A stretch of 64,000 nucleotides of DNA from Thermoplasmatales archaeon (GCA_014874365.1 JACWAH010000010.1:62001-126000), one strand, 5' to 3'; shown: positions 1-64,000, counted from the first letter of the stretch. Notes: generated by a model not told the origin, from the sequence alone. Numbers and translations are program-made.

Positions 1-422
1 ACTATCTGGGTATATCCGTCCGAGTGCAAAGTTTCCTGAAACGTTAGGCCAGAAAAAGCAGTAGCAACCTCTGGGGATGTAAAATAGGGGGTTATAATTT
101 CATAATTCGAGAACATTGTACTCTCAATAACCATAAGCGAGGAAATGGTCCTCAGGAAAATCTTTCTGTCAAGGTCGGAAAGTGCAGAAAAGTCCCTGTT
201 TTCCCTGTCAAGATTAAACTCTGCAGGGTTGAAGACATTGGATATGATCTTCCTGTAGGTGTTCAAAGCCCACGGATACTTGGGCTCATCAAGGGAAATA
301 AGATTAGTATGGCTTCCACCCACAATCTTTCTTCTGCTTATCCACTTGTCGCCGCTTTCGTTAAAAAGAAAGATTCTTTGCATCCTTTCTCTTGGGGAAA
401 ATCCACTCTTACTCTCTATCAT
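1..422 (-). CDS. nrdB: Ribonucleoside-diphosphate reductase beta subunit, 5' part
   Basis: The N-terminal 140 residues of a class I ribonucleotide reductase small (R2) subunit, which holds the dimetal site and radical used to reduce nucleotides to deoxynucleotides; the gene runs off the left edge. Translated by hand from the minus strand. Residues 130-137 (E-T-L-H-S-D-G-Y) match the R2 metal-ligand/tyrosine motif of the E. coli enzyme (E115, H118, Y122). The first ligand, Asp in E. coli, appears here as Glu100 in V-I-E-S. The ATG at 422 is preceded by AGGAAG, and a TATA-like ATTTATAA lies at 480-488; a GTG at 476 is also in frame but sits too close to that box to be transcribed. The family is clear; the exact subclass (Ia versus Ic-like) is not. 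Confidence 0.85.
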   Translation of the reverse strand, partial: MIESKSGFSPRERMQRIFLFNESGDKWISRRKIVGGSHTNLISLDEPKYPWALNTYRKIISNVFNPAEFNLDRENRDFSALSDLDRKIFLRTISSLMVIESTMFSNYEIITPYFTSPEVATAFSGLTFQETLHSDGYTQI

Positions 423-509
423 TTCAATTCTTCCTGGATCCGTGATTTGCGTAACACCTGCCTCCCTTATTGGCACAGGTTATAAATACGGTTGGATTTT
501 GCGACAATG

Positions 510-864
510 TCAAATTCCCGTTGATAGGTAGTGGTGATACCAGTAGGATGTCTTCAGCAGGCCTTCCTTTGTCTTGAATCGATGCTTGAACAGCCATGAC
601 TTTAATGAGAAATGCTGTTCTGGCTTGTCGGAGGTTTTCTTAACCTCAGGATCAATGAGATACAGGAAAACCCCCTTCCTGTCCTTCTAAATGTATTGAA
701 GGAATGATGATATTAGGCTGTCCCACCTGATACTTGTATGTCGCAAACTTCATTTCAAAAATAAAGAACGAATCATGAACAACAGATTCGATGGTTAACA
801 GTTTGCTATCCGGATCAGATGGACCTTTGTACTTGAAAACTCTCTTAAGTATGCCATAAAGCAT
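510..864 (-). pseudogene. Small hypothetical protein, probably frameshifted
   Basis: An ATG at 864 opens a 70-codon frame ending at 652. Just before that stop, the adjacent frame continues as protein-like sequence (K-G-V-F-L-Y-L-I-D-P-E-V-K-K) down to a TGA at 510-512. A single-base indel near 665-680, in a G-rich run, would join the two parts into one protein of about 117 residues. I do not recognise the family. It lies between a phosphoesterase gene and nrdB and points the same way as both. It may instead be two unrelated fragments or a sequencing error. Confidence 0.35.
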
Positions 865-1015
865 AATATCTCAACTACCTTACTTGCAAAAGTGATGTCC
901 GCTGGTAAAGTATCTTTTCGGCATCCAGACGCCTGAAATGTGCCCACAGAGATTTGCGCCATCAGGGAAAGCTTTTAAGATATCTGGAAAAAATCACCCA
1001 GTCAGCAGAACGGAT

Positions 1016-2500
1016 CTATAATTTGTTTCTCTTCCGTTTGATTATTAAAAATATGAGAGGTACAGATATTCCCACGGCCGCAATAATCAATATGTCCTGC
1101 ACAGGAAAATAGGTGTTTTGTTGTGCAGGAAAAAATCCGGTTTCATGCTTGACATATACATTTAGCGATACTTGTGAAAGATTGAAACCTGTGCTTCCGT
1201 TAGATCCATAAGGCAGAACTCCAAGCGGGTACTGTAGATCCGTGGGGAAGAAGTTGCTGACGTTGGTGTAATTCCCGGCATTTAAAGAGCTATCGACAAA
1301 CGAATTCGGTATCAGCGCAAGCTGGCTGGAGTTCCAGAAGAGAGGTGGTCTTGCCGCGGTACCAGACCTGTAAGAGTCATTGAAGTTGAACATGTCAACC
1401 GGAATATTGGAATTCAACACCAGTGAATTAAGAGCTGGCATATTCCAGTTATAGTCAATGAATCCCAGGATGGAAGTATGAGTCATAATGGTGTGGGAAA
1501 CGTAATCTTCCTTGGCGTATGGCGAAATAAGTATAAATGGCACCCTGAACCCGAGTTGCTGGCCATCCACAATTGGAGGGGGAGCCTGGTCGTAATACCC
1601 ACCTCCCTCATCATATGTTATCATGATCGCCGTGCTGTTCCAGTAGCTGCTTTCCATGATGAGGTGCACAATATACAGTATCCACATTTCTCCTACAAGA
1701 ACGCTGAATGGGGGATGCTGGCTGAATGCATCCAGAGTTCCGCCAGAGATCGATGAAATCCAGGTAACATCAGGAAGAGTTCCTGAATTTACTGCATTTA
1801 CGAAATTGCCCCAGGTTCCTATGCCGGAAGAATGTTGATTTATCCCATAGATGAACTGTAACGGATCAGTTCCGAGAGAGGGATTGAAGAAATCATAAGC
1901 CCAGGAAACTCCAAAAGCATCCATTTCATTGAATATTGTATCATTGTAAAGCAAGTAAGGCGGAGGAGATCCCTGATCGCTGTTTATTGGTGAAAAACCA
2001 CTTAGACTGTATAGGCGGTTTGGAAGTGTCTCACTTAACATTTCGCTGAAATACATGTCTCCAAGGGCATACTGCTGGGCCAGCATCCACTCTGGACCCA
2101 TCTGTGATGAGGTAAAATAAGTCATTGAACTTGGACCCGATCCGTTGATGAAATTATTCATGAGCCCATGGTTCCAGTCTTCAAGATAGTTGGCGTGACC
2201 TTCATTCGGGTTGCTGGTAGTAAAACTACCGGATTTCACTGCACTAAGGGAAGCTGATGGGTTGGCCGATAGAAGATTCAGCGGGATGGTCACATTTTTC
2301 ATAACTGTGTCGTTTGTTCCAATCCCATATATTCCGAAAAGATTGTCGAAGCTGTGGTTTTCCATCATAAGAATCACAAGATGCTTTATTGGAGTCTTGG
2401 TAGTGCTTCCCTGTTCAGATGCGAATGACGATCCCCAGCTCAAAAGCATCATAATCACTATTGCAGATGCAATTAATGCTGCCCTCCGATTCCCGGCCAT
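1016..2500 (-). CDS. Secreted, membrane-anchored phosphoesterase (acid phosphatase / phospholipase C superfamily)
   Basis: Belongs to the phosphoesterase family (PF04185) of acid phosphatases and phospholipase C-like enzymes that hydrolyse phosphate esters outside the cell. Near the N terminus, after a signal peptide (about residues 5-28 from the chosen start), comes I-K-H-L-V-I-L-M-M-E-N-H-S-F-D-N, the family hallmark with its metal/nucleophile residues. Metal-binding motifs typical of the family follow in the body, including T-Y-D-E-G-G-G-Y-Y-D. A C-terminal hydrophobic segment followed by K-R-K-R-N-K should anchor it to the membrane with the domain outside. The ATG at 2500 is chosen because it is preceded by GGGAG and places the signal peptide at the extreme N terminus; frames open upstream to 2593 would add a basic extension. 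About 494 residues. It may release phosphate for the pst uptake system elsewhere in the window. Confidence 0.85.
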   Translation of the reverse strand: MAGNRRAALIASAIVIMMLLSWGSSFASEQGSTTKTPIKHLVILMMENHSFDNLFGIYGIGTNDTVMKNVTIPLNLLSANPSASLSAVKSGSFTTSNPNEGHANYLEDWNHGLMNNFINGSGPSSMTYFTSSQMGPEWMLAQQYALGDMYFSEMLSETLPNRLYSLSGFSPINSDQGSPPPYLLYNDTIFNEMDAFGVSWAYDFFNPSLGTDPLQFIYGINQHSSGIGTWGNFVNAVNSGTLPDVTWISSISGGTLDAFSQHPPFSVLVGEMWILYIVHLIMESSYWNSTAIMITYDEGGGYYDQAPPPIVDGQQLGFRVPFILISPYAKEDYVSHTIMTHTSILGFIDYNWNMPALNSLVLNSNIPVDMFNFNDSYRSGTAARPPLFWNSSQLALIPNSFVDSSLNAGNYTNVSNFFPTDLQYPLGVLPYGSNGSTGFNLSQVSLNVYVKHETGFFPAQQNTYFPVQDILIIAAVGISVPLIFLIIKRKRNKL

Positions 2501-3208
2501 TTTCTCCCTGTGTCGAGTTATGTATAGCCAACAAGACATAAAGACACTGCGTTTCTTCCTGTTCTGTGCTGTCAAGGAACGATTTTTAACCAAATCGCTT
2601 TGAATTAAAAGTGCCCGTCGGTATGAGATTATAAGGAAACGAGCAAGGAAGCTCCGGCCTTCAGTGAGGAGAGTATGTCAGACTGATGGCAAATCGTGGT
2701 ATATCGGCGGCCTGCCTGTCGGAGGCAGAGGAGATTTCAGGAAATCCTATTAGGGCAATGTACAACCAGACCGGTAACTTCACGCGATATGTGAATTCCC
2801 CCACTCCATATGCCGTAGAATGTTAGCAGGGGGAGAAGGAATGATAACGCTATCCGAAATAACGCCAGGTTAATCCTCATAGACAAGGTTCTACCATCCA
2901 ACCCGGTACAGCTCGAATCCGCACTGCTACCAGGCTCGTTTAAGGGGGGAGGTCAGGTACAGTTCATGGCAGAGATAAGCTTCGACTCGGTATCTGGAAT
3001 CATTATAGCTGGCAGGAATCTTAAACAAAACTGCCAGCAGCAGCCACGGGGCCCTTGCATTTCTGCCAGATCCAAAATAAAAGTCGAAGACAGGCCAATA
3101 AAGATTATCACTAAAGCATGCAAATGCCTGAATCTAATGCGCCAGGGTCTACCAACCCGGTAACAATAGATCATGATAACATATTGTACCGATTTATTAT
3201 ACCCGATT
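2501..3208. other. Intergenic stretch, no gene recognised
   Basis: About 700 bases with only short frames lacking protein-like composition. At 2641-2680 an AAGCTCC...CTTCA...GAGGAG...ATGTCA pattern resembles the conserved right end of archaeal IS200/IS605-type elements, but no tnpA or tnpB is next to it. A second GC-rich hairpin-like piece lies at about 2705-2735. The 3' end carries the promoter of the next gene. Confidence 0.4.
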
Positions 3209-4726
3209 ATGGGAATTGTTGAGTGCGTTCCTAACTTTAGCGAAGGACGTGATGAAAAGATCATAGCTGCAATAAAGGACGCCATTACCTCAGTTGAAGG
3301 AATTTCAATACTGGACGTGGAAAGAAACGCTGATCATAACAGATCGGTGATATCTTTTGCAGGGGACTCTTCAGTTGTTCTTGAAGCGGCTTTCAGGGGT
3401 ATCAAGAAAGCCGGGGAACTCATAGATATGACCACCCATAAAGGCGAGCATCCAAGATTCGGGGCTGCTGACGTGATACCATTCATCCCGGTTACTGAAA
3501 CAATGGAAGAATGCATACGACTGGCAAATTTACTTGCGGAGAAAGTATCGTCAGAGCTTTCAATCCCGGTTTATTTATACGGCTATGCGGCGAAGACCCC
3601 GTGGCGGTCAAACCTTGAAAACATCAGATCGAAAACATTTCAATATGAGGAACTCAAGCAACATATCGCCGAAGAGAAATGGAATCCGGACCGGGGACCA
3701 AAAACCGTAGGTAAAGCCGGAGCTACGATAATCGGCGCGAGGAATTTCCTTGTTGCGTACAATGTCAATCTAAATACGAACAGGATTAAGGTTGCAAAAG
3801 CCATTGCCAGGAAAATCCGGGAAAAGGACGGTGGCCTGAAGAATGTAAAAGCACTCGGGTTCTTTTTGTCAGAGAGTGACACGGCCCAGGTGTCGATGAA
3901 TCTTGTTGATTTTCAGAAGACCCCCGTATATAAAGCATATGAAAACGTGAAACTTGAAGCTTCGAGATATGGCGTGTCTCCCAGGGAGAGCGAAATTGTC
4001 GGCCTGATTCCACTTAAGGCAGTCCTGGATACGGCCGCTTATTACTTGCAGATGGAAAGCATACCCGAAGACCAGATACTGGAGATCAAACTCTCGAAAT
4101 CACAAAAAGAGGACTCGCTGGGAGAATTCCTTTCAAGACTATCCTCCTCTTCACCCGCCCCCGGAGGCGGAGCTGCCAGCGCTTTGGTTGGGGCAATCTC
4201 CGCTGCGCTCTCGGGCATGGTATCTTCCTTGACCCATGGAAAGAAAGCATATGCCGCGGTCAGTGAGGAAATGGAAAAGATAATCGCTGAATCGCGTTCA
4301 TTAATGAATGAACTCACCTCCCTGATGAAACTCGACGAGGAGGCATTCAATGGCATTTCTGCAGTATGGAAACTTCCGAAGGACACCGATGAACAAAAAG
4401 AAGCGAGAAATGCCAAGTTACAGATTGCCCTGATTCATGCAATAGAAGTGCCAATGAGAATTGTAAAGAGTTGCGTGAAGATAATTGATCTTCAGAAAGA
4501 ACTGGTAGAAAAGGGAAACAAAAACGCAATAAGCGACGTGGCCTGTTCTGCAGAATTTTCACTGGCGGCTATCAGGGGGGCTTCCTCAAATGTCATTATC
4601 AACGCAAAGTCCCTGGATGACAGGAGGAAGGGAGAACAGTTCCTGGACGAAACCAAAGCCATAATAAAATATGCTGAAGGAAAAATAGAAGAAATAAGAA
4701 AAATAGTGGAAAGTAAAATTGCCTGA
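3209..4726 (+). CDS. Bifunctional glutamate formiminotransferase / formiminotetrahydrofolate cyclodeaminase
   Basis: Transfers the formimino group from formiminoglutamate to tetrahydrofolate, then deaminates it to methenyl-tetrahydrofolate; in other organisms this is the last step of histidine degradation and feeds one-carbon units. The first about 300 residues match the formiminotransferase domain (E-C-V-P-N-F-S-E-G near the start; H-K-G-E-H-P-R-F-G-A). The C-terminal about 180 residues match the cyclodeaminase domain with the glycine-rich P-A-P-G-G-G-A-A-S-A-L-V-G. The fusion (about 505 residues) has the same order as the animal FTCD enzyme. The ATG at 3209 is chosen because the protein match begins there; an AT-rich ACATATT box 25 bases upstream suits a leaderless transcript. 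A serine hydroxymethyltransferase gene elsewhere in the window also belongs to one-carbon metabolism. Confidence 0.92.
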   Translation: MGIVECVPNFSEGRDEKIIAAIKDAITSVEGISILDVERNADHNRSVISFAGDSSVVLEAAFRGIKKAGELIDMTTHKGEHPRFGAADVIPFIPVTETMEECIRLANLLAEKVSSELSIPVYLYGYAAKTPWRSNLENIRSKTFQYEELKQHIAEEKWNPDRGPKTVGKAGATIIGARNFLVAYNVNLNTNRIKVAKAIARKIREKDGGLKNVKALGFFLSESDTAQVSMNLVDFQKTPVYKAYENVKLEASRYGVSPRESEIVGLIPLKAVLDTAAYYLQMESIPEDQILEIKLSKSQKEDSLGEFLSRLSSSSPAPGGGAASALVGAISAALSGMVSSLTHGKKAYAAVSEEMEKIIAESRSLMNELTSLMKLDEEAFNGISAVWKLPKDTDEQKEARNAKLQIALIHAIEVPMRIVKSCVKIIDLQKELVEKGNKNAISDVACSAEFSLAAIRGASSNVIINAKSLDDRRKGEQFLDETKAIIKYAEGKIEEIRKIVESKIA

Positions 4727-4731
4727 ATAGA

Positions 4732-4917
4732 TTAAAACATCGACTTTTTGATCGCAGAATCTACCTTACCCTTGAGTTCAGGCGTTATTTCCTCGATCTG
4801 GTGAGCGTGTTTCGCATGATCGGCTATTTTCACCATCAGGTCATCCCTGTTCTTTTCTGAGGCAACAAAACTGCAGTTCATTCCAATGTCAGCGCATTTA
4901 AACTTATATTTCGCCAT
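4732..4917 (-). CDS. DUF1059 family small protein
   Basis: A 61-residue cytoplasmic protein matching the DUF1059 family of small archaeal and bacterial proteins of unknown function. It has the family's C-x-D-I/x-G-x-x-C start (Cys8 and Cys15) and a central segment D-L-M-V-K-I-A-D-H-A-K-H-A-H. The two cysteines and paired histidines could bind a metal, but that is inference. It is convergent with the formiminotransferase gene, five bases away. An AT-rich TATATAAGG-like stretch at about 4944-4952 is a plausible promoter. Confidence 0.8.
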   Translation of the reverse strand: MAKYKFKCADIGMNCSFVASEKNRDDLMVKIADHAKHAHQIEEITPELKGKVDSAIKKSMF

Positions 4918-5071
4918 ATTATCCGCTACATATCCGTAAATGCATATATAAGGTTGATCTTATAGGAAACCTGCCTGTAAAATGAGTTTTTAACGAATAA
5001 AATAGCGAAAGCATCTTTTTTCTTTTCCAAAGGTAAACAGTTGCTTTCTTGTTTCTCCCACTGTCGCTCTT

Positions 5072-6418
5072 TCACCTGAAGAATCTTACTTTTACAATCG
5101 GTTCGTCCCTGTCTTCGCGCAGGGCATAGTACGCAATGATGCTGATCAGTACCAGGCCAACCCCGGCGCTGAGCGCAATTGCAGGAAACCCGAAAAAGAA
5201 CATAACAAGCATTACTATCCCTATAACTGGCAGGACAGGATACAGCGGCATTTTGAATATATTATCAATCGAGATCTCTCCCTGCTTGAAGAATTCCAGA
5301 TGCTTTTCCGGATTTTTCCTCATCCTTCTTATTTTAATGAGAGCAAACCCGGTCAGCAAATAACTAAGGAGAATCCCAAAGTTGCTGATGGCTGCAATTA
5401 TGTAGATATTCCCCGCGAACATAACAACGATTCCCAGGACCGCGGTCAATAAGACAGCGGAGACTGGCGAACGTTCATTATCTGAACTCTTCTGGAAGAA
5501 AGAGGGAAGCAGCCCGTCTTTCGACAGCTGATGGCATAATTGGGAACCTGCAATTATCATTGCAAGGGTAGCAGAAGTGGTGGCAGCAAGTGCTGCAGAG
5601 TCCACAAGATAAAACAGCCATGAAGGTGCGCTGGCACTCTGCAGTGCAAAACTCAACGGATCGGCGACATACCCGAACCTCGAAGCAGGGACGAGGGCAA
5701 GCATTGACAGGGTAACAAGAATGTAAAGAACAAGGCTGATAACTACAGCGGCCATTATGGCCTTCGCAGCAGTTCTGCCTCCACCTTCAATGTTGGGAGC
5801 CATGGTGGCAATTGATTGAAACCCAGCATAGGCGAACATAGCAATCACACTGGCTGAAAATATGCCCGGAACTCCGTTCGAAACTGGTTGCGAAAGGTTC
5901 AGGCGCAGGAAGTTTCCATAAATCAATGCGAAAATTATGAAAACGACAAGAACTCCAACCTTGAAAATGACGATGAAGAAGTCTGTTCTGGCAGCTTCAG
6001 AAAGGCCCCTCAGGTTTACCCCCATCAGAGCCACAACCAGGGCTATTGCGAACAGCCTCGGGTATATCGCGTTCGAGATGCCCGCCATCGAAGTCAGATA
6101 TGAACCGAAGCCCAGAGAAATTGCAGAAATAGAAGCTATGAAGCTCAGATACAGCGATACCCCCGTCACAAAGCCAAGTTCACTACCGAAGGCGTTGTAC
6201 ACGAATGAATATGAAGCACCCGTCGTCTTCGGCATGGAACTTGTCATTTCTCCCATTTCGAGCGAGATAATTACTGCAACGAACCCTGTAAGCAGGAAAG
6301 CAAACAGAGCACCGGTTCCAGCAAGATTTATCATGGTGCCGCTCAGGACAAATATCCCGGCGCCAATAATTCCTCCTAATCCCACGGCGACTGCGGATGA
6401 AAAACTGATCTGCTTCAT
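5072..6418 (-). CDS. APC-family amino acid permease
   Basis: A polytopic membrane protein of about 448 residues with roughly 12 hydrophobic segments, matching the amino acid-polyamine-organocation superfamily. The first helix carries the family motif G-L-G-G-I-I-G-A-G-I-F-V-L-S-G, which binds the substrate's amino and carboxyl groups in characterised members, and a short charged tail ends the protein. It should import amino acids by proton symport; the particular substrate cannot be read. The ATG at 6418 is preferred over in-frame ATG 6427 and TTG 6433 because a TATA box (ATATAT, 6445-6450) lies about 30 bases upstream and would give a nearly leaderless transcript. The adjacent MFS gene is divergently transcribed. 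Confidence 0.88.
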   Translation of the reverse strand: MKQISFSSAVAVGLGGIIGAGIFVLSGTMINLAGTGALFAFLLTGFVAVIISLEMGEMTSSMPKTTGASYSFVYNAFGSELGFVTGVSLYLSFIASISAISLGFGSYLTSMAGISNAIYPRLFAIALVVALMGVNLRGLSEAARTDFFIVIFKVGVLVVFIIFALIYGNFLRLNLSQPVSNGVPGIFSASVIAMFAYAGFQSIATMAPNIEGGGRTAAKAIMAAVVISLVLYILVTLSMLALVPASRFGYVADPLSFALQSASAPSWLFYLVDSAALAATTSATLAMIIAGSQLCHQLSKDGLLPSFFQKSSDNERSPVSAVLLTAVLGIVVMFAGNIYIIAAISNFGILLSYLLTGFALIKIRRMRKNPEKHLEFFKQGEISIDNIFKMPLYPVLPVIGIVMLVMFFFGFPAIALSAGVGLVLISIIAYYALREDRDEPIVKVRFFR

Positions 6419-6593
6419 TGTGCCCATATGCAATTTTTCACCGGATATATCCTTTTACCGTAATTGCACCAAAATAAAGCAAACCTTTCCTTCAGAAACT
6501 GTGAAAAGCGGATTTGAATATTCAAGACAAGTTCAAGGCAGTACCTGATTAAATATTTGTAATGCCTAGCGATTCTTCAGAAGGTACTCGACT

Positions 6594-7922
6594 TTGGACC
6601 CGGTAGACAGCAGATCTGGTGTGGAGACTATTTCCGGAAACAAATGGTTCACCGGTTACTTTTTTTCCAATCTTGCCTCCGGGATCATTTCGCCGCTAAT
6701 TCCTCTTTACGTTCTTCTCTACCTCCACATGTCAGTCTTCTACGTGGGCGTAGCCTCGGCTGTAATATCAGCGGCTTCTGTTCCATTCCTGATATTCTGG
6801 GGAAACTTATCCGATAAATTCGGCAGAAGGAAAATCTTCATCGTTTTTGGCTTTCTTGGAGGTGGAACTTCACTTTTTGGCATTGTGATGGCCACTAACA
6901 TCTGGACCTTCGTTGGAATTCTGGCACTTTTCCAGGTAGCGGTCATGGCCAGCGTGCCAGTATCTACAATGATAATAATAGAGAATTCTTCGAAGGAAAG
7001 CTGGCCAACGGTGATGTCAAGATTCAACATGGTTGCTGCAGCCGGAAACGTAACCGGGCTGGCAGCCGGTGCGCTATCAATCATCTGGATATCAGCGCAC
7101 ACGGCATTTCTAATTGACCTCTATCTGGTTGCTGCGGTGATATACATAATAGCAGGAGTTCTTGTGCAGATCATGATTCCCGAACCCGCCAGGAATTTGC
7201 CCCGTCACAGGCTCTCCGGCATTTATTCTATCCGACTGACAGAAAAATTGAGGTACTTCCCCAGCACAATGATTCATATAATTTCGCCGGGAACAAGGAA
7301 AGAAAGATCACTGCCAGTTGGCGTGTGGAGCTTCCTGATATCAGCCTCTGTTCTTATGTTTGCCTTCCAGATATTCTTTGTTCCGTTCCCAGCTTACATG
7401 ATAGATATCCAGAAGTCGTCTGATTTCATCATTTACATGATGTATCTGGGGAACGCTATTTTCGGAGCATTCACCTACGGTTTATCAGGTGCAGCAGTGA
7501 ATGAGTTTGGGCCGAGAAAAATACTTATTGCATCAGTGCTGGTCAGGGCAGTTATATTCGGAATTACATCAATTATCGCCTTCGAATACATACTCGGTAA
7601 CACAACGGTTCTCGCGCTTATCATTATGTACTCCGTCCTGGGTGGAATATGGAGCCTGATATCCATAAGCCAGCTTTCGATCCTTTCCAACGGGGTGAAT
7701 GCAAAAGTCAAGGGGAAGGCGCTTGGTTACTACAACTCGCTAACCGGCGTTGGACAAATAGTTGCTGCTGTTGCAGCGGGTTATCTTTCAATAACCGTTG
7801 GCTACGGCGCCACGTTCGGGTTTTCAGTTATATCTGTAATCGCGGCAGCTGCCTTCGTCATGTGGTCAATTTCTTTAATAACCGGGAAGAGAAAAGTCCC
7901 AGGAAATGTGGCAACGGCTTAG
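6594..7922 (+). CDS. MFS transporter
   Basis: A 442-residue membrane protein with about 12 hydrophobic segments and the major facilitator signature between helices 2 and 3 (G-N-L-S-D-K-F-G-R-R-K). A longer basic loop at about residues 195-240 separates the two six-helix halves. Substrate unknown; drug or sugar export/import are both possible. The TTG at 6594 is chosen as start because AGAAGGT lies eight bases upstream and an AT-rich TTAAATATT box at 6549-6557 could drive it; the ATG at 6562 is in another frame and stops after 14 codons. It converges on sepF with a four-base overlap. Confidence 0.85.
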   Translation: MDPVDSRSGVETISGNKWFTGYFFSNLASGIISPLIPLYVLLYLHMSVFYVGVASAVISAASVPFLIFWGNLSDKFGRRKIFIVFGFLGGGTSLFGIVMATNIWTFVGILALFQVAVMASVPVSTMIIIENSSKESWPTVMSRFNMVAAAGNVTGLAAGALSIIWISAHTAFLIDLYLVAAVIYIIAGVLVQIMIPEPARNLPRHRLSGIYSIRLTEKLRYFPSTMIHIISPGTRKERSLPVGVWSFLISASVLMFAFQIFFVPFPAYMIDIQKSSDFIIYMMYLGNAIFGAFTYGLSGAAVNEFGPRKILIASVLVRAVIFGITSIIAFEYILGNTTVLALIIMYSVLGGIWSLISISQLSILSNGVNAKVKGKALGYYNSLTGVGQIVAAVAAGYLSITVGYGATFGFSVISVIAAAAFVMWSISLITGKRKVPGNVATA

Positions 7923-8293
7923 AAAGACCCTCTTAATCTCTTTCTGTCTATCGTAATGCCTTTCGGCGTCAGGATAATGAATTCCTTTGACAGAGCCGCA
8001 ATGTCACCACTATAATCCTCTGCTGCTTCCTTCAGGCTGTTCCAGACTTTCTTCAATTCTATTTCGTTGGAGGAGATGGACTCACAGTTAACCAGAAGAA
8101 TGCTCCCGCTGGAGATGTAGTTCATCAGCATGAACACGTCCTGGTGATCGTTAATGTCAGCGACCTTAACTATGGAAGAAGCACCAGTGTCCGGTTCCGG
8201 CATCTTAAGCTTGTTCAGGTCTACAAACCTTCTGGGACCCTTTTGAGAATCCCTTCCTCTCCTAATCTGCCCCTTTTTCAGAAGCGGTGACAT
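7919..8293 (-). CDS. sepF: Cell division protein SepF (archaeal type)
   Basis: A 124-residue protein matching the SepF/DUF552 family, which in archaea tethers FtsZ to the membrane during division. The C-terminal about 90 residues contain the SepF core: V-V/K-V-A-D-I-N-D followed by an alpha/beta domain and a typical ending with F-I-I-L-T-P-K-G-I. The N terminus is basic (K-K-G-Q-I-R-R-G-R) rather than the usual amphipathic membrane helix, so its membrane contact may differ. A TATA box (AATATATAG on the minus strand, about 8314-8324) lies 27 bases before the ATG, giving a leaderless transcript. It is convergent with the MFS gene and follows the glycosyltransferase gene on the same strand, 49 bases away. 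Confidence 0.85.
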   Translation of the reverse strand: MSPLLKKGQIRRGRDSQKGPRRFVDLNKLKMPEPDTGASSIVKVADINDHQDVFMLMNYISSGSILLVNCESISSNEIELKKVWNSLKEAAEDYSGDIAALSKEFIILTPKGITIDRKRLRGSF

Positions 8294-8312
8294 ATAATCT
8301 CAAATGGTCAGG

Positions 8313-8325
8313 TGGCTATATATTT
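8313..8325 (-). promoter_or_regulatory. TATA box of sepF
   Basis: AAAATATATAGCC on the minus strand is centred 27 bases upstream of the sepF ATG at 8293. This is the spacing of an archaeal TATA box to a transcription start at the first base of the start codon. Confidence 0.6.
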
Positions 8326-8342
8326 TTTGGGAATGATGAAAA

Positions 8343-9002
8343 TCAGCCTGATACCCTTTTGATAAAGATGTGTGCCAGATTCTTGAAGCCATCGCGCCAC
8401 GTACGAAGTTTTGGTTTTGTTACCCTTACCCCGTACTTTATAGGCACTTCAACTACCAGTCCAAGCCTGAAAGCCTCGATCTTAAGGTCCTGGGAAAAAG
8501 ACATGCCGTTGCTCAGGTGTCTCATCTTCGGGTAGAGTTCAGACCGGAAAATCCACATACCGCTTTGCGAATCGATCATCCTGTAGCGGAACAACACTCT
8601 TATGAAGAGGTTAAGAACGCTGTTTCCAACAAAGTGAAGCATTGTGTAATTATTCTCGTTCCTGAGTGTCATCCTGTCGCATGAAATGAAATCCACTTCA
8701 TTGACTTCCAGCAGTCTTATTAGCGGCATCACTGCTGCTGCAGGGTATGTGGCATCACCGTCCAATCCCACATAAATGTCCCCTGTACAGTGCCTGAAGC
8801 CTGTCTTGAAAGCAACTCCATAACCTTTGGAAGGTTGATCTACCACCTTGGCTCCAAGGCTGGCCGCGACCTCCCTTGTCCTGTCGGTAGAATTGGTGTC
8901 AACAACGACTATCTCAACGTTATCAATTTTCTTTAACTCTGAGATAACAGCGCCGATCGTTTTTTCCTCGTTTATTGTCGGGATAACAACGCTTATCTTC
9001 AT
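8343..9002 (-). CDS. Family 2 glycosyltransferase (dolichyl-phosphate mannosyltransferase-like)
   Basis: A 219-residue GT2 (GT-A fold) enzyme that likely moves a sugar from a nucleotide sugar to a lipid phosphate such as dolichol phosphate. It starts directly with the fold: K-I-S-V-V-I-P-T-I-N-E-E-K-T-I, then the nucleotide-binding V-V-V-D-T-N-S-T-D, then the metal-binding D-G-D-A-T-Y-P (DxD). No transmembrane domain is evident, so it resembles the soluble DPM1/AglD catalytic part. Its product could serve N-glycosylation of surface proteins. The ATG at 9002 is 20 bases after a GGATATAG box. Confidence 0.85.
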   Translation of the reverse strand: MKISVVIPTINEEKTIGAVISELKKIDNVEIVVVDTNSTDRTREVAASLGAKVVDQPSKGYGVAFKTGFRHCTGDIYVGLDGDATYPAAAVMPLIRLLEVNEVDFISCDRMTLRNENNYTMLHFVGNSVLNLFIRVLFRYRMIDSQSGMWIFRSELYPKMRHLSNGMSFSQDLKIEAFRLGLVVEVPIKYGVRVTKPKLRTWRDGFKNLAHIFIKRVSG

Positions 9003-9489
9003 TGACAGGGCACCGTGCTATATCCAACCTGATAACTAACTTGTTTATCAAACAAACTTATTCGCACACTGAACAGACAATGGAATTAAACATTTCCATC
9101 TAACTTCTGTATTGAATAAAAATTTAAGCAGAATGTAACTTAAAGTTCTCATCATCTCCCGGTTCCGAAGTTGTCGCAGTCATGAGGCCTTGGTATGATA
9201 CTTGGAACAACAGGTTTGCTCTTGGTGTTACGAGGAGCAATATTGTTCGTCAAAGGGTCAATACTCTTAATATTTATTCTGTCTCAGGATAATATAATGA
9301 GTCGGCATAATTGAAACTGGAATTGGCTTAATGGAGTTGCATTGCTGATCATTGCCTTTTCAATGTTAAAGAGTTCCACAAAGTTTTTCACAAATTAGAA
9401 ACAGAAATTATCTTATCCTGCAATGCAGTGTTGAAAAGGAAGCATAGCGGAATTCCCAACCGTTATATCGCTAATTTCAATATTGCACT
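9003..9489. other. Intergenic stretch, only promoters recognised
   Basis: Nearly 490 AT-rich bases between divergent genes. The left end holds the glycosyltransferase promoter and the right end the htpX promoter. The middle contains several AT-rich boxes (for example ATATTTATT at about 9279-9287) but no reading frame or structured RNA I can support. Confidence 0.4.
9461..9469 (+). promoter_or_regulatory. TATA box of the htpX-like gene
   Basis: CGTTATATC is centred 25 bases upstream of the GTG start at 9490. This supports leaderless transcription from that GTG. Confidence 0.55.
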
Positions 9490-10431
9490 GTGGAATTCTA
9501 CTCGGCAAAAATCAGGTTAGCCAGCATTCTATCAGGCATTGCCATAGCCGGGATTTTCACATTGATTGTGTTGGGGTTGGCCAGGTATTTTTACGGCAAT
9601 TCATTATCAATCGGGCTGCTAAGCCTTATCCTCATCTTCGTTTTGTTTATCGACATACTCCAGTTCCTTATCGGCCCGTATCTAATTGGCAGGACGTTCA
9701 GGACTAAAGAGATTTCGAATGGCGATCCTCAATATCAGTGGATTCTCGATGATGTGACTGAAGTCTGCGCAAGCAACAGCCAGAAAGTCCCCAGAGTATA
9801 CCTTGCCGCTGTTCCATTTCCAAATGCCTTTGCCTATGGTTCTCCAATTGCCGGGCGTCGCCTTGCCATAACGATCGGTTTGCTGCAATTGCTCGACAGG
9901 GATGAGATAAAGGCCGTCATAGCTCATGAAATTGGACACCTGAAACACCATGACGTTGCCCTGCTGATGGCAATCGGCTTAATTCCAATGGTTATGTTCT
10001 ATCTGGGATACACTCTCCTGTTCACCGGAGGAAATAACAGAAACAACAATGGGTACAGCTTTCTGATAGCCATAGGGCTTATTGTGGTGAGTTTTGTTTT
10101 CAATATCATGATTCTGGGTGTAAACAGGATGAGGGAAAGCTATGCGGACATGAATTCGGCTACAATTCCAGGCGGACCTGAAAAATTGCAAACTGCCCTG
10201 GCAAAGATAGTCTCAGCCTCACCCCAGAAGACCAGGGGAAGAAGGAGATCCTCACAGTCTTCGTTTACCAACCTGCTCCTTTTTGCAGATCCCAACGCTG
10301 GACAGGGAAAAGACTACCATTCGCTCCTGAATGAGTGGAAGAGCGCAAAAGTGTCGATCTTTTCTTCACTGTTCAGCGATCATCCTCATCCCGCCAGAAG
10401 AATTCAGAGCCTTGAAAGGATAAAGCAATAG
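9490..10431 (+). CDS. htpX: HtpX-like M48 family membrane metalloprotease
   Basis: A membrane-bound zinc endopeptidase thought to degrade misfolded membrane proteins. The N terminus has two transmembrane segments (about residues 12-32 and 38-60). The catalytic H-E-I-G-H motif (in V-I-A-H-E-I-G-H-L-K-H-H-D) lies at about residues 140-150, two more hydrophobic segments follow at about 155-175 and 185-207, and the third zinc ligand is expected in the E-S-Y-A-D segment. The C terminus ends with the M48 H-P-H-P-A-R-R-I motif. At 313 residues it has normal family length. The GTG start at 9490 is fixed by the TATA box 25 bases upstream. Confidence 0.9.
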   Translation: MEFYSAKIRLASILSGIAIAGIFTLIVLGLARYFYGNSLSIGLLSLILIFVLFIDILQFLIGPYLIGRTFRTKEISNGDPQYQWILDDVTEVCASNSQKVPRVYLAAVPFPNAFAYGSPIAGRRLAITIGLLQLLDRDEIKAVIAHEIGHLKHHDVALLMAIGLIPMVMFYLGYTLLFTGGNNRNNNGYSFLIAIGLIVVSFVFNIMILGVNRMRESYADMNSATIPGGPEKLQTALAKIVSASPQKTRGRRRSSQSSFTNLLLFADPNAGQGKDYHSLLNEWKSAKVSIFSSLFSDHPHPARRIQSLERIKQ

Positions 10432-10449
10432 TCGCCCTGCCCAGTACAG

Positions 10450-11439
10450 TCAATAAACCCTGGTTCCAGAGTAATCAAATCCGGCCCGCACTGCGTATTT
10501 TGATATCCTGGAGATCAATTTTACCAGTGAGTCCCTGTTATTCTCACCTGCAATAACCAGCACGGAACCGTTATGGTGCAAACCCAAAGGCTTTGCGGCC
10601 ACTGCACCATTCTTGAAAGCAGTTGAAATAATCTTCCTGACGCCGGTCGACATTGAGTTTCCCGGAAGAGTTTGGGTAATTTCACCAGATCTGCTTATTC
10701 CCTCAAAAAATCCCTCCAGGTTTCCATCGCGAAGGTAGCCCCACATTGTTTCGGCAAGGTCTCTCTGCTGCCCTACAAGATATCCTGTCCTCATCTCTAC
10801 ATCCCCGGGTTTAACAGGTTTCTCAATAGCATGATTATGCGATGAATCGGTGCCTTTCGGGTGGGCAAGTATGATTCGGCGGGAAACCTGATCAAGAATT
10901 TCACGCCTGACATCCCTGATGACTTGAACCGACCCATTTTCTTCAAACAAGATGAGCTTCGCTCCTCCTACAGTCACGGCATACGGAGCACTCTTACCAT
11001 TCAGTGCGCCCAAAAATTCACCCTGTACTTTGAGGGTTCCTGCCGCTAAATCCATTTCATCAAGGCTCCGGTGTTGAATGAAGTTCGCAAGTTCCAATAT
11101 TGCTGCCGAAAGGGCGCTGGACACGCCGAAACCCGAACCAAACGGTAGATCGCTTCCTATTATAATCCGACCGTTCTCTAAACCGCATGAAACCGCCAGA
11201 TTACGAACTTTCCATGTGAAATTGTTCGAATCATAGTCTTTCCCGGATGCGCTGGAACTTCCAAGATTTCTCAGGAATACCTCTAACGGCAGGTCATCGT
11301 TCCTGTACCTGACCGATACGCCAAGATCAAGAGTTGCGCTGATGGAAGAGCCGCCGAATTGTTCGATGAAAGGAGATGCATCGCTCCCTTCACCTGCAAA
11401 ACTGATCTTCAGAGGGCAGTAAGAAATCACATCAAGCAA
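10450..11439 (-). CDS. GHMP-family small-molecule kinase (sugar kinase-like)
   Basis: A 329-residue member of the galactokinase-homoserine-mevalonate-phosphomevalonate kinase superfamily. Motif 1 near the start (P-L-K-I-S-F-A-G-E-G-S-D), the ATP-binding loop P-F-G-S-G-F-G-V-S-S-A-L at about residues 98-110 and a C-terminal glycine/alanine-rich motif are present. The overall form resembles D-glycero-D-manno-heptose 7-phosphate kinase-like (HddA) proteins more than mevalonate kinase. Its substrate cannot be named. Thermoplasma relatives use an unusual mevalonate route with several kinases, so an isoprenoid role cannot be excluded. The TTG at 11439 is the first start; a GTG three codons later is possible. 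It converges with htpX. Confidence 0.75.
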   Translation of the reverse strand: MLDVISYCPLKISFAGEGSDASPFIEQFGGSSISATLDLGVSVRYRNDDLPLEVFLRNLGSSSASGKDYDSNNFTWKVRNLAVSCGLENGRIIIGSDLPFGSGFGVSSALSAAILELANFIQHRSLDEMDLAAGTLKVQGEFLGALNGKSAPYAVTVGGAKLILFEENGSVQVIRDVRREILDQVSRRIILAHPKGTDSSHNHAIEKPVKPGDVEMRTGYLVGQQRDLAETMWGYLRDGNLEGFFEGISRSGEITQTLPGNSMSTGVRKIISTAFKNGAVAAKPLGLHHNGSVLVIAGENNRDSLVKLISRISKYAVRAGFDYSGTRVY

Positions 11440-12018
11440 GGGGCATTACCAGTTCTCCATGTGGAAGTTAATTTAATACGTTCTTCCTCAATTTGGATCA
11501 ACACTTTCAATTGCTAACCCGAAGGGCTTAACCTTTTCCATTAGCTCCGTCATCTAATGGCCAGTCTACGGAAGCAGAAACGAATTTACCACTTTAATAG
11601 CCGGACTCTTTTGCCAAGATCTGCCGGGATTTTCCACTATATGCACCTGTAAAAATCAAAAATATTCTCTGCGAATATCTCTCTTCTTTTTTGAGTGCAA
11701 GCACTTGAGACCGGGTAACTTCATTGATAAAATAAAAGTGACAAATGTTTATAGCTCCCTGATTAATTAACTATCAAGAAAAGGTAACATGCTGCCCAAT
11801 CTGATATAATGGCAAAATAAAGCTTTATATTGGATTACAGGTGGCCAAAAACACAAAGAGTGAATAGACCAGAATATCGAAACATTTGAAAGAAACACAA
11901 CGCTTTCAATATCGTGGAGCAGGAGTGGGAGTTAAGAACAAACTACTACCACACAAGCTAATTTTCTGATCTACGCATTATACCACCTGGCCAGCTTGGT
12001 CTTTTCCGGAAAATACAA
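11440..12018. other. Intergenic stretch, no gene recognised
   Basis: About 580 bases between divergent genes, rich in A+T, with TATA-like sequences at about 11820-11829 (CTTTATATTG) and 11976-11982 (ATTATAC). The second could serve the downstream NYN gene. The first could drive a short transcript, but I see no reading frame or stable fold to support one. Confidence 0.35.
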
Positions 12019-12990
12019 ATGTTCAAAAGAAAGCGAAAAAAAACAACAGAAGAGGCACAACAGCTGGCTAGCCCGCCTGTGGAAGCAGCAATACCTGAAA
12101 AAGTGGAGATCCTGGAGGAACTGCACCTCGCCAAAGATAAAGTTGCACCTGTAATTATACTGGTAGACGCAAGTAATGTTGCCCATGGAAACAGTACAGG
12201 AAAGAACGATCCTAAACTGGATAACATTTTGATCACGCTCTCCCGCCTCAACGACTCTGGAGCCAAGATTATACCTATTGCCGATGCAACACTCCGGCAC
12301 CGCATCGACAACAAGGAGACTCTTGAGAAAATGCTGGAGAACAGAGAGATACTTCAAGTGCCGGCTGCATCCTCTGCGGATGACTATATCTGGGAAATTG
12401 CTCAGCATCATCTAAAGAGAGGAAGCAGCGTTTCAATAGTGACAAACGATCGGTTTCCAATCATCAATGCGACAACAGCGGAGGCAAAAAAGATCAGGAG
12501 AATATCGTTCATGTTAATTGACAACGACGTGTTCTTCCAGCCTGCTCTGGATGTTATTTTGAAGGATGAAGCAAGCGATCCTTCTACAAAAGAAACAGCA
12601 AAAGCAGCAGCCAAAACATCAGCCAAAATACCAGCCAGGAAAACCATGGCTGATGTTCCAGCACCTCCCGCAAAGCATTCTAATGCTACGGAGAAACAGC
12701 CTGCAAGGCAGGAAGTGAAGATGACGGAAGTCCCAAAAGAACTGCTCGATCACCTGGTGGTATTCCTGAAGTCCATGAACCCTCCAGTGCACGTTGGCGA
12801 CAAGATTAATTTTGCCATACCTTCCAACTACCTTCATAAACAATATTCCGGCAATTTTTCTGTCGTCTTCGGATTCAAAAGACCCAAGGATTTTGCGGTA
12901 CTTCTTGAAAAAGGAGGGTACGTCCGTTTATCCCATCATGAGGCAACCTTATATATAGAACCGACAGCGAAACTTATGCCGGAAGCGTAA
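12019..12990 (+). CDS. NYN (Zc3h12a-like PIN-fold) ribonuclease with possible C-terminal OST-HTH/LOTUS-like domain
   Basis: Residues about 40-175 form a NYN/PIN-like nuclease domain like that of Zc3h12a/Regnase. The candidate metal-binding residues are all present: V-D-A-S-N (Asp50, Asn53), S-A-D-D (Asp121, Asp122) and T-N-D-R (Asp144). It should therefore cleave RNA with Mg2+. A basic N terminus precedes it. An Ala/Lys-rich linker (about 185-235) leads to a C-terminal domain (about 236-318) whose Y-L-H-K-Q-Y...F-G-F-K-R-P-K-D-F pattern resembles a winged-helix OST-HTH/LOTUS domain; that assignment is inference. The gene stands alone, 118 bases before ubiD. The ATG at 12019 follows an ATTATAC box by about 40 bases. 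Confidence 0.75.
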   Translation: MFKRKRKKTTEEAQQLASPPVEAAIPEKVEILEELHLAKDKVAPVIILVDASNVAHGNSTGKNDPKLDNILITLSRLNDSGAKIIPIADATLRHRIDNKETLEKMLENREILQVPAASSADDYIWEIAQHHLKRGSSVSIVTNDRFPIINATTAEAKKIRRISFMLIDNDVFFQPALDVILKDEASDPSTKETAKAAAKTSAKIPARKTMADVPAPPAKHSNATEKQPARQEVKMTEVPKELLDHLVVFLKSMNPPVHVGDKINFAIPSNYLHKQYSGNFSVVFGFKRPKDFAVLLEKGGYVRLSHHEATLYIEPTAKLMPEA

Positions 12991-13108
12991 AATGGCGAAA
13001 TTCGCAGTATAAACTGGACACTTATGTTCAAAGCGCCAGGCCTCTCAGGTCCAGGAAAACTAATCCGGAAATGAGAAATGAAATAATCCACTTTACAATG
13101 AGGGAAGG

Positions 13109-14551
13109 ATGTCCTTCGAAGACCTTCACGAGTACGTGGAGTATCTCTCAAAAAAGAACGACCTGATCATTGTAAATGATGAGGTAAACCCCGATCTCGA
13201 ACTGACACAGATACTCAGCGAAGAGGAACGTGTTGGAAAAGGAAGGGCTATTTTTTTCAAGAACGTCAAGGGAAAAGAGGTTCCTGCAATTGGCAACCTG
13301 TTCGCCACTAAAGAAAAAATGGAGGCGATACTTGGAGATACGGCATATAACATAGGCCAGAGGTTGAAATCCCTGCTGAGACTTCCAGACCCGTCTGAAT
13401 CCATGCTTTCAAGGGGCATTGAGATGCTCAGGGAGGCAGGAGGGGCAAGACCCAAACTTTCCGGTTCATTTGGCCTGGGAATCCAGGAAATGGAGAAGGT
13501 AGATCTTGGCAGATATCCCATTACGAGGACGTGGCCGGAAGACAAGGCTCCGTTCATAACTCTTCCAATGGTTATCACGAAGAATCCCGTTACCGGCGAC
13601 AAGAACATCGGGATGTACAGGATGCAGGTATACGATTCTGAAACCACAGGAATGCACTGGCACATACACAAGGACGGAGCAGGACACTTCGATGAGAAGA
13701 AAGCATCCGGAAGCAAGATGATGGAAGTGGCTGTTGTGCTTGGGGCAGACCCACTCACTATGTTTTCTGCGGTTGCTCCTCTCCCCGGTATGATTGATGA
13801 ATTTTCATTCAGCGGCCTCATCGCAAAAAAGAGGCTGGATATCGTGAAAGGGAGGAGTGTCGATCTTGAATATCCAAAGAATTTTGAAATAGTGCTTGAA
13901 GGTTACATAGACCCTTCCGAGACCAGGGTTGAAGGGCCATTTGGGGATCATACCGGATATTATTCTCTCGAAGAAGAATTCCCGGTATTTCACGTGAAGA
14001 AAATACTGGAGCGAAAAGGCAGGGTATATCCTACCACTATTGTCGGCCAGCTGTGGCACGAGGACGTGATAATCGGGAAAACGATTGAAAGGATGTTCCT
14101 GCCATTGATCCAGTCACAGGTGCCGGAGATTGTCGATATAAATACAATGGAAGAGGCTGTGTTCCACAACATGGTTGTGGTGTCCATAAAGAAAAGATAT
14201 CCGGGTCATGCAAAGAAGATCATGTTCGCTCTCTGGGGCATGGGGCAGATGATGTTTTCCAAAATTATTGTGGTTGTTGACAACGACATAAACATCCATG
14301 ACAGGAAACAGGTGATCTGGGCTATGACTACCAGAATTGATCCACAGCGTGACGTAGTGATAATTCCCGGAACCGTAACAGATACGCTTGACCATCCTGC
14401 AGGCTTATTGAATTATGGTTCCAAGATGGGAATCGACGCAACCCGTAAAGGCAAAAGTGAAGGATATAATAGGATATGGCCAGAAGTGCTCAAAATGGAC
14501 GAGCAGGTCGCAGAGGAGGTGAAGACTAAATGGGAAAAGATGGGGTTGTGA
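13109..14551 (+). CDS. ubiD: UbiD-family decarboxylase
   Basis: A 480-residue prenylated-flavin-dependent decarboxylase of the UbiD family, which removes the carboxylate from an aromatic or polyprenyl-aromatic acid. It matches the family along its full length, including the N-terminal domain, a central I-G-M-Y-R-M-Q segment with M-H-W-H-I-H-K-D-G, and a V-E-G-P-F-G-D-H-T-G-Y active-site segment with the conserved acidic residues. It overlaps the ubiA gene by 22 bases, so the two are almost certainly co-expressed. In archaea such pairs are usually assigned to menaquinone formation; the exact substrate is not determined. The start ATG at 13109 has GAGGGAAGG immediately upstream. A UbiX-type flavin prenyltransferase is not in the window. 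Confidence 0.9.
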   Translation: MSFEDLHEYVEYLSKKNDLIIVNDEVNPDLELTQILSEEERVGKGRAIFFKNVKGKEVPAIGNLFATKEKMEAILGDTAYNIGQRLKSLLRLPDPSESMLSRGIEMLREAGGARPKLSGSFGLGIQEMEKVDLGRYPITRTWPEDKAPFITLPMVITKNPVTGDKNIGMYRMQVYDSETTGMHWHIHKDGAGHFDEKKASGSKMMEVAVVLGADPLTMFSAVAPLPGMIDEFSFSGLIAKKRLDIVKGRSVDLEYPKNFEIVLEGYIDPSETRVEGPFGDHTGYYSLEEEFPVFHVKKILERKGRVYPTTIVGQLWHEDVIIGKTIERMFLPLIQSQVPEIVDINTMEEAVFHNMVVVSIKKRYPGHAKKIMFALWGMGQMMFSKIIVVVDNDINIHDRKQVIWAMTTRIDPQRDVVIIPGTVTDTLDHPAGLLNYGSKMGIDATRKGKSEGYNRIWPEVLKMDEQVAEEVKTKWEKMGL

Positions 14552-15393
14552 AAAAGGCAGGAGACGTTGCCGATTTCATAAGGCTTGAACATACCATTTT
14601 TGACCTCCCATTTGTATGGAGCGGCCTGGTCGTTGCTTCAATGGGAAGCTATGATCTTGCAAAATTCGTTTTCGTCACCATGGCGGCAATTTTTGCAAGG
14701 GCGACGGCGATGACCCTGAACAGGATCGAAGGCAGGAAGTACGACCTGATCAATCCAAGGAAGAAGAACTGGCAGCTGACATCGGGAAGATTCAGCGTGA
14801 GATTTGCCATATCGTTGGCCATCATTTTCGCGCTGCTGTTTGAATTCTGCGTCTACTTCATCAATACTCTTGTCCTGGAACTTTCACCTCTTGTACTGTT
14901 ATCATTTATTCTCGACCCTTTGCTGAAAAGATTTACATCAATGAGGCACTTTTACATGGGTTTCACAATTGGCGTTGGTGTCATGGCTGGGTACCTTTCC
15001 GTTATCCCTGCATTCCCTGTGTCTCCGTTGCCATATCTTATCCTCATTGCCTCTGCGCTCTGGATAGCCGGCTTTGACATGATCTACGTGATACCTGATG
15101 TTGAGACAGACAGGCAAAATGGCCTGAGGACCGTAATGACAGATTACGGCATCGAGAAAGGGCATGATATTTCGATTTTGACTCATGCCATATCTTTTCT
15201 CTCCTTCGTCGCTATCGCTTTTTACGTTCAGTCGTATCTTTATGACGCGGTCGTGGCGGTAATTGGAGTGCTGATGCTGCTGCAGCATGTGACCCTCAAC
15301 CCCGGAGATCTGAAGAGTATCAGGTTCTCATTCATAGGGGCAAATTCCTTTGTGGGAATAATATTCCTTGCGGCACTTGTTATATCATTTTGA
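14530..15393 (+). CDS. ubiA: UbiA-family prenyltransferase
   Basis: A 287-residue integral membrane prenyltransferase with about eight hydrophobic helices that attaches a polyprenyl chain to an aromatic ring, most likely in menaquinone synthesis given the overlapping ubiD. The second Asp-rich motif is intact (D-M-I-Y-V-I-P-D-V-E-T-D). The first motif, normally N-x-x-x-D-x-x-x-D, reads N64-R-I-E-G-R-K-Y-D72: the middle Asp is Gly68 with Glu67 beside it. The following N-P-R-K-K-N-W-Q-L-T-S-G matches the family. The start overlaps the ubiD end; a ribosome binding site (GCAGAGGAGGTGA) lies within ubiD. The gene converges with the next MFS gene, overlapping by nine bases. Confidence 0.88.
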   Translation: MGKDGVVKKAGDVADFIRLEHTIFDLPFVWSGLVVASMGSYDLAKFVFVTMAAIFARATAMTLNRIEGRKYDLINPRKKNWQLTSGRFSVRFAISLAIIFALLFEFCVYFINTLVLELSPLVLLSFILDPLLKRFTSMRHFYMGFTIGVGVMAGYLSVIPAFPVSPLPYLILIASALWIAGFDMIYVIPDVETDRQNGLRTVMTDYGIEKGHDISILTHAISFLSFVAIAFYVQSYLYDAVVAVIGVLMLLQHVTLNPGDLKSIRFSFIGANSFVGIIFLAALVISF

Positions 15394-16605
15394 ACCAGGA
15401 GTATAATTCCCTGCAGGTTTGCGTGCCAGTGCAAAACCAAAGAAGATAAGTATCACTATAGACACGACCCCGAATAGAGAAATTGACCCCCAGGTCTTAA
15501 AGCCGTTGTATGCGTAAATGGAGAGAAAAATTGATCCAATGGACGGACCGGCAGCCCTTGCAGTCTGGTTCATCATGGAATTGAAAGCCATGTACCTTGC
15601 GAGTTTTTCCTTGGGAGATATGACGGATACCACGGTGCTTAAGGCCGGGGAAGACAGATCTTCGCCGACGGTGATTACAATCATTATCAGCATCAGGGCC
15701 AGGAGGCTCTGGGAAAAACCTACAAGGAAGTAGCCAACTGCGTAGAAAGCCACTCCGGCAATCATCATTGAAAGATCGGATCTTCCCTTGAACAACCTGG
15801 TGAGCGGCGCCTGTCCGAATATCACAACTGCACCGTTCACGGCAAATATGTAACCCGTTGTGTTCGGCGGGATCCCCACGGAGTTCACTGCGTACAGCGG
15901 CAGGGCTACGAGGAACTGCGATGACACAATAACCATGAACAGGCTGCCAACGCTGAAGATTATCAGCAGCCTGTTGAAAACAACCAGTTCCCTCCTGGTA
16001 ATCTTTCCCAACGATTCCGATCTGTGTTCCCCCAGGAAGATCAGGGTAAGCAAAAGCTGTATTATGCTCGTCGCTGCAAGCAGGAGCAGCAGCATCCACA
16101 TCCCATACCCATAGAGAAGGGAACCGGTCAGGGGTCCGGCAGCCCAACCAATGTTGGCGACTACCCTGTAAAGGCTGTATGCATTGCGCCGCTCAGCTTC
16201 GCTAGTGACGTCTGCTACCAGTGCCGATGATGCCGGGAATATAAGCGAACCTGAAGCGGCTGAGGAGACGAAAAGTATGACTATAAACTCAACCTGGGTC
16301 CCGGAATAAGTGAGAAAGGCAAGGGCGAGATAGATTACAATGCCAATTACTGAACCTATGACGATAGAAGTCCTCCTGCCGAAGAAGTCGCCAATCACAC
16401 CGCCAATTATGCTCATAAAGATTGAAAGAACCGCAGAAAAGGTGAAAATCAGGCCAATGTAAAAAGTGTTAATGTGAAGTATCTCTGAAAAGTAAATTGA
16501 GAAAAAAGGCCAGGCGACCCCTATTCCGAAGGACCTGAACATGGACGCTATGGAGACTGCCCAGAATTCTCCATTTTTCAATAAAAGGGTCTTCCTTAAT
16601 TCCAA
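15385..16605 (-). CDS. MFS transporter
   Basis: A 406-residue, about 12-helix membrane protein with the major facilitator loop motif G-G-V-I-G-D-F-F-G-R-R-T between helices 2 and 3. It most resembles multidrug-type transporters; substrate unknown. The start is a TTG at 16605, directly preceded by AGGA, and the hydrophobic first helix begins about 14 residues later. The MBL-fold gene is divergent, 115 bases away. Confidence 0.85.
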   Translation of the reverse strand: MELRKTLLLKNGEFWAVSIASMFRSFGIGVAWPFFSIYFSEILHINTFYIGLIFTFSAVLSIFMSIIGGVIGDFFGRRTSIVIGSVIGIVIYLALAFLTYSGTQVEFIVILFVSSAASGSLIFPASSALVADVTSEAERRNAYSLYRVVANIGWAAGPLTGSLLYGYGMWMLLLLLAATSIIQLLLTLIFLGEHRSESLGKITRRELVVFNRLLIIFSVGSLFMVIVSSQFLVALPLYAVNSVGIPPNTTGYIFAVNGAVVIFGQAPLTRLFKGRSDLSMMIAGVAFYAVGYFLVGFSQSLLALMLIMIVITVGEDLSSPALSTVVSVISPKEKLARYMAFNSMMNQTARAAGPSIGSIFLSIYAYNGFKTWGSISLFGVVSIVILIFFGFALARKPAGNYTPGSK

Positions 16606-16655
16606 AATCCTACTACCAGCATGCGGGATTTCTTTTACGTATTAATTTGTGAGCG

Positions 16656-16664
16656 GTTTTATAT
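16656..16664 (+). promoter_or_regulatory. TATA box of the MBL-fold gene
   Basis: TTTTATATT about 60 bases before the ATG at 16721, together with GAGGAGG ending about ten bases before the ATG. This gene therefore appears to have a leader of about 35 bases and a true ribosome binding site. Confidence 0.45.
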
Positions 16665-16720
16665 TGCGTCACAATAGCTAAAAATTCAACGATACGACAA
16701 TTGTTGAGGAGGTTTTCAAA

Positions 16721-17347
16721 ATGAAACTTGCTGAAGGCGTGGAGAAGATTGATGGCACGACTGCCAACTGCTATTCCGTGAAAATGAATGGAAAGGAATT
16801 TCTGATAGACGCTGGAATGCGCGGATCAGGAAAGAAAATTGTATCATACTATAGGTCAAAAAACAGTAAGCCGGATGTGGTGCTGATAACGCATTATCAC
16901 CCCGATCACATCGGCGGATTGAACCTGATCGCAAAGGAATTCAACCCAGAGATATTTGTCCCCGATAAAGAAGCAAGTGCCGTCCGGGGAGAAGAGAAGC
17001 CCATGCATGCAAAGGGCGTGCTCCCGGGACTGGTAAGCAGCCTTGCAAAAGTGGAACCTGTAAAGGCAGTCAGGGGAGTAAGCGAACTGAGTGAACCGGG
17101 ATTGCAGGTCATTCCGTCAGTCGGGCATACCCCTGGAAGCACTTCCTTCCTGTTTCAACCAATTAACGGACTTTTTGTGGGCGATGCCATAGTGAACAAG
17201 AGCGGGAAGGCGTCGCTGAACAAGGGATTCACAATCGACCTAGCAGAGGCCAGGAAGTCAATGGACAAATTGCTTGCAATACCGGCCTGCACAATCTATC
17301 CTGGACATGGTGGGCCTATTCCGCCAGGTATGAGAAAAATAGAGTGA
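16721..17347 (+). CDS. MBL-fold metallohydrolase
   Basis: A 208-residue metallo-beta-lactamase-fold hydrolase. It has the dinuclear metal motif H-Y-H-P-D-H at about residues 58-63, a further His in G-H-T-P-G-S (about residue 138), an Asp in V-G-D-A-I (about 155) and a final His in P-G-H-G-G (about 197). Family members hydrolyse thioesters, lactones or phosphodiesters; the substrate here is not evident. Translation starts at an ATG with a strong GAGGAGG site. It converges with ppdK. Confidence 0.85.
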   Translation: MKLAEGVEKIDGTTANCYSVKMNGKEFLIDAGMRGSGKKIVSYYRSKNSKPDVVLITHYHPDHIGGLNLIAKEFNPEIFVPDKEASAVRGEEKPMHAKGVLPGLVSSLAKVEPVKAVRGVSELSEPGLQVIPSVGHTPGSTSFLFQPINGLFVGDAIVNKSGKASLNKGFTIDLAEARKSMDKLLAIPACTIYPGHGGPIPPGMRKIE

Positions 17348-17390
17348 GGGCAATCAGGATATTTCCGATTCCCCCGATCAATTTGATTAT

Positions 17391-20030
17391 TTATGAAACT
17401 TCGTCGGCTATTGCTGCCCGAGCGGCAGAGAGCTTAGCAACCGGAATCCTGAACGGGGACGAAGACACGTAATCCAAACCAATGGAATGGCAGAAGCTTA
17501 TCGTTTGAGGATCGCCGCCCTGTTCACCGCATATTCCAATTTCCAGTCCGCTGTTGGTCTTCTTTCCCTTCTCGACTGCCATTTTCATCAACTGGCCAAC
17601 TCCGTTTTCGTCCACAGTTTCGAAAGGATCGCCCTCAAGGACACCGAGTTCGACGTACTTCGCCAGGAACTTTCCTTCCGCATCGTCCCTGCTGTAACCG
17701 AAGGTCATCTGTGTCAGATCATTTGTTCCGAACGAAAAGAAGTCAGAGTATTTGGCGATGGCATCGGCAGTGACGCAAGCCCTTGGGATCTCGATCATCG
17801 TACCGAACTTGTATTCCACCCGATCGTCACCCATCTCATCATCGATAACCTTTTCGAGCCTCTCCCTCAATAACCTGAGTTCATTCTCATGTCCAACAAG
17901 GGGAATCATGATCTCTGGAAGGATGCTTTTGCCCGTTCTCTTGACTGCTTTTGCAGCCGAAATTATTGCCCTTACCTGCATCTCGTATATTTCCGGATAG
18001 AGGATTCCGAGCCTGCATCCCCTGAATCCAAGCATTGGATTGAATTCCTCCAGGCTCCTGATAACAGACATGAGCTTCTCGGCATCCCTCAATTCCTTTC
18101 CGTCTCCAGGGTCTTTCTGCAGTGCGAAAATTTTCCTGAGGGTCTCCTCCTTATCCGGCAGGAATTCGTGCAGGGGTGGGTCCAGCAACCTGATGATTAC
18201 CGGGAATCCTTCCATTGTATTGAAAAATTCAGTAAAGTCACTCACCTGCATAGGAAGAAGCCTGTTCAGGAATGATCTTCTGGCATCGCTGGACTCGCTC
18301 ATTATCATTGATCTCATAATGGCGATACGATCATCGCCCAGGAACATTCTTTCCGTTCTGGCCAGGCCTATTCCCTCGGCTCCGTTCTTCCTGGCAAGTA
18401 TTGCCTCGGCAGGGGTATTTGCATTTGCCCTGATTCCCAACTTCCTGAATGAGTCAGCCCAGGATAGTAGTATTTCCCCCTCTCCCTGTAAGGAAGCTTC
18501 TACAGTTGGTACTTTTCCCAGATACACCTTGCCTGTTGTACCGTCTACCGTAACCAGGTCACCCTCATGCAGGGTTCGCCCCCTCATTATGACCGATCCC
18601 GCGCTTGGATCTACGCGTATTTCCTCTGCTCCAACCACCGCTGGTTTGCCCATCGCTCTTGCCACCACTGCGGCATGGGAAGTCATTCCACCCTTTTGCG
18701 TCAGGAAGCCAACGGAAACAGTCATTCCCCTGACGTCATCCGCGGTCGTTTCCGGTCGGATAAGGATTATAGCCTTCTCGGACTTGGACAGTTCTATAGC
18801 CCTTTGGGAAGAGAAAAATAATTTTCCCGTAGCAGCACCCGGGGAGGCAGCAAGTCCCTCAGCAATGATAGTCTCATTCCCTTCTGGTTTCACCAGGGGG
18901 TACAGGGTAGCGCGGAAAGTTTCAGGGGTTATCATCATGACCGCCTCTTTCCTGCTTATGATCCCCTCGTTTGCAAGGTCTACAGCTATTTTTATTGCAG
19001 CCTGTGCGCTTCTCTTCCCTTTCCTTACCTGAAGTAGGTAGAATTTACCTTTTTCAATGGTGAACTCGATGTCCACCATGTCTTTGTAGTGATTCTCTAG
19101 GATCCCTGCAGATCTGACAAGCTCAGAATAAGCCTCCGGCAAGTCCGTTCTGAGTACGTCTATATGTTTGGGAGTGCGTATTCCTGCAACCACGTCCTCG
19201 CCCTGAGCATTGCCCAGATATTCCGCAAACATCCTCTTTTCGCCGGTGTTAACGTCCCTGGTAAAGGCAACGCCGGTTGCAGAATCATTTCCCATGTTTC
19301 CGAAGACCATGGAAACGATGCTCACCGCAGTCCCCATTTCATCAGGGATGTGGTTGATCTGCCTGTAGACTTTAGCCCTTTCGGAGTTCCAGGAATTGAA
19401 CACAGCTTCAATGGCCATTGAAAGTTGTTTGCGGGGATCTTCAGGGAATGAAGCGCCATTCTTTTCATAAACAGCCTTATATTTTTCTATGAGTTCAGAG
19501 AGATTTGTTTCATTCAGGTCAGTATCGGAATTGAGCCCTAGTCTGGACTTGATCCTTTCAAGCTCCTTTTCAAACTCTTCTCTTGGAATTCCGGTGACTA
19601 TGTTACCGAACATCTGCAGCAACCGTCTGTAAGAATCGAGGGCAAATCTCCTGTTTCCCGTCAGATTTGCAATTGCACTGACAGTTTCTGAGTTCAGTCC
19701 TACGTTCAGAACCGTGTCCATCATTCCCGGCATACTGATCGGCGCACCAGACCGCACCGAGACAAGCAATGGATTTTCTTTGCCTCCGAACGCCTTTCCC
19801 GTCTTAACTTCAAGTGTTTTCAGCGCTTCAAAAGCCTGTTCCAGCATACCTTTCGGGAATTCTCCGTTTTTCAGGTAGTCCCTGCAGGCATCTGTGGTGA
19901 TGGTGAATCCAGGTGGGACGCTTAAACCTATATTACTCATCTCTGCAAGTCCAGCGCCTTTGCCGCCAAGCAGATCTACCGACCCTTTCCCGCCTTCGTT
20001 ATAAAGATACACGTATTTTTCGGAAGTCAC
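17391..20030 (-). CDS. ppdK: Pyruvate, phosphate dikinase
   Basis: Interconverts pyruvate + ATP + phosphate with phosphoenolpyruvate + AMP + pyrophosphate, linking glycolysis and gluconeogenesis. At 879 residues it has the standard PPDK length and order: N-terminal ATP-grasp domain (L-L-G-G-K-G-A-G-L-A-E-M near the start; S-V-R-S-G-A-P-I-S-M-P-G-M-M-D-T), the swivelling His domain with the phosphorylated His in G-G-M-T-S-H-A-A-V-V-A-R (about residue 455), and the C-terminal PEP/pyruvate barrel ending with G-I-C-G-E-Q-G-G-D-P. The GTG start at 20030 lies 23 bases after a TATA box (CTTATATGC on the minus strand, 20049-20057), so the message is probably leaderless. Confidence 0.95.
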   Translation of the reverse strand: MTSEKYVYLYNEGGKGSVDLLGGKGAGLAEMSNIGLSVPPGFTITTDACRDYLKNGEFPKGMLEQAFEALKTLEVKTGKAFGGKENPLLVSVRSGAPISMPGMMDTVLNVGLNSETVSAIANLTGNRRFALDSYRRLLQMFGNIVTGIPREEFEKELERIKSRLGLNSDTDLNETNLSELIEKYKAVYEKNGASFPEDPRKQLSMAIEAVFNSWNSERAKVYRQINHIPDEMGTAVSIVSMVFGNMGNDSATGVAFTRDVNTGEKRMFAEYLGNAQGEDVVAGIRTPKHIDVLRTDLPEAYSELVRSAGILENHYKDMVDIEFTIEKGKFYLLQVRKGKRSAQAAIKIAVDLANEGIISRKEAVMMITPETFRATLYPLVKPEGNETIIAEGLAASPGAATGKLFFSSQRAIELSKSEKAIILIRPETTADDVRGMTVSVGFLTQKGGMTSHAAVVARAMGKPAVVGAEEIRVDPSAGSVIMRGRTLHEGDLVTVDGTTGKVYLGKVPTVEASLQGEGEILLSWADSFRKLGIRANANTPAEAILARKNGAEGIGLARTERMFLGDDRIAIMRSMIMSESSDARRSFLNRLLPMQVSDFTEFFNTMEGFPVIIRLLDPPLHEFLPDKEETLRKIFALQKDPGDGKELRDAEKLMSVIRSLEEFNPMLGFRGCRLGILYPEIYEMQVRAIISAAKAVKRTGKSILPEIMIPLVGHENELRLLRERLEKVIDDEMGDDRVEYKFGTMIEIPRACVTADAIAKYSDFFSFGTNDLTQMTFGYSRDDAEGKFLAKYVELGVLEGDPFETVDENGVGQLMKMAVEKGKKTNSGLEIGICGEQGGDPQTISFCHSIGLDYVSSSPFRIPVAKLSAARAAIADEVS

Positions 20031-20239
20031 CTGTAATTATCTTTTATTGCATATAAGTTTCCCTGAGACTTTAATGAAGACGGATAACCTTTAAAATGCC
20101 TAAAAAAGCCACTAACAGCACCATAAAGCAAGGCTGGAAAATCGTTGAGATGGAAAACAATATTTATTGAAAAGGCTTTGTCAATTCATCTGGGAAGCAT
20201 ACTTCTTAACAAGCGGACTCATCTCGTTTGTAAGTTGAA

Positions 20240-20941
20240 ATGATAAGAACCGACCTGGAAACAAAACTTGGAAAGATATCCTACCTCTACAGGGAAGGTG
20301 ATATTCCCGTAATCTTCCTGCATGGACTTGGTTCCACGGGCAATTCATTTATGAGACTCATGAAATACTTTCCCGAAACATATTCCCTGTCCATGATTGA
20401 TCTTCTAGGTCATGGGAGAAGCTCAAAACCTGAAATTACCTATACAATAGATCAGCAGGCTGAATCTGTTTGGGAATTCATACAGTCGCTGTCACTCAAA
20501 AAGTTTACACTTGTTGGCAACTCATATGGTGGATGGATTGCAATGAGGGTCTTTGAAAGGTGGAAACCAGAAGCCAATCTGGTCCTGATTTCCAGTGCGG
20601 GGGTAAAGAGAGTACAGGCAGCTCCCCGCCCAGACGAGTCATTTATTGAAATGGTGGTAAAATCCAATTCCTTCAATGCTAGAAAAGTAATAGAGAAAAT
20701 CCTCCTCACCAACCAGAAAGAGCGCCGGATTGACGAAAACACGTTTGCAAACAATGTTCCGAGAACCCTCATATTCTGGGGAAAACAGGATAAAGTCATT
20801 CCAATATCATCCGGCGACATGCTCCGGGACTATATTCCGGGAAGCAGAATGCTGGTAATCGATGATGGTGGCCACACTGTGCATTACACGCATCCTGAAA
20901 TTGTTGCGAAAGAAATAATATCCTTCATTCAGAGCCAGTAA
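20240..20941 (+). CDS. Alpha/beta-fold hydrolase
   Basis: A 233-residue soluble esterase/lipase-like hydrolase. The oxyanion segment H-G-L-G-S-T-G appears at about residue 29, the nucleophile elbow G-N-S-Y-G-G at about 92-97, the acid in W-G-K-Q-D-K at about 180 and the His in D-G-G-H-T-V-H at about 214, giving a complete Ser-Asp-His triad. The lid region between nucleophile and acid is shorter than in many homologues. Substrate unknown. Its stop codon abuts the stop of the convergent thioesterase gene. Confidence 0.85.
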   Translation: MIRTDLETKLGKISYLYREGDIPVIFLHGLGSTGNSFMRLMKYFPETYSLSMIDLLGHGRSSKPEITYTIDQQAESVWEFIQSLSLKKFTLVGNSYGGWIAMRVFERWKPEANLVLISSAGVKRVQAAPRPDESFIEMVVKSNSFNARKVIEKILLTNQKERRIDENTFANNVPRTLIFWGKQDKVIPISSGDMLRDYIPGSRMLVIDDGGHTVHYTHPEIVAKEIISFIQSQ

Positions 20942-21346
20942 TCATTCCCTGTAAAGATACCACGAACCGGTTGCCACGGTGCAAAGATTTCCATCTCCAT
21001 CATAGATGTCGATCTGGGAATAGCCAATATTCCTGCCGGAACGCAGTTTCTTCCCCTTTGCTACTACTGGACCCATGCTTATAGGACGGATGAAATTGGA
21101 ACTCAGATTTATCGTTACCTGGTTCAGCACGTCCTTGTCGAAGAGAAGGGCAAAACCCCCAGCCACATCAGCAAGCGCCATAATTGCCCCGCCATTCATG
21201 ATGCCGCCAAATCTCTTTACATTATCAGTGAAGGGCATTTCAATCGTGATTTCGTTATCGGTTTTGGCAGTCACTTTGAGTTCCATCGGTTTCAGGAAGT
21301 TGTCGTTCAAAAGCAGATCATTGATCTCTTGAATGGTTATGTCCAT
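20942..21346 (-). CDS. PaaI-type hotdog thioesterase
   Basis: A 134-residue hotdog-fold acyl-CoA thioesterase. The characteristic N-G-G-A-I-M-A-L-A-D segment forms the central helix, with its Asp as the likely catalytic residue, and G-S-W-Y-L-Y near the C terminus ends the fold. It would release acyl groups from CoA; an enoyl-CoA hydratase and an acyl-CoA synthetase elsewhere in the window handle related substrates. It is divergent from the TrmB regulator, with 164 bases between the two start codons. Confidence 0.82.
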   Translation of the reverse strand: MDITIQEINDLLLNDNFLKPMELKVTAKTDNEITIEMPFTDNVKRFGGIMNGGAIMALADVAGGFALLFDKDVLNQVTINLSSNFIRPISMGPVVAKGKKLRSGRNIGYSQIDIYDGDGNLCTVATGSWYLYRE

Positions 21347-21482
21347 AATGCGTCATACTTTAATGATTAATCAATCTTCCAGAATAAATGGTAGCACATA
21401 TAATAATGTTCATATATAATGGCGCATCTTTATTGCAGTTTTTACAACTCCATATTTTCAGATAGATCGTTTACCGAAAAGG

Positions 21483-21490
21483 GTTATAAG
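21483..21490 (+). promoter_or_regulatory. TATA box of the TrmB-type regulator
   Basis: GTTATAAG is centred 25 bases before the ATG at 21511, consistent with leaderless transcription. Confidence 0.5.
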
Positions 21491-21510
21491 CAAGAGCGCT
21501 ATAATTAGCA

Positions 21511-22227
21511 ATGGAAGCTAATCCGGATACAGTCGCGCGAGTCGAAGACACCCTCAGGATGCTGGGGCTGTCGTCGTACGAAGCTCAGGGATTTGGGGCT
21601 TTGATTATCCATGGTGTCGCAAACGCGGATGTAATTGCCGATACAGCAAGAATTCCAAGGACTTCTGCATACAAGGTCATGGAGTCGCTTGTCCAGAAGG
21701 GTTTTGTCAAGGAGACTGAGGGTCGACCGAGAATGTTCAAGCCGGAGGATCTCCAGGTTATAAGGGATTCAATAGAGAACAGGATCAGCAATCTTTTCTC
21801 GGATCTCAGGGTCTTACAGGATTCCCTTCCGTCAAAGGGGGAGCCACAGCTTATCTATACAATCTACGGTAAGCAGAAAGTTCTCGACAAGCTTATTGAG
21901 ATGTTCAATCTCACAGAGAAGGAGATTTTCGTCTGCACTCCCAGGGTAAGGGAGATCAGGATTGAATTGAAGAAAGCGATAGACAACGCCATTAAGAGAG
22001 GAGTTCGTGTGGTTTTCGTTGCACCGCCAAACAAGAGGGTTCCTGAGAACTCCGAGGTCTACAGGAAGGAAAGCCTGATAGCCACCGACGCGGTGAGCGA
22101 CGCTACAAGGGCAATGATTGCGGGCCCGGATATGGATACATGCGGATACACGGATACGCCTGCCCTCGCGATGCATGTGAGGCAGTTCATCAACATAATA
22201 ATCGGAAACACGACAGCGGAGGGATAG
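21511..22227 (+). CDS. TrmB-family transcriptional regulator
   Basis: A 238-residue DNA-binding protein. Residues about 10-75 form a winged helix of the TrmB type (L-G-L-S-S-Y-E-A-Q, then T-A-R-I-P-R-T-S-A-Y-K-V as recognition helix, then a basic wing E-T-E-G-R-P-R). A short coiled segment and a PLD-like effector domain (about 108-235) follow, as in TrmB proteins that sense sugars or other metabolites. Its targets cannot be read; the divergent thioesterase or the downstream nfo and DUF1015 genes are candidates. It runs into nfo with only four bases between stop and start. Confidence 0.85.
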   Translation: MEANPDTVARVEDTLRMLGLSSYEAQGFGALIIHGVANADVIADTARIPRTSAYKVMESLVQKGFVKETEGRPRMFKPEDLQVIRDSIENRISNLFSDLRVLQDSLPSKGEPQLIYTIYGKQKVLDKLIEMFNLTEKEIFVCTPRVREIRIELKKAIDNAIKRGVRVVFVAPPNKRVPENSEVYRKESLIATDAVSDATRAMIAGPDMDTCGYTDTPALAMHVRQFINIIIGNTTAEG

Positions 22228-22231
22228 ATCG

Positions 22232-23089
22232 TTGACTTTCAGAGGATACAGCATTACGCTGGGAGGGCACGTCTCGACTGCAGGTGGAATTTGGAACGCC
22301 CCATTAAGGGCGGAGAAATTTGGGTTTCCAACATTCCAGATTTTTTCAAAGAATCAGATGCAGTGGAATGCGAAGCCTATACTGGAAAAGGATAGGGAAG
22401 ACTTCAAGTTAAAAGTAAAAGAGAGGAAAATGGAGAAAATAATGATCCATGCCTCCTATCTGCTCAATCTTGGAGCATCAAAGGAATTGCAGAGGAAGAA
22501 GACCCTGAATGGTTTCAGCGAGGAAATTCGAAGGGCCGACCTGCTTGACGCAGATTATCTTGTAATTCATCCCGGATCGGCTGGGGATGGCACTGAAAAT
22601 CATGCCATGTCGAACATAACAGAAGCGATCAACGAGTCGTTTCGCGATGACCAGAGGGTAACAGTATTGCTGGAAACCGCAGCTGGACAGGGAAGCAACG
22701 TTGGCTATACTTTCGAACAGCTAGCGCAGATGATCGACGGCGTCCAGAAAAAGGACCGTGTTGGAGTCTGTTTTGATACCTGCCATGTATTCGCCTCCGG
22801 ATACGACATCAGGAGCAAGGAAGGATACGCGGAGTCAATGGACAGGCTTTCCTCAACAGTCGGGTTGGCGATGTTGAAAGGAATGCACCTGAACGATTCC
22901 AAAGGAGAAAAGGGGAGCAGGCTGGATCGCCACGAACAGATAGGAAAAGGCAAGCTGGGCCTGGAAGGGATTTCTAATTTTGTTACAGACAAAAGATTAT
23001 CAAAAATACCCATGTGCCTCGAAACTCCTCTAGGCGAGGATGGATACGACAGGGACATAGAGAATATACTGGGTATTCTCAAAGGGTGA
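22232..23089 (+). CDS. nfo: Endonuclease IV (AP endonuclease)
   Basis: A 285-residue zinc-dependent apurinic/apyrimidinic endonuclease that nicks DNA at abasic sites in base excision repair. Family signatures are intact: G-G-H-V-S-T-A-G-G near the N terminus, I-H-A-S-Y-L-L-N-L-G, L-V-I-H-P-G-S, L-L-E-T-A-A-G-Q-G, C-F-D-T-C-H-V-F-A-S-G-Y and the C-terminal C-L-E-T-P. It is translated from a TTG at 22232 preceded by GGAGGGA inside the end of the regulator gene, so it probably sits in one operon with the TrmB-type gene and the DUF1015 gene. Confidence 0.93.
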   Translation: MTFRGYSITLGGHVSTAGGIWNAPLRAEKFGFPTFQIFSKNQMQWNAKPILEKDREDFKLKVKERKMEKIMIHASYLLNLGASKELQRKKTLNGFSEEIRRADLLDADYLVIHPGSAGDGTENHAMSNITEAINESFRDDQRVTVLLETAAGQGSNVGYTFEQLAQMIDGVQKKDRVGVCFDTCHVFASGYDIRSKEGYAESMDRLSSTVGLAMLKGMHLNDSKGEKGSRLDRHEQIGKGKLGLEGISNFVTDKRLSKIPMCLETPLGEDGYDRDIENILGILKG

Positions 23090-23096
23090 ATTTCAT

Positions 23097-24287
23097 TTGA
23101 AGATTTCAGCATTCAGGCCGCTGGTTTACTCTGACGAAGCCAGGAATTATCATTCTCCGCCTTACGATACAATTTCAGCTGAAATGGAAGCGGAACTGAA
23201 GAAAAATCCCGAAAATATCACGCACGCCACCCTCCCGGAGAAAGAGGATTATTCTGATGCAGTTGGTTTTTTGGAGGACCTGAAATCCAGGGGGATTATG
23301 AAGAAACTCGACAATGATTGCATAGTGATCCTGTCACAGAAATTCAGGTACAATGATGATGACTACCGAAGGCATGGGATAATTGCGCTAACTTCAATTT
23401 ATCCGCCAGACGGGAGCATTAAGCCACATGAAAGGACTTTTGACGGACCCAAGAGGCAGAGATTGAATCTCATGTCCGCACTGAAATGCCAGCCTGAGCC
23501 AATTTTCCTTCTTGTGTCTAACCAGAATTTTCTTGGGGCTTTGAAAAAATACACCGAAGAGCATACACCGGACAGGCAGATTGAAGAGCCCATTGGAGTG
23601 GTAAACGACATTTTCTTTGTCAAGGATGAGGAAACGATAAGGCAGTTCATCCAGATTGTGGAACAGGATAATTCAATAGTAGCGGACGGGCATCACAGGC
23701 TCGCGGCAACAATGGAGCTAGCCGAGCTTTCTGGAGGAAAATGGAGGGACTTCTGGGGCAGCAGTTTATCTTATATAACATCTGTTTCAGATTCCGGCCT
23801 GTTGATAGGAGGGATACACAGATGCCTGGGTTTTCCCATTAACATGGAAGAACTTCTAAATTCCCTTAAGGAGTATTTTACCATAGTGGATCTTGAGAAA
23901 CCAACATCTCTTGAAAACATAACCCTGTATCATGAGGGATTCCATGAACTTAAGCCGGACTTAGACAAGATCGCTGCTTTTCTAGGGAAAGAAAAGGACC
24001 TCCTGTATCCTGCCATTATGGTCAGGGAAATAATACTGAAGAAGGCCCTCTCGCTTGAGGAAAACGTCATAGAAGAGAAAGTGAAATACATCCACGATTC
24101 CAATGAAGCGATCAGGGGAGTGGATGAAAAGAAATTCTCTCTAGCAATACTGCTCCCTTCATGGGACAAGTATTCGTTCATAAGGCTCATAATGAAAGGA
24201 GAAGTGCTGACCCAGAAGTCAACATATTTTTACCCAAAGCCTCCTTCAGGGATTGTCCTGAACTGCTATTCCCAGGAATCCAGTTGA
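23097..24287 (+). CDS. DUF1015 family protein
   Basis: A 396-residue protein of the DUF1015 family, found in bacteria and archaea and not characterised. The N-terminal F-R-P-L-V-Y...S-P-P-Y-D-T-I-S and the central A-D-G-H-H-R-L-A-A-T (about residues 195-204) are family hallmarks. The latter resembles a ParB/Srx-type nucleotide-binding motif, so an ATP- or CTP-using activity is conceivable. TTG start with GGGTGA at the end of nfo, seven bases upstream. It may share a transcript with nfo and with the tRNA gene that follows 16 bases later. Confidence 0.85.
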   Translation: MKISAFRPLVYSDEARNYHSPPYDTISAEMEAELKKNPENITHATLPEKEDYSDAVGFLEDLKSRGIMKKLDNDCIVILSQKFRYNDDDYRRHGIIALTSIYPPDGSIKPHERTFDGPKRQRLNLMSALKCQPEPIFLLVSNQNFLGALKKYTEEHTPDRQIEEPIGVVNDIFFVKDEETIRQFIQIVEQDNSIVADGHHRLAATMELAELSGGKWRDFWGSSLSYITSVSDSGLLIGGIHRCLGFPINMEELLNSLKEYFTIVDLEKPTSLENITLYHEGFHELKPDLDKIAAFLGKEKDLLYPAIMVREIILKKALSLEENVIEEKVKYIHDSNEAIRGVDEKKFSLAILLPSWDKYSFIRLIMKGEVLTQKSTYFYPKPPSGIVLNCYSQESS

Positions 24288-24303
24288 TAAAGGATTTAGT
24301 GGT

Positions 24304-24376
24304 GCCACTGTAGCTTAGACTGGTTGAGCAGCTGATTCGTAATCAGCAGGCCGGGGGTTCAAATCCCTCCAGTGGC
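24304..24376 (+). tRNA. tRNA-Thr (anticodon CGT)
   Basis: A complete cloverleaf: acceptor arms GCCACTG and CAGTGGC pair fully, an anticodon stem GCTGA/TCAGC encloses the loop TTCGTAA with anticodon CGT at 24338-24340, and a T-arm contains GGTTCAAATCC. No CCA is encoded. A T-run (24377-24382) follows directly and should end transcription. Part of its 3' half is repeated at 25560-25599, which marks this tRNA as a likely integration target. Confidence 0.93.
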
Positions 24377-24383
24377 TTTTTTA
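24377..24383 (+). terminator. T-tract terminator after tRNA-Thr
   Basis: A run of six T followed by ATT directly after the discriminator base, the usual archaeal oligo-T stop signal. Confidence 0.5.
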
Positions 24384-24391
24384 TTACTTGG

Positions 24392-24865
24392 TCAACTCTC
24401 TTTTTTTATTTCAGGAGCAAGTGGAAGCAGGTTCTTTTCTACAAAGCCGACAAACGCAGGATCAAACCACGATTGCATTTCCGTCTGTTTCCAGTATTTT
24501 CCAATTCTCCCATATGTAAAGGCGTTTTTCATCCACTGGAACCAACCACTCCATTCATTGTCTTTGAGTATTTTTCGTTCCCTCATGTGGAATATGTGCG
24601 CACAGATGAATTGGGTGTAGTAGGATAAGGCCAATTCATTGCTCAAGTTTTCAGGAACATCGTATATTATTCGTATGTTTTCCGGGTTTGCAATAAACAT
24701 TTCTATCAGGTTGTGCATCTTATCGTCCAGATCTGTCAATATCCTCGTTTCAAGGTCAGTTGAGTAGGTTCTTGTCTGTCTTCTTGAAAAATAGAGTGTC
24801 AGGATTAGGGTGCCAACAATTCCAACAGTCTGAGCTATTGTCAGGATTTCGCTATAATTTACTAT
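24392..24865 (-). CDS. Small membrane-anchored hypothetical protein lacking a standard start codon
   Basis: A TTG at 24739 gives a 115-residue protein, but the same frame stays open to 24865 and encodes a good hydrophobic segment (I-A-Q-T-V-G-I-V-G-T-L-I-L-T-L-Y-F) followed by basic residues and an acidic helix. This gives a membrane anchor plus cytoplasmic domain, a layout I have seen in small uncharacterised proteins of similar sequence. No ATG, GTG or TTG occurs in the upstream part; the first codons are ATA GTA. Either the start codon has mutated, a non-standard start is used, or only the 115-residue soluble part is made. It lies inside the tRNA-bounded segment. Confidence 0.55.
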   Translation of the reverse strand: MVNYSEILTIAQTVGIVGTLILTLYFSRRQTRTYSTDLETRILTDLDDKMHNLIEMFIANPENIRIIYDVPENLSNELALSYYTQFICAHIFHMRERKILKDNEWSGWFQWMKNAFTYGRIGKYWKQTEMQSWFDPAFVGFVEKNLLPLAPEIKKES

Positions 24866-24989
24866 TTATGAATATACTATGCTGACATTATAAAATTGAT
24901 CTCTTAGATATTTATGGGTTCAATTCTGTCTAGCAGCTTATGCCAAATAATTGTGAGTTTTTAACGTATTTTAATCATTGTTTTTCAGC

Positions 24990-25412
24990 TTAAGGGGATT
25001 TCATTGTTGAATCATGTAACCATGGGGTATTCACAAGACCCACCAATATACCTTCTGAGCTCAAGAATCTGGAGACAACCTGACCATAGGGTTCCTTAAA
25101 ATCGTCCACCAAAAATTTGTAACCTTTTCTTTTCATCTCTTCGGATGCCTCTTTCACGTTTTCAACTTCAAACTCCAGCCATGCTTGAGGTTTAGGAATA
25201 TCTTCTGGCCAAGTTTTCGTTCCAAAGCAATCTTCTGCGGCCAAGGACAGAGGCCAGATTGCGAAACCATTAGATCCGTCTAACTTCTGGGCATGCATGT
25301 ATCCTCCTTCGTATTCATTAAATTCAATTCCAAGGTCCTGGGAGTACAACTTCTTGGATGGGAATAAATCATCAGGAATCGGCCCAAATCCGGCTATAAA
25401 CAATATTTTCAT
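24990..25412 (-). CDS. VOC (glyoxalase/bleomycin-resistance fold) family protein
   Basis: About 140 residues with the pattern of a small VOC-superfamily protein: I-A-G-F-G-P-I near the start, P-K-P-Q-A-W-L-E-F-E-V-E-N-V in the middle, and E-P-Y-G-Q-V-V-S-R-F-L-S-S-E-G-I-L-V-G near the end, with candidate metal ligands in the usual strand positions. Its reaction is unknown; homologues include metal-dependent lyases, dioxygenases and resistance proteins. The ATG at 25412 is preferred over the upstream in-frame start at 25430 because the fold begins there. It lies inside the tRNA-bounded segment. Confidence 0.72.
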   Translation of the reverse strand: MKILFIAGFGPIPDDLFPSKKLYSQDLGIEFNEYEGGYMHAQKLDGSNGFAIWPLSLAAEDCFGTKTWPEDIPKPQAWLEFEVENVKEASEEMKRKGYKFLVDDFKEPYGQVVSRFLSSEGILVGLVNTPWLHDSTMKSP

Positions 25413-25559
25413 TGTTAGTGCAACAAGCATTGGAATAATAAGTAATTAACTACTACTCCCAAGAAACTCATTGTTGCACCAAAGCTAAAACCAACTCTCG
25501 GGAAATTGACTTTTCTTACAGAAACATCTTTTCTAGACTAAAGGAACATCCGGATTTGT

Positions 25560-25599
25560 TTCGTAATCAGCAGGTCGGGGTTCAAATCCCTCCAGCGGC
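25560..25599 (+). repeat. Partial copy of the tRNA-Thr 3' half (candidate attachment site)
   Basis: These 40 bases match 24336-24376 of the tRNA-Thr gene with two substitutions and one missing G. They run from the anticodon loop through the T-arm and the 3' acceptor strand; the 5' half is absent, so this is not a tRNA gene. Such direct repeats are the usual product of site-specific integration into a tRNA gene. Confidence 0.75.
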
Positions 25600-26063
25600 T
25601 TCTTCAAAAATTTCACTCTTCTGGAATCCGTGGGTTCGCGGTATTTAATTAATGTACCGCTATTTTGGTCAATATATATGTTTACCCTAAAGTACATCTG
25701 AGTTTAGACCCGTATTTCTAGTGTTTCTTTAATAGCTCTTTCGTTACCGCTCTGGGTGATGAGCCGAATTCTTCTAAGAACGAGCCCGATGAAAAAGTAC
25801 TAAACAGAAGCCTTGATGGAAAACATTCCCATCTTTCACCCATTGTTACGCTATTGTGAAACTACTCCTTATCCATGCCGTGTCACGATTGCCTGCAACC
25901 AAGCATATTTCCTTAACAGAGTTACAAATTCCGAACCTGTAACTCAAAGTTGCGAATCACTCTTTCGGAGTATGTGTACTCTATCCTGTCAAATTTGTTT
26001 AAAATGCATAAAATCACCGGAATACATGCGGGGAAAACCCGTAGTAATTTGTAAGATGTAGAC
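25600..26063. other. Intergenic stretch, no gene recognised
   Basis: About 460 bases of AT-rich sequence. It includes a GCGGTA/TACCGC inverted repeat (25638-25643 and 25655-25660) and an AATATATATG box at about 25671-25680 that could be a promoter, but no reading frame with protein-like composition. The right end leads into the vapB promoter region. Confidence 0.35.
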
Positions 26064-26073
26064 ATGTATACAT
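26064..26073. promoter_or_regulatory. Palindrome upstream of vapB, candidate autoregulatory operator
   Basis: ATGTATACAT is a perfect 10-base palindrome ending nine bases before the vapB ATG. Antitoxins of this type usually bind such palindromes to repress their own operon; the role here is inferred from position only. Confidence 0.4.
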
Positions 26074-26081
26074 ATCTGCAA

Positions 26082-26297
26082 ATGTCAACAAAAAACGTAG
26101 CCCTTCGAGAAGATGTGTATAAAAAATTGAAAGAGCTAAAGAGCCCAGATAAAAGCTTCAGTGATGTGATAGAGGAGTTGATGGTAAGGAAAGGAAGTAT
26201 CTTGCCTCTTTGGGGTTCATTGTCCAAATCTAAAGTCTTGAACATGATTGAGGATGATTTAGGGACCATTAAGAATGGAGCTAAAATTAGAGCATGA
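26082..26297 (+). CDS. vapB: VapB-type antitoxin (DUF217 family)
   Basis: A 71-residue antitoxin-like protein. The N-terminal half (S-T-K-N-V-A-L-R-E-D-V-Y-K-K-L-K-E-L-K) and the S-F-S-D-V-I-E-E-L-M segment match the DUF217 family of archaeal VapB antitoxins, which bind DNA with the N terminus and block the partner toxin with the C terminus. The ATG at 26082 is chosen over 26064, which would start inside the palindrome. Its TGA stop overlaps the ATG of vapC (ATGA), the classic arrangement of such pairs. Confidence 0.8.
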   Translation: MSTKNVALREDVYKKLKELKSPDKSFSDVIEELMVRKGSILPLWGSLSKSKVLNMIEDDLGTIKNGAKIRA

Positions 26298-26695
26298 TTC
26301 TCTTTGATACTTCAGCGATAATAGATTTCTTTAGGGGAGGGGCGAAACCTCGATCTATTATTGAGGAAATTGAGAGAAAATGAGAGAGCGTATACACTAC
26401 AGTAATTTCCCAATACGAACTTCCCACTCCTGTATATCACAGAGGGTTAAAGGCTGAGGAAATGAATATTAGGGCATTTCTCGGACGGTCCGTTGTCTTT
26501 TCGCTAGATCAGAATGCTGCTGAGGAGTCATCTCGCATAATGGGGAAATTGTTCAAGCTAAGACTTCCTGTTAATGCACTGGATACCCTAATAGCAGGCA
26601 TTGCAATAACAACAGGAACAGATGCAATTGCTACATTAGACAAAGATTACATGCAGATTGCGAAGATAACTGACTTAGAAATAGTACTCATATAA
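26294..26695 (+). pseudogene. vapC: VapC PIN-domain toxin interrupted by one in-frame TGA
   Basis: Starting at the ATG that overlaps vapB, the frame encodes the PIN-domain opening (I-L-F-D-T-S-A-I-I-D), reaches TGA at codon 30 (26381-26383), then continues in the same frame to the natural end, about 133 codons in all. The expected acidic RNase residues are present on both sides: Asp5, Glu42, Asp97 and Asp116. Only a single base (GGA or similar to TGA) separates it from an intact toxin. An ATG at 26462 could restart translation but would lack half of the active site. Probably an inactivated toxin beside an intact antitoxin; a sequencing error is possible. Confidence 0.8.
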
Positions 26696-27186
26696 AACAT
26701 CTACTGAAGCAGATCACAGTGGTAAGGCACCGCTAATGCGCAGAAAGAACTTTCAGAAAGTTGATACATAACGGGAAGTCGCCTTCCTTTTGTCTTAAGA
26801 CACAAATTATTATGAATTGTAATGGATCTCATCAGTTTATTGTGGGTAAACTGAGTCCTCCTGCCACCAGATAGATGATCGCGTCCCTATATTTCTGAAC
26901 CTTGAGCCTCAGTGGAATGCTATGTGAATATCTATCCGTCCGGCAGGCGGATCAAAATCGATCGAAATAACGTGCCATGGCGGTTCTGAAAGGTTCAATG
27001 CCATCTGGAAAGCTTCTTCTCGTCCTTGTGGGAAGAAATGAGAGAACAGATTTAAATTACCCACTACAGACTGAAGAGAACCATTTTTTAAGTTCGGCAG
27101 GAACAGGAAAGCATCGCATTTGGAAGTTCCTGCTTATCGTCTTGACCCTGCACATGGATTGTTCGAAAGATACCATGATAGACCGT
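26696..27186. other. Intergenic stretch, no gene recognised
   Basis: About 490 bases. A small hairpin-like sequence, ATCCGTCC-GGCA-GGCGGAT, lies at 26934-26952. Frames read into the downstream aminopeptidase gene on the opposite strand and are not credible genes. Nothing else is recognised. Confidence 0.35.
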
Positions 27187-29574
27187 TCATTTCCATTTAT
27201 CTCTCAGGCGCTGATAAATTTCAAGCGTTTCCAATCCATTGGCAATTCCTCTGGAAACGTCCGGTGTGTCCACCTGTTCCAGCAGCTTCTTCATGGGTTC
27301 AATGTTATCCAGGCCCAGTTTTGGAATCGCGTTCTGTACAAAATAGGTTGCATGATAAGTGCCTTCGAAGAACTCTCTCACGGTTTTGACCAAGGAAACA
27401 AACATGCCCAGCAGGAACCGCTTAGTTTCACGATTGTCGATCAGATATCCAATGGCTGTGACCAAATCCTGTTTTTTTATTTCCCCGTTCAGTATCATTT
27501 CGAATAGCCTCTCATGATTTTTTTTCCCCTTTAAACGGGCTAAACCGTTTATCAGTTTGTGCCTGTCATGGTCAGTGGATGCCAGTCTAAACAGTTCAAG
27601 GTACTCATCAAAATTATCAGAAAACCGGGAATGTGCAATGCTCACCGCCATCCTTTCTTCTGGGTCAACATTGAAGAAGTTCTCAAATTTTCCGGAGATA
27701 GATCTGGCAAATTCCAGATCCATTTTAGCGAGCAATTCCCTGACAGAGTTTCTTGCTGAGGTCACAATCTTTTTTTCTCCTTCCCTTTTTGGGCCCAAGG
27801 ATTTATCAATTTTATGTAATAACGCGATCTCTCTCTGCGCAAGTTCTGGATTATCCGGTAATATGAATTGAAGAACTTCCATCTGCTCTGCAATTATGTT
27901 CACTACAGGAGTGACCGGGGACCCGGAAATTGATTCAATTGTGGTCAGATAGCTTTCAAGAGTCAAATCCCCTCTCAGCAACAACATGTAGGTGTCGTTT
28001 GCAATCTCTGAAAGATCAATGTCCGTGAAATGATCCGACCTCTGGTTAATGGTCTTGTAAAATTCATCTTCATATTTCGAGATAAAGAATCCTGTCCCCT
28101 CATCATTGATTTTTATGAAATTTTCAGCAGATATCTCCAGTTCTTTCTTATCCATCAAGAATTTCTCTTCTCCAGTGCTTCGTTTGATCGTGACTGGAAT
28201 CGGCCAGAGATCTTCGGTTAGAGTTCCATCAAGATGAAACCTCTCCTGCCTGAGTTTCATCTTACCGCCTGTTTCCGTTGCAGAAATGAAAGGAAACCCC
28301 TGTTTTCCAACCCACTTCTCGGCAATATTCACAACTGGAAGTTTTGAAACCGCCTCTATATGCCTCCAGAGATCAATTCCTTCAACATTCGAGTATGCGA
28401 AATCCTTAAGATATTGTGAGACGCCACTCCTGAAATTCTCCCTGCCTACATACCTCTCCACCATTCTCAATACGCTCCCTCCTTTGCCATAACTGATCCC
28501 GTCGAAGATTTGCTGTATCTCATATGGCGAGTGTACCTTGACATCGATTGGATGTGAACCCTTGAGTGCATCTTCCCCAATAGCCCAGAGCGTCTCCGAC
28601 TGGTACATCACTTTCCATATTTCCTCTTCGGGGTTAATGGAGTCCGTGCAAAGGTAACTCATGAATGTGGCGAAACTCTCATTCAACCAGAGATCATTCC
28701 ACCACTTCATCGTAACAAGATCGCCGAACCACTGGTGTGCTATTTCATGAGCGATGGTTGTTTCGATCCAGATCTTCAGAGATGCGTCTGTGGACTGGTT
28801 CGTAAGCAAGGAAGTCTCCCTAAAGGTAATAGCGCCCCAGTTTTCCATAGCTCCCCAGGCTAGTTCAGGTATAGCAACCAAGTGAAGTTTAGGCAGAGGA
28901 TACTTAATCTCGAAGTAGTTTTCGTAGAACTCCAGGCATTTTATCGCGATATTCAGTGGAAAATCATCACTGCGTAATTCCTTTCCAGGTGCAGCCAGTA
29001 TTACGTCAACATCTCTATATTTCTTAGATCTGGTCGCAAATCTTCCAACTCCCAGGAAAAGAAGATAGGTTGCCATCCTCGGAGTATCAAGGAATTTGAT
29101 TACCTTAATTTCTCCAGAAATAACTTCTTTCATAACAGGCATGTTGGAAATCGCCTCCTTCCCGGATTTAATTTTGACGCTCAGGGAAAATACAGCCTTC
29201 ATGGAGGGATCGTCAAGGCAGGGAAACATCTCCCGTGCAGCATTCGGCGCCAGATCAGAGGAAATAATTTCATCTTCCCCTTTTCCACTGCTATGGAGTC
29301 CGTGTACCCCGCTGGATATACTTCCTTTGAAATGGATTATTATCTGTGAGCTCCTCTCAATTTTTCCGTGAATTTTTATTTTCCACTTACCAGTATCGTG
29401 TGTGAATTCTCTGGCATTCCCGCCAACCAACACCGATTCAATGATCATGTCTTTTGCGTCAAGTTCTATATTATCAAAATCATCGTTGCAGCTTATTTTC
29501 ACTTCACCCGGGTATTCTTTGCCATCTCCACTAAGATCAAGTGAGATATCATATCTTTCGAGGGTTGCTGCCAT
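27187..29574 (-). CDS. M1 family aminopeptidase, tricorn-interacting factor F2/F3 type
   Basis: A 795-residue zinc aminopeptidase that trims peptides released by the proteasome/tricorn system to amino acids in the cytoplasm. The N-terminal beta domain is followed by the substrate-anchoring G-A-M-E-N-W-G motif and, at about residues 275-298, H-E-I-A-H-Q-W-F-G-D...W-L-N-E-S-F-A with zinc ligands His, His and Glu. A long helical C-terminal domain completes the fold. Length fits the F2/F3 factors of Thermoplasma (about 780 residues); F2 and F3 cannot be told apart here. A TTTAAACC box is centred about 25 bases upstream of the ATG at 29574. Confidence 0.93.
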   Translation of the reverse strand: MAATLERYDISLDLSGDGKEYPGEVKISCNDDFDNIELDAKDMIIESVLVGGNAREFTHDTGKWKIKIHGKIERSSQIIIHFKGSISSGVHGLHSSGKGEDEIISSDLAPNAAREMFPCLDDPSMKAVFSLSVKIKSGKEAISNMPVMKEVISGEIKVIKFLDTPRMATYLLFLGVGRFATRSKKYRDVDVILAAPGKELRSDDFPLNIAIKCLEFYENYFEIKYPLPKLHLVAIPELAWGAMENWGAITFRETSLLTNQSTDASLKIWIETTIAHEIAHQWFGDLVTMKWWNDLWLNESFATFMSYLCTDSINPEEEIWKVMYQSETLWAIGEDALKGSHPIDVKVHSPYEIQQIFDGISYGKGGSVLRMVERYVGRENFRSGVSQYLKDFAYSNVEGIDLWRHIEAVSKLPVVNIAEKWVGKQGFPFISATETGGKMKLRQERFHLDGTLTEDLWPIPVTIKRSTGEEKFLMDKKELEISAENFIKINDEGTGFFISKYEDEFYKTINQRSDHFTDIDLSEIANDTYMLLLRGDLTLESYLTTIESISGSPVTPVVNIIAEQMEVLQFILPDNPELAQREIALLHKIDKSLGPKREGEKKIVTSARNSVRELLAKMDLEFARSISGKFENFFNVDPEERMAVSIAHSRFSDNFDEYLELFRLASTDHDRHKLINGLARLKGKKNHERLFEMILNGEIKKQDLVTAIGYLIDNRETKRFLLGMFVSLVKTVREFFEGTYHATYFVQNAIPKLGLDNIEPMKKLLEQVDTPDVSRGIANGLETLEIYQRLRDKWK

Positions 29575-29759
29575 GCCAGAGGATACAATTCCGGTTTAAA
29601 ACTGCAATGATTAATTGCATGAACTCCATTTTAGGCAGGCTTTTCCTTGTTTTCGATGGCACTTTAAACATATAGAATTCCAGAAAGGAAGAAACCTTGT
29701 TAGGTGCTGGGGAGAAGATGAAAAACTCCGCCAACAGGTAAAATGTCACGTTTGCGGGC

Positions 29760-30749
29760 TCAAAAGCTGGCTCTTCCGGCCGCCTTGAGTACCCTCAGGG
29801 CGTTCAGGGTTATCATCTCATTCGGTCCAGTCCGGCCCCAATCAGCGGCTTCTAGGCGAGCGTCCAGGCCTTTCTGGATCTTGCGGTTCTTCGGAAATGG
29901 GCGCCAGTAAAAACCTTCCGCTTTCCAAAAACCGTCTGATCCCCGCTTCGATTCCAGCAGATCCAGTGCTTCCTTCATTCTTGGGTCCTTTGCCTTCCCT
30001 GCCATGGCAGCAACCCTCATTGCCTCCAGGAAGTTGTAATGCCAGTACACAGGGTACCTTGTTTTCAGCCATTCATGATTAATGATGTCACCGCTCCTGT
30101 GGGAGAACATTATTCGGTGAGAGAGGAATAACTCGCAACCCCTGTTTATGGCTTTTCGCACCTCACTGTCGCCATTTGCGTCGTTGTACATTATCAGGCC
30201 CCACAGGGTGGAAAGGCTTTCATTAAAGGATGAATGCCATGCTTTGGGGTTTGCATCACAATTCCACCCTCCATCGGGCCACTGCGAATCCAACACTATT
30301 CTTGAGATGTACTCTACCCTGGGATCTTCTGCAAGGCCCAGATAGCTTAGAACTCCAAGCGCGTTGCCATACACTGATGCGTGGATCTTGACGTTGCCGC
30401 TGTCATTCCTGTAAAACTTCCTGTGGCCATTGCCGTAGATCCATTTTATTTCCTCGTCCGACGCCTTTCGAACTCTTTCGTTTTCGGGTGGAATGGCAAG
30501 ATTGACAAGAGACACCAGCCGCCAGTGAGAGCCTATCCATTTTCTGTAAGGTTCCACACCAAAACCACCGTCGGGTTGCTGGCCAGCCAACAAGGATCTG
30601 GCTTTTGGGCCGCTTGCTATCTGTTCCACGCAGTTTACAACATCACCTGAATCCAAGTCATTGCCCAGCAAATCAACCAATGTGAAATACCGGATGGAAG
30701 GATCACTGGAACTTAACAGCCAGTTTGCGGTTTTACGGTAATCCTGCAC
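29760..30749 (-). CDS. Squalene/terpene cyclase-fold (alpha-toroid) protein
   Basis: A 329-residue protein with repeats typical of the prenyltransferase/squalene cyclase alpha-toroid: G-Q-Q-P-D-G-G-F-G and D-S-Q-W-P-D-G-G-W-N-C-D match QW-type motifs. It is about half the length of squalene-hopene cyclase and shows no D-x-D-D catalytic motif, so a canonical cyclase reaction is doubtful. A single-domain binding protein or an unusual cyclase is possible. No signal peptide or membrane helix is apparent. It lies 185 bases upstream of the aminopeptidase on the same strand. Confidence 0.65.
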   Translation of the reverse strand: MQDYRKTANWLLSSSDPSIRYFTLVDLLGNDLDSGDVVNCVEQIASGPKARSLLAGQQPDGGFGVEPYRKWIGSHWRLVSLVNLAIPPENERVRKASDEEIKWIYGNGHRKFYRNDSGNVKIHASVYGNALGVLSYLGLAEDPRVEYISRIVLDSQWPDGGWNCDANPKAWHSSFNESLSTLWGLIMYNDANGDSEVRKAINRGCELFLSHRIMFSHRSGDIINHEWLKTRYPVYWHYNFLEAMRVAAMAGKAKDPRMKEALDLLESKRGSDGFWKAEGFYWRPFPKNRKIQKGLDARLEAADWGRTGPNEMITLNALRVLKAAGRASF

Positions 30750-31101
30750 TGTTAATCAAAGGATATCACTCTGATAAATATTTTGGAATGGAAACACCTT
30801 GAACTCATCTTCACGTGCTCCCTGATGCAGATAAAATAAATCTGGTCAGGCAGCGTAGGAAAATGCATGGAAGCAGAGTACAGTCTATTGAATCGCACAG
30901 GAAATGCACCCCAAATACTGGAACCCAGTGACTCTCATGCCGCAGGACAAAAACTGATGTGTGCTCCACAAAGCGGGGTTCAGCATGGAATTTGCTAACA
31001 AGTTCCGGAAACAGTCATTTTCCTGCTAATGGTTAAATCAGCGATCAGCATGATGGGCAACTTTTCCCAATGCTGGAAAACCTATGAAAAGCGTGACCTG
31101 A
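30750..31101. other. Intergenic stretch, no gene recognised
   Basis: About 350 bases between divergent genes. It holds AT-rich boxes for both promoters (for example GATAAATATTTTG at about 30772-30784) but no frame or structured RNA that I can support. Confidence 0.35.
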
Positions 31102-32361
31102 ATGAAACCATCGATTGACTCAACTTCAGATGCCAGGGGAGTAATCAGGGTTCTCGCTATAGGCTCATTTGTAAGGGATCTAGGGCAGTACATAGTCTGG
31201 GTCATAATGGCAGTCTTCCTTAACGAGGTGAGGAACGTAAGCTACATCGGTGTAGGGCTTGTATTCCTGGTTGGAGGCCTGATAAGCGTACCCGTTTCAA
31301 TATATGGAGGAAACCTTCTGGATAGGCTTGGAAGAAGGTCGATTACCGTACTGTTACCATGGGTTCTTATGGTGATTTACGCCCTGCTTTTCCTGTCCGT
31401 CTACCTGGACTTTTCTACATATATGATAATAGCTCTTTTCATCGCAGCGTCGCCCATACAGTCAATCCAGTATGTGGGTTTCACAGCAATAGCTTCGGAT
31501 GTTACCGCACCGTCGGAACGCGCCGGGGCATTCGGAATTCTAAGAATTGCATCGAATGCTGGTATTGGCATAGGCCTCGTAAGCGGTGGCATTCTTTCCG
31601 AGTTAAGTTACGCAACAGTATTCCTTCTACCGATAGCAGGATCGCTGGTCGAAGGAACCCTGTATTACTTCAGGATCCCGGAAACCTCATCGGAGCACAT
31701 TAAGAATGGGAAGAAGCGAAGAAAAGAAAGGCTTTTCATCCCATGGAGGGACACCCTGTTCATAACTGTTTCATTGCTGCTTGCGGTCGGATGGTTCTCC
31801 TCTGGAATGTTTGAGAGCGCCCTCACTCCGCTCTATCTTACATCGATCGACAATTTCTCTAATTTTATGGTCACAGGTCTTTTTGCAATAAACACCCTGG
31901 TGGTTCTGGTTGCACAGGCGCCGATCAACAGGTGGTTTTTTAATTACAGGGACACCACGAGAATAGTGATGGGTCTGTCCCTATTCGCGTCAGCATACCT
32001 AGTGTTTGCTTTTACAAGCGACTACTTTCTTCTGGCAATCGCAGTTGTCATACTCACCACCGGGGAGAACCTCGGATCGCCATCATCTTCTGCACTGATT
32101 ACAAAGATAGCTCCGGAGGACAGGAGAGGCGCATATCTCGGGCTTTATTCATCCATCGGCAGCCTGATAGTGCCTTTCAGGCCTCTTGCGGCAACTGCGC
32201 TCCTTGCATTCACCATAAGCGCTCCCTACAGAACCTGGGTCATCCTCTCTGTTGCGACGTTTATAATTGTGATCATACTTGTTGCGTTGTTTGGCGGGGC
32301 GAGAAAATCTTTAGAAGCCAGGATGACCAGTGAAACGACCGCTACAGAAATGACAGAGTGA
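31102..32361 (+). CDS. MFS transporter
   Basis: A 419-residue membrane protein with about 12 hydrophobic segments and the loop motif G-G-N-L-L-D-R-L-G-R-R-S between helices 2 and 3 of the major facilitator fold. Its C-terminal half contains G-E-N-L-G-S-P, similar to G-E-D-L-S-S-P in the MFS protein at 15385-16605, so the two may be paralogues. Substrate unknown. The ATG at 31102 follows no clear ribosome binding site. Confidence 0.85.
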   Translation: MKPSIDSTSDARGVIRVLAIGSFVRDLGQYIVWVIMAVFLNEVRNVSYIGVGLVFLVGGLISVPVSIYGGNLLDRLGRRSITVLLPWVLMVIYALLFLSVYLDFSTYMIIALFIAASPIQSIQYVGFTAIASDVTAPSERAGAFGILRIASNAGIGIGLVSGGILSELSYATVFLLPIAGSLVEGTLYYFRIPETSSEHIKNGKKRRKERLFIPWRDTLFITVSLLLAVGWFSSGMFESALTPLYLTSIDNFSNFMVTGLFAINTLVVLVAQAPINRWFFNYRDTTRIVMGLSLFASAYLVFAFTSDYFLLAIAVVILTTGENLGSPSSSALITKIAPEDRRGAYLGLYSSIGSLIVPFRPLAATALLAFTISAPYRTWVILSVATFIIVIILVALFGGARKSLEARMTSETTATEMTE

Positions 32362-32397
32362 ATTCGTACGAGCCGCCTGAAAACACTGTACTTTGTC

Positions 32398-33054
32398 CTA
32401 TATCTTTTTCCTTATCAGTTTTGAATCAAGGACGCAGACTTTCTTTCCATTTACCTTGACCGGGTTCAAGTCCAGCTGATCAAGGAAACTTTCCATCAGG
32501 GTCGAGAGATCGGATATCTTAAGCAGGAAATTTGCCAGTTCGATCTTATCCACTTTCTGTCCGCGAAATCCTTCGATGAACCTGCCAATGGAAACCTCCT
32601 CGATCATGTCCGATGCGTCGTGAATGTCTATCGGGATAAGGCGGAAACTAACATCGTTGTACAGTTCCGTATATATGCCGCCCATGCCAAGCATCAGCGT
32701 AAGCCCAAAGGTCCTGTCTCTTATAACACCAACGATGATTTCAACTCCATCGGGGATCATCTCTTCAATGAGTATCCTGGAGGTCGGAAATCTATCTTTC
32801 ATCTTCTTGAACTGAACTTTCAGGGCTTCTTCAGTTTCAATTCCCGTTATCACTCCGCCAGCTTCTGTCTTGTGAAGGATGCTTTCGTCTGATACCTTGA
32901 GGACTAAGGGAAAATTCAACTCGATCTTCCCGGGTAAAACCTCGCAGAGCATCCCTTCAGGGACTGGTATTCCGAATTCCCTTAAACCCGCTTTGATTGA
33001 ATACTCGTCCAGCGGTCCGGACTTCAGCTTCTTGATAAGGTCCGGAGAGTTCAT
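32398..33054 (-). CDS. acdB: ADP-forming acyl-CoA (acetyl-CoA) synthetase, beta subunit
   Basis: The 218-residue ATP-grasp subunit that, with the alpha subunit, converts acyl-CoA + ADP + phosphate to acid + CoA + ATP, the archaeal route to ATP from acetyl-CoA and amino-acid-derived acyl-CoAs. It begins with the helical lid (A-G-L-R-E-F-G-I-P-V-P-E-G) and contains V-L-K-V-S-D...H-K-T-E-A-G-G-V and G-M-G-G-I-Y-T-E-L-Y-N-D-V-S-F-R of the ATP-grasp_5 domain. Its start overlaps the alpha gene by four bases, so the subunits are co-translated; it lies downstream. Confidence 0.9.
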   Translation of the reverse strand: MNSPDLIKKLKSGPLDEYSIKAGLREFGIPVPEGMLCEVLPGKIELNFPLVLKVSDESILHKTEAGGVITGIETEEALKVQFKKMKDRFPTSRILIEEMIPDGVEIIVGVIRDRTFGLTLMLGMGGIYTELYNDVSFRLIPIDIHDASDMIEEVSIGRFIEGFRGQKVDKIELANFLLKISDLSTLMESFLDQLDLNPVKVNGKKVCVLDSKLIRKKI

Positions 33055-34442
33055 GTCCTGCCCCTCTCATGAAGATACTTCCCATAGTCATGAAGGACCT
33101 TTAAAGACTTCACTGCCCTATCTATGCTTGGAAAGGCAGGGATTTTCCTTCTTTCAAATTCTACGATAAGCTCCTTTGCAAGCAGTGAACCTATCGCCCC
33201 TACAACTACAGTTTTGCCATCGTTCACGTGCCTGGCAATGGCGTCCACTATTTCCAGGTTCATTTTCGGGGTCTGGGGAAGAGCGTACGCGACAATTGCA
33301 TCGACCGATTCCTCTTTCATCAAAATCTCCAGGACTTTTTCATAAGCTCTTATTGATCCATCGGCAGTCAGATCGATCGGGTTCTTCGCAGAGCCGAAGG
33401 ACACGATCTCGACCTTAATTCTCTCTTCCGCATCCCTGGATATGGTAGCCATGGATAGCCCAACCCCGTTAATCCTTGACGATATCAGGTCTGTTGTTAT
33501 GACGCCCACTCCTCCTGCTGTGGTGATTACTGCTATGTTCCTTCCAGGGAATGGTTTGCCGTATGCAAGAGTCCTGGCATAATCCAGCAGCTCTGTTTCA
33601 TTGTAAGCCCTTGTGATACCACCCTGTTTCAGCATGCCGTCAATTACCCTGTCATCCGATGCCATAGCACCGGTATGCAGGGATGCAGCTTTTGCAGAAG
33701 CTTCACTCCTGCCGGATTTCAAAACAACAATAGGCTTGATAGCGTTCACATTCCTGGCAACACTGTAAAACTCCCTTCCCTGGTCAATGTCCTCCAGATA
33801 CAGTGCAATGCTTTTGGTGTTGCCATCCTCTGAGAAATACTTTAGCATCTCGATCTCATTTACGTCAAGTTTATTGCCAAGGCTGACAAATGCCGATATC
33901 CCCACTCCGTACTCCGAAATGCTATCCATAGTCAGCAAGCCGAGTGCGCCGCTCTGCGACACAAAAGCTATACTGCCAGCAGGGGGAAAAGATACCCTGT
34001 CAGGCGGCGTGAGAGCGGTATTGACCTTGCTGTGTGGAAAATAAACTCCAACAGTGTTAGGGCCAATCACCCTAGTCGCGGACCCGGCGATGATCCTCCT
34101 GATCTCGTTCTCAAGCTTCTGTCCTTCGCTACCTGTCTCGGAGAACCCTCCCGGGATTATCACAGCATAAGGCACCTTGAGTTCTACGCAATTCCTGATT
34201 TCTTCAGGTACAGCAGCGGATGGAACAGCTATTATAACAATGTCAGGAGACATTCCAATGGATTTGAGCGTCCTGTAAGCCTTAAGTTTCAGGATCGTGG
34301 CAGCATTGAGGTTCACAGGAAATATCGAACCGGAGAAACCGGACTCTACCATGTTTTTGATAACAGCATATCCTATTTTTTCAGGGTTGGAAGAAGCGCC
34401 TACAATCGCAACGCTATTCGGATTGAAAAGTCTGTCAAACAA
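33051..34442 (-). CDS. acdA: ADP-forming acyl-CoA (acetyl-CoA) synthetase, alpha subunit
   Basis: The 463-residue CoA-binding/ligase subunit. The N-terminal CoA-binding Rossmann domain (S-V-A-I-V-G-A-S-S-N-P-E-K-I-G) is followed by two succinyl-CoA ligase-like flavodoxin domains. The phosphorylated active-site His is in S-L-H-T-G-A-M-A (about residue 255), with the supporting V-S-Q-S-G-A-L-G glycine motif. The start is a TTG at 34442, supported by an AAATTATAAC box centred about 25 bases upstream. The acyl specificity (acetyl, branched-chain or aromatic) cannot be deduced. Confidence 0.92.
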   Translation of the reverse strand: MFDRLFNPNSVAIVGASSNPEKIGYAVIKNMVESGFSGSIFPVNLNAATILKLKAYRTLKSIGMSPDIVIIAVPSAAVPEEIRNCVELKVPYAVIIPGGFSETGSEGQKLENEIRRIIAGSATRVIGPNTVGVYFPHSKVNTALTPPDRVSFPPAGSIAFVSQSGALGLLTMDSISEYGVGISAFVSLGNKLDVNEIEMLKYFSEDGNTKSIALYLEDIDQGREFYSVARNVNAIKPIVVLKSGRSEASAKAASLHTGAMASDDRVIDGMLKQGGITRAYNETELLDYARTLAYGKPFPGRNIAVITTAGGVGVITTDLISSRINGVGLSMATISRDAEERIKVEIVSFGSAKNPIDLTADGSIRAYEKVLEILMKEESVDAIVAYALPQTPKMNLEIVDAIARHVNDGKTVVVGAIGSLLAKELIVEFERRKIPAFPSIDRAVKSLKVLHDYGKYLHERGRT

Positions 34443-34539
34443 TGCCGATAATGGAACAGGAAGTTATAATTTCGATCCCTAACGTAATAGCATGTAAACC
34501 CTATCGGATTTGCCGCAGCGGCGCTTCCCAAAAAACGCT

Positions 34540-34749
34540 TCAGGGGTTCTTGTATAGGGGTTGAACCATGGTTCTATGTCCTTCAGAATCGTAAATGTAA
34601 ATCTTTTCTTTTTCATCAAGCGTAATCTTGTGATGGCCATCACAGTACGGTTTGTTTTCTGATAGGCCGCAAGCGCACAGGTGTACCTCCTCTTCTCCAA
34701 CCTTAATCACGTAAGGTCTGTTTCTTTCATGCAGAACTATTCTAGACAA
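34540..34749 (-). CDS. CDGSH-type iron-sulfur protein
   Basis: A 69-residue protein with the CDGSH [2Fe-2S]-binding motif: C-A-C-G-L-S-E-N-K-P-Y-C-D-G-H-H-K, i.e. three Cys and one His ligands as in mitoNEET-type proteins, with His replacing Ser in C-D-G-S-H. Such clusters are redox- and acid-labile and serve electron transfer or iron-sulfur handling. It is a single motif with no membrane anchor. It lies alone between acdA and the IS remnant. Confidence 0.85.
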   Translation of the reverse strand: MSRIVLHERNRPYVIKVGEEEVHLCACGLSENKPYCDGHHKITLDEKEKIYIYDSEGHRTMVQPLYKNP

Positions 34750-34805
34750 TTTGTCACCAAGAGATCAATTAGAAGTGGATAATAATTGTTACTAAAAAAT
34801 AGCAG

Positions 34806-35107
34806 GTTATGAAAGCGGCATCCTGCGCTTATCCATGCTTCACGTTTATACCCTTAGCCACAATCTATATCTGCAGTTCCGACCAGATAATCCCGTCCTT
34901 GATCCGTCTGGTTGTGATGAAGATACTTCAGAAGAACCGAAAAGACGGACCAGTCTATTGCATCCTTCATGTATGCGAGTGGATCATGGATGCCATTGAG
35001 CCTGTATATTTCCTTGAGTGTCTCGCTTTAAAGCGTGCTCATGCAGTAATATGGCTGATTCATGAATAAAGGTTGTTGTTATCGGTAAGGTGATCAGAAG
35101 TGGGTTT
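34806..35107 (-). mobile_element. Internally deleted remnant of an IS5-type insertion sequence (copy 1)
   Basis: This stretch is closely similar to parts of the larger remnant at 38272-39160: 34806-34900 matches about 38664-38756, and 34905-35107 matches about 38949-39152. About 190 bases of the larger copy are missing in between. No transposase frame survives. Read on the minus strand the left part corresponds to the transposase segment with Q-D-A-T-F. Confidence 0.7.
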
Positions 35108-35287
35108 TTTGAAATCCACTACAGTCAAAAAAATCTTTCATAACACCAGAGGAAATACAACTTTGTCCGAAGAGAAAAAGTCTACGGACTCAGATAAGAC
35201 CAAACATCCGGGCAAGTTCAGTTGCTCTAGTATTTTATATCCAAATCCAAAGATAGAGTTTATTACAGATAGCGTGTTATTTTTTTC

Positions 35288-37360
35288 ATGAGCGCTTACG
35301 GTAATCCCGTAAATGTCAGTTTAGAAGAAAAGCGTAAGTTCTTGATGACCTTAGGCGCAATCGCTATTGCAACATTGATGGTATTTCCAATAGTTACTCA
35401 TCTCAATCTCAACAGTGCCGTTCAACCGGTTATTTATACCTATAGAAGCGAGACCGTTGAATTCAATGGCATGCATGCGTACATTGGTTTTGGAGAGAAT
35501 CTCTATCCTGTTTCATGGACAGTTTTCCAGATTGAACCATCTGGAAAAGTATCCTCTACCAGTACCGTCTCAAGAGCAACAACCAGCTACATCACTGTAC
35601 CGGTAAACTTCTCAGATTATAGAACAAATAGGATCGTAGGTCCAGACCAGAATTCGGCAGTGTTGGTAATGTGGAACAGCAATGTCAGAATTGCTGAAAT
35701 TTATTCCTTCACATTAAATGGAATAGATGCTAGCCTTGCAATAACCAATTTCAATTCTACCAGTCAGGTTTTCATCACAACATTTGCGATCCAGCAGAGG
35801 TTCGACCCTTACAGCTGGACTTCTGGGTTTGAACATGCGGGGATTCAACATGGGGCCGGCGTAGGAAATTCAATCTATTCCATTCTAGGTTCAACATGGC
35901 AGATTGAGCAGGGAAACCTGTCGATTTCATGGCTTAATGAACAGTCAATATTTAGAGGCGGGTTGCTCTATTCGGGGATCAATCGGGAGATAACTTCCTT
36001 ACCATTTGGGCCGCTTAAACTGTCACCGAATGAAACGTACAGCGTAGATCCAGTCATATCGCCAGACCAGTCCACCCCACCAACTAATGGGGGAGGAGGT
36101 GGGGGCGGTAGTCCACCCACAATTACGGATGTCAGTCTCTCGAATTTTACAGTGACACACGCAAAAGGCGGAGGAGCTGTTGAAACAGACACCGTCATCG
36201 GAGGGGACAGGATGCTGCAGTTTTCTGTGCAGTACAATGTCACATCTGGAACCACCGCTAACCTCTACTTTGCCGGGACGTCACCAACATCCAGTGGTTT
36301 CCCTTTAAAAAGTTTCTCAGTTTCAGGTGAAGGAACTGAAACGCTCACTTGGGCTGCTGTACCTGGGTACTATACGGGGTTCACAGTAGGTTCAGGAGCG
36401 AATACTTTGATATTTGGTAATATACCAGGTTTCGCAGGAAACGTTTACATAAGGACTACCTCTCCATTCGTTTCGGGAAACATCACATATTTCCCTCCAG
36501 ATTCCATTGGATTTGGCCATTTGTACGAGAGTGCCGGGGGTAAACTGATTGGAAATGTGACCCAGAGTACCGGTGGTCAAAACGACACGATAGAAGGCGG
36601 TGGGTGGAATAGCATTGTGCAATCTAGCTCCACAGTACCGTTGAGCTTTTCTGTAAGCCTATTCAATCAGACTCAAATGCTAGGGGTATATTCATTATCC
36701 CAGGAATTCAAATTTACTGGAAATTCCATGGGAACTTCTCCCCAAAGTACTGTAGGATCTGCGTTCACAGCTTTAACAGCGTATGAAAACGACGTGCAGG
36801 GCACATGGGGGCCGCAGAATTCAACAGAAATTGAACAGACGATGTGGAACGCGATCGAATTTTCCCTTGGTATCGCAACGCTTACCCCGGAGTTAAATCC
36901 GGAATATCTCATTATTATCGGTGCAGTGAGCGGACTGATGGCTTTGATTGGTCCCATGATATTCAGCACACAGAATACTTTCTCAGTTACGGAGAACGAT
37001 AGAATTTGGGATAATCTCACTGGCGATCGATACACGAGCAGCCCGTTTTACGTACCCTATACAATATACGACGTGCTTCAGCAGTACGGAAATGTCACAT
37101 ACCCGGTTTATGGAGATGTTTATTATGGACCAGACCAAGTTCCAGCTCACCTCTTCAACTTTGATGAATACCTTGAGCTGGGAGGCATTTCTGGCTATAG
37201 TTATGTGCTCAACTATTTCATGTATACCGCGAACATCACCACAATACCATTAAACCAGAGCAACAATTATGAAATAGAGTATGTTGGCAACGCAGACTGG
37301 AATGCACCTACTTATTCGACAAGTATATCGCTTCCATTATACATGGCCGAGGGAACATGA
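35288..37360 (+). CDS. Large secreted or surface-anchored protein of unknown function
   Basis: A 690-residue protein I cannot assign to a family. An N-terminal hydrophobic segment (about residues 20-36, after K-R-K-F) is a signal peptide or anchor. The rest is rich in Ser, Thr, Asn, Gly and Tyr with many N-x-S/T sites and very few Lys or Cys, typical of extracytoplasmic proteins of acidophilic archaea. A Gly-rich linker (T-N-G-G-G-G-G-G-G-S-P-P, about residue 264) splits two probable beta-rich domains. A short hydrophobic segment at about 535-555 could be a second membrane span. A TTTATTA box 26 bases before the ATG supports the start. It lies between two decayed IS copies. Confidence 0.75.
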   Translation: MSAYGNPVNVSLEEKRKFLMTLGAIAIATLMVFPIVTHLNLNSAVQPVIYTYRSETVEFNGMHAYIGFGENLYPVSWTVFQIEPSGKVSSTSTVSRATTSYITVPVNFSDYRTNRIVGPDQNSAVLVMWNSNVRIAEIYSFTLNGIDASLAITNFNSTSQVFITTFAIQQRFDPYSWTSGFEHAGIQHGAGVGNSIYSILGSTWQIEQGNLSISWLNEQSIFRGGLLYSGINREITSLPFGPLKLSPNETYSVDPVISPDQSTPPTNGGGGGGGSPPTITDVSLSNFTVTHAKGGGAVETDTVIGGDRMLQFSVQYNVTSGTTANLYFAGTSPTSSGFPLKSFSVSGEGTETLTWAAVPGYYTGFTVGSGANTLIFGNIPGFAGNVYIRTTSPFVSGNITYFPPDSIGFGHLYESAGGKLIGNVTQSTGGQNDTIEGGGWNSIVQSSSTVPLSFSVSLFNQTQMLGVYSLSQEFKFTGNSMGTSPQSTVGSAFTALTAYENDVQGTWGPQNSTEIEQTMWNAIEFSLGIATLTPELNPEYLIIIGAVSGLMALIGPMIFSTQNTFSVTENDRIWDNLTGDRYTSSPFYVPYTIYDVLQQYGNVTYPVYGDVYYGPDQVPAHLFNFDEYLELGGISGYSYVLNYFMYTANITTIPLNQSNNYEIEYVGNADWNAPTYSTSISLPLYMAEGT

Positions 37361-37491
37361 AATTCACCCGGATGGAAAAGAAAAGTATCTGTATGGATCT
37401 CATGTATCTGGCAATATGCAGTCAAAGGGTCTTCACTCGAATAGGTTAAACTCCGGGGGCGCAACATGAAAGAAAGAACCGGAATGATATA

Positions 37492-38122
37492 ATGATATTG
37501 GCAGCGGTGGTTGCCCTCTTACTGATAGGTTTCAGCCTATTCTCTATCTTTGAGTGGCATTACGAACCATCTGCATGGAAAGCAACTCCAGGCTACATGT
37601 CATATTATGGCGGCCCCGGACAGAACCAGAATTTCCCTCAGGAAAGAATCGGTTTTTCCAATTTCTCCGAATACGGAAATTCTGTGAGCCTTGGATACTT
37701 GTTCAACCCTGGAGGAGGGAATATAAATAACTTAAATGAAAACGAAAACATATCAGGGGTCTCCCTGTGGTACGACTTCTTCTAGCTGCAGGCAGATCAT
37801 CTTTCATAGCCATATACAGGTTTAGCAGTGCATTTTGATAGCAGGGTACTTGCCGTGAACGGTACCTTTCTGAATCTGAGCGGCTTTGATAAGAGTAATG
37901 TTCCCCTGTCAAGCAACCACAACTACAGTGTCTATGACCCAAGAAGTAGTGGTGAAGGAGCGGCATACATATTGGAGTTACCCGTTTCTCTTCCGGACTC
38001 TTATTATGTCAATCCAGGGGGACTATTCCTTCAACTTTACCATAGTTTACTCGCCCGTTTTTGAAATTGGACCTTACTATTTCGATGGAGCGCCACAATC
38101 AGTGAGTTATCATTTTGTATAA
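37492..38122 (+). pseudogene. Small secreted or membrane-anchored protein gene with several frame disruptions
   Basis: The ATG at 37492 opens with a strong hydrophobic segment (L-A-A-V-V-A-L-L-L-I-G-F-S-L-F) and protein-like sequence to a TAG at 37783. Protein-like sequence resumes in the same frame from about 37828 (H-F-D-S-R-V-L-A-V-N-G-T-F-L-N) and shifts frame at a five-G run (about 38019-38023) to end in Y-Y-F-D-G-A-P-Q-S-V-S-Y-H-F-V at 38122. At least two frame disruptions are needed to read one protein of about 200 residues. Family unknown. It adjoins the large secreted protein and the IS remnant, so decay is plausible. Confidence 0.5.
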
Positions 38123-38271
38123 GAATACATAAAGTGAGAATTCCGGTTGACCCTATGAAATTGCCAATTCATGCTGAGTGCCCTAGCAGAATCGTTGAAT
38201 TCACCGCCATTAACACCTCTCTTCATTCTCTTTCTATACTTTTCTTCTGTTCTTCTTTAGAATGGTCATAG

Positions 38272-39023
38272 TTACCTCTGTCTCCTCGAGGCATTCAATG
38301 CAAAGAGATTATAGGCGAAAGAGGCGAACATGAAACCTTATCCTCACAGACTCAATGGATAGTTTGTGGCCTCTCACCGACCTGTCCATTGTGCCATCGA
38401 TGACTTTCGGATCATTGCCTAAGTATCCCTTGTACCTTTACGGTCATTCCACGCTTGGAAAGATCTATCGTGCTATCGTTATCCTTTGCCGTGGTGATAG
38501 CACAGGATCTGAGGATCGGGATCTTATTGTCATCCAGTATGGAATGGCACTTGAAACCGAAGTATGCCCTGTCCTTCCTCTTAGTTCATGACAGGTCTTT
38601 GGATATGCGGGTCTTCCCCTCTTCCTAGGGTTCTTCGTGCTTGGAGTGCCCTGGATCTGCAGTGATGAAAGTGGCATCCTGAGCTGAACCATGCTTCACC
38701 TTTATTCCCTTTGATTCGATCTGCCTCTGCAGTTCCGACCAGATGATCCTGTCATGGCCGGTCCTGTACAATCTTTCACAGAACATCCAGATAGTAGTGG
38801 AATCGAGCATATGCTCTGGAAATCTAAGGAAATTCATGAAGGAGATCCAGTCATTTATCTACTTCTCTGCCTGCTCATTCGCGAGGTTGTACATTTTCTG
38901 CTGGAAGAGTATCTTGACCATTGTTGTGACAGGAATGTTTTGTCCTCCGCCCTGGTCCGTCTGGTCGCGAAAAAGCTCCTTCAAAAGCTCCGGAAAGACG
39001 GGCCAGTCTATTGCACCTTTCAT
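38272..39023 (-). pseudogene. IS5-family transposase, degraded
   Basis: Reading the minus strand from an ATG at 39023 gives the IS5 transposase N-terminal region (F-P-E-L-L-K-E-L-F, then M-V-K-I-L-F-Q-Q-K-M-Y-N-L), a stop, then F-M-N-F-L-R-F-P-E-H-M-L-D-S-T-T-I-W and Q-D-A-T-F-I-T-A-D-P-G-H-S-K-H, then further frameshifts through F-G-F-K-C-H-S and Y-L-G-N-D-P-K-V-I-D-G-T-M-D-R, ending with the typical F-A-Y-N-L-F-A-L-N-A tail. Several stops, frameshifts and a C-terminal deletion make it inactive. Confidence 0.8.
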
Positions 39024-39160
39024 GTATGCAAGGGGATCATGATGTCAATGAGCCTGTATATTTCCTTTAGCGTCTCACTTTAAAGCGTGCTCATGCAGTA
39101 GCATGGCTGATTCATGAATAAAGGTTGCTTTTGCCAGTTATGTGATCAGAAGACGGTTTT
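38272..39160 (-). mobile_element. Decayed IS5-type insertion sequence (copy 2)
   Basis: Contains most of an IS5-family transposase gene in several frames plus about 130 bases beyond its start that are shared with copy 1 at 34806-35107. No intact terminal inverted repeats could be defined by eye. Confidence 0.7.
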
Positions 39161-39207
39161 TCGGAATTCCAAAGTGGAAGTATCATCCCCCGCTCAAACC
39201 ACCTATA

Positions 39208-39957
39208 TCAGACTGAAACTTCCCCAAGAAAGGATTTCAAGGAATCACTGGCGCTATCCTCCAGAAACTCACCTCCTTCACCGGATGCAACTATCTTTCC
39301 ATTGTATATCAGCGACGTGTAATCCGAGACCTTCTTTGCCTGCGCTATGTCGTGAGTAACAAGAATCACGGTGTATTTCTCTTTGAGGTCAAGCATAAGA
39401 TCCTCAATCCTTGATTTTGCTGTGGGGTCCAGTGAGCTGGTTGGTTCGTCCATCATTATGACGTCAGGCCGCAGGATAAGGGCTCTTGCGATGCACATTC
39501 TCTGCTGCTGGCCTCCGGATAGCGTAATGGCATCTCTTTTCAACTCTCCCTTTACCTCTTCCCATAAACCTGCATCAGTCAAAGACTGCTCCACCAGAAC
39601 ATCCAGATCTTTCTTTTGCACGTAACTCTGCAATCTCATGCCGAAAGCCACGTTGTCATAAATCGGCATGGGGAACGGATTTGGTCTCTGGAATATCATC
39701 CCGATTCTACGTCTAAGTTCAACTTCGCTGTACTCAGTTACCTTCTTGCCGTTAAACGAAATTGTTCCGCTTATCCTGAACGCGGGGTCCAGGTCGGTTA
39801 GTCTATTGATTGTTCTCAGAAGTGTACTTTTTCCGCCACCTGAAGGCCCCAGCACTGTATTTATGCTATTCTTGTGAATCTCAAGGTTTACTCCATCAAG
39901 GATCTTCTTTTTTCCTGAACTGACTTCAAGTTTTTCCAGTTTTATTATCGGTTCCAT
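39208..39957 (-). CDS. pstB: Phosphate ABC transporter ATP-binding protein
   Basis: A 249-residue ATPase of the high-affinity phosphate importer. Walker A is G-P-S-G-G-G-K-S-T, the signature T-L-S-G-G-Q-Q-Q-R, Walker B V-I-M-M-D-E-P-T-S-S-L-D-P and the H-loop V-T-H-D. The spacing and the P-N-P-F-P-M segment are PstB-specific. Last gene of the pstSCAB operon; AGGTG lies upstream of its ATG. No phoU gene follows; an IS remnant begins about 50 bases downstream. Confidence 0.94.
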   Translation of the reverse strand: MEPIIKLEKLEVSSGKKKILDGVNLEIHKNSINTVLGPSGGGKSTLLRTINRLTDLDPAFRISGTISFNGKKVTEYSEVELRRRIGMIFQRPNPFPMPIYDNVAFGMRLQSYVQKKDLDVLVEQSLTDAGLWEEVKGELKRDAITLSGGQQQRMCIARALILRPDVIMMDEPTSSLDPTAKSRIEDLMLDLKEKYTVILVTHDIAQAKKVSDYTSLIYNGKIVASGEGGEFLEDSASDSLKSFLGEVSV

Positions 39958-39977
39958 TTATTACACCTTTTTTTATT

Positions 39978-40895
39978 TTACCTAGTACCTCTCATTATCT
40001 GAGACAGTTTCTTCACAATTCGATTCATTGACTTTGAAAGCAACACCAGCACGAGTATTGTCACTATAAGGACGAAAGCTGCAATGTAAGCAAGGTTAGT
40101 TGCATTTGGTATGGCGGACCCCTGCAATAGCCCATTATAGACTATATATGTAAGGTAACCCACTCCCAAATTATTGTTTGTAAACCCGGATGGCAGGCCG
40201 CCTGCATTCCAGCCAGCAGTGTACAGGAGCTGGGCAGTTTCACCTGCAGCTATGCTGATCGCAAGCATGATGCCTGATAAAACGCCTGATAGAGCCTGTG
40301 GAATATATATTCTGGTCGCCACCTGGAAGTCATCTGCCCCCAACGCGTATGCATTGTGTATCTGCTCAACCGGAATCGCTTTCATGGACAGTTCTGCGAC
40401 CCTGAATATGTACGGCAACATCATTATTGCAAGGGCTATCCCACCTGCGATAAGCGAAAATCCCCATCCCAGGTAGTAAACCATGAAAAGGTATCCAAAG
40501 AGGCCTATAACTATGGAGGGGACGCTGGTGAGTATGTCTGTGAACAGTCTTACCAACGAAGATAGAGTCTTACTGGACTTTGCCCTTACAACATAAAGGG
40601 AACCCAATATCCCCGGAGGAACTGAGAATAACAGTCCGGTTCCAACCAGCATCCATGTTCCAGCTATGGCCTCATAAATGCCACCTCCGGTGGTCCCCTC
40701 AAACGTATTGCTGGTCGTAAGTATCTGCCAGGTTATGTTAGAAAGGGCACCATCAGCGATTTCATAGAATATAGCCGCCAGCACAGCAAAAAGAATGAAC
40801 AGTATGATGTATCCAACAATTCGTACGGCAGTGTCCTTGGCACTACGGATAGAGGCCTTCCTCCACTTAACTGTAACAGTTTCGCCTTCAGTCAT
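39978..40895 (-). CDS. pstA: Phosphate ABC transporter permease PstA
   Basis: A 305-residue permease with six hydrophobic helices and the ABC-permease contact loop near residue 205 (A-L-G-A-D-D-F-Q-V-A followed by I-P-Q-A-L-S-G). It pairs with PstC to form the phosphate channel. Its ATG overlaps the end of pstC by eight bases, and pstB follows 20 bases later. Confidence 0.92.
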   Translation of the reverse strand: MTEGETVTVKWRKASIRSAKDTAVRIVGYIILFILFAVLAAIFYEIADGALSNITWQILTTSNTFEGTTGGGIYEAIAGTWMLVGTGLLFSVPPGILGSLYVVRAKSSKTLSSLVRLFTDILTSVPSIVIGLFGYLFMVYYLGWGFSLIAGGIALAIMMLPYIFRVAELSMKAIPVEQIHNAYALGADDFQVATRIYIPQALSGVLSGIMLAISIAAGETAQLLYTAGWNAGGLPSGFTNNNLGVGYLTYIVYNGLLQGSAIPNATNLAYIAAFVLIVTILVLVLLSKSMNRIVKKLSQIMRGTR

Positions 40896-41907
40896 TCTGG
40901 TACCCCCGCAGAACTCCTCTGCCAGCGATCTTTCTTCCTATTACGTTTACAAGTAGTGAAACACCCATCAACGCAAGAGCAGCTTCGGCAAAAGCTGCAG
41001 TCGTCATACCCGACTGATCAAAGAATGCACTGTCCAACTGTGCTGCTATATATGCAGCAACTGTACTCACATTTGAAAACAGATTGGATGGGACAAGAAG
41101 CAACGCAGAAGTTACCATAAGAACAGCCATCGTTTCGCCCAGGGCTCTTCCCAAGCCAAGGAGCGCACCGCCATAGGTTGCAGCTTTAGAGTGGTGCACC
41201 AGCAGGTATTTTCCCATCTCCCACCTGGTTCCCCCCAATGAGTATATTCCATCCTTAATTTCCTTGGGTGCAGTTTCAAAACTATTAGTCATGACGGCGG
41301 TGATAATCGGAATAATCATGATACTCAATATTAACGCTCCAGCAAGGAGGCCCTGGCCGGGATAATACGCCCGGCCTGATATTTCGCTTGTAAACACTCC
41401 GCCTATCAACGGTATTCCGCTGAAATGAGTGCCTATCCACGGTTCTACTGTATTCTGTAGCCAGGGAATCAAAACCAACAATCCCCAGAAACCGTAGACG
41501 ACGCTCGGAATACCGGCAAATAACTCTATGAAAGAGATAAGTGTCCCTCTTATCTTCTTAGGCATGTATAGCTCAACATTCAGGGTTACAAAGAAACTGA
41601 CTGGAAAAGCTATCAATAATGCAATGAGTGAGATCAGAACCGTGCCAAGAACAAGAGGATATATCCCGTAAACTGCCCCGGACTGATATGAGATGCCATT
41701 ATTATGCAGGATCACGCCGGAAGATCCATCGTTCCATATTTTTGAAGTGAAAAAATTTAAGCCGTTGTATATAATTGAAGGAAATGAATAGTATAACAAA
41801 AAAGTTACAACCGAGGCTATTATAAAAGCAGGGACTAATGCCATAATTAAGATTAATGCTTTAAAAGAAAAATTCTTTAAATTAAAAAATGGGTTAAGTT
41901 GTTCCAT
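40888..41907 (-). CDS. pstC: Phosphate ABC transporter permease PstC
   Basis: A permease of about 339 residues with six or more hydrophobic helices, a periplasm-like insertion after the first helix, and the family segment E-L-F-A-G-I-P-S-V-V-Y-G-F-W-G typical of PstC. The coupling loop S-L-G-G-T-R-W-E follows. The ATG at 41907 is preferred; an in-frame TTG at 41922 overlaps the pstS stop codon and is an alternative. Confidence 0.92.
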   Translation of the reverse strand: MEQLNPFFNLKNFSFKALILIMALVPAFIIASVVTFLLYYSFPSIIYNGLNFFTSKIWNDGSSGVILHNNGISYQSGAVYGIYPLVLGTVLISLIALLIAFPVSFFVTLNVELYMPKKIRGTLISFIELFAGIPSVVYGFWGLLVLIPWLQNTVEPWIGTHFSGIPLIGGVFTSEISGRAYYPGQGLLAGALILSIMIIPIITAVMTNSFETAPKEIKDGIYSLGGTRWEMGKYLLVHHSKAATYGGALLGLGRALGETMAVLMVTSALLLVPSNLFSNVSTVAAYIAAQLDSAFFDQSGMTTAAFAEAALALMGVSLLVNVIGRKIAGRGVLRGYQND

Positions 41908-41918
41908 TAAATCAGCAC

Positions 41919-43004
41919 TCAACCAGTTATCAGTTCGATCAAGGGCATTGTTATCCCCGTCACCACGCTGCTTGGAAGTGGAACCAGATCAAGTCCGGAC
42001 AGGAAATTTGTCAAACTGCTTCCACCAGAACTTGAGACCACCCAGAACATAAATACCTGCATTGCCGCTGCAATCTGGAAACTGGGTTGCACTTTCTGAA
42101 CTACGATGTATTCCATGTCAGCTATAGGGTAAGAAGTGGCGCCTGGGGCAAACTGCAATGCTATGGTGCCGTTAGAAGGGATCAGGCTCAGGTACTGATT
42201 CGCAGCCTGCTGCACGTTTGCAATTGTTGGAGCAACGTAATTTCCCGCAGCGTTAAGCAAGTCAGCAATTCCGAAGCCATCTGCTTTCACTGTAGAAGTA
42301 TATGTTGCAGCGATGTACGTGATAGTGTATGGTGTGTTTTTCATCACGCCAATAAGTCCGGTGTTCTGTGCTCCAGTCTTCTCCTGCGGCAGCGTTGGCC
42401 ATGAAGGATTAGTGCTCGTTCCTACGGCAGAAGCCCATGAGGCATTCCCTTTGGTCAGGTACGAAGAAAACATAAAGGAATCGCCGCTTCCGTCGGACCT
42501 GACAATTGGAATTATCGCATTTCCAGGAAGATGTACTCCAGGATTCGCAGCTTGTATCGCAGTGTCATTCCAGGAAGTTATTGTGCCCATGTATATGCCT
42601 GCAATTATTCCGGCTGATAGATTCAAAGTAACGCTGTTAAGTCCGGGTATATTGTAACATATGTACTGATATGAAATCAGTATCGGAATATTCTCAACAC
42701 CTGCTGGAATTGCTCCCTGTATGTAAGCATCCGATGCCCCAAAATTGGCAAGACCCTTTTCAGCCTGTGAAATCCCAGTACCGCTCCCTGTTGATGCAGG
42801 TGATATGGTGACTGATGACTGGACTTTGGTAAAATTTGGTCCCCATAGGTTGAACGCAGGGTACAAAAGACTGGATCCTGTTTCCGAGAGTGCCACGGTT
42901 GAAGAGCTGGTTCCAGAATTGCCATGGAGCTCGTAGCCCGCAAATCCGGAAACCACAATCAGTACCGCAAACACAATTGCTTTCACTATATTTCGTCTGT
43001 TCAT
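41919..43004 (-). CDS. pstS: Phosphate-binding protein PstS
   Basis: A 361-residue extracytoplasmic phosphate-binding protein. The N-terminal hydrophobic segment (about residues 8-24) has no lipobox Cys, so it is probably a membrane anchor rather than a lipoprotein signal. Phosphate-binding segments typical of PstS follow: E-T-G-S-S-L-L-Y-P, S-T-G-S-G-T-G-I, and V-R-S-D-G-S-G-D-S. First gene of the operon; a TATTTATAC box lies upstream, giving a leader of about eight bases. Confidence 0.93.
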   Translation of the reverse strand: MNRRNIVKAIVFAVLIVVSGFAGYELHGNSGTSSSTVALSETGSSLLYPAFNLWGPNFTKVQSSVTISPASTGSGTGISQAEKGLANFGASDAYIQGAIPAGVENIPILISYQYICYNIPGLNSVTLNLSAGIIAGIYMGTITSWNDTAIQAANPGVHLPGNAIIPIVRSDGSGDSFMFSSYLTKGNASWASAVGTSTNPSWPTLPQEKTGAQNTGLIGVMKNTPYTITYIAATYTSTVKADGFGIADLLNAAGNYVAPTIANVQQAANQYLSLIPSNGTIALQFAPGATSYPIADMEYIVVQKVQPSFQIAAAMQVFMFWVVSSSGGSSLTNFLSGLDLVPLPSSVVTGITMPLIELITG

Positions 43005-43033
43005 GTGGTTATCATTTGTGCAATAAGACTACT

Positions 43034-43042
43034 GTATAAATA
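43034..43042 (-). promoter_or_regulatory. TATA box of the pst operon
   Basis: TATTTATAC on the minus strand, centred about 34 bases upstream of the pstS ATG. Confidence 0.5.
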
Positions 43043-43058
43043 GAATCTGTACATAGTA

Positions 43059-43081
43059 TATATAGTTACAATATCTATATA
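43059..43081. promoter_or_regulatory. Inverted repeat upstream of the pst promoter, candidate operator
   Basis: TATATAG (43059-43065) and CTATATA (43075-43081) form a perfect seven-base inverted repeat with a nine-base spacer, just upstream of the pst TATA box. Its position fits a regulator binding site, such as for phosphate response. AT-richness makes chance occurrence possible. Confidence 0.35.
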
Positions 43082-43386
43082 GCTGAGTATATTGCGGTAT
43101 GTAATGATATTTCCATGACACGGTTATTGTATGTCCAATAAAAATTCAACAGACCTCTGAAACACCGGGCTGTTAATCGCCCCATCGACCTTTTGAGTGT
43201 GTTACTTTTCTCCCACTCATTCTCTGACCAGGTCTTTCACAAATTGCCATAGAAATAAAACAGGCAGCGCCCATTCAATGGCGCGATACTGCTTTTCCCA
43301 TAAACGTCTTTCTCTCCTGGCAATTCCAAAAATGGAATACCAACATGAAAGTGCGATGGCTCACTGAAATTAGATTATAAATAAAG
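43082..43386. other. Intergenic stretch between pstS and the DUF981 gene
   Basis: About 300 bases upstream of the pst promoter region. A GCGCC/GGCGC hairpin is present at about 43268-43285 but no reading frame is credible. Confidence 0.3.
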
Positions 43387-43405
43387 AGGAGGGGAAAACC
43401 CTCCT
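43387..43405 (-). terminator. Hairpin terminator downstream of the DUF981 gene
   Basis: AGGAGGG and CCCTCCT form a seven-base stem around GAAAA, 14 bases past the DUF981 stop; on the minus strand a T-rich CTTTATTTATAATC follows. A stem-loop plus T-rich stop signal for that gene. Confidence 0.55.
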
Positions 43406-43419
43406 AAATGCTCCAACGT

Positions 43420-44043
43420 TTACGGTGCGTGCTGGATGTGACTGCCTATAGCGGTGATACCGCCGTATGCGGAAGCAACCAATGCCAGCACTATCTCCAG
43501 GAAAAAGATAATAAGTATAAGGTTGGCGAGCCAGGTGCTCTTCTCTCTCGAAGGCAGAATGTCATAAATCAGACTCACCGGGTAAACCAGTATGCCGAAC
43601 ACACCATACCCTACGTAAAGCAGAAGTGTTTCAAAAGCCTGCGCGGGGTGGGGTAGGTTGTTTATGTAACCAAAATACCCATATACTATGGCCAAGAATC
43701 CAACGAAAAGTGCAAAGATACCTGGGAACTGTAGCTTGTAATCTTTAAGCACAGAAACTGCAAACACAAGGGTCACCATGCCCAGCAACAGGAACGGATC
43801 CCCGAAGAATATGTCGTATTGACCCGGTAACGGCCATGTGAACTCTTGGAAGAGTCCAATCAACAGGATTACAGAGCCCAGGATAAACAATGGGTACCCC
43901 GCAGGGGACATGGCTGATCTCAAATTCTTCGTTCCATTCTTTCTGTATTCCAGGAATACCGCTGCTATGGTGTACAGGGTAAGTACGCTCACCATGGTCA
44001 CCAAGAAATATTCCAGACCTAAGTCATCTATGAATGTCGTCAT
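43420..44043 (-). CDS. DUF981 family membrane protein
   Basis: A 207-residue protein with about six hydrophobic helices matching the archaeal DUF981 family, including its hallmark F-T-W-P-L-P-G-Q-Y-D-I-F-F-G-D-P (about residues 67-82). Function unknown. It is about 300 bases downstream of the HTH regulator on the same strand and may be induced with the dsr island; that is inference. Confidence 0.8.
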   Translation of the reverse strand: MTTFIDDLGLEYFLVTMVSVLTLYTIAAVFLEYRKNGTKNLRSAMSPAGYPLFILGSVILLIGLFQEFTWPLPGQYDIFFGDPFLLLGMVTLVFAVSVLKDYKLQFPGIFALFVGFLAIVYGYFGYINNLPHPAQAFETLLLYVGYGVFGILVYPVSLIYDILPSREKSTWLANLILIIFFLEIVLALVASAYGGITAIGSHIQHAP

Positions 44044-44338
44044 ATTTGTTACCGAGCGATGATTGGATTGACGGTATTTAAAGTGAGACCTAATTCATAA
44101 GGGTATAAACTACATATTTACCTGTGATAGATAATTGGCATCTTACCAGTAAGCGAGTCGGCATGGGTTATTTTGATAAAGATCAAATCTGTGCTTGGTT
44201 TTTAGGCCAGAGGAAAAATCGCCCAAGGACCCGTGATTAAAAGCCTCAATTGCGATAATGGTTGCATCAGATTACAGGCTGTGCAGAGTATTAATAAAAA
44301 CTCTAATGGAACTGCGCAACTTTGAAGCAACCGTGACC

Positions 44339-44971
44339 CTATTGTAAAACTTCTTCCCCGTTTCTTTCCAGATAGAATAAAATTGCTTTCTTGGTTCCTC
44401 TTCGGATGGATTCCGAAAGAGACGAGGGTGAAACGCCAACGATTTTTGCCAGTTCGGTCAGGGACATCCTGTCGTCGCACTCGAAGTAGTTCTTTTCAAG
44501 TGCAACTTCTATGAACTTTTTCTCTTTCTCGGTCATCTGTTTGTGGAGCAGTGGATTTTCGCTGACAATTCTGTATTCGATTTCAGAATCCTTCAGGTGG
44601 GATTTCAATAATCTGAGGTCAGCTTTCGTAGGAACTACAATCCTGATCTGCAACATCTTAGTCCCGATGGTTGCGCTCCCAACAATCTCGACAAATGGTA
44701 ATCTGGAGAATAGTGCACAGGCTTTACAGCTACAGCTTTCTGCCCACACTTCTCCCTTCTTTGTGGATCTTGTTTTAATATACTGCGATGAAAGAACTGA
44801 TACTATGTCACATACATTCGCTGCCTTAATCGAATGGAGCGTGCGATCAGGCCTTACCGACAGGCGATCAATTGTACATTCGATTCCAGGGAGTGCGTTA
44901 ACTACCAGGCAATCGTCCCTGACTAATTCCAGAACCACTTCAGTCATAAATTTTGATGCCATCGGGATCAT
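44339..44971 (-). CDS. Bat-type HTH_10 transcriptional regulator with cysteine cluster
   Basis: A protein of about 210 residues. The C-terminal 50 residues form the bacterio-opsin activator-type helix-turn-helix (HTH_10: L-T-E-L-A-K-I-V-G-V-S-P-S-S-L-S-E-S-I-R-R). The N-terminal part is a sensor-like domain containing six Cys, three of them tight together (C80-S-C82-K-A-C85) plus C21, C32 and C54, which could bind a metal, an iron-sulfur cluster or react with sulfur species. The ATG at 44971 is chosen because a CGTTTTAAAC box lies about 25 bases upstream. It is divergent from dsrC with 140 bases between, which makes the dsr genes its likely target. Confidence 0.78.
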   Translation of the reverse strand: MIPMASKFMTEVVLELVRDDCLVVNALPGIECTIDRLSVRPDRTLHSIKAANVCDIVSVLSSQYIKTRSTKKGEVWAESCSCKACALFSRLPFVEIVGSATIGTKMLQIRIVVPTKADLRLLKSHLKDSEIEYRIVSENPLLHKQMTEKEKKFIEVALEKNYFECDDRMSLTELAKIVGVSPSSLSESIRRGTKKAILFYLERNGEEVLQ

Positions 44972-44988
44972 AAAAGAATTGTATGTAC

Positions 44989-44998
44989 GTTTAAAACG
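44989..44998 (-). promoter_or_regulatory. TATA box of the HTH_10 regulator
   Basis: CGTTTTAAAC on the minus strand is centred 22 bases from the ATG at 44971. It lies in the 140-base region shared with the divergent dsr promoter. Confidence 0.45.
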
Positions 44999-45083
44999 AC
45001 ATAACCTAACATCTAAACACAGTTCAATACTCTCAAGGAACAAATTGGCTCACAGGTGAGGTATCCTTCTTATGAGTGGTGTT

Positions 45084-45093
45084 AGTATATATT
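45084..45093 (+). promoter_or_regulatory. TATA box of the dsr operon
   Basis: AGTATATATT is centred 24 bases before the dsrC ATG at 45112, indicating a leaderless message from which the whole dsr cluster could be transcribed. Confidence 0.6.
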
Positions 45094-45111
45094 CTCTGGG
45101 GCGAATTTGCA

Positions 45112-45462
45112 ATGGGCGATGAAGATAATGCTGGATTTGTAATGGTGAAAGATTCTAACGGCAATGACAAGAAAATAGCCGTCGACGAGGACGGTTTTCT
45201 GCTTAATCCTAAAGACTGGTGTCCGGGATTTGTAGACGCAGTAGCCAAACAGGAGGCAGTTGAAACCCTGACTGACGAGCACTGGAAAATCATCAATTAT
45301 CTAAGAGATTACTTTACAAAATTTGACAGCTGTCCTCCGATAAGGATGCTTGTTAAAAATACCGGAACAGAACTGAAGAAGATTTATCAACTATTTCCAA
45401 CAGGGCCGGCCAAGGGAGCCTGCAGACTGGCAGGGGCGCCTAAACCTACAGGATGCGTGTAA
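45112..45462 (+). CDS. dsrC: DsrC, sulfur-carrier partner of dissimilatory sulfite reductase
   Basis: A 116-residue DsrC/TusE-family protein. Its flexible C-terminal arm ends with C104-R-L-A-G-A-P-K-P-T-G-C115-V: two cysteines separated by ten residues, the arrangement that defines true DsrC, which carries sulfite-derived sulfur as a trisulfide between DsrAB and DsrMK. The TusE-type proteins of tRNA thiolation keep only the last Cys. The fold core (D-E-D-G-F-L-x-x-P-x-D-W and E-H-W-K-I-I-N-Y-L-R-D-Y-F) is intact. The start is set by the TATA box. First gene of the cluster. Confidence 0.93.
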   Translation: MGDEDNAGFVMVKDSNGNDKKIAVDEDGFLLNPKDWCPGFVDAVAKQEAVETLTDEHWKIINYLRDYFTKFDSCPPIRMLVKNTGTELKKIYQLFPTGPAKGACRLAGAPKPTGCV

Positions 45463-45464
45463 TC

Positions 45465-45764
45465 ATGATATATCTTACCTGCCCTGTCTGCGGATATGCA
45501 ATTGACATAATGCGAGACGAGGAAATAAATAATCCAGTAAAAGCGAAACGCCTGAAATACCTTACCACGAGAGATCAGGTATGCCCGAATTGCGTCAACA
45601 CAATCGGGAAATGCGAGAGGATTGAGGCTAAAGAAAATGAAATTCCGGTAATGAGGGTGGAAGTACACGAGGCGGAGAAAGACAAGTTCGTGGATTTCTG
45701 CAGAAAGAGCGGATACGCAGTCGGGACCGCTTATGCCCTAAATCACTTTAGAGAGGTGAAATAG
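45465..45764 (+). CDS. Small cysteine-rich protein of the dsr cluster, function unknown
   Basis: A 99-residue protein with two C-x-x-C pairs (C6-P-V-C9 and C40-P-N-C43) and further Cys50 and Cys79. The first two pairs resemble a zinc ribbon or rubredoxin-like metal site; a small alpha/beta segment follows (V-E-V-H-E-A-E-K-D-K-F). I recognise no named family and it does not look like DsrD (a winged-helix protein). It starts two bases after dsrC (an upstream in-frame ATG at 45453 is also possible) and its TAG stop shares one base with the dsrA GTG, so it is built into the operon. Confidence 0.72.
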   Translation: MIYLTCPVCGYAIDIMRDEEINNPVKAKRLKYLTTRDQVCPNCVNTIGKCERIEAKENEIPVMRVEVHEAEKDKFVDFCRKSGYAVGTAYALNHFREVK

Positions 45765-46942
45765 TGACGGAAGTACCTGAAGAGGTAAAAAAAGGAAGAG
45801 AGATTGTAAAGGAGATTGAAAGAGGAAGCTGGCCGAATTTCTTGAAGGAAGCTGAGAAGACCAGATATCCAGTTGATCTGTACGGGGCCTCGCTTTATCT
45901 TAAGAGGGACTTGTTCACAACTGGTGGATACGTGTCTGTCCCAGGTGCACCAACCGGTATCTTAATGAGAGTTACAAGCAGGCCCGATATTGGAGAAAGT
46001 ACCAATGTCGTAAGGGTCCTGCTGCCCTCGGGAAATTTCATAACTTCTGACATGATGGACAAGTTTTGTGATTTTGCCGATAAGTTCGGTGTAGGAATGG
46101 TGCATGCTCTAAGCACAGGCCAAAATGTCGAGATACCAGGAATTCCCAAGGACAGGATACGCGAGTTCGTAACCGAATTCAGGGATGCTGGACTCGAGAT
46201 CGGTTCGACCGGTGATGCATTCAGGAACACCACCACCTGTGTTGGCGCTACGCTATGCGAATACGCAAACATGGACACAATGGGAATGAGGGACGAATTT
46301 TACGACAAGTTCAACGACTACGCCAAGTATCCAACTTTCCCGCATAAAATGAAGCTGAAAATATCAGGTTGCCCGCTTGACTGTGCAAGAACCACCCAGA
46401 AAGCTGACATTGGAGTAGTAGGTTCATGGGTAGGGGCACCAATTGTGGATAACAAAATGATATCCTCCATGCCAAAAGAGAAAGTGGATGCAATAGTAAA
46501 CTCCTGCCCGACATTGGCCATATCAAGGGAAAATGGTGGAATCTCCATAAAGGGAGAAGACTGCATACAGTGTATGAAATGCCTCAGGAATGGGGAAGGA
46601 GCAATAAAACCTGGGGACAAGAAGACTTTCCTAATCTACGTGGGAGGAAAGTTGAGAGGAAAGAAGGGGCCGCTCACTTCAAAGCTTCTAATGAGGGTGG
46701 ATACCAAGGAAGAGGTAATGGAGAAACTGGAGAAAATAGTGGAAGCTTTCACGGACCACGCTGCAAGGAAGGAAAGACTCGGGGACCTGATTTTCAGGAT
46801 CGGAATGAAAGGATTGCTTGAACTTCTGGAAATGAAGCTACAGGCATTGAACGTCAAGGATCTGAGAACCAACGTATTCTATCCAGTAAGCGAGGAAGAA
46901 AGGCAGGAAATTGCGAACGACCTTGCAGGGAGGGGAAAGTAA
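45764..46942 (+). CDS. dsrA: Dissimilatory sulfite reductase alpha subunit
   Basis: A 392-residue subunit of the siroheme enzyme that reduces sulfite, delivering sulfur to DsrC. The siroheme/[4Fe-4S] ligand motif is complete: C159-x5-C165 (T-T-C-V-G-A-T-L-C) and C203-x3-C207 (S-G-C-P-L-D-C). The inserted ferredoxin domain has C248 and the C267-I-Q-C270-M-K-C273 cluster, in the DsrA order. The N-terminal half has the P-G-A-P-T-G-I...R-V-T-S-R-P pattern of sulfite/nitrite reductases. The start is GTG with GAGGTGA six bases upstream. It overlaps dsrB by one base. Slightly shorter than the bacterial subunits (about 420-440). Confidence 0.93.
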   Translation: MTEVPEEVKKGREIVKEIERGSWPNFLKEAEKTRYPVDLYGASLYLKRDLFTTGGYVSVPGAPTGILMRVTSRPDIGESTNVVRVLLPSGNFITSDMMDKFCDFADKFGVGMVHALSTGQNVEIPGIPKDRIREFVTEFRDAGLEIGSTGDAFRNTTTCVGATLCEYANMDTMGMRDEFYDKFNDYAKYPTFPHKMKLKISGCPLDCARTTQKADIGVVGSWVGAPIVDNKMISSMPKEKVDAIVNSCPTLAISRENGGISIKGEDCIQCMKCLRNGEGAIKPGDKKTFLIYVGGKLRGKKGPLTSKLLMRVDTKEEVMEKLEKIVEAFTDHAARKERLGDLIFRIGMKGLLELLEMKLQALNVKDLRTNVFYPVSEEERQEIANDLAGRGK

Positions 46943-48012
46943 TGACAGAACGACCCGAGGGACCACCAAGACCATACCTTAACTTTGTACCCGACTACGT
47001 GAAAGACTCCATAGGAAAATGGGTCACCCACAAGATGCAGGAAGGGGGAATAATTGAACACATTGACTCAAGAGGGAAGAAAGTATACACTGTCAAGGCA
47101 GCTTCTACCCCCAATGGCAGGTACAGTACAATTACAATGAGACAGATCACTGCTCTTGCCAGGAAATACGCTGGAGCCACAATGAGGTTTACCCAGGGAC
47201 TCAACATGGAGTTCATTGTTGGAAGCCTCGAAAAGGCAAAGGCATTGAAGCAGGAACTCAAAGAACTTGGATTTCCGGTCGGGGGATGGAAAGAACACCT
47301 CTGGAGTCTTACAAGCTGTGCAGGCTACTTCCACTGTGCGCTTGCCGCAACTGATGCACCTTCCGTAATCCAGAACATTGCGAACAGCCTTTCCAGGTAT
47401 TTCGACGAAGAGGAACTGCCCGCAAAACTAACCATTGCTGGATCCGGATGTCCTAGCTCTTGCGGAGGCAGCTTCCTGACGGACATTTCAATTAATGGGA
47501 TTCACACGGAGATACCGGTAATTACGGAAAACGTGAAAAACTGCGATCTTCAGGGTACGGCCTTTACCTGCCCGGTTGGCGCTATACAACTTAAGACCCT
47601 GCCGGATGGCGGGAAAACAATTGAGATCAGGGAAAGTCTTTGCATAGGTTGCGGGCTTTGTGTCGGGGCCTGCGGGGGAATTATCTTCCAGACTCCGGAA
47701 AAAACGGATGGACACGCGATTTCCATTGGCGGAAAGGCATCGGCTTCAAGATACGGCACCACGCTGGGAAGAATAGTAGTACCATTCATACCCAACGAGC
47801 CTCCCCACTACGAGAAGACAATAAGAGTAGTGGAAACAATTGTTGAAACCTGGAAAAAGGATGCAAAGAAAGGAGAAAGAATTGCAGACTGGGTTGACAG
47901 GATTGGCTGGGAGAAATTCTTTGAAAAGAGCGGCCTTCCATTCTATCCGCAGAGCATGGATTACCTTGATATCAGGGGTATAACAACCCTTAGAGACGGG
48001 AGCGGAAGATAG
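46942..48012 (+). CDS. dsrB: Dissimilatory sulfite reductase beta subunit
   Basis: The 356-residue beta subunit, which in known DsrAB carries the catalytic siroheme. The ligand motifs are C126-x5-C132 (T-S-C-A-G-Y-F-H-C) and C170-x3-C174 (S-G-C-P-S-S-C). The ferredoxin domain has C210 and C234-I-G-C237-G-L-C240-V-G-A-C244. The glycine/arginine substrate segment R-F-T-Q-G-L-N is present at about residues 82-88. Start ATG overlaps the dsrA stop. With dsrA it forms the alpha2beta2 reductase. Confidence 0.93.
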   Translation: MTERPEGPPRPYLNFVPDYVKDSIGKWVTHKMQEGGIIEHIDSRGKKVYTVKAASTPNGRYSTITMRQITALARKYAGATMRFTQGLNMEFIVGSLEKAKALKQELKELGFPVGGWKEHLWSLTSCAGYFHCALAATDAPSVIQNIANSLSRYFDEEELPAKLTIAGSGCPSSCGGSFLTDISINGIHTEIPVITENVKNCDLQGTAFTCPVGAIQLKTLPDGGKTIEIRESLCIGCGLCVGACGGIIFQTPEKTDGHAISIGGKASASRYGTTLGRIVVPFIPNEPPHYEKTIRVVETIVETWKKDAKKGERIADWVDRIGWEKFFEKSGLPFYPQSMDYLDIRGITTLRDGSGR

Positions 48013-48024
48013 GGAATACGGAAG

Positions 48025-48780
48025 GTGTTGCATTTGGACGCCCTGTCTATTTTAATTATTTCCTACGCCTATTTCGCGGTCATATTGCTGGTCACAGGCA
48101 GTATCTTCATGGTTGCCAGGTCCATATTCAAGAGCAAGGGCCCTAACGGCACTTACCTGGGATATCCTTATCTTTTTACCTATCCTGGCCAGGATACCCG
48201 CCTAAAAGCTTTCAGGAATATACTTGGAAGGATGTTCCTGTTTACCAGCGCAAAGGATGACCCTTTTTTGCGATATATCGGACTCGTATTCCACTGGAGT
48301 CTCTGGATCATAATCGCTGCACATGCCGATATTGTCCTGTACCCGTATTTTACTGCAGCCGGAATCTCCGAGAGCACACTTGAAGCGATCGGGGCTTATC
48401 TGGGCACATTCTTTGCAATACTTCTGGTAGGTTCCGGCCTGATCCTCTTTGGAAGGAGGGCTATGGACCCTTACATGAGAAAGATAAGTTATGCATCTGA
48501 CTATTTTGCAATCCTTCTCATAATTGCCATCGGCATCTCCGGAATCCTTATGCGCTTCTGGCTTCCAGCCAATTTCGCATACGCGCAGGTGAGCCCGTTT
48601 ATACTTTCACTTGCATCATTTGCCCCAATTAGTGCACCGGCTGCAGGGATCTTTGTCACTCACTTCATGCTAACACTCACTTTGTTTGTCTATTTCCCGC
48701 TCAGCAAACTGTTGCACCCTTTTGCTTTCTTGACCAATCCAACGCTCTATTCGATTTATCATCCTGGTGTTATAAAATGA
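48025..48780 (+). CDS. dsrM: DsrM-like membrane cytochrome b subunit
   Basis: A 251-residue integral membrane protein with five or six hydrophobic helices, matching the NarI/DsrM cytochrome b family. Candidate heme-ligand histidines are in F-H-W-S-L-W and A-A-H-A-D (helix region about residues 88-102) and in T-H-F-M-L...K-L-L-H-P-F-A near the C terminus, enough for two b hemes. It would take electrons from the quinol pool and pass them to DsrK, whose gene overlaps it by four bases. The GTG at 48025 follows GGGAA; a TTG at 48034 is an alternative. Confidence 0.88.
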   Translation: MLHLDALSILIISYAYFAVILLVTGSIFMVARSIFKSKGPNGTYLGYPYLFTYPGQDTRLKAFRNILGRMFLFTSAKDDPFLRYIGLVFHWSLWIIIAAHADIVLYPYFTAAGISESTLEAIGAYLGTFFAILLVGSGLILFGRRAMDPYMRKISYASDYFAILLIIAIGISGILMRFWLPANFAYAQVSPFILSLASFAPISAPAAGIFVTHFMLTLTLFVYFPLSKLLHPFAFLTNPTLYSIYHPGVIK

Positions 48781-50162
48781 AACCTAAGATCAGAGAAATA
48801 CTCCTTAAGAGTCCCAGCGGAAAGGCTGAGGAATGGCTTGCAAAACAAAAGAACATTGAATGGGCTAATGGTTTAAACCCAAGGCCAGCTAAAGATTCGC
48901 TTGTCGCTGAAATCGGTGAAACCAAGAATGAGAGTCCTGAACTGTTCGTCGAAAAGTTCAAGGGATTACGGCAAAGTAAAGCGTTCGTTGACTTCATGGA
49001 CAGTTGCACGCGATGCGGGATATGCATTGACAAATGCCACTTCTTTATTTCAACAGGCGATGTAAACAACAGTCCAGTTGGTAGGGCAAACCTTGTGAGG
49101 AAATTGTACAAGAAAGGGAACAGGCTTAAACCAAGTTCTGTAGACCTGAAAAAAATATTCTCCTACTACAACCAGTGTACTGAATGCAGGAGGTGTTCTG
49201 TTTTCTGTCCACAGGGAATCGACCAGGCTGAGATTACAAGGAATGTTCGTGAAGTCCTGACTGAAATGGGAATGATTCCGGAATACGTTGCTGCAACGCT
49301 TTCACAGGTTTACAAAACCGGAAACAACATGGGGCTGAATCCCAAGGCGATTGCTTCTGCTGTGGAGTTTGTAAGGGATGAAATGACGGAAGAAACGGGG
49401 AAGGAGATCGACATTCCTCTTGACAGGCCCAAGGCGGATTTCCTTTTCATACCCTCCTCGGCAGATATTATGGTCAACAACGACACGCTCAAAGGATACG
49501 CCAAAGTAATGTATGCGCTGAAGAAAGACTGGACAATATCATCAGCAACTTCCGAAGCGGCAAACTTCGGGACATTTGCAAACGAAAGAATCCTCATGGA
49601 ATTCGGCGATAAAGTGGTAGACGAGGCCGAAAAGAAAGGGGTGAAGGAAGTTGTCTGGGGAGAATGCGGACATGGCTGGAGAACGGCTAACAACTATGTC
49701 AGGTACAGGCTTGCGGAAAAAGGAATTTCTCTTCAACATGTCCATCAGGTAACTTCAAAGGCTATTGAAAGGGGCCAGATCACAGTTGACAAGAACAAGA
49801 ATGACGATCTATTCAACTATCATGATCCATGCAACCTGGCAAGAGGAGGCAATCTGGTAAACGAGCCCAGAAAAATACTCTCAGCAGTGGTAAGGGAAAC
49901 GGTCGAAGCTGAATTCACCAAAGACAAGACTTTCTGCTGCGGTGCAGGAGGAGGTCTCCTCGCTGATGAAAAGGACTGGAATGAATCCAGGGCATGGGCT
50001 GGCTGGCCAGCAGTTTACTATTCATGGAAAACAGGAGCACACACAATGGTGTCTCCCTGTGCAATAGACAAAGCACAGTTTCCCTACGTTATAGGATACC
50101 ACAAGGTTGACATGCAGATGAAAGGGCTGATGGATCTTGTGGGATTTGCAATAGAGGTGTAA
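48777..50162 (+). CDS. dsrK: DsrK-like iron-sulfur subunit (HdrD family)
   Basis: A 461-residue protein related to the catalytic subunit of heterodisulfide reductase. Two [4Fe-4S] ferredoxin motifs are present: C77-T-R-C-G-I-C-I-D-K-C87 and C134-T-E-C-R-R-C-S-V-F-C144. Two CCG-type domains follow, with W-G-E-C-G-H-G-W (about residue 300), H-D-P-C-N-L-A-R-G (about 360) and F-C-C-G-A-G-G-G (about 393), which bind the unusual noncubane cluster in HdrB/HdrD. It should reduce the DsrC trisulfide using electrons from DsrM. Operon position, directly downstream of dsrM, supports this. Confidence 0.9.
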   Translation: MKPKIREILLKSPSGKAEEWLAKQKNIEWANGLNPRPAKDSLVAEIGETKNESPELFVEKFKGLRQSKAFVDFMDSCTRCGICIDKCHFFISTGDVNNSPVGRANLVRKLYKKGNRLKPSSVDLKKIFSYYNQCTECRRCSVFCPQGIDQAEITRNVREVLTEMGMIPEYVAATLSQVYKTGNNMGLNPKAIASAVEFVRDEMTEETGKEIDIPLDRPKADFLFIPSSADIMVNNDTLKGYAKVMYALKKDWTISSATSEAANFGTFANERILMEFGDKVVDEAEKKGVKEVVWGECGHGWRTANNYVRYRLAEKGISLQHVHQVTSKAIERGQITVDKNKNDDLFNYHDPCNLARGGNLVNEPRKILSAVVRETVEAEFTKDKTFCCGAGGGLLADEKDWNESRAWAGWPAVYYSWKTGAHTMVSPCAIDKAQFPYVIGYHKVDMQMKGLMDLVGFAIEV

Positions 50163-50164
50163 AA

Positions 50165-50542
50165 GTGAAAGTTGGAATGATATTGGGAACAAATGAACTC
50201 TCGAGTATTATGTTTGCGTCAATAGAGGCAGGAATGAGAACGTCCATGGACGATTCTGTAATCATGTTCGTTACCATGGATGGAGTCAGGGCTTTTCTGA
50301 AGAATTCAGAAATCAGCCAGACTACAAAGACTTCAGCAATGATAGCAAAGCATGACCCTGATTTCAGGAAGTATCTCAGGGAAGGAAAAGAAAGCGGGTT
50401 GCTCAAGATTTATGTGTGCTATTACGCGGCCGAAATCTACGATGTGAACAAGAAGGACCTTGACGAACTTGTGGATGACATCTGGGGCATTACAAAGTTT
50501 TCAATAGAAACTGAAGACGCCCAGATCATTCCAATATGGTAG
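50165..50542 (+). CDS. dsrE: DsrE-family sulfurtransferase-like protein
   Basis: A 125-residue protein of the DsrE/F-like fold. A conserved-type cysteine, C85, lies in K-I-Y-V-C-Y-Y-A-A-E, the position where DsrE carries persulfide. The start (K-V-G-M-I-L-G-T-N-E-L) and overall pattern fit the family, and it comes two bases after dsrK. In sulfur oxidisers DsrE works as a DsrEFH hexamer; here only one member is found, so a role as a lone persulfide carrier is likely but unproven. GTG start. Confidence 0.8.
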   Translation: MKVGMILGTNELSSIMFASIEAGMRTSMDDSVIMFVTMDGVRAFLKNSEISQTTKTSAMIAKHDPDFRKYLREGKESGLLKIYVCYYAAEIYDVNKKDLDELVDDIWGITKFSIETEDAQIIPIW

Positions 50543-50557
50543 TGACAGGTGAGCTAG

Positions 50558-51322
50558 ATGAGCGGAATCGTATATTTTGTTGGTTCTGGGCCAGGAGACC
50601 CAGGTTATCTTACAATTAAAGCATTGAAACTGCTAAGATCTTCGGATCTGGTAATTTATGACAGTCTTGTGACAAGGGAGATAATTAGGAAAATACCTAA
50701 CAGCGTCCACAGGGTTGCCGTCAGGATGAGTCCTCATTCGAAAGGAATGAAAATGAAAGAGTTGACTGAACTGATGGTGAGGCATGCACTTGGGGGCAAG
50801 ATCATTGTAAGGTTGAAGAGTGGAGACCCGCTCCTGTTCGGAAGAACCTGGGAAGAGATTGAACCTTTAGAAGAGGCAGGAATAAAATATGAAATAGTTC
50901 CAGGAGTATCTTCTGCATTTGCATCGGCGGCACTATCAAAGACCCCGTTGACAGATCGCAGGTTTTCTTCATCAGTTGCCATTGTCACCGGCCATGAAGC
51001 AAACAATAAGCTTTCTACAAGCGTGAACTGGGGTCTTCTGGCACATTCTGTTGATACCCTTATAATCCTGATGGGTGCTTCGACTATTGCTGATTACAGT
51101 GAGAAACTAATCGAGGCTGGAGTAGATGGGTCTGCTACAGTTACCCTTATTTTCAATGCTTCACGCGAAGACCAGAAAATGATCAGGACTACGCTGGCAA
51201 GAGTCTCCGGCGGGCTGGCAATGAACTTCGGAGATCTCTGCACGGTGATCATAAATCTGCGCAGTGAATCAACCAACGATCATGAAAAGGTCCTGGACTT
51301 GATGCCGCAACAGGCCGCCTGA
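50558..51322 (+). CDS. cobA: Uroporphyrinogen-III C-methyltransferase
   Basis: A 254-residue S-adenosylmethionine-dependent enzyme that adds two methyl groups to uroporphyrinogen III to give precorrin-2, the first committed step to siroheme. The family motifs are intact: V-G-S-G-P-G-D-P-G-Y-L-T at the N terminus and V-R-L-K-S-G-D-P-L-L-F-G at about residues 87-98. ATG start with a GGTGAG site. Placed directly downstream of dsr genes, it supplies the siroheme they need. Confidence 0.93.
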   Translation: MSGIVYFVGSGPGDPGYLTIKALKLLRSSDLVIYDSLVTREIIRKIPNSVHRVAVRMSPHSKGMKMKELTELMVRHALGGKIIVRLKSGDPLLFGRTWEEIEPLEEAGIKYEIVPGVSSAFASAALSKTPLTDRRFSSSVAIVTGHEANNKLSTSVNWGLLAHSVDTLIILMGASTIADYSEKLIEAGVDGSATVTLIFNASREDQKMIRTTLARVSGGLAMNFGDLCTVIINLRSESTNDHEKVLDLMPQQAA

Positions 51323-51397
51323 AAATATATATCTCGGGTAGGGAAGTATGTCCCAAAGCATTGAAAGGAAAGCAGGCATTAGGATCAGGAGGATATT

Positions 51398-52021
51398 ATG
51401 GACTTTGTCCCGGTTATGCTGAACGTCTCTGACAGGAAAATAATAGTTATTGGCGGAGGAGAAGCAGCATACAAGAAAGTAAGGAACCTGGCTGAGCACT
51501 GCAGCAACATTACTATTATCGCTTCTGAATTTCAGGAAAGCTTTTCCGATTTTAACGCGGAGAAGGTGAAGATGCATATCACCAATGTAAACCAACTTGA
51601 AAGCTACCTGAAAGGTGATGTAATCGTCATAATAGCGACCGACGACCAGACGTTAAACACAGATTTGTCAGTTATGTGCAACAAACTTGGAATAATGTAC
51701 AACAGGATAGACGATAACACCAGCCCATTCATTTTTCCCGCCTCATTCGAATTGGACGGCATCATAGTATCAGTCTCAACCCTTGGAAAATCCCCTTCTT
51801 TTGCGAGGTATCTCAAGGAAAGATTGAAAGACAATGTAAGGGTATACTCTGGCGCACTGCCCGTTCTCCAAAGACTACGGAAAGAGACAAGGATACAGGA
51901 TTTCCACAAGCGCTCTAAATACTTCTGGGATTTGCTGCAGAACGACGATTTCTGGGAAAGGATCAATTCCGGTAAGTTCGACGACGCTTTTGATTTGGGG
52001 CTAAGGTTATCTAAGGAATAA
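51398..52021 (+). CDS. sirC: Precorrin-2 dehydrogenase / sirohydrochlorin ferrochelatase-type protein
   Basis: A 207-residue protein of the Met8p/CysG N-terminal type. It has an NAD-binding Rossmann motif (V-I-G-G-G-E-A-A-Y-K-K) and the family's S-T-L-G-K-S-P-S-F-A-R and L-K-E-R-L segment. It oxidises precorrin-2 to sirohydrochlorin; Fe insertion may be done by the same protein, as in Met8p, or by another. ATG with AGGAGG eight bases upstream. Last gene of the sulfite reductase cluster. Confidence 0.88.
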   Translation: MDFVPVMLNVSDRKIIVIGGGEAAYKKVRNLAEHCSNITIIASEFQESFSDFNAEKVKMHITNVNQLESYLKGDVIVIIATDDQTLNTDLSVMCNKLGIMYNRIDDNTSPFIFPASFELDGIIVSVSTLGKSPSFARYLKERLKDNVRVYSGALPVLQRLRKETRIQDFHKRSKYFWDLLQNDDFWERINSGKFDDAFDLGLRLSKE

Positions 52022-52380
52022 ATGATCAGTTTTCCCCGGGTCACTGGTGGAACAAGAGTTCCAAAATGATGCCCTGATCCAGCAAGTATGCACGAATTCC
52101 TTAAAGGGAAATACAAACTATCTTGAAAACCTGAATGTGAGCATAATTTCGTCTACCTTAAAGAGAAAAAAACTCAATCTAAAAACTACCAAAAAAGAAA
52201 TATGATTTATCGGACTTTTGCGCGTGTCCTAAGGATTGGGTAACAGGGAACTCCAGTTTTCTGGGGGTAGTGGAAGTTACGGTTTTTATGAAGATCATAT
52301 TTTCAGTGCGATCAATGGGAAATCCCGGAAAAACCAACTTCCCTACGGTCCATCATCTTTATTTACTCATACGAAAGTGA
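52022..52380. other. Intergenic stretch between convergent genes
   Basis: About 360 bases between the end of sirC and the SatP-type gene. No gene recognised; the sequence is A-rich and includes runs such as AAAAAAACTC. Confidence 0.35.
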
Positions 52381-52429
52381 AAAGAGCCAGAAATAAAAAA
52401 AAAGAGAAAAAGAAAGAAAATAAAAAATT
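52381..52429 (-). terminator. T-rich terminator of the SatP-type transporter gene
   Basis: Immediately beyond the stop codon the minus strand reads through a long pyrimidine/T-rich tract with runs of T of up to nine bases, fitting an archaeal T-tract terminator. Confidence 0.5.
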
Positions 52430-53080
52430 TTAAGCAGTTTTCTTCCTTGACAAAATGCCCAGTGGTAGTGGACCCTTAAGGCCTGCCTTCTCCCACCTGT
52501 CGTTCACGATAACTGCTCCCGCAAGGTAAGTGGTGAACACAACGTCAATCAATCCAACGACGCCAGCATAGAAGACTGAAGCTGGTAAAGTAGCTCCCAT
52601 GTAGGTTGATGTTCCGTTGAAGCTCAACAAAGGTATTGCCCAGAGGATGAACGTAATCAGCAGGAAAAAGAGCATAAGATTATGGGCTATCGTTATCTTG
52701 AAGCTACCTATCCAGAATATGAAAGTCATGAACACGAATGCCAGGGCCATCATTCCAACTAGATGTGCGTGCTGTACGTCTGTTATGAAACCTGCCCAGA
52801 GGAAAACTGAAAGAAGACCGAACGTAAGGAAGAATCCTGAATAGGTACCAAACGCGGTTGCTCCAAATGTGTTTCCGTTGTTGTATTCCCAGTTTGCCGC
52901 TATCAATAGAAACAGTCCGCTGAATACTAAAGCAGGCGCCGCCAGGGCTAGATGTTCTCCCCAGAATTTAGGGTTACCTCCCAAAGCTCCAACCGCGTAA
53001 AGCGATAATATCATCAAACCGAATCCATACGCAAAAATCCCCAACGCCGTGGGGTCTCCTTTTTTAACTTCATCTGCCAT
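52430..53080 (-). CDS. Acetate/succinate uptake (GPR1/FUN34/SatP) family transporter
   Basis: A protein of about 216 residues with six hydrophobic helices matching the SatP family: N-terminal D-P-T-A-L-G-I-F-A-Y-G-F-G-L-M (the family's N-P-x-x-L-G-L-x-G-F-G-like start) and later F-G-A-T-A-F-G-T-Y-S-G-F-F. Members carry acetate or other small carboxylates across the membrane. The ATG at 53080 is chosen since the family match starts soon after; an in-frame start lies at 53092. It could import or release acetate handled by the ADP-forming synthetase. Confidence 0.85.
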   Translation of the reverse strand: MADEVKKGDPTALGIFAYGFGLMILSLYAVGALGGNPKFWGEHLALAAPALVFSGLFLLIAANWEYNNGNTFGATAFGTYSGFFLTFGLLSVFLWAGFITDVQHAHLVGMMALAFVFMTFIFWIGSFKITIAHNLMLFFLLITFILWAIPLLSFNGTSTYMGATLPASVFYAGVVGLIDVVFTTYLAGAVIVNDRWEKAGLKGPLPLGILSRKKTA

Positions 53081-53256
53081 TTTTACACCCAAGCATTTAA
53101 TGCTTAGTGATTTATTGCTTTGAAAGTATTAAGTCGAACACCGCACAGGTAAAGCATTCCTTCACTTTTCTAAATAGTAAAACTTTGCCCGCTGAAGGCT
53201 AAGATTCTAATAGCATTCGCATTGATCGTAAATGACCAAAATGAAGAACTTATGCT

Positions 53257-54942
53257 TCAGTTCCTGATCCTGAGATCTCGGGCCATACGGTCGTAAACAC
53301 TGTATAAGAACACAAGGGAAGAAACGCCAGTAAGTCTGTGTTTCTTAGACCACTCTATTTCCTTGTTCAAATAAGTCAGATGGTTGCTATAGTCATTCCT
53401 GCGGGATACCGGTTCTCCATGCATATAAGCCGCAATATTCTCCATTATGCTATTTCCCAGATCGGTTGGTATATTACCTTCCTTTATTGATTCCCTGATC
53501 ATTGTCAATCCTGCCCTGTAAGTGATTCGTTCAATATCCGCCCTGGACATTGTATCCGTTTCGTAATTCAAGAAGTCTGTCCATGTTCTTCCATTTTCAA
53601 GGAGATTATAGTAATCCATGAATCTGTGTGCCAGCAATTTAATTCCAAACCTGTCAGGGAATTCATAGTAAAGTGAGCCAGGGTCAAGAAAAGGAGTAAG
53701 CGGTGAAATAAACGAATGGATGTCCATTCCGGTTTGAAAGGACTTGCCATTCAGCGTGGCTGCATAAGCTGCATCGCTCATTACATTTTCCTCAGTCTGG
53801 TGGGGCAAGCCAATGGTAAAATACACATCAAACTTCTTGCAACCGGTCTTTGCAGCATTCTCTATACTTTTCTCCAACTCATAGTTTGTGTAGGGCCTTC
53901 CTGATTCCCTTCTCAAGAGTTCAACCGATGATTCCGGAGATATCTCCGCACTGTACTGAGGTATGACCTTACTGAGAGCATTCAGGAAGGTTTCCGAAGG
54001 GGGGGCAAAATACTCAGTTAGAATTGGAAGATCAATACCCCTTTCTTTTATCTCCTTGAAAAGTGTTGAATAGAACTTTTCTCCGGCTGCGTTGATGTCA
54101 CCTGCAACAAAGACTGGCGAACCAATAATATCCTGAATGAGCTCAATCTCTTCTGCAATAACTAAAGGTTTCCTGAATAAAGGAGAGACCCGGCCGTAAT
54201 TCGTGCTGTAAGCAAAACTAGATCCGCCGCAGAAACCACAGTTATTCTGGCAACCGTGTTCAATCACGGTAAATGCCTGAGGGTTCCTTATCCATCCATA
54301 ATAGGGCATGTGGCCAAGAATGTCACCGTATTTCAGCGTATTCTTTGCCAATACCCCATAATCGATGAAAAGCTCGTTCATTTCCTCGATTGAATTATTC
54401 CTATGATTCTCCTTGACGCTGGTTCCTTTCCTATATACAAGATTGTCTACTGTTTCAAGGCTTAACCCATTCTCCACGCTGTCAGCAAGTGCTACAATTG
54501 CCTTTTCCTGAAGATCTCCTGCCAGGATGTAATCTACCCAGGGCATTTCCTTCATAATTTCTTGCCTGAAATAAGTCGATGAAAATCCCCCTAACAGGAT
54601 CTTTGACTCTGGGTGTATCTGCCTGATAATTTTTGATATCTCATAAACGCCATGGGCATGCGGAAGCCAGTGCAGGTCAAGCGCAAAGATGTCTGCCTCA
54701 ATTTTTCTGATATAGTTGCTGACATCAAATCTGTCGCTGGCGAGCATATGAACTGCAACATTGCTTATCCTCGCTGAAAATCCGTTTCTTGTAAGAGAGG
54801 CAAGCATGCTTAAAAATCCGATCGGATACATTTCAAAAACGGGGGTAGAAGGAATAACGTCGCTTATCGGGCCCGAACGGATTTTACGCTTCCTGAAATC
54901 GTATATGCTCGGTGCGTGAACGAAACAGACGTTGACCCTCAT
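53257..54942 (-). CDS. B12-binding / radical SAM protein, Ta0216 type
   Basis: About 561 residues. The N-terminal region (about 1-190) is a cobalamin-binding-like domain (D-L-H-W-L-P-H-A-H-G and L-L-G-G-F-S-S-T-Y). The radical SAM domain has the cluster motif E-H-G-C-Q-N-N-C-G-F-C (C-x3-C-x2-C, about residues 231-238). It matches a Thermoplasma-type family of B12-binding radical SAM proteins (Ta0216 family) of unknown substrate. Such enzymes often methylate unactivated carbons, for example in lipids or cofactors. The ATG at 54942 is preferred over an in-frame TTG at 54960. It is divergent from the HxlR regulator. Confidence 0.82.
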   Translation of the reverse strand: MRVNVCFVHAPSIYDFRKRKIRSGPISDVIPSTPVFEMYPIGFLSMLASLTRNGFSARISNVAVHMLASDRFDVSNYIRKIEADIFALDLHWLPHAHGVYEISKIIRQIHPESKILLGGFSSTYFRQEIMKEMPWVDYILAGDLQEKAIVALADSVENGLSLETVDNLVYRKGTSVKENHRNNSIEEMNELFIDYGVLAKNTLKYGDILGHMPYYGWIRNPQAFTVIEHGCQNNCGFCGGSSFAYSTNYGRVSPLFRKPLVIAEEIELIQDIIGSPVFVAGDINAAGEKFYSTLFKEIKERGIDLPILTEYFAPPSETFLNALSKVIPQYSAEISPESSVELLRRESGRPYTNYELEKSIENAAKTGCKKFDVYFTIGLPHQTEENVMSDAAYAATLNGKSFQTGMDIHSFISPLTPFLDPGSLYYEFPDRFGIKLLAHRFMDYYNLLENGRTWTDFLNYETDTMSRADIERITYRAGLTMIRESIKEGNIPTDLGNSIMENIAAYMHGEPVSRRNDYSNHLTYLNKEIEWSKKHRLTGVSSLVFLYSVYDRMARDLRIRN

Positions 54943-55070
54943 GTAATGGAAATCGCTCAATGGCTATTCATACTGCTACCTTACGTGAAAGGTTGAGAAT
55001 GAAGATATCAACGCATAATGTTAGTTCCAGTTATCCATGTCTATTTTACCTGAAGTCCAGAAAAAGGTAA

Positions 55071-55080
55071 CATTTATTTA
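55071..55080 (+). promoter_or_regulatory. TATA box of the HxlR regulator
   Basis: CATTTATTTA is centred about 25 bases before the GTG at 55101, supporting that GTG as a leaderless start. Confidence 0.5.
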
Positions 55081-55100
55081 ACAAATATCGATGAATAGGC

Positions 55101-55472
55101 GTGAGAGAATCATTCCTAGAAATGGAGAACAGTCCTGTGATCCATCAGTCCCTTCCGCTTGTTGGTGCCGTTAAGGAAATTGGTGGCGCCTGGAAGCTTA
55201 TAGTCATAAAATCGCTTCAGGAGGGCCCTGCCGGATTCAACCAGTTGATGCGAATCACTGGGAACAGCAACCCCAAGAGTCTTTCCAGAACTCTTCGTGA
55301 ATTGGAGGATATGGGCATAATTAACCGAACTGTTCTCAGCACCAAGCCTTTTAGAGTCGAATACTCCCTTGGAGAAAAAGGGAAATCATTGGGAAATGCT
55401 CTGGAAGAACTGAGTAAATGGGGCGAGTACTGGGCCATCGGCGCAGATCAGACAATAAGGTTGGAAAACTGA
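55101..55472 (+). CDS. HxlR-family transcriptional regulator
   Basis: A 123-residue winged-helix protein of the HxlR (MarR-like) family. It contains G-G-A-W-K-L-I-V-I-K-S-L (helix 2), the recognition helix N-P-K-S-L-S-R-T-L-R-E-L-E-D-M-G-I and a wing with Y-S-L-G-E-K-G. Homologues respond to redox or small molecules. An ATG seven codons downstream is an alternative start. Its target may be the divergent radical SAM gene or the DUF998 gene downstream; neither is shown. Confidence 0.85.
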   Translation: MRESFLEMENSPVIHQSLPLVGAVKEIGGAWKLIVIKSLQEGPAGFNQLMRITGNSNPKSLSRTLRELEDMGIINRTVLSTKPFRVEYSLGEKGKSLGNALEELSKWGEYWAIGADQTIRLEN

Positions 55473-55513
55473 TTATTCATTCTCATTTTATTATTCAAAT
55501 ATCGTAAATATGA

Positions 55514-55523
55514 ATGTTTAAAT
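55514..55523 (+). promoter_or_regulatory. TATA box of the DUF998 gene
   Basis: TGTTTAAATC is centred about 31 bases before the ATG at 55550. Confidence 0.45.
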
Positions 55524-55549
55524 CGTAGTATGTTAATACAATTTTTGCA

Positions 55550-56116
55550 ATGAACAAACAAAGTATTGCCGGGATTCTGTTATTCATAGGCGCGTTCCAG
55601 TTTTTTATATTCATGACTATCAGTGAAGCACTGAGGCCATCATATTCGGTCAACCTGAACTACATAAGTGACCTGGGTGTTGGGGCAAATGCATATATAT
55701 TTAACTATTCGATTATATCGCTTGGAATTTTGGTAATAATCTCTGCTATTGCACTGGCTTCGATCAACAGGAGGAAGATTCTACCATACACTGTTATCCT
55801 GATTGGAATAGGGGCAATGGGAGTTGGTATATTCAATGAAAATGCACCGTATCACTTACACGACTACGTATCCCTTATCACCTTCCTGTTCAGCGGTATT
55901 TCCGCAATCGTTGCCGTAACATGGGCAAAAGGACCTTTCAGAGCTTTATCTGCGATTGTTGGAATTTTCATCCTTGTGGCGATGGGATTATACATTGAAA
56001 ATATTTACTACAGCCTGGGGCCGGGAGGAATGGAGAGAATGATCGTATATCCGACAATTCTCTGGGGCATGGCCTTTTCAGGTTACCTGATTGGTCCCAA
56101 CAGGGGCAGCTCCTGA
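55550..56116 (+). CDS. DUF998 family membrane protein
   Basis: A 188-residue protein with five or six hydrophobic helices matching DUF998, including the L-N-Y-I-S-D-L-G-V-G family motif at about residues 37-46 and A-P-Y-H-L-H-D-Y-V-S at about 104-113. Function unknown. Its 3' end overlaps the end of the convergent MFS gene by 39 bases. Confidence 0.8.
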   Translation: MNKQSIAGILLFIGAFQFFIFMTISEALRPSYSVNLNYISDLGVGANAYIFNYSIISLGILVIISAIALASINRRKILPYTVILIGIGAMGVGIFNENAPYHLHDYVSLITFLFSGISAIVAVTWAKGPFRALSAIVGIFILVAMGLYIENIYYSLGPGGMERMIVYPTILWGMAFSGYLIGPNRGSS

Positions 56117-57313
56117 ACTCTTGATTCGCTTAAATGCAAATGCGAAGAGTGGCAGGGTCGACAGGGAGATAAGGCTTAGAATGAGCCAGGAAGCTTGATA
56201 CCCGAAATCTCCGAGGGACAAGCCATAAACAGCGGACAGCCCCCCTCCAATTGTGAGCTGAATAGAGTTGAGCAGACCGAGGTCCAGGGCAACCATGGAT
56301 CTGTCCTTTTCATAAAGCATTACAACAAGGTACTCCTTGGAGAACAGGATAATGCTTAGGACGCCATTGGCAATCGCTATTATCACGAACAGGTAAAGAT
56401 TGGCGAAGACCAGTAAAGTGTCGATCAGGCTGAGGAAGACAATAATCGACACGATCTGCCTTATCGGATTTGATCTGGCAAAATATCCAATCATGAGTGC
56501 TCCAACCAGTCCGCAGAACAAGGTAAGGCTGGCAACTACCGATGCTATATTTCCTGAGAATCCAAGGGATTGAATATAGGGTTTGAAGTATTCTCCAATC
56601 GTAAAATTCAAAGCGTAATACCCGCCCATTCCTGCTGAAACGACCCATATGTAACCGTCTTTCAACTTCTTCGAAATATATTTAGTATCAACTTCAGATT
56701 TGTCATTGCCTTCGGGAACCACATCCAGCGCCAATGCTGCAATTATGATGGTCGCTAATCCACCGAGAGAAATGGCAACCCTCCAGCCAACCGAGTTTAT
56801 CAGGAACGTGAAAGGCAGGATCCCAATCCCGGCGCCGAAGGCAAAGTAGCCATTGTAATAAGCGACATTCCGTGAAACTTTCTCAGGCTGAAGATATCCG
56901 AGGACTGAAACGCCGGAAGAAAAGAAAAAGGCAGCGGAAACACCTGTGACAAAACGCAATGCGATAATGAAGTACAGGTTTGGAGCTAAGTAGATCATGG
57001 AAACGGAAATACCCATCAGCAAAAGACCAAGTAATGCAGTTTTCCTTGATCCAATCCTTGATGCGATTATTCCTGCTGGGACTTGAAAAATTCCCGCTCC
57101 TACGAGGAAGAGCGCAAACATCAGCCATAGATACTGGGATTGCGCGGGAAAACGATCTGTCAGAAGAGGATATATTGGCGATACGTTGTACCAGTTCAAG
57201 GCATAGATTGCCCTTCCGGCAAAAATTATCGAAACAGGCAACCTGTTGCTTCTCAACAAACGGAATTTTAATCCTTTATTCAAAGTTTGAGAACAACTTT
57301 GATATGTGAACAT
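56078..57313 (-). CDS. MFS transporter divergent from a DtxR-type regulator
   Basis: About 411 residues with about 12 hydrophobic helices and the MFS motif A-S-R-I-G-S-R-K-T between helices 2 and 3. The first helix contains A-L-N-W-Y-N-V-S-P-I-Y-P, as in MFS proteins for small organic solutes; the cargo is unknown. The ATG at 57313 is chosen because the same TATA sequence that serves the DtxR gene lies about 32 bases upstream. Control by that regulator suggests metal-linked transport, as inference. Confidence 0.82.
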   Translation of the reverse strand: MFTYQSCSQTLNKGLKFRLLRSNRLPVSIIFAGRAIYALNWYNVSPIYPLLTDRFPAQSQYLWLMFALFLVGAGIFQVPAGIIASRIGSRKTALLGLLLMGISVSMIYLAPNLYFIIALRFVTGVSAAFFFSSGVSVLGYLQPEKVSRNVAYYNGYFAFGAGIGILPFTFLINSVGWRVAISLGGLATIIIAALALDVVPEGNDKSEVDTKYISKKLKDGYIWVVSAGMGGYYALNFTIGEYFKPYIQSLGFSGNIASVVASLTLFCGLVGALMIGYFARSNPIRQIVSIIVFLSLIDTLLVFANLYLFVIIAIANGVLSIILFSKEYLVVMLYEKDRSMVALDLGLLNSIQLTIGGGLSAVYGLSLGDFGYQASWLILSLISLSTLPLFAFAFKRIKSSGAAPVGTNQVT

Positions 57314-57340
57314 TTTTCCAATATCCCCGGCTTGCAAAGT

Positions 57341-57349
57341 GTAATATCT
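57341..57349. promoter_or_regulatory. Shared TATA box of divergent MFS and DtxR-type genes
   Basis: GTAATATCT on the plus strand, AGATATTAC on the minus strand, lies about 26 bases before the DtxR ATG and about 32 bases before the MFS ATG. Both genes would use the same or overlapping boxes, so a protein bound here could switch both. Confidence 0.5.
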
Positions 57350-57370
57350 CTTTCTACAATTGTTAAGCAG

Positions 57371-58030
57371 ATGGTGCTGAACTACGAGGACTACCTTCTC
57401 GTAATATGGGAATACTCTGAATCCGTTGGGAGGACCAGCGAAGTGGATATTGCCAGGAGGCTCAAGATCACTCTCCCCACGGTCAATGAGTATGTCGGTA
57501 AACTCCTGGGAATGGGATTGGTTGAGAAGAATGCACGGGAACTTAAACTGACCAGATCAGGAAAGAAGGTGACGATCCCGGTAGTGAGGTCCCACAGAAT
57601 AGCCGAAGTCTTTGCAATGAAGTTCCTCGAAATTGAGTGGGAAGAAGTACACAGGGCAGTAATGGACCTTGAACACCTGTTTTCCGGATCCTACGGGGAT
57701 AATCTCTACAAACACCTTGGATATCCGGACAAGTGCCCTCATGGAAACCCTATCGACGTAACTACGCCTGGATCACGCATTACCCCGTTAACGGCAAAGA
57801 ATGGGGAGTATGTACTTGACAGAATTACCCTCGAACTGAACGATACGCTGGAGAAGCTATCGGGAATATCAGCATTCCCCGGAACAAAAGTGCGTCTATA
57901 CTGGGAAAATAATCAGGTAACTTTAGAAAACGATCAGGGGAAAGTTAGCCTGTCGGAAGTGGAAAACCAGAGCATCAGGCTGAGGAACTTATCTCCAAGA
58001 AAAAAACAATTGGTGTTGGAACGCCTTTGA
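57371..58030 (+). CDS. DtxR/MntR-family metal-dependent regulator
   Basis: About 219 residues. An N-terminal winged helix (E-V-D-I-A-R-R-L-K-I-T-L-P-T-V-N-E-Y-V) is followed by the metal-binding dimerisation domain with W-E-E-V-H-R-A-V-M-D-L-E-H-L and the family hallmark C-P-H-G-N-P-I-D (Cys and His as metal ligands). The C-terminal about 75 residues form a FeoA/SH3-like domain. It probably senses Fe2+ or Mn2+ and represses uptake genes. The ATG at 57371 follows the shared TATA box. Confidence 0.88.
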   Translation: MVLNYEDYLLVIWEYSESVGRTSEVDIARRLKITLPTVNEYVGKLLGMGLVEKNARELKLTRSGKKVTIPVVRSHRIAEVFAMKFLEIEWEEVHRAVMDLEHLFSGSYGDNLYKHLGYPDKCPHGNPIDVTTPGSRITPLTAKNGEYVLDRITLELNDTLEKLSGISAFPGTKVRLYWENNQVTLENDQGKVSLSEVENQSIRLRNLSPRKKQLVLERL

Positions 58031-58031
58031 T

Positions 58032-59327
58032 TTAGCGCTCCTGGAACACCTTGATGTATTCGTAAGCCTTGAGTTTTCCAAAACAGTACTTCACCTCGGT
58101 AAACATGTCTTTCAGGGCTTTTGCCTCTTTTTTGATTACTGCCGGGTCCTCGTTCTTTACAATCGACCGGTATATCAGGCTTGCAATCTCTTTCATCTCC
58201 GATTTTCCCATTCCTATACGGGTCACTTCCTGAGTCCCTATCCTTATCCCGCTTGGATTCTGGGATTTCCTGCTGTCATCCTCAGGGAGCATGTTCTTAT
58301 TTAGGATAATCCCGCATCTCTCAAGCGTTTCCGCAACTCTCTTTCCCCCGCCTTCAGTTTTCGTATTTGCAACGAGAGTATGTGATTGTGTAAAACCTCT
58401 GGATTCTGCCAGCACTTTAATTCCAAGGTTGTGAAGTTCCTGGGCCATCGTTTGTGCATTCTCGATTATATCTGAAGCATATTTCCTTCCGAATTCCATA
58501 TGTTCTGCAAGGGAGACGCCGAGTGCAGCCATAGTGTTGAGATGGTGGTTGCTTATTGTGCCGGGAAAAATCCCTCTCTGGATGCTCTTCCAGGTCTCTT
58601 CATCGGTGTTGCCAAGAACAAGTCCATGCTGCGGGCCAGGCAGCGTTTTGTGGGTGCTTCCGCTCATCACATGGGCCCCTTCATGTAATGGGTCCTGGAA
58701 TCGCCCTCCTGCTATCAAGCCAATGACATGGGCAGCATCGTACCACACCTTGCATTTGGCCTCGCTAAAAGCGTCGGCCAGCTCTTTTAACGGTGCAGGG
58801 AACAGGAACACTGATTGTCCGAAGAGTGCAACCTTCGGTTTCTTCTCCTTGATCAATTTTGCAGCACCGTCCGGGTCGATGGTCATTGTCTGCGGATCAA
58901 AAGGATAATTTTCTGTAACCAGGCCCCTGAAACCAACAGCACCGAATTGTGCGGCGCTTATATGCCCTCCACCGGAAAGGGATGGAACTGAAATAAGGTC
59001 GCCAGGCGAAGTCAGGCCATAGATAACGCCCATATTTGCGACTGTGCCTGAGATAGGTCTGGGATCGCTTTGGGGAACGTTGAACAGTTTTTTGGCAAGT
59101 TCTATTACAAGCTCTTCAAGCTCATCTACAACTTCATTTCCCTGATAATATCTCTTGTGAGGCAACCCTTCAGCATACCTGAATCCAAAATCTGTAAGAA
59201 GCATCTCCATTGCAAGGGGACTCATCAGGTTTTCAGAAGCGATTAGCGGGATACTGTCTCTGAACAATTTGTTGTGCCTTACCGCCAGCTCCCGAATCTT
59301 GGTTGCATTATCAAGGTTTTCGGACAT
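58032..59327 (-). CDS. glyA: Serine hydroxymethyltransferase
   Basis: A 431-residue PLP enzyme converting serine and tetrahydrofolate (or an archaeal pterin) to glycine and methylene-folate. The substrate segment I-A-S-E-N-L-M-S-P is at the N terminus, then G-H-I-S-A, W-Y-D-A-A-H-V-I-G-L-I, and the PLP lysine in S-G-S-T-H-K-T-L-P-G-P-Q-H-G. It matches archaeal GlyA throughout. A GATTTATAAC box is centred about 24 bases before the ATG, so the message is probably leaderless. Confidence 0.95.
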   Translation of the reverse strand: MSENLDNATKIRELAVRHNKLFRDSIPLIASENLMSPLAMEMLLTDFGFRYAEGLPHKRYYQGNEVVDELEELVIELAKKLFNVPQSDPRPISGTVANMGVIYGLTSPGDLISVPSLSGGGHISAAQFGAVGFRGLVTENYPFDPQTMTIDPDGAAKLIKEKKPKVALFGQSVFLFPAPLKELADAFSEAKCKVWYDAAHVIGLIAGGRFQDPLHEGAHVMSGSTHKTLPGPQHGLVLGNTDEETWKSIQRGIFPGTISNHHLNTMAALGVSLAEHMEFGRKYASDIIENAQTMAQELHNLGIKVLAESRGFTQSHTLVANTKTEGGGKRVAETLERCGIILNKNMLPEDDSRKSQNPSGIRIGTQEVTRIGMGKSEMKEIASLIYRSIVKNEDPAVIKKEAKALKDMFTEVKYCFGKLKAYEYIKVFQER

Positions 59328-59377
59328 ACTTGTGAATCTTTGCGGGTTATAAATCAGTTGGGAATTCGTGGAACACT

Positions 59378-59411
59378 AACCCATCTTTTGGGAGTAAAGA
59401 AAAAATGGGTT
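59378..59411. terminator. Inverted repeat with T-run between kptA end and glyA start
   Basis: AACCCAT (59378-59384) and ATGGGTT (59405-59411) can pair around a 21-base loop; on the minus strand T-runs occur just after the first arm. It lies 27 bases past the kptA stop and may terminate that gene. Confidence 0.35.
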
Positions 59412-59437
59412 TTTCGACAATGGAAAAAATGTGAGGA

Positions 59438-60178
59438 TCAGTCTTCGACTCTTTCCTTGCTTCTTCTCTCGGCTTTTCTTCTTACTCTCTCTATGTCATC
59501 TTTTTCTTCTTCAGAAATTTCAACTTCCTCTTTCTGTGCTTCTGTAAAATAGCCTGTAGGAATGGATGCCACCAGGAATATCTCCTCGTTTGCCCTGTAA
59601 ACAGGAATCCCATCGGTGGTAAGTTTGGGAACATCTATCTCCACTATGCAGGGATCGTCAACATGGTACAATCCAGAGACGTAAGCTTGCCTGTAAGTCT
59701 TCGAAAGATGAACCCAGGTTTTGTCGGAAGGATTGATTCCAGTTTCATTGATCAGGTCAAGCTCTTCGGGAGTAGTCTGGTAATAGAGTTTATCTGGGAT
59801 CGAATCCGTTGGAAGGTCATCTAACAGTACAGGGATGCTCTGTCCGTACTTTGCCCGGATTTCATGATTCTCGTTGACCTGGTATCTTTCTTTAGTATCA
59901 GTCCTTACAAGATCCTCTATATGCCTGGGGGTGAGCCACCTGAAATGCCTGGTTTGAATCCTTATTGCGGGAATTATGGTTGAAATCCTGACCCATCCGT
60001 GGTCATTCAACTGTACTCCGTATCTTTCCGGAAAGTGCCTCAGCATTCCTGCAAGTATCTTGCTCAGAACGTTGATTTCTTCCTCGCTCATAAGCAATTT
60101 AGACTGGTTTCCGCAGGTCGGGCATTCCTCCCCTCTGAATGGTCCATGTACATAACATTCTCTCAGTTCTTGAGTCAT
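59438..60178 (-). CDS. kptA: RNA 2'-phosphotransferase (Tpt1/KptA) homologue, divergent
   Basis: Family members remove a 2'-phosphate from RNA with NAD+, leaving ADP-ribose cyclic phosphate. A short zinc-ribbon-like N terminus (C-x2-C at C19/C22, with C8) precedes L-S-K-I-L-A-G-M-L-R47-H48, which carries the first Arg-His of the catalytic set; R108 in R-A-K-Y-G-Q-S matches the next Arg. However, the usual G-H-S and H-G-T histidines are Gln113 and Gln134, and the last catalytic Arg may be Tyr171. The tail after about residue 215 is a charged coiled coil. Its gene overlaps prs by four bases. Confidence 0.75.
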   Translation of the reverse strand: MTQELRECYVHGPFRGEECPTCGNQSKLLMSEEEINVLSKILAGMLRHFPERYGVQLNDHGWVRISTIIPAIRIQTRHFRWLTPRHIEDLVRTDTKERYQVNENHEIRAKYGQSIPVLLDDLPTDSIPDKLYYQTTPEELDLINETGINPSDKTWVHLSKTYRQAYVSGLYHVDDPCIVEIDVPKLTTDGIPVYRANEEIFLVASIPTGYFTEAQKEEVEISEEEKDDIERVRRKAERRSKERVED

Positions 60179-61035
60179 TTTATCTCCTCCTGGATTCTGT
60201 CAGTTATCGCCCCGGAAACATCTATTTTGCTGTATGGCGTTTCTATTGTATTGGATACTGCAACTTCTGATACAGAACCTGAGATTTTCTCTGCAGACTG
60301 GTTGATGAACAGCCCGTGGATTGCAGCAACCGATACCCAGGAAAGACCATTCTTAACCAACATCTGGGAGGCCTTCATTATGGTTCCACCAGTTGAGATA
60401 ATGTCGTCGACCAGGACCGCTCTTTTTCCTTTAAGTTCCAGGTCCGGGTTCACGATCTCCACATTTGTATCGTCAATCCTCTTCTTGTCAAGGGCCATGG
60501 ATTCACAACCAACGATGCGGGCAACGGAGTCGGCCCGATCCTTGCCGCCGTCGTCAGGCGATATGACATAATCCACTTTCCATTTTGCTACAAAATCTGC
60601 CAGTGTGCTGGATATCTTAATATTGTGAATTTTTCCATTGAAAGGGGCCATTGCCCTTTCGTCATGTATCTCCACACAATAGATCGAATCAGCATAATCA
60701 AGAATGGCCCTTCCGATTGCATAAGACGAGATAGGTTCTCCGGCCCTATACCTCATATGCTGCCTGGCATAACCAAAGTAGGGAATTACCACGATTATTC
60801 TATCAGGGTGTCTTCCCTGCGCAGCCTCCAATAAAAGCAGGGTTTCCATGAAATCCTGGTCTGTCCTAGTATTTCCCACGAGGACCGCAGTTTCGTCTGC
60901 GAGATCAGTATCTATCCTGACATAAAGTTCTCCGTCCGGGAACCTCTTCCTGGCAACTTCTGATGACCTGCTGCCAAGTTTTTCTGCAATCAATTTCCCG
61001 AGGCTTAAGGAGGAGGAAGAAGAAATGGTAATCAT
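60175..61035 (-). CDS. prs: Ribose-phosphate pyrophosphokinase
   Basis: A 286-residue enzyme making PRPP from ribose 5-phosphate and ATP for nucleotide, histidine and NAD synthesis. Landmarks: R-F-P-D-G-E-L-Y-V-R-I near the N terminus, the flexible-loop/ATP segment Y-F-G-Y-A-R-Q, D-D-G-G-K-D-R-A in the middle and the PRPP loop V-L-V-D-D-I-I-S-T-G-G-T. The length fits the short archaeal type without extra allosteric segments. It lies upstream of kptA with a four-base overlap, so both are probably co-expressed. Confidence 0.94.
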   Translation of the reverse strand: MITISSSSSLSLGKLIAEKLGSRSSEVARKRFPDGELYVRIDTDLADETAVLVGNTRTDQDFMETLLLLEAAQGRHPDRIIVVIPYFGYARQHMRYRAGEPISSYAIGRAILDYADSIYCVEIHDERAMAPFNGKIHNIKISSTLADFVAKWKVDYVISPDDGGKDRADSVARIVGCESMALDKKRIDDTNVEIVNPDLELKGKRAVLVDDIISTGGTIMKASQMLVKNGLSWVSVAAIHGLFINQSAEKISGSVSEVAVSNTIETPYSKIDVSGAITDRIQEEIK

Positions 61036-61082
61036 TTGGACCCGAATGGGGTATTTTTAGTTGATTAAAAAGTGATCCTTTC

Positions 61083-61829
61083 CTATTTGTTCAGAAAATT
61101 TTTCATTCTCTTCTTAACTTCCGTGCTGGTAGATAAATCCACGAAGCCATTCTCCTCTATCACGAACGATTTAATCCACCCATCCGTGACGCTGCTCACA
61201 ATGCCCCGTTTTATGGTCTTAACTGTCTCATAAGGAAAAGAAGAGATTTTCTCTGCGATTCTCAAGGCTTCTTCAAGTGGATCTCCTTTGGAAATGACGT
61301 CTATAAGGCCAATTCTAAGTGCTTCTTGGGAGTCAATTTTTCTCCCGGTCATTGACAGCAAGGAAGCCATCCCTCGTCCCACAATCTTTGGCAGGAACAC
61401 GTTTCCGCCAGCACCCGCATTTATTCCTATTGCAACTTCCGGCTGTCCAATAACCGCGTCTTCTGACGCGACCCTTATATCTGCCGATTCAGAAAGTTCA
61501 AGGCCACCGCCAAGAGAATAACCTTTAAGTGCAAAAATCACTGGAAAGTCTAACTCAAGGATCCTGGTCACGATTTTTCGCATTGTGGCTCTGAATTCGG
61601 CGGCTTTTACCCTGTCAAGTGCATAAAGTTCATTAATGTCTGCTCCCGCTGAAAAATTCTTACCTTTGGCAGCCACAATTAGAGCACGTATTTCCGAATG
61701 GGCAGAAAGGGAATCAAGCAATCCACTGAATCTCTGGAGCATTTCCAGGTTTAGGGCATTCATCCTGGCCTCCCGATTGAATTCAATCACGGCTATGTTT
61801 CCACTGAAATTCAACAGTACACTTTCCAT
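61083..61829 (-). CDS. Enoyl-CoA hydratase/isomerase family protein
   Basis: A 248-residue crotonase-fold protein, likely hydrating 2-enoyl-CoA in fatty or branched-chain acyl-CoA oxidation. The oxyanion-hole segments A-G-K/A-K-G-K-N-F-S-A-G-A-D-I and G-Y-S-L-G-G-G-L-E are present, and one catalytic Glu is in Q-P-E-V-A-I-G (about residue 130). The second position, usually Glu near G-P-G-G, appears as A-G-A-G-G-N-V. A TATA-like AT-rich region precedes the ATG. Confidence 0.88.
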   Translation of the reverse strand: MESVLLNFSGNIAVIEFNREARMNALNLEMLQRFSGLLDSLSAHSEIRALIVAAKGKNFSAGADINELYALDRVKAAEFRATMRKIVTRILELDFPVIFALKGYSLGGGLELSESADIRVASEDAVIGQPEVAIGINAGAGGNVFLPKIVGRGMASLLSMTGRKIDSQEALRIGLIDVISKGDPLEEALRIAEKISSFPYETVKTIKRGIVSSVTDGWIKSFVIEENGFVDLSTSTEVKKRMKNFLNK

Positions 61830-62020
61830 GGGCAGTCAGATAGTTATTGGGCGGATGGTTAAATAGACCTCGTCAACCTTTAGAAGTTGAAAGTTTACTT
61901 GCAGCAATCTGCCCCCGCATATTCATGGACCTATGCACATGTACAGTGCGTGAATATACGAAGATGTTTGAACCATACTGTGAAATTCAACCGGAATTTG
62001 ACGATTTCGTAAGATAGCAA

Positions 62021-62029
62021 TGTTTATTT
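62021..62029 (+). promoter_or_regulatory. TATA box of xerA
   Basis: TGTTTATTT is centred about 27 bases before the ATG at 62052, supporting a leaderless start there. Confidence 0.55.
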
Positions 62030-62051
62030 GCAACTATTGTCTGACATCTGT

Positions 62052-62909
62052 ATGTCACAAGCAGACAGGGTTCCGGAAGAGGTCGAGAAATTCAGGTCCT
62101 GGATGATTGGTGAAAGAAAGAGCAGGCATACGGTTAAGGAATACTCATTTTTGGTAAAGCATTTCCTCCAATTCGTCAACATGGATGTGGCGAACCTGGG
62201 AAATTATGAAATTGATAATTATAAGAAGTTCACCGCGACTGTCAAGGGTTATTCCAGGAATAGCCAGTATCTCGCCATCAAAGCAATTAAGCTCTTCTTC
62301 AAGTACAAGGGAATTACGCCTCCTACAAACCTTAATCCTCCGGTCAGGTCCAAGAAACTTCCAAACTACCTCAGCGAAGCTGAGGCATCTGCCTTGATCA
62401 AGGCCGGGAAAAGCCATCCAAAGAGTCTAGCTATAATCATGACTCTTGCCTATACTGGTATGCGGGTGGGCGAGCTTTGCGCACTGGACATTAATGATGT
62501 CGATACCGATGAAAATACAATCCGGATCAGGGGAGGAAAGGGGGATAAGGATCGGATTGTGATCATGAGCAGGGACTGTTCCCTCTCACTAAAGGAATAC
62601 ATTTCAAGCATAAGGAATTCTAATGCCTCTACCAGGGCTTTATTTGTCAGCGCGAAAGGAACCAGGTACGATTCATCCACAATTGAGAGGATAATCCGGC
62701 AGACCAGGGATGAAGCCGGGATTTCCAAAAGAGTAACGCCACACGTGCTCCGGCATACCTTTGCAACTTCTCTATTAAGGAATGGAGGAGACATTAGGTT
62801 CATACAGCAGATTCTTGGACACGCATCAGTTGCGACGACACAGATTTACACGCATGTGGACGATGGGATGTTGAAGGATATGTACCTGAAATATCAGCCA
62901 AAATACTAG
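62052..62909 (+). CDS. xerA: XerA-type tyrosine recombinase
   Basis: A 285-residue tyrosine recombinase that resolves chromosome dimers at the archaeal dif site. The N-terminal SAM-like domain (about 10-95) precedes the catalytic domain with Arg in T-G-M-R-V-G-E-L, Lys in R-G-G-K-G-D-K-D-R, H-V-L-R-H, G-H-A-S and the nucleophile Tyr in Q-I-Y-T-H. Every catalytic residue is present. The ATG at 62052 is chosen over one eight codons upstream because of the TATA spacing. It converges with the polyprenyl synthase gene, four bases overlapping. Confidence 0.93.
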   Translation: MSQADRVPEEVEKFRSWMIGERKSRHTVKEYSFLVKHFLQFVNMDVANLGNYEIDNYKKFTATVKGYSRNSQYLAIKAIKLFFKYKGITPPTNLNPPVRSKKLPNYLSEAEASALIKAGKSHPKSLAIIMTLAYTGMRVGELCALDINDVDTDENTIRIRGGKGDKDRIVIMSRDCSLSLKEYISSIRNSNASTRALFVSAKGTRYDSSTIERIIRQTRDEAGISKRVTPHVLRHTFATSLLRNGGDIRFIQQILGHASVATTQIYTHVDDGMLKDMYLKYQPKY

Positions 62910-63958
62910 GAATCCCTTGTTATAAGGTAATCTGAAAATCCGGAAATGACGCTTTTAATTTCTTCATTTCCTTCCACCTTTGCCAGATATTCCTTCGCCT
63001 TTTTGACAAATTTCTCAGCTAGATTTCTAGAATAATCCAGGGAACCCGTTTCGATTATGATGGACTTCAACTTTTCAAAATCGGAATCGGATACATTCCC
63101 TGACCTGATACACTGTTTAACAAATGACGATTGAGCTGGAGAACCGGCCTGAATAGCTTTGAGGACAAGGAGGGTCTTCTTCCCTTCGTTAACGTCGCTC
63201 TTGATCGACTTGCCAGTCTTGTTCTGGTTGCCAAAAACGCCCAGTATATCATCATGTATCTGGAACGCTATTCCAAGAAGGTTTCCGAAATGACTGAGCC
63301 TGTTGAGTGAAGTGGTTGTGCCGCTCAGGATTGCACCCATTATCAGCGGGCCTTCTATGGTATACTTGGCAGTCTTCCACAGGTGCAGCCTGATCAGGTC
63401 CGTTTCTGAAAAATCGTCGTTCTCTCCCGAAAAAACGTCAATGAGCTGTCCGTGTCCGGTTACCTCGAATATCCTTCCAAGCTCCCTGTTTCCGCGAAGC
63501 ACAATTTCCGGTTGAAGCCCGGAAGACAAAATTGCCTCGTGGCTGTAACTGTCTGCCATGTCTGATGCAATAATCCCTAAATTTTCTGCAATCCTTTTCT
63601 TCGAGATGTCGCCGTTGAAAAACTTTTGAAGGGCTTCCATATGAAAACTTGGGAACCCTCTTCTGGAATCGCTTTGGTCCATGATGTCGTCCTGTATTAG
63701 GAAGTATGACTGGGAAATTTCGATCGAAAGGGACGCCTTCACAATTTTTTTGTCATGTTTTCCGAAAAGATCATGTCCAAGAATTAGGAGGATAGGCCTT
63801 ACTCTCTTCCCGCCTCTGAGGCTGTAGTCCCTGATCATCGATGAGATCTCTCTCACCATGTGATCTCTGGACTGATTTACCTTTTCTGTCAGGAATAGAT
63901 CCAGTTCCGAGTTAATTTCTGTCCTGAGCCCATCTGTATAGTCTTTCCACGCAGGCAT
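62906..63958 (-). CDS. Polyprenyl (geranylgeranyl-type) diphosphate synthase
   Basis: About 350 residues. A trans-isoprenyl diphosphate synthase that builds the C20 or longer chains of archaeal lipids and quinones. The first Asp-rich motif D-D-I-M-D is at about residues 90-94, the second reads D-D-I-L-G, as often found in archaeal members, and G-G-K-R-V-R-P is present upstream. The product length cannot be set by eye. The ATG at 63958 is preferred to an in-frame TTG at 63979 because a GTTTAAAG box at about 63990 lies 30 bases upstream of it. Confidence 0.9.
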   Translation of the reverse strand: MPAWKDYTDGLRTEINSELDLFLTEKVNQSRDHMVREISSMIRDYSLRGGKRVRPILLILGHDLFGKHDKKIVKASLSIEISQSYFLIQDDIMDQSDSRRGFPSFHMEALQKFFNGDISKKRIAENLGIIASDMADSYSHEAILSSGLQPEIVLRGNRELGRIFEVTGHGQLIDVFSGENDDFSETDLIRLHLWKTAKYTIEGPLIMGAILSGTTTSLNRLSHFGNLLGIAFQIHDDILGVFGNQNKTGKSIKSDVNEGKKTLLVLKAIQAGSPAQSSFVKQCIRSGNVSDSDFEKLKSIIIETGSLDYSRNLAEKFVKKAKEYLAKVEGNEEIKSVISGFSDYLITRDS

Positions 63959-64000
63959 ATGTTCTTTCCGAGTATCCAATCTATCCCTTTAAACTATGTG

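Follow-up and report, generated by a model that had tools for sequence, protein, structure and literature searches.

A conserved dissimilatory sulfite reductase island with a clade-restricted CxxC protein in a Thermoplasmatales archaeon

The dissimilatory sulfite reductase (dsr) island described here occupies positions 45112-52021 of the window, that is, the entire stretch of 64,000 nucleotides of Thermoplasmatales archaeon DNA that was analyzed. An ORF check of the window recovered nine plus-strand genes, overlapping or abutting, precisely where the initial annotation had placed them. Families were assigned from Pfam and NCBIfam profile scores compared with the respective cut-offs, and the genes, together with the divergent neighbor upstream, are as follows:

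44339-45043, minus strand: HTH_10-domain regulator (Pfam HTH_10), divergent from dsrC
45112-45462, plus strand: dsrC (Pfam DsrC, TIGR03342; both C-terminal arm cysteines; best PDB match 1ji8)
45453-45764, plus strand: small CxxC...CxxC...C protein, no family assigned (five invariant cysteines across six homologues)
45764-46942, plus strand: dsrA, dissimilatory sulfite reductase alpha (TIGR02064, 252 bits; CX5C..CX3C; tree; PDB 3mm5_A)
46942-48012, plus strand: dsrB, dissimilatory sulfite reductase beta (TIGR02066, 321 bits; CX5C..CX3C; PDB 3mm5_B)
48025-48780, plus strand: dsrM, NarI-like membrane subunit (Pfam Nitrate_red_gam, NF038037; alignment)
48777-50162, plus strand: dsrK, DsrC-trisulfide reductase subunit (NF045796, 330 bits; Pfam Fer4_8, CCG; alignment)
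50165-50542, plus strand: DsrE-like small protein (Pfam DsrE; alignment with L022, L023 and L034)
50558-51322, plus strand: cobA/SUMT, uroporphyrinogen-III C-methyltransferase (TIGR01469, 225 bits, above cut-off)
51398-52021, plus strand: met8-like precorrin-2 dehydrogenase of the siroheme synthase N-terminal type (TIGR01470, 94 bits, above cut-off)

The dsrC gene starts with an ATG at 45112, and overlaps join dsrC to the CxxC gene (10 nt), the CxxC gene to dsrA (1 nt), dsrA to dsrB (1 nt) and dsrM to dsrK (4 nt), with gaps of 2-75 nt at the remaining junctions. DsrC (124 bits), the DsrE/F-like protein (Pfam, 24.7), CobA and Met8/CysG-N all score above their cut-offs; the DsrM-like protein (78 bits) and DsrK score below those of NCBIfam. 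DsrA and DsrB each find their own family as the best match, at scores under the equivalog cut-offs of 393 and 342 bits, respectively. Identification of DsrA as AsrC (TIGR02912, 70 bits against a cut-off of 324) or CysI (TIGR02041, 38 against 757) was rejected, and because these scores are far lower, the shortfall of DsrA and DsrB reflects divergence rather than membership in a different family.

The residues expected of a working enzyme are in place. The siroheme/[4Fe-4S] cysteine motifs CX5C...CX3C are intact in both DsrA and DsrB, and the alignment contains both DsrC arm cysteines, C104 and C115, all as initially claimed. In DsrM, four histidines, probable haem b ligands judging from the alignment, are kept across both archaeal island types (see below), and DsrK retains two [4Fe-4S] motifs and the CCG domain. 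The DsrE-like protein carries a conserved cysteine in the motif YVCYYA when aligned with its counterparts from L022, L023 and L034, and a role in sulfur transfer is probable. Families and motifs thus support the proposal that this is a true dissimilatory DsrABCMK operon, equipped with genes for siroheme synthesis as well, one that can be expected to function. The island includes MK without JOP, no DsrJOP genes being found within it; DsrL and the DsrEFH trio are likewise absent from the island, where a single DsrE-like gene is present, and no DsrN siroheme amidase was recognized among the window ORFs inspected. The divergent HTH_10 regulator is a candidate regulator of the island, a role that we infer. 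Its divergent placement is repeated in L022 and L023; the cysteines of its CSCKxC motif are kept in the window and L022, and only in part in L023.

The DsrABC proteins of Archaeoglobus fulgidus (3mm5, 1ji8) belong to the same enzyme family, and the DsrA CX5C..CX3C motif and the DsrC arms align with those of the window, although identity is only 28% for DsrA and 35% for DsrB. The two also differ in DsrB: the A. fulgidus protein has CCX3C, with the first cysteine missing, whereas the window protein keeps CX5C..CX3C, as does every other archaeal DsrB fetched for comparison. The CX5C..CX3C pattern is missing from all four DsrB sequences of solved structure that were compared (one from Archaeoglobus, three from bacteria), where CCX3C takes its place.

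In a tree of concatenated DsrAB, built from a small set that comprised no oxidative bacterial references and in which the root and the order of deep branches are not settled, the window groups with L022, L023, L025, L027 and L032, all of them Thermoplasmata, in a deep group. Identity to the window is 61-84% inside this group and 27-39% to all other sequences. The group lies apart from a second Thermoplasmata type together with Thermoproteales, as well as from the A. fulgidus/Desulfovibrio group, and the window does not join assimilatory or Asr enzymes, a placement that the initial annotation had named as one that would refute it. Among 390 genomes evenly drawn from the phylum, 10 encode dsrB, and these fall into two island types, five with the window's type and five with the second (L024, L026, L028-L030); the latter type clusters with sequences from Thermoproteales. 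A contig scan of genomes returned ten loci, seven of which were Dsr relatives.

The island recurs in relatives. In a genus-mate (G314, the contig of Thermoplasmata archaeon YP2.bin70, L022/L031), the nine genes occur in identical order, preceded, as in the window, by a DUF981 membrane protein and the HTH_10 regulator, and followed by a GPR1/FUN34/YaaH transporter and a B12-binding radical SAM protein. A member of the same family (L023) keeps the nine genes in order along with the regulator and the transporter, and the core dsrC-CxxC-dsrA-dsrB-dsrM-dsrK is found also in more distant relatives at the level of the order (L025) and the class (L027), and in the isolate ARK-15 (L032). The GC content is 46% in the island and 44-45% in the flanks. 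Misassembly, a concern raised at the outset, and contamination were rejected on the strength of the matching island and flanks in the genus-mate and of the GC values. Because both flanks are common to the two genomes, the island is neither misassembled nor a visibly mobile cassette; synteny and GC speak against recent transfer into the host genus, and the suggestion that the island is suited to horizontal transfer finds no support.

The gene between dsrC and dsrA presents another facet of this island. Its homologues suggest that it starts at the methionine of MIY, at 45465, and the six sequences have 29 invariant positions, including C6, C9, C40, C43 and C50 (MIY numbering). The protein is encoded in five of the 390 genomes, exactly those with the window's island type, and in all five the gene lies between dsrC and dsrA. 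No significant match was found in Pfam, NCBIfam or the PDB, and an AlphaFold model made from the six sequences (pLDDT 82.6) found no PDB match better than an E value of 0.9. What is new here is a CxxC protein that is found only with this island type and for which no match to a known family or fold was obtained. As a working idea, it is probably a small protein that binds metal and partners either DsrAB or DsrC. Several weak hints might point to a rubredoxin-like electron carrier, namely, a best RUBY_RBDX match at an E value of 0.056, the spacing C6/C9/C40/C43 compared with C6/C9/C39/C42 in a rubredoxin sequence, and an hhalign probability of 62 against three rubredoxins, where two control CPxC proteins reached 2.7 and 13.

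The initial annotation considered a dsr island unfamiliar for Thermoplasmatales, and this claim of novelty falls because published work already describes DsrAB from Thermoplasmatota, Thermoplasmataceae and acid-mine lineages among them (PMC12948486, PMC9326234, PMC7174415, PMC10591310). The island is a real trait, already recognized in such archaea. Colman 2020 (PMC7174415) described sulfite-reducing hot-spring Thermoplasmatota lineages with DsrAB, and enrichments with related Thermoplasmatota (DsrABC, DsrMK) produced sulfide from sulfite, not from sulfate (PMC7174415). These YNP-TEG Diaforarchaea resemble the window in having DsrABC and DsrMK, and their use of sulfite rather than sulfate is backed by the enrichments; by description, however, their genomes lack sat, aprAB and Sqr, whereas the present host encodes sat-aprAB and SQR-like proteins. 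Diao 2023 (PMC10591310) reported DsrAB in the phylum, and Tang 2026 (PMC12948486) delineated two Thermoplasmatota DsrAB clades, including Thermoplasmataceae and ARK-15. The latter clades, 1 and 5 of the RA (reductive archaeal) type, are like the window in phylum, in deep archaeal DsrAB and in the minimal DsrABC-MK set, and ARK-15, named among these lineages, corresponds by record to the isolate that carries the window's island type. However, the core set in that work includes DsrN, which was not recognized in the window, and its main text does not mention Sat and AprA, both of which the host genome has. A parallel in the latter respect is EUR_06 from the acidic pit lake Cueva de la Mora (Ayala-Munoz 2022, PMC9326234), a Thermoplasmatales MAG with dsrAB and aprAB for which no Qmo is reported, as in our host; in that study, dsrMK is reported for bacterial MAGs only, the archaeal EUR_06 genes are described as not expressed, and the passages considered do not discuss the CxxC protein.

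The rest of the host genome, about 96% complete and searched for named families, changes the picture; at this completeness, single absences carry some risk. The statement that sat and apr genes are missing is correct for the window and incorrect for the genome: a profile search located an intact sat-aprA-aprB cluster on a different contig (C13), with all three genes above the NCBI cut-offs (aprA 930 bits, aprB 146 bits) and with AprA aligning over its full length with that of A. fulgidus. A DUF6955 gene comes after the cluster and likewise follows sat in relatives, and two TauE/SafE genes lie nearby on the same contig. Contig C10 carries another sat copy, disrupted by frame changes and stops. 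QmoA, the usual source of electrons for AprAB and the remaining target of the search that had been advised, was not found in the host genome or in five genomes of the same family (query, the L025 copy; E 1e-8), and qmoC candidates score no more than 25 bits, the cut-off being 300. The host also encodes two terminal oxidases, one haem-copper and one bd, and three sulfide:quinone-oxidoreductase (SQR)-like proteins. The envisaged use of H2 as a donor finds no backing, given that no [NiFe] hydrogenase was detected in the host genome at the threshold used, yet the two oxidases were.

Taken together, the genomic data make it fairly likely that the island is a self-contained archaeal module for sulfite respiration of the reductive type. 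CobA and Met8 would supply siroheme; DsrAB would catalyze the reduction of sulfite, with partly reduced sulfur passed to DsrC as a trisulfide; membrane DsrMK would re-reduce the trisulfide with menaquinol, so that sulfide is released and energy conserved; and the DsrE-like protein would probably handle sulfane sulfur. Reduction of the DsrC trisulfide by DsrMK at the expense of menaquinol has been described (PMC7174415, PMC10591310). The reductive direction is suggested by the lineage, since archaeal DsrAB is regarded as reductive (PMC10591310), and by an island that has neither DsrL nor DsrEFH. The sulfide formed from sulfite, and not from sulfate, in the enrichments of PMC7174415 and the failure to find QmoA in the host and five genomes of its family also favor the reading as sulfite respiration. 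The best overall reading is a facultative aerobe that respires sulfite with menaquinol as donor and under anoxia would likely use sulfite or sulfite derived from thiosulfate, with sulfate as at most a putative substrate. Counted against this reading are the lack of a recognized DsrN in the window and the oxidases, the SQR-like proteins and the location of sat-aprAB by TauE/SafE genes, which would suit sulfur oxidation as well.

Because Sat-AprAB is encoded, full sulfate reduction without Qmo has to be considered, with Sat-AprAB producing sulfite and an unrecognized donor, such as DsrMK, ferredoxin or a quinol-linked protein, feeding AprAB. The intact, clustered genes scoring above their cut-offs are compatible with this scenario, and so is the distribution of AprA, which occurs in 18 of the 390 genomes, including nine of the 10 with dsrB compared with nine of the 380 others. 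Furthermore, a relative from the same order (G113) has qmoA, an adjoining second QmoA/HdrA-like gene and qmoC, above cut-off, next to sat-aprAB and an island of the window's type, so that this type exists both with Qmo and, in the host family, without it. However, AprA of this relative groups with A. fulgidus, whereas the host AprA belongs with other Thermoplasmata in a different clade, not the one linked to Qmo. Sulfate use has been tied to Qmo, and there are sulfite-reducing archaea that have canonical Sat/AprAB and yet cannot use sulfate (Neukirchen 2023, PMC10504309); given, in addition, the results for QmoA and qmoC, we consider this route unlikely. The early suspicion that sulfate is not the substrate, therefore, is plausible, since QmoA was not found, even though the reasoning from missing sat and apr genes fails. 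We regard as quite unlikely the compound proposal that this Thermoplasmata lineage respires sulfate via Sat-AprAB-DsrABCMK without Qmo, with an unrecognized donor for AprAB, and that the CxxC protein is a new clade-specific metalloprotein serving DsrAB by shuttling electrons or sulfur between it and DsrC.

An oxidative run of the same machinery in an aerobic acidophile is a further alternative, kept in contention by the oxidases and the SQR-like proteins: SQR would yield sulfane sulfur, to be passed via DsrE and DsrC to DsrAB, AprAB-Sat would turn sulfite into sulfate, and TauE would export sulfite. The DsrE-like protein, the TauE/SafE pair and sat-aprAB could all be accommodated, but the tree suggests that DsrAB is of an archaeal lineage regarded as reductive (PMC10591310), the island has neither DsrL nor the DsrEFH trio, and no AprM-like gene adjoins the host aprB, unlike in G054 and G330; on balance, this seems quite unlikely. 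Sulfite detoxification or assimilation instead of respiration, which TauE/SafE and Sat-AprAB could serve and for which early AprAB roles of that kind have been proposed (PMC10504309), is very improbable given that membrane DsrMK and a DsrC with a two-cysteine arm, encoded in the operon, fit energy conservation and not a soluble assimilatory system.

The island adds a well-assembled example to a deep archaeal branch of DsrAB, a branch that figures in debates on the origin of sulfite respiration, and here its host encodes oxygen reductases as well. Since the genes for sulfate activation are located on a different contig, the case illustrates how a pathway may be misjudged by a reading confined to the window. 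Two questions become amenable to experiment: how electrons are fed to DsrAB, the clade-restricted CxxC neighbor now being a specific candidate, and which role AprAB has in archaea without Qmo.

In the genome of this archaeon and in several relatives, the gene immediately 3' of sat encodes a DUF6955 protein:

L005 (own genome) 8182-8508, DUF6955 gene after sat
L025 (same-order relative) 3953-4297, DUF6955 gene after sat
L070 (relative) 7518-7832, DUF6955 gene after sat
L071 (relative) 8413-8724, DUF6955 gene after sat

The archaeon's other sat copy, on contig C10 (L006 10231-11739), is interrupted by stop codons and changes of reading frame; it is accompanied by a fragment of a DUF6955-like gene, the kind of gene that elsewhere comes after sat. 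Near a cluster of sat, TauE and aprAB, a Thermoproteales genome (L034) has dsrAB twice:

L034 8724-11071, dsrAB copy
L034 14881-17081, dsrAB copy

Directly 5' of aprB, two relatives, G054 and G330, encode a protein of about 255 aa that is similar to QmoC's membrane part alone and is possibly an AprM-like partner:

L075 1410-2180, QmoC-membrane-part-like protein
L073 7842-8606, QmoC-membrane-part-like protein

The AT-rich TTAGTATATATT at window positions 45082-45093, some 20-30 nt 5' of the dsrC start, might serve a leaderless transcript as its archaeal TATA box. The adjacent ubiD and ubiA genes (window 13109-15393) are consistent with quinone synthesis by the host.
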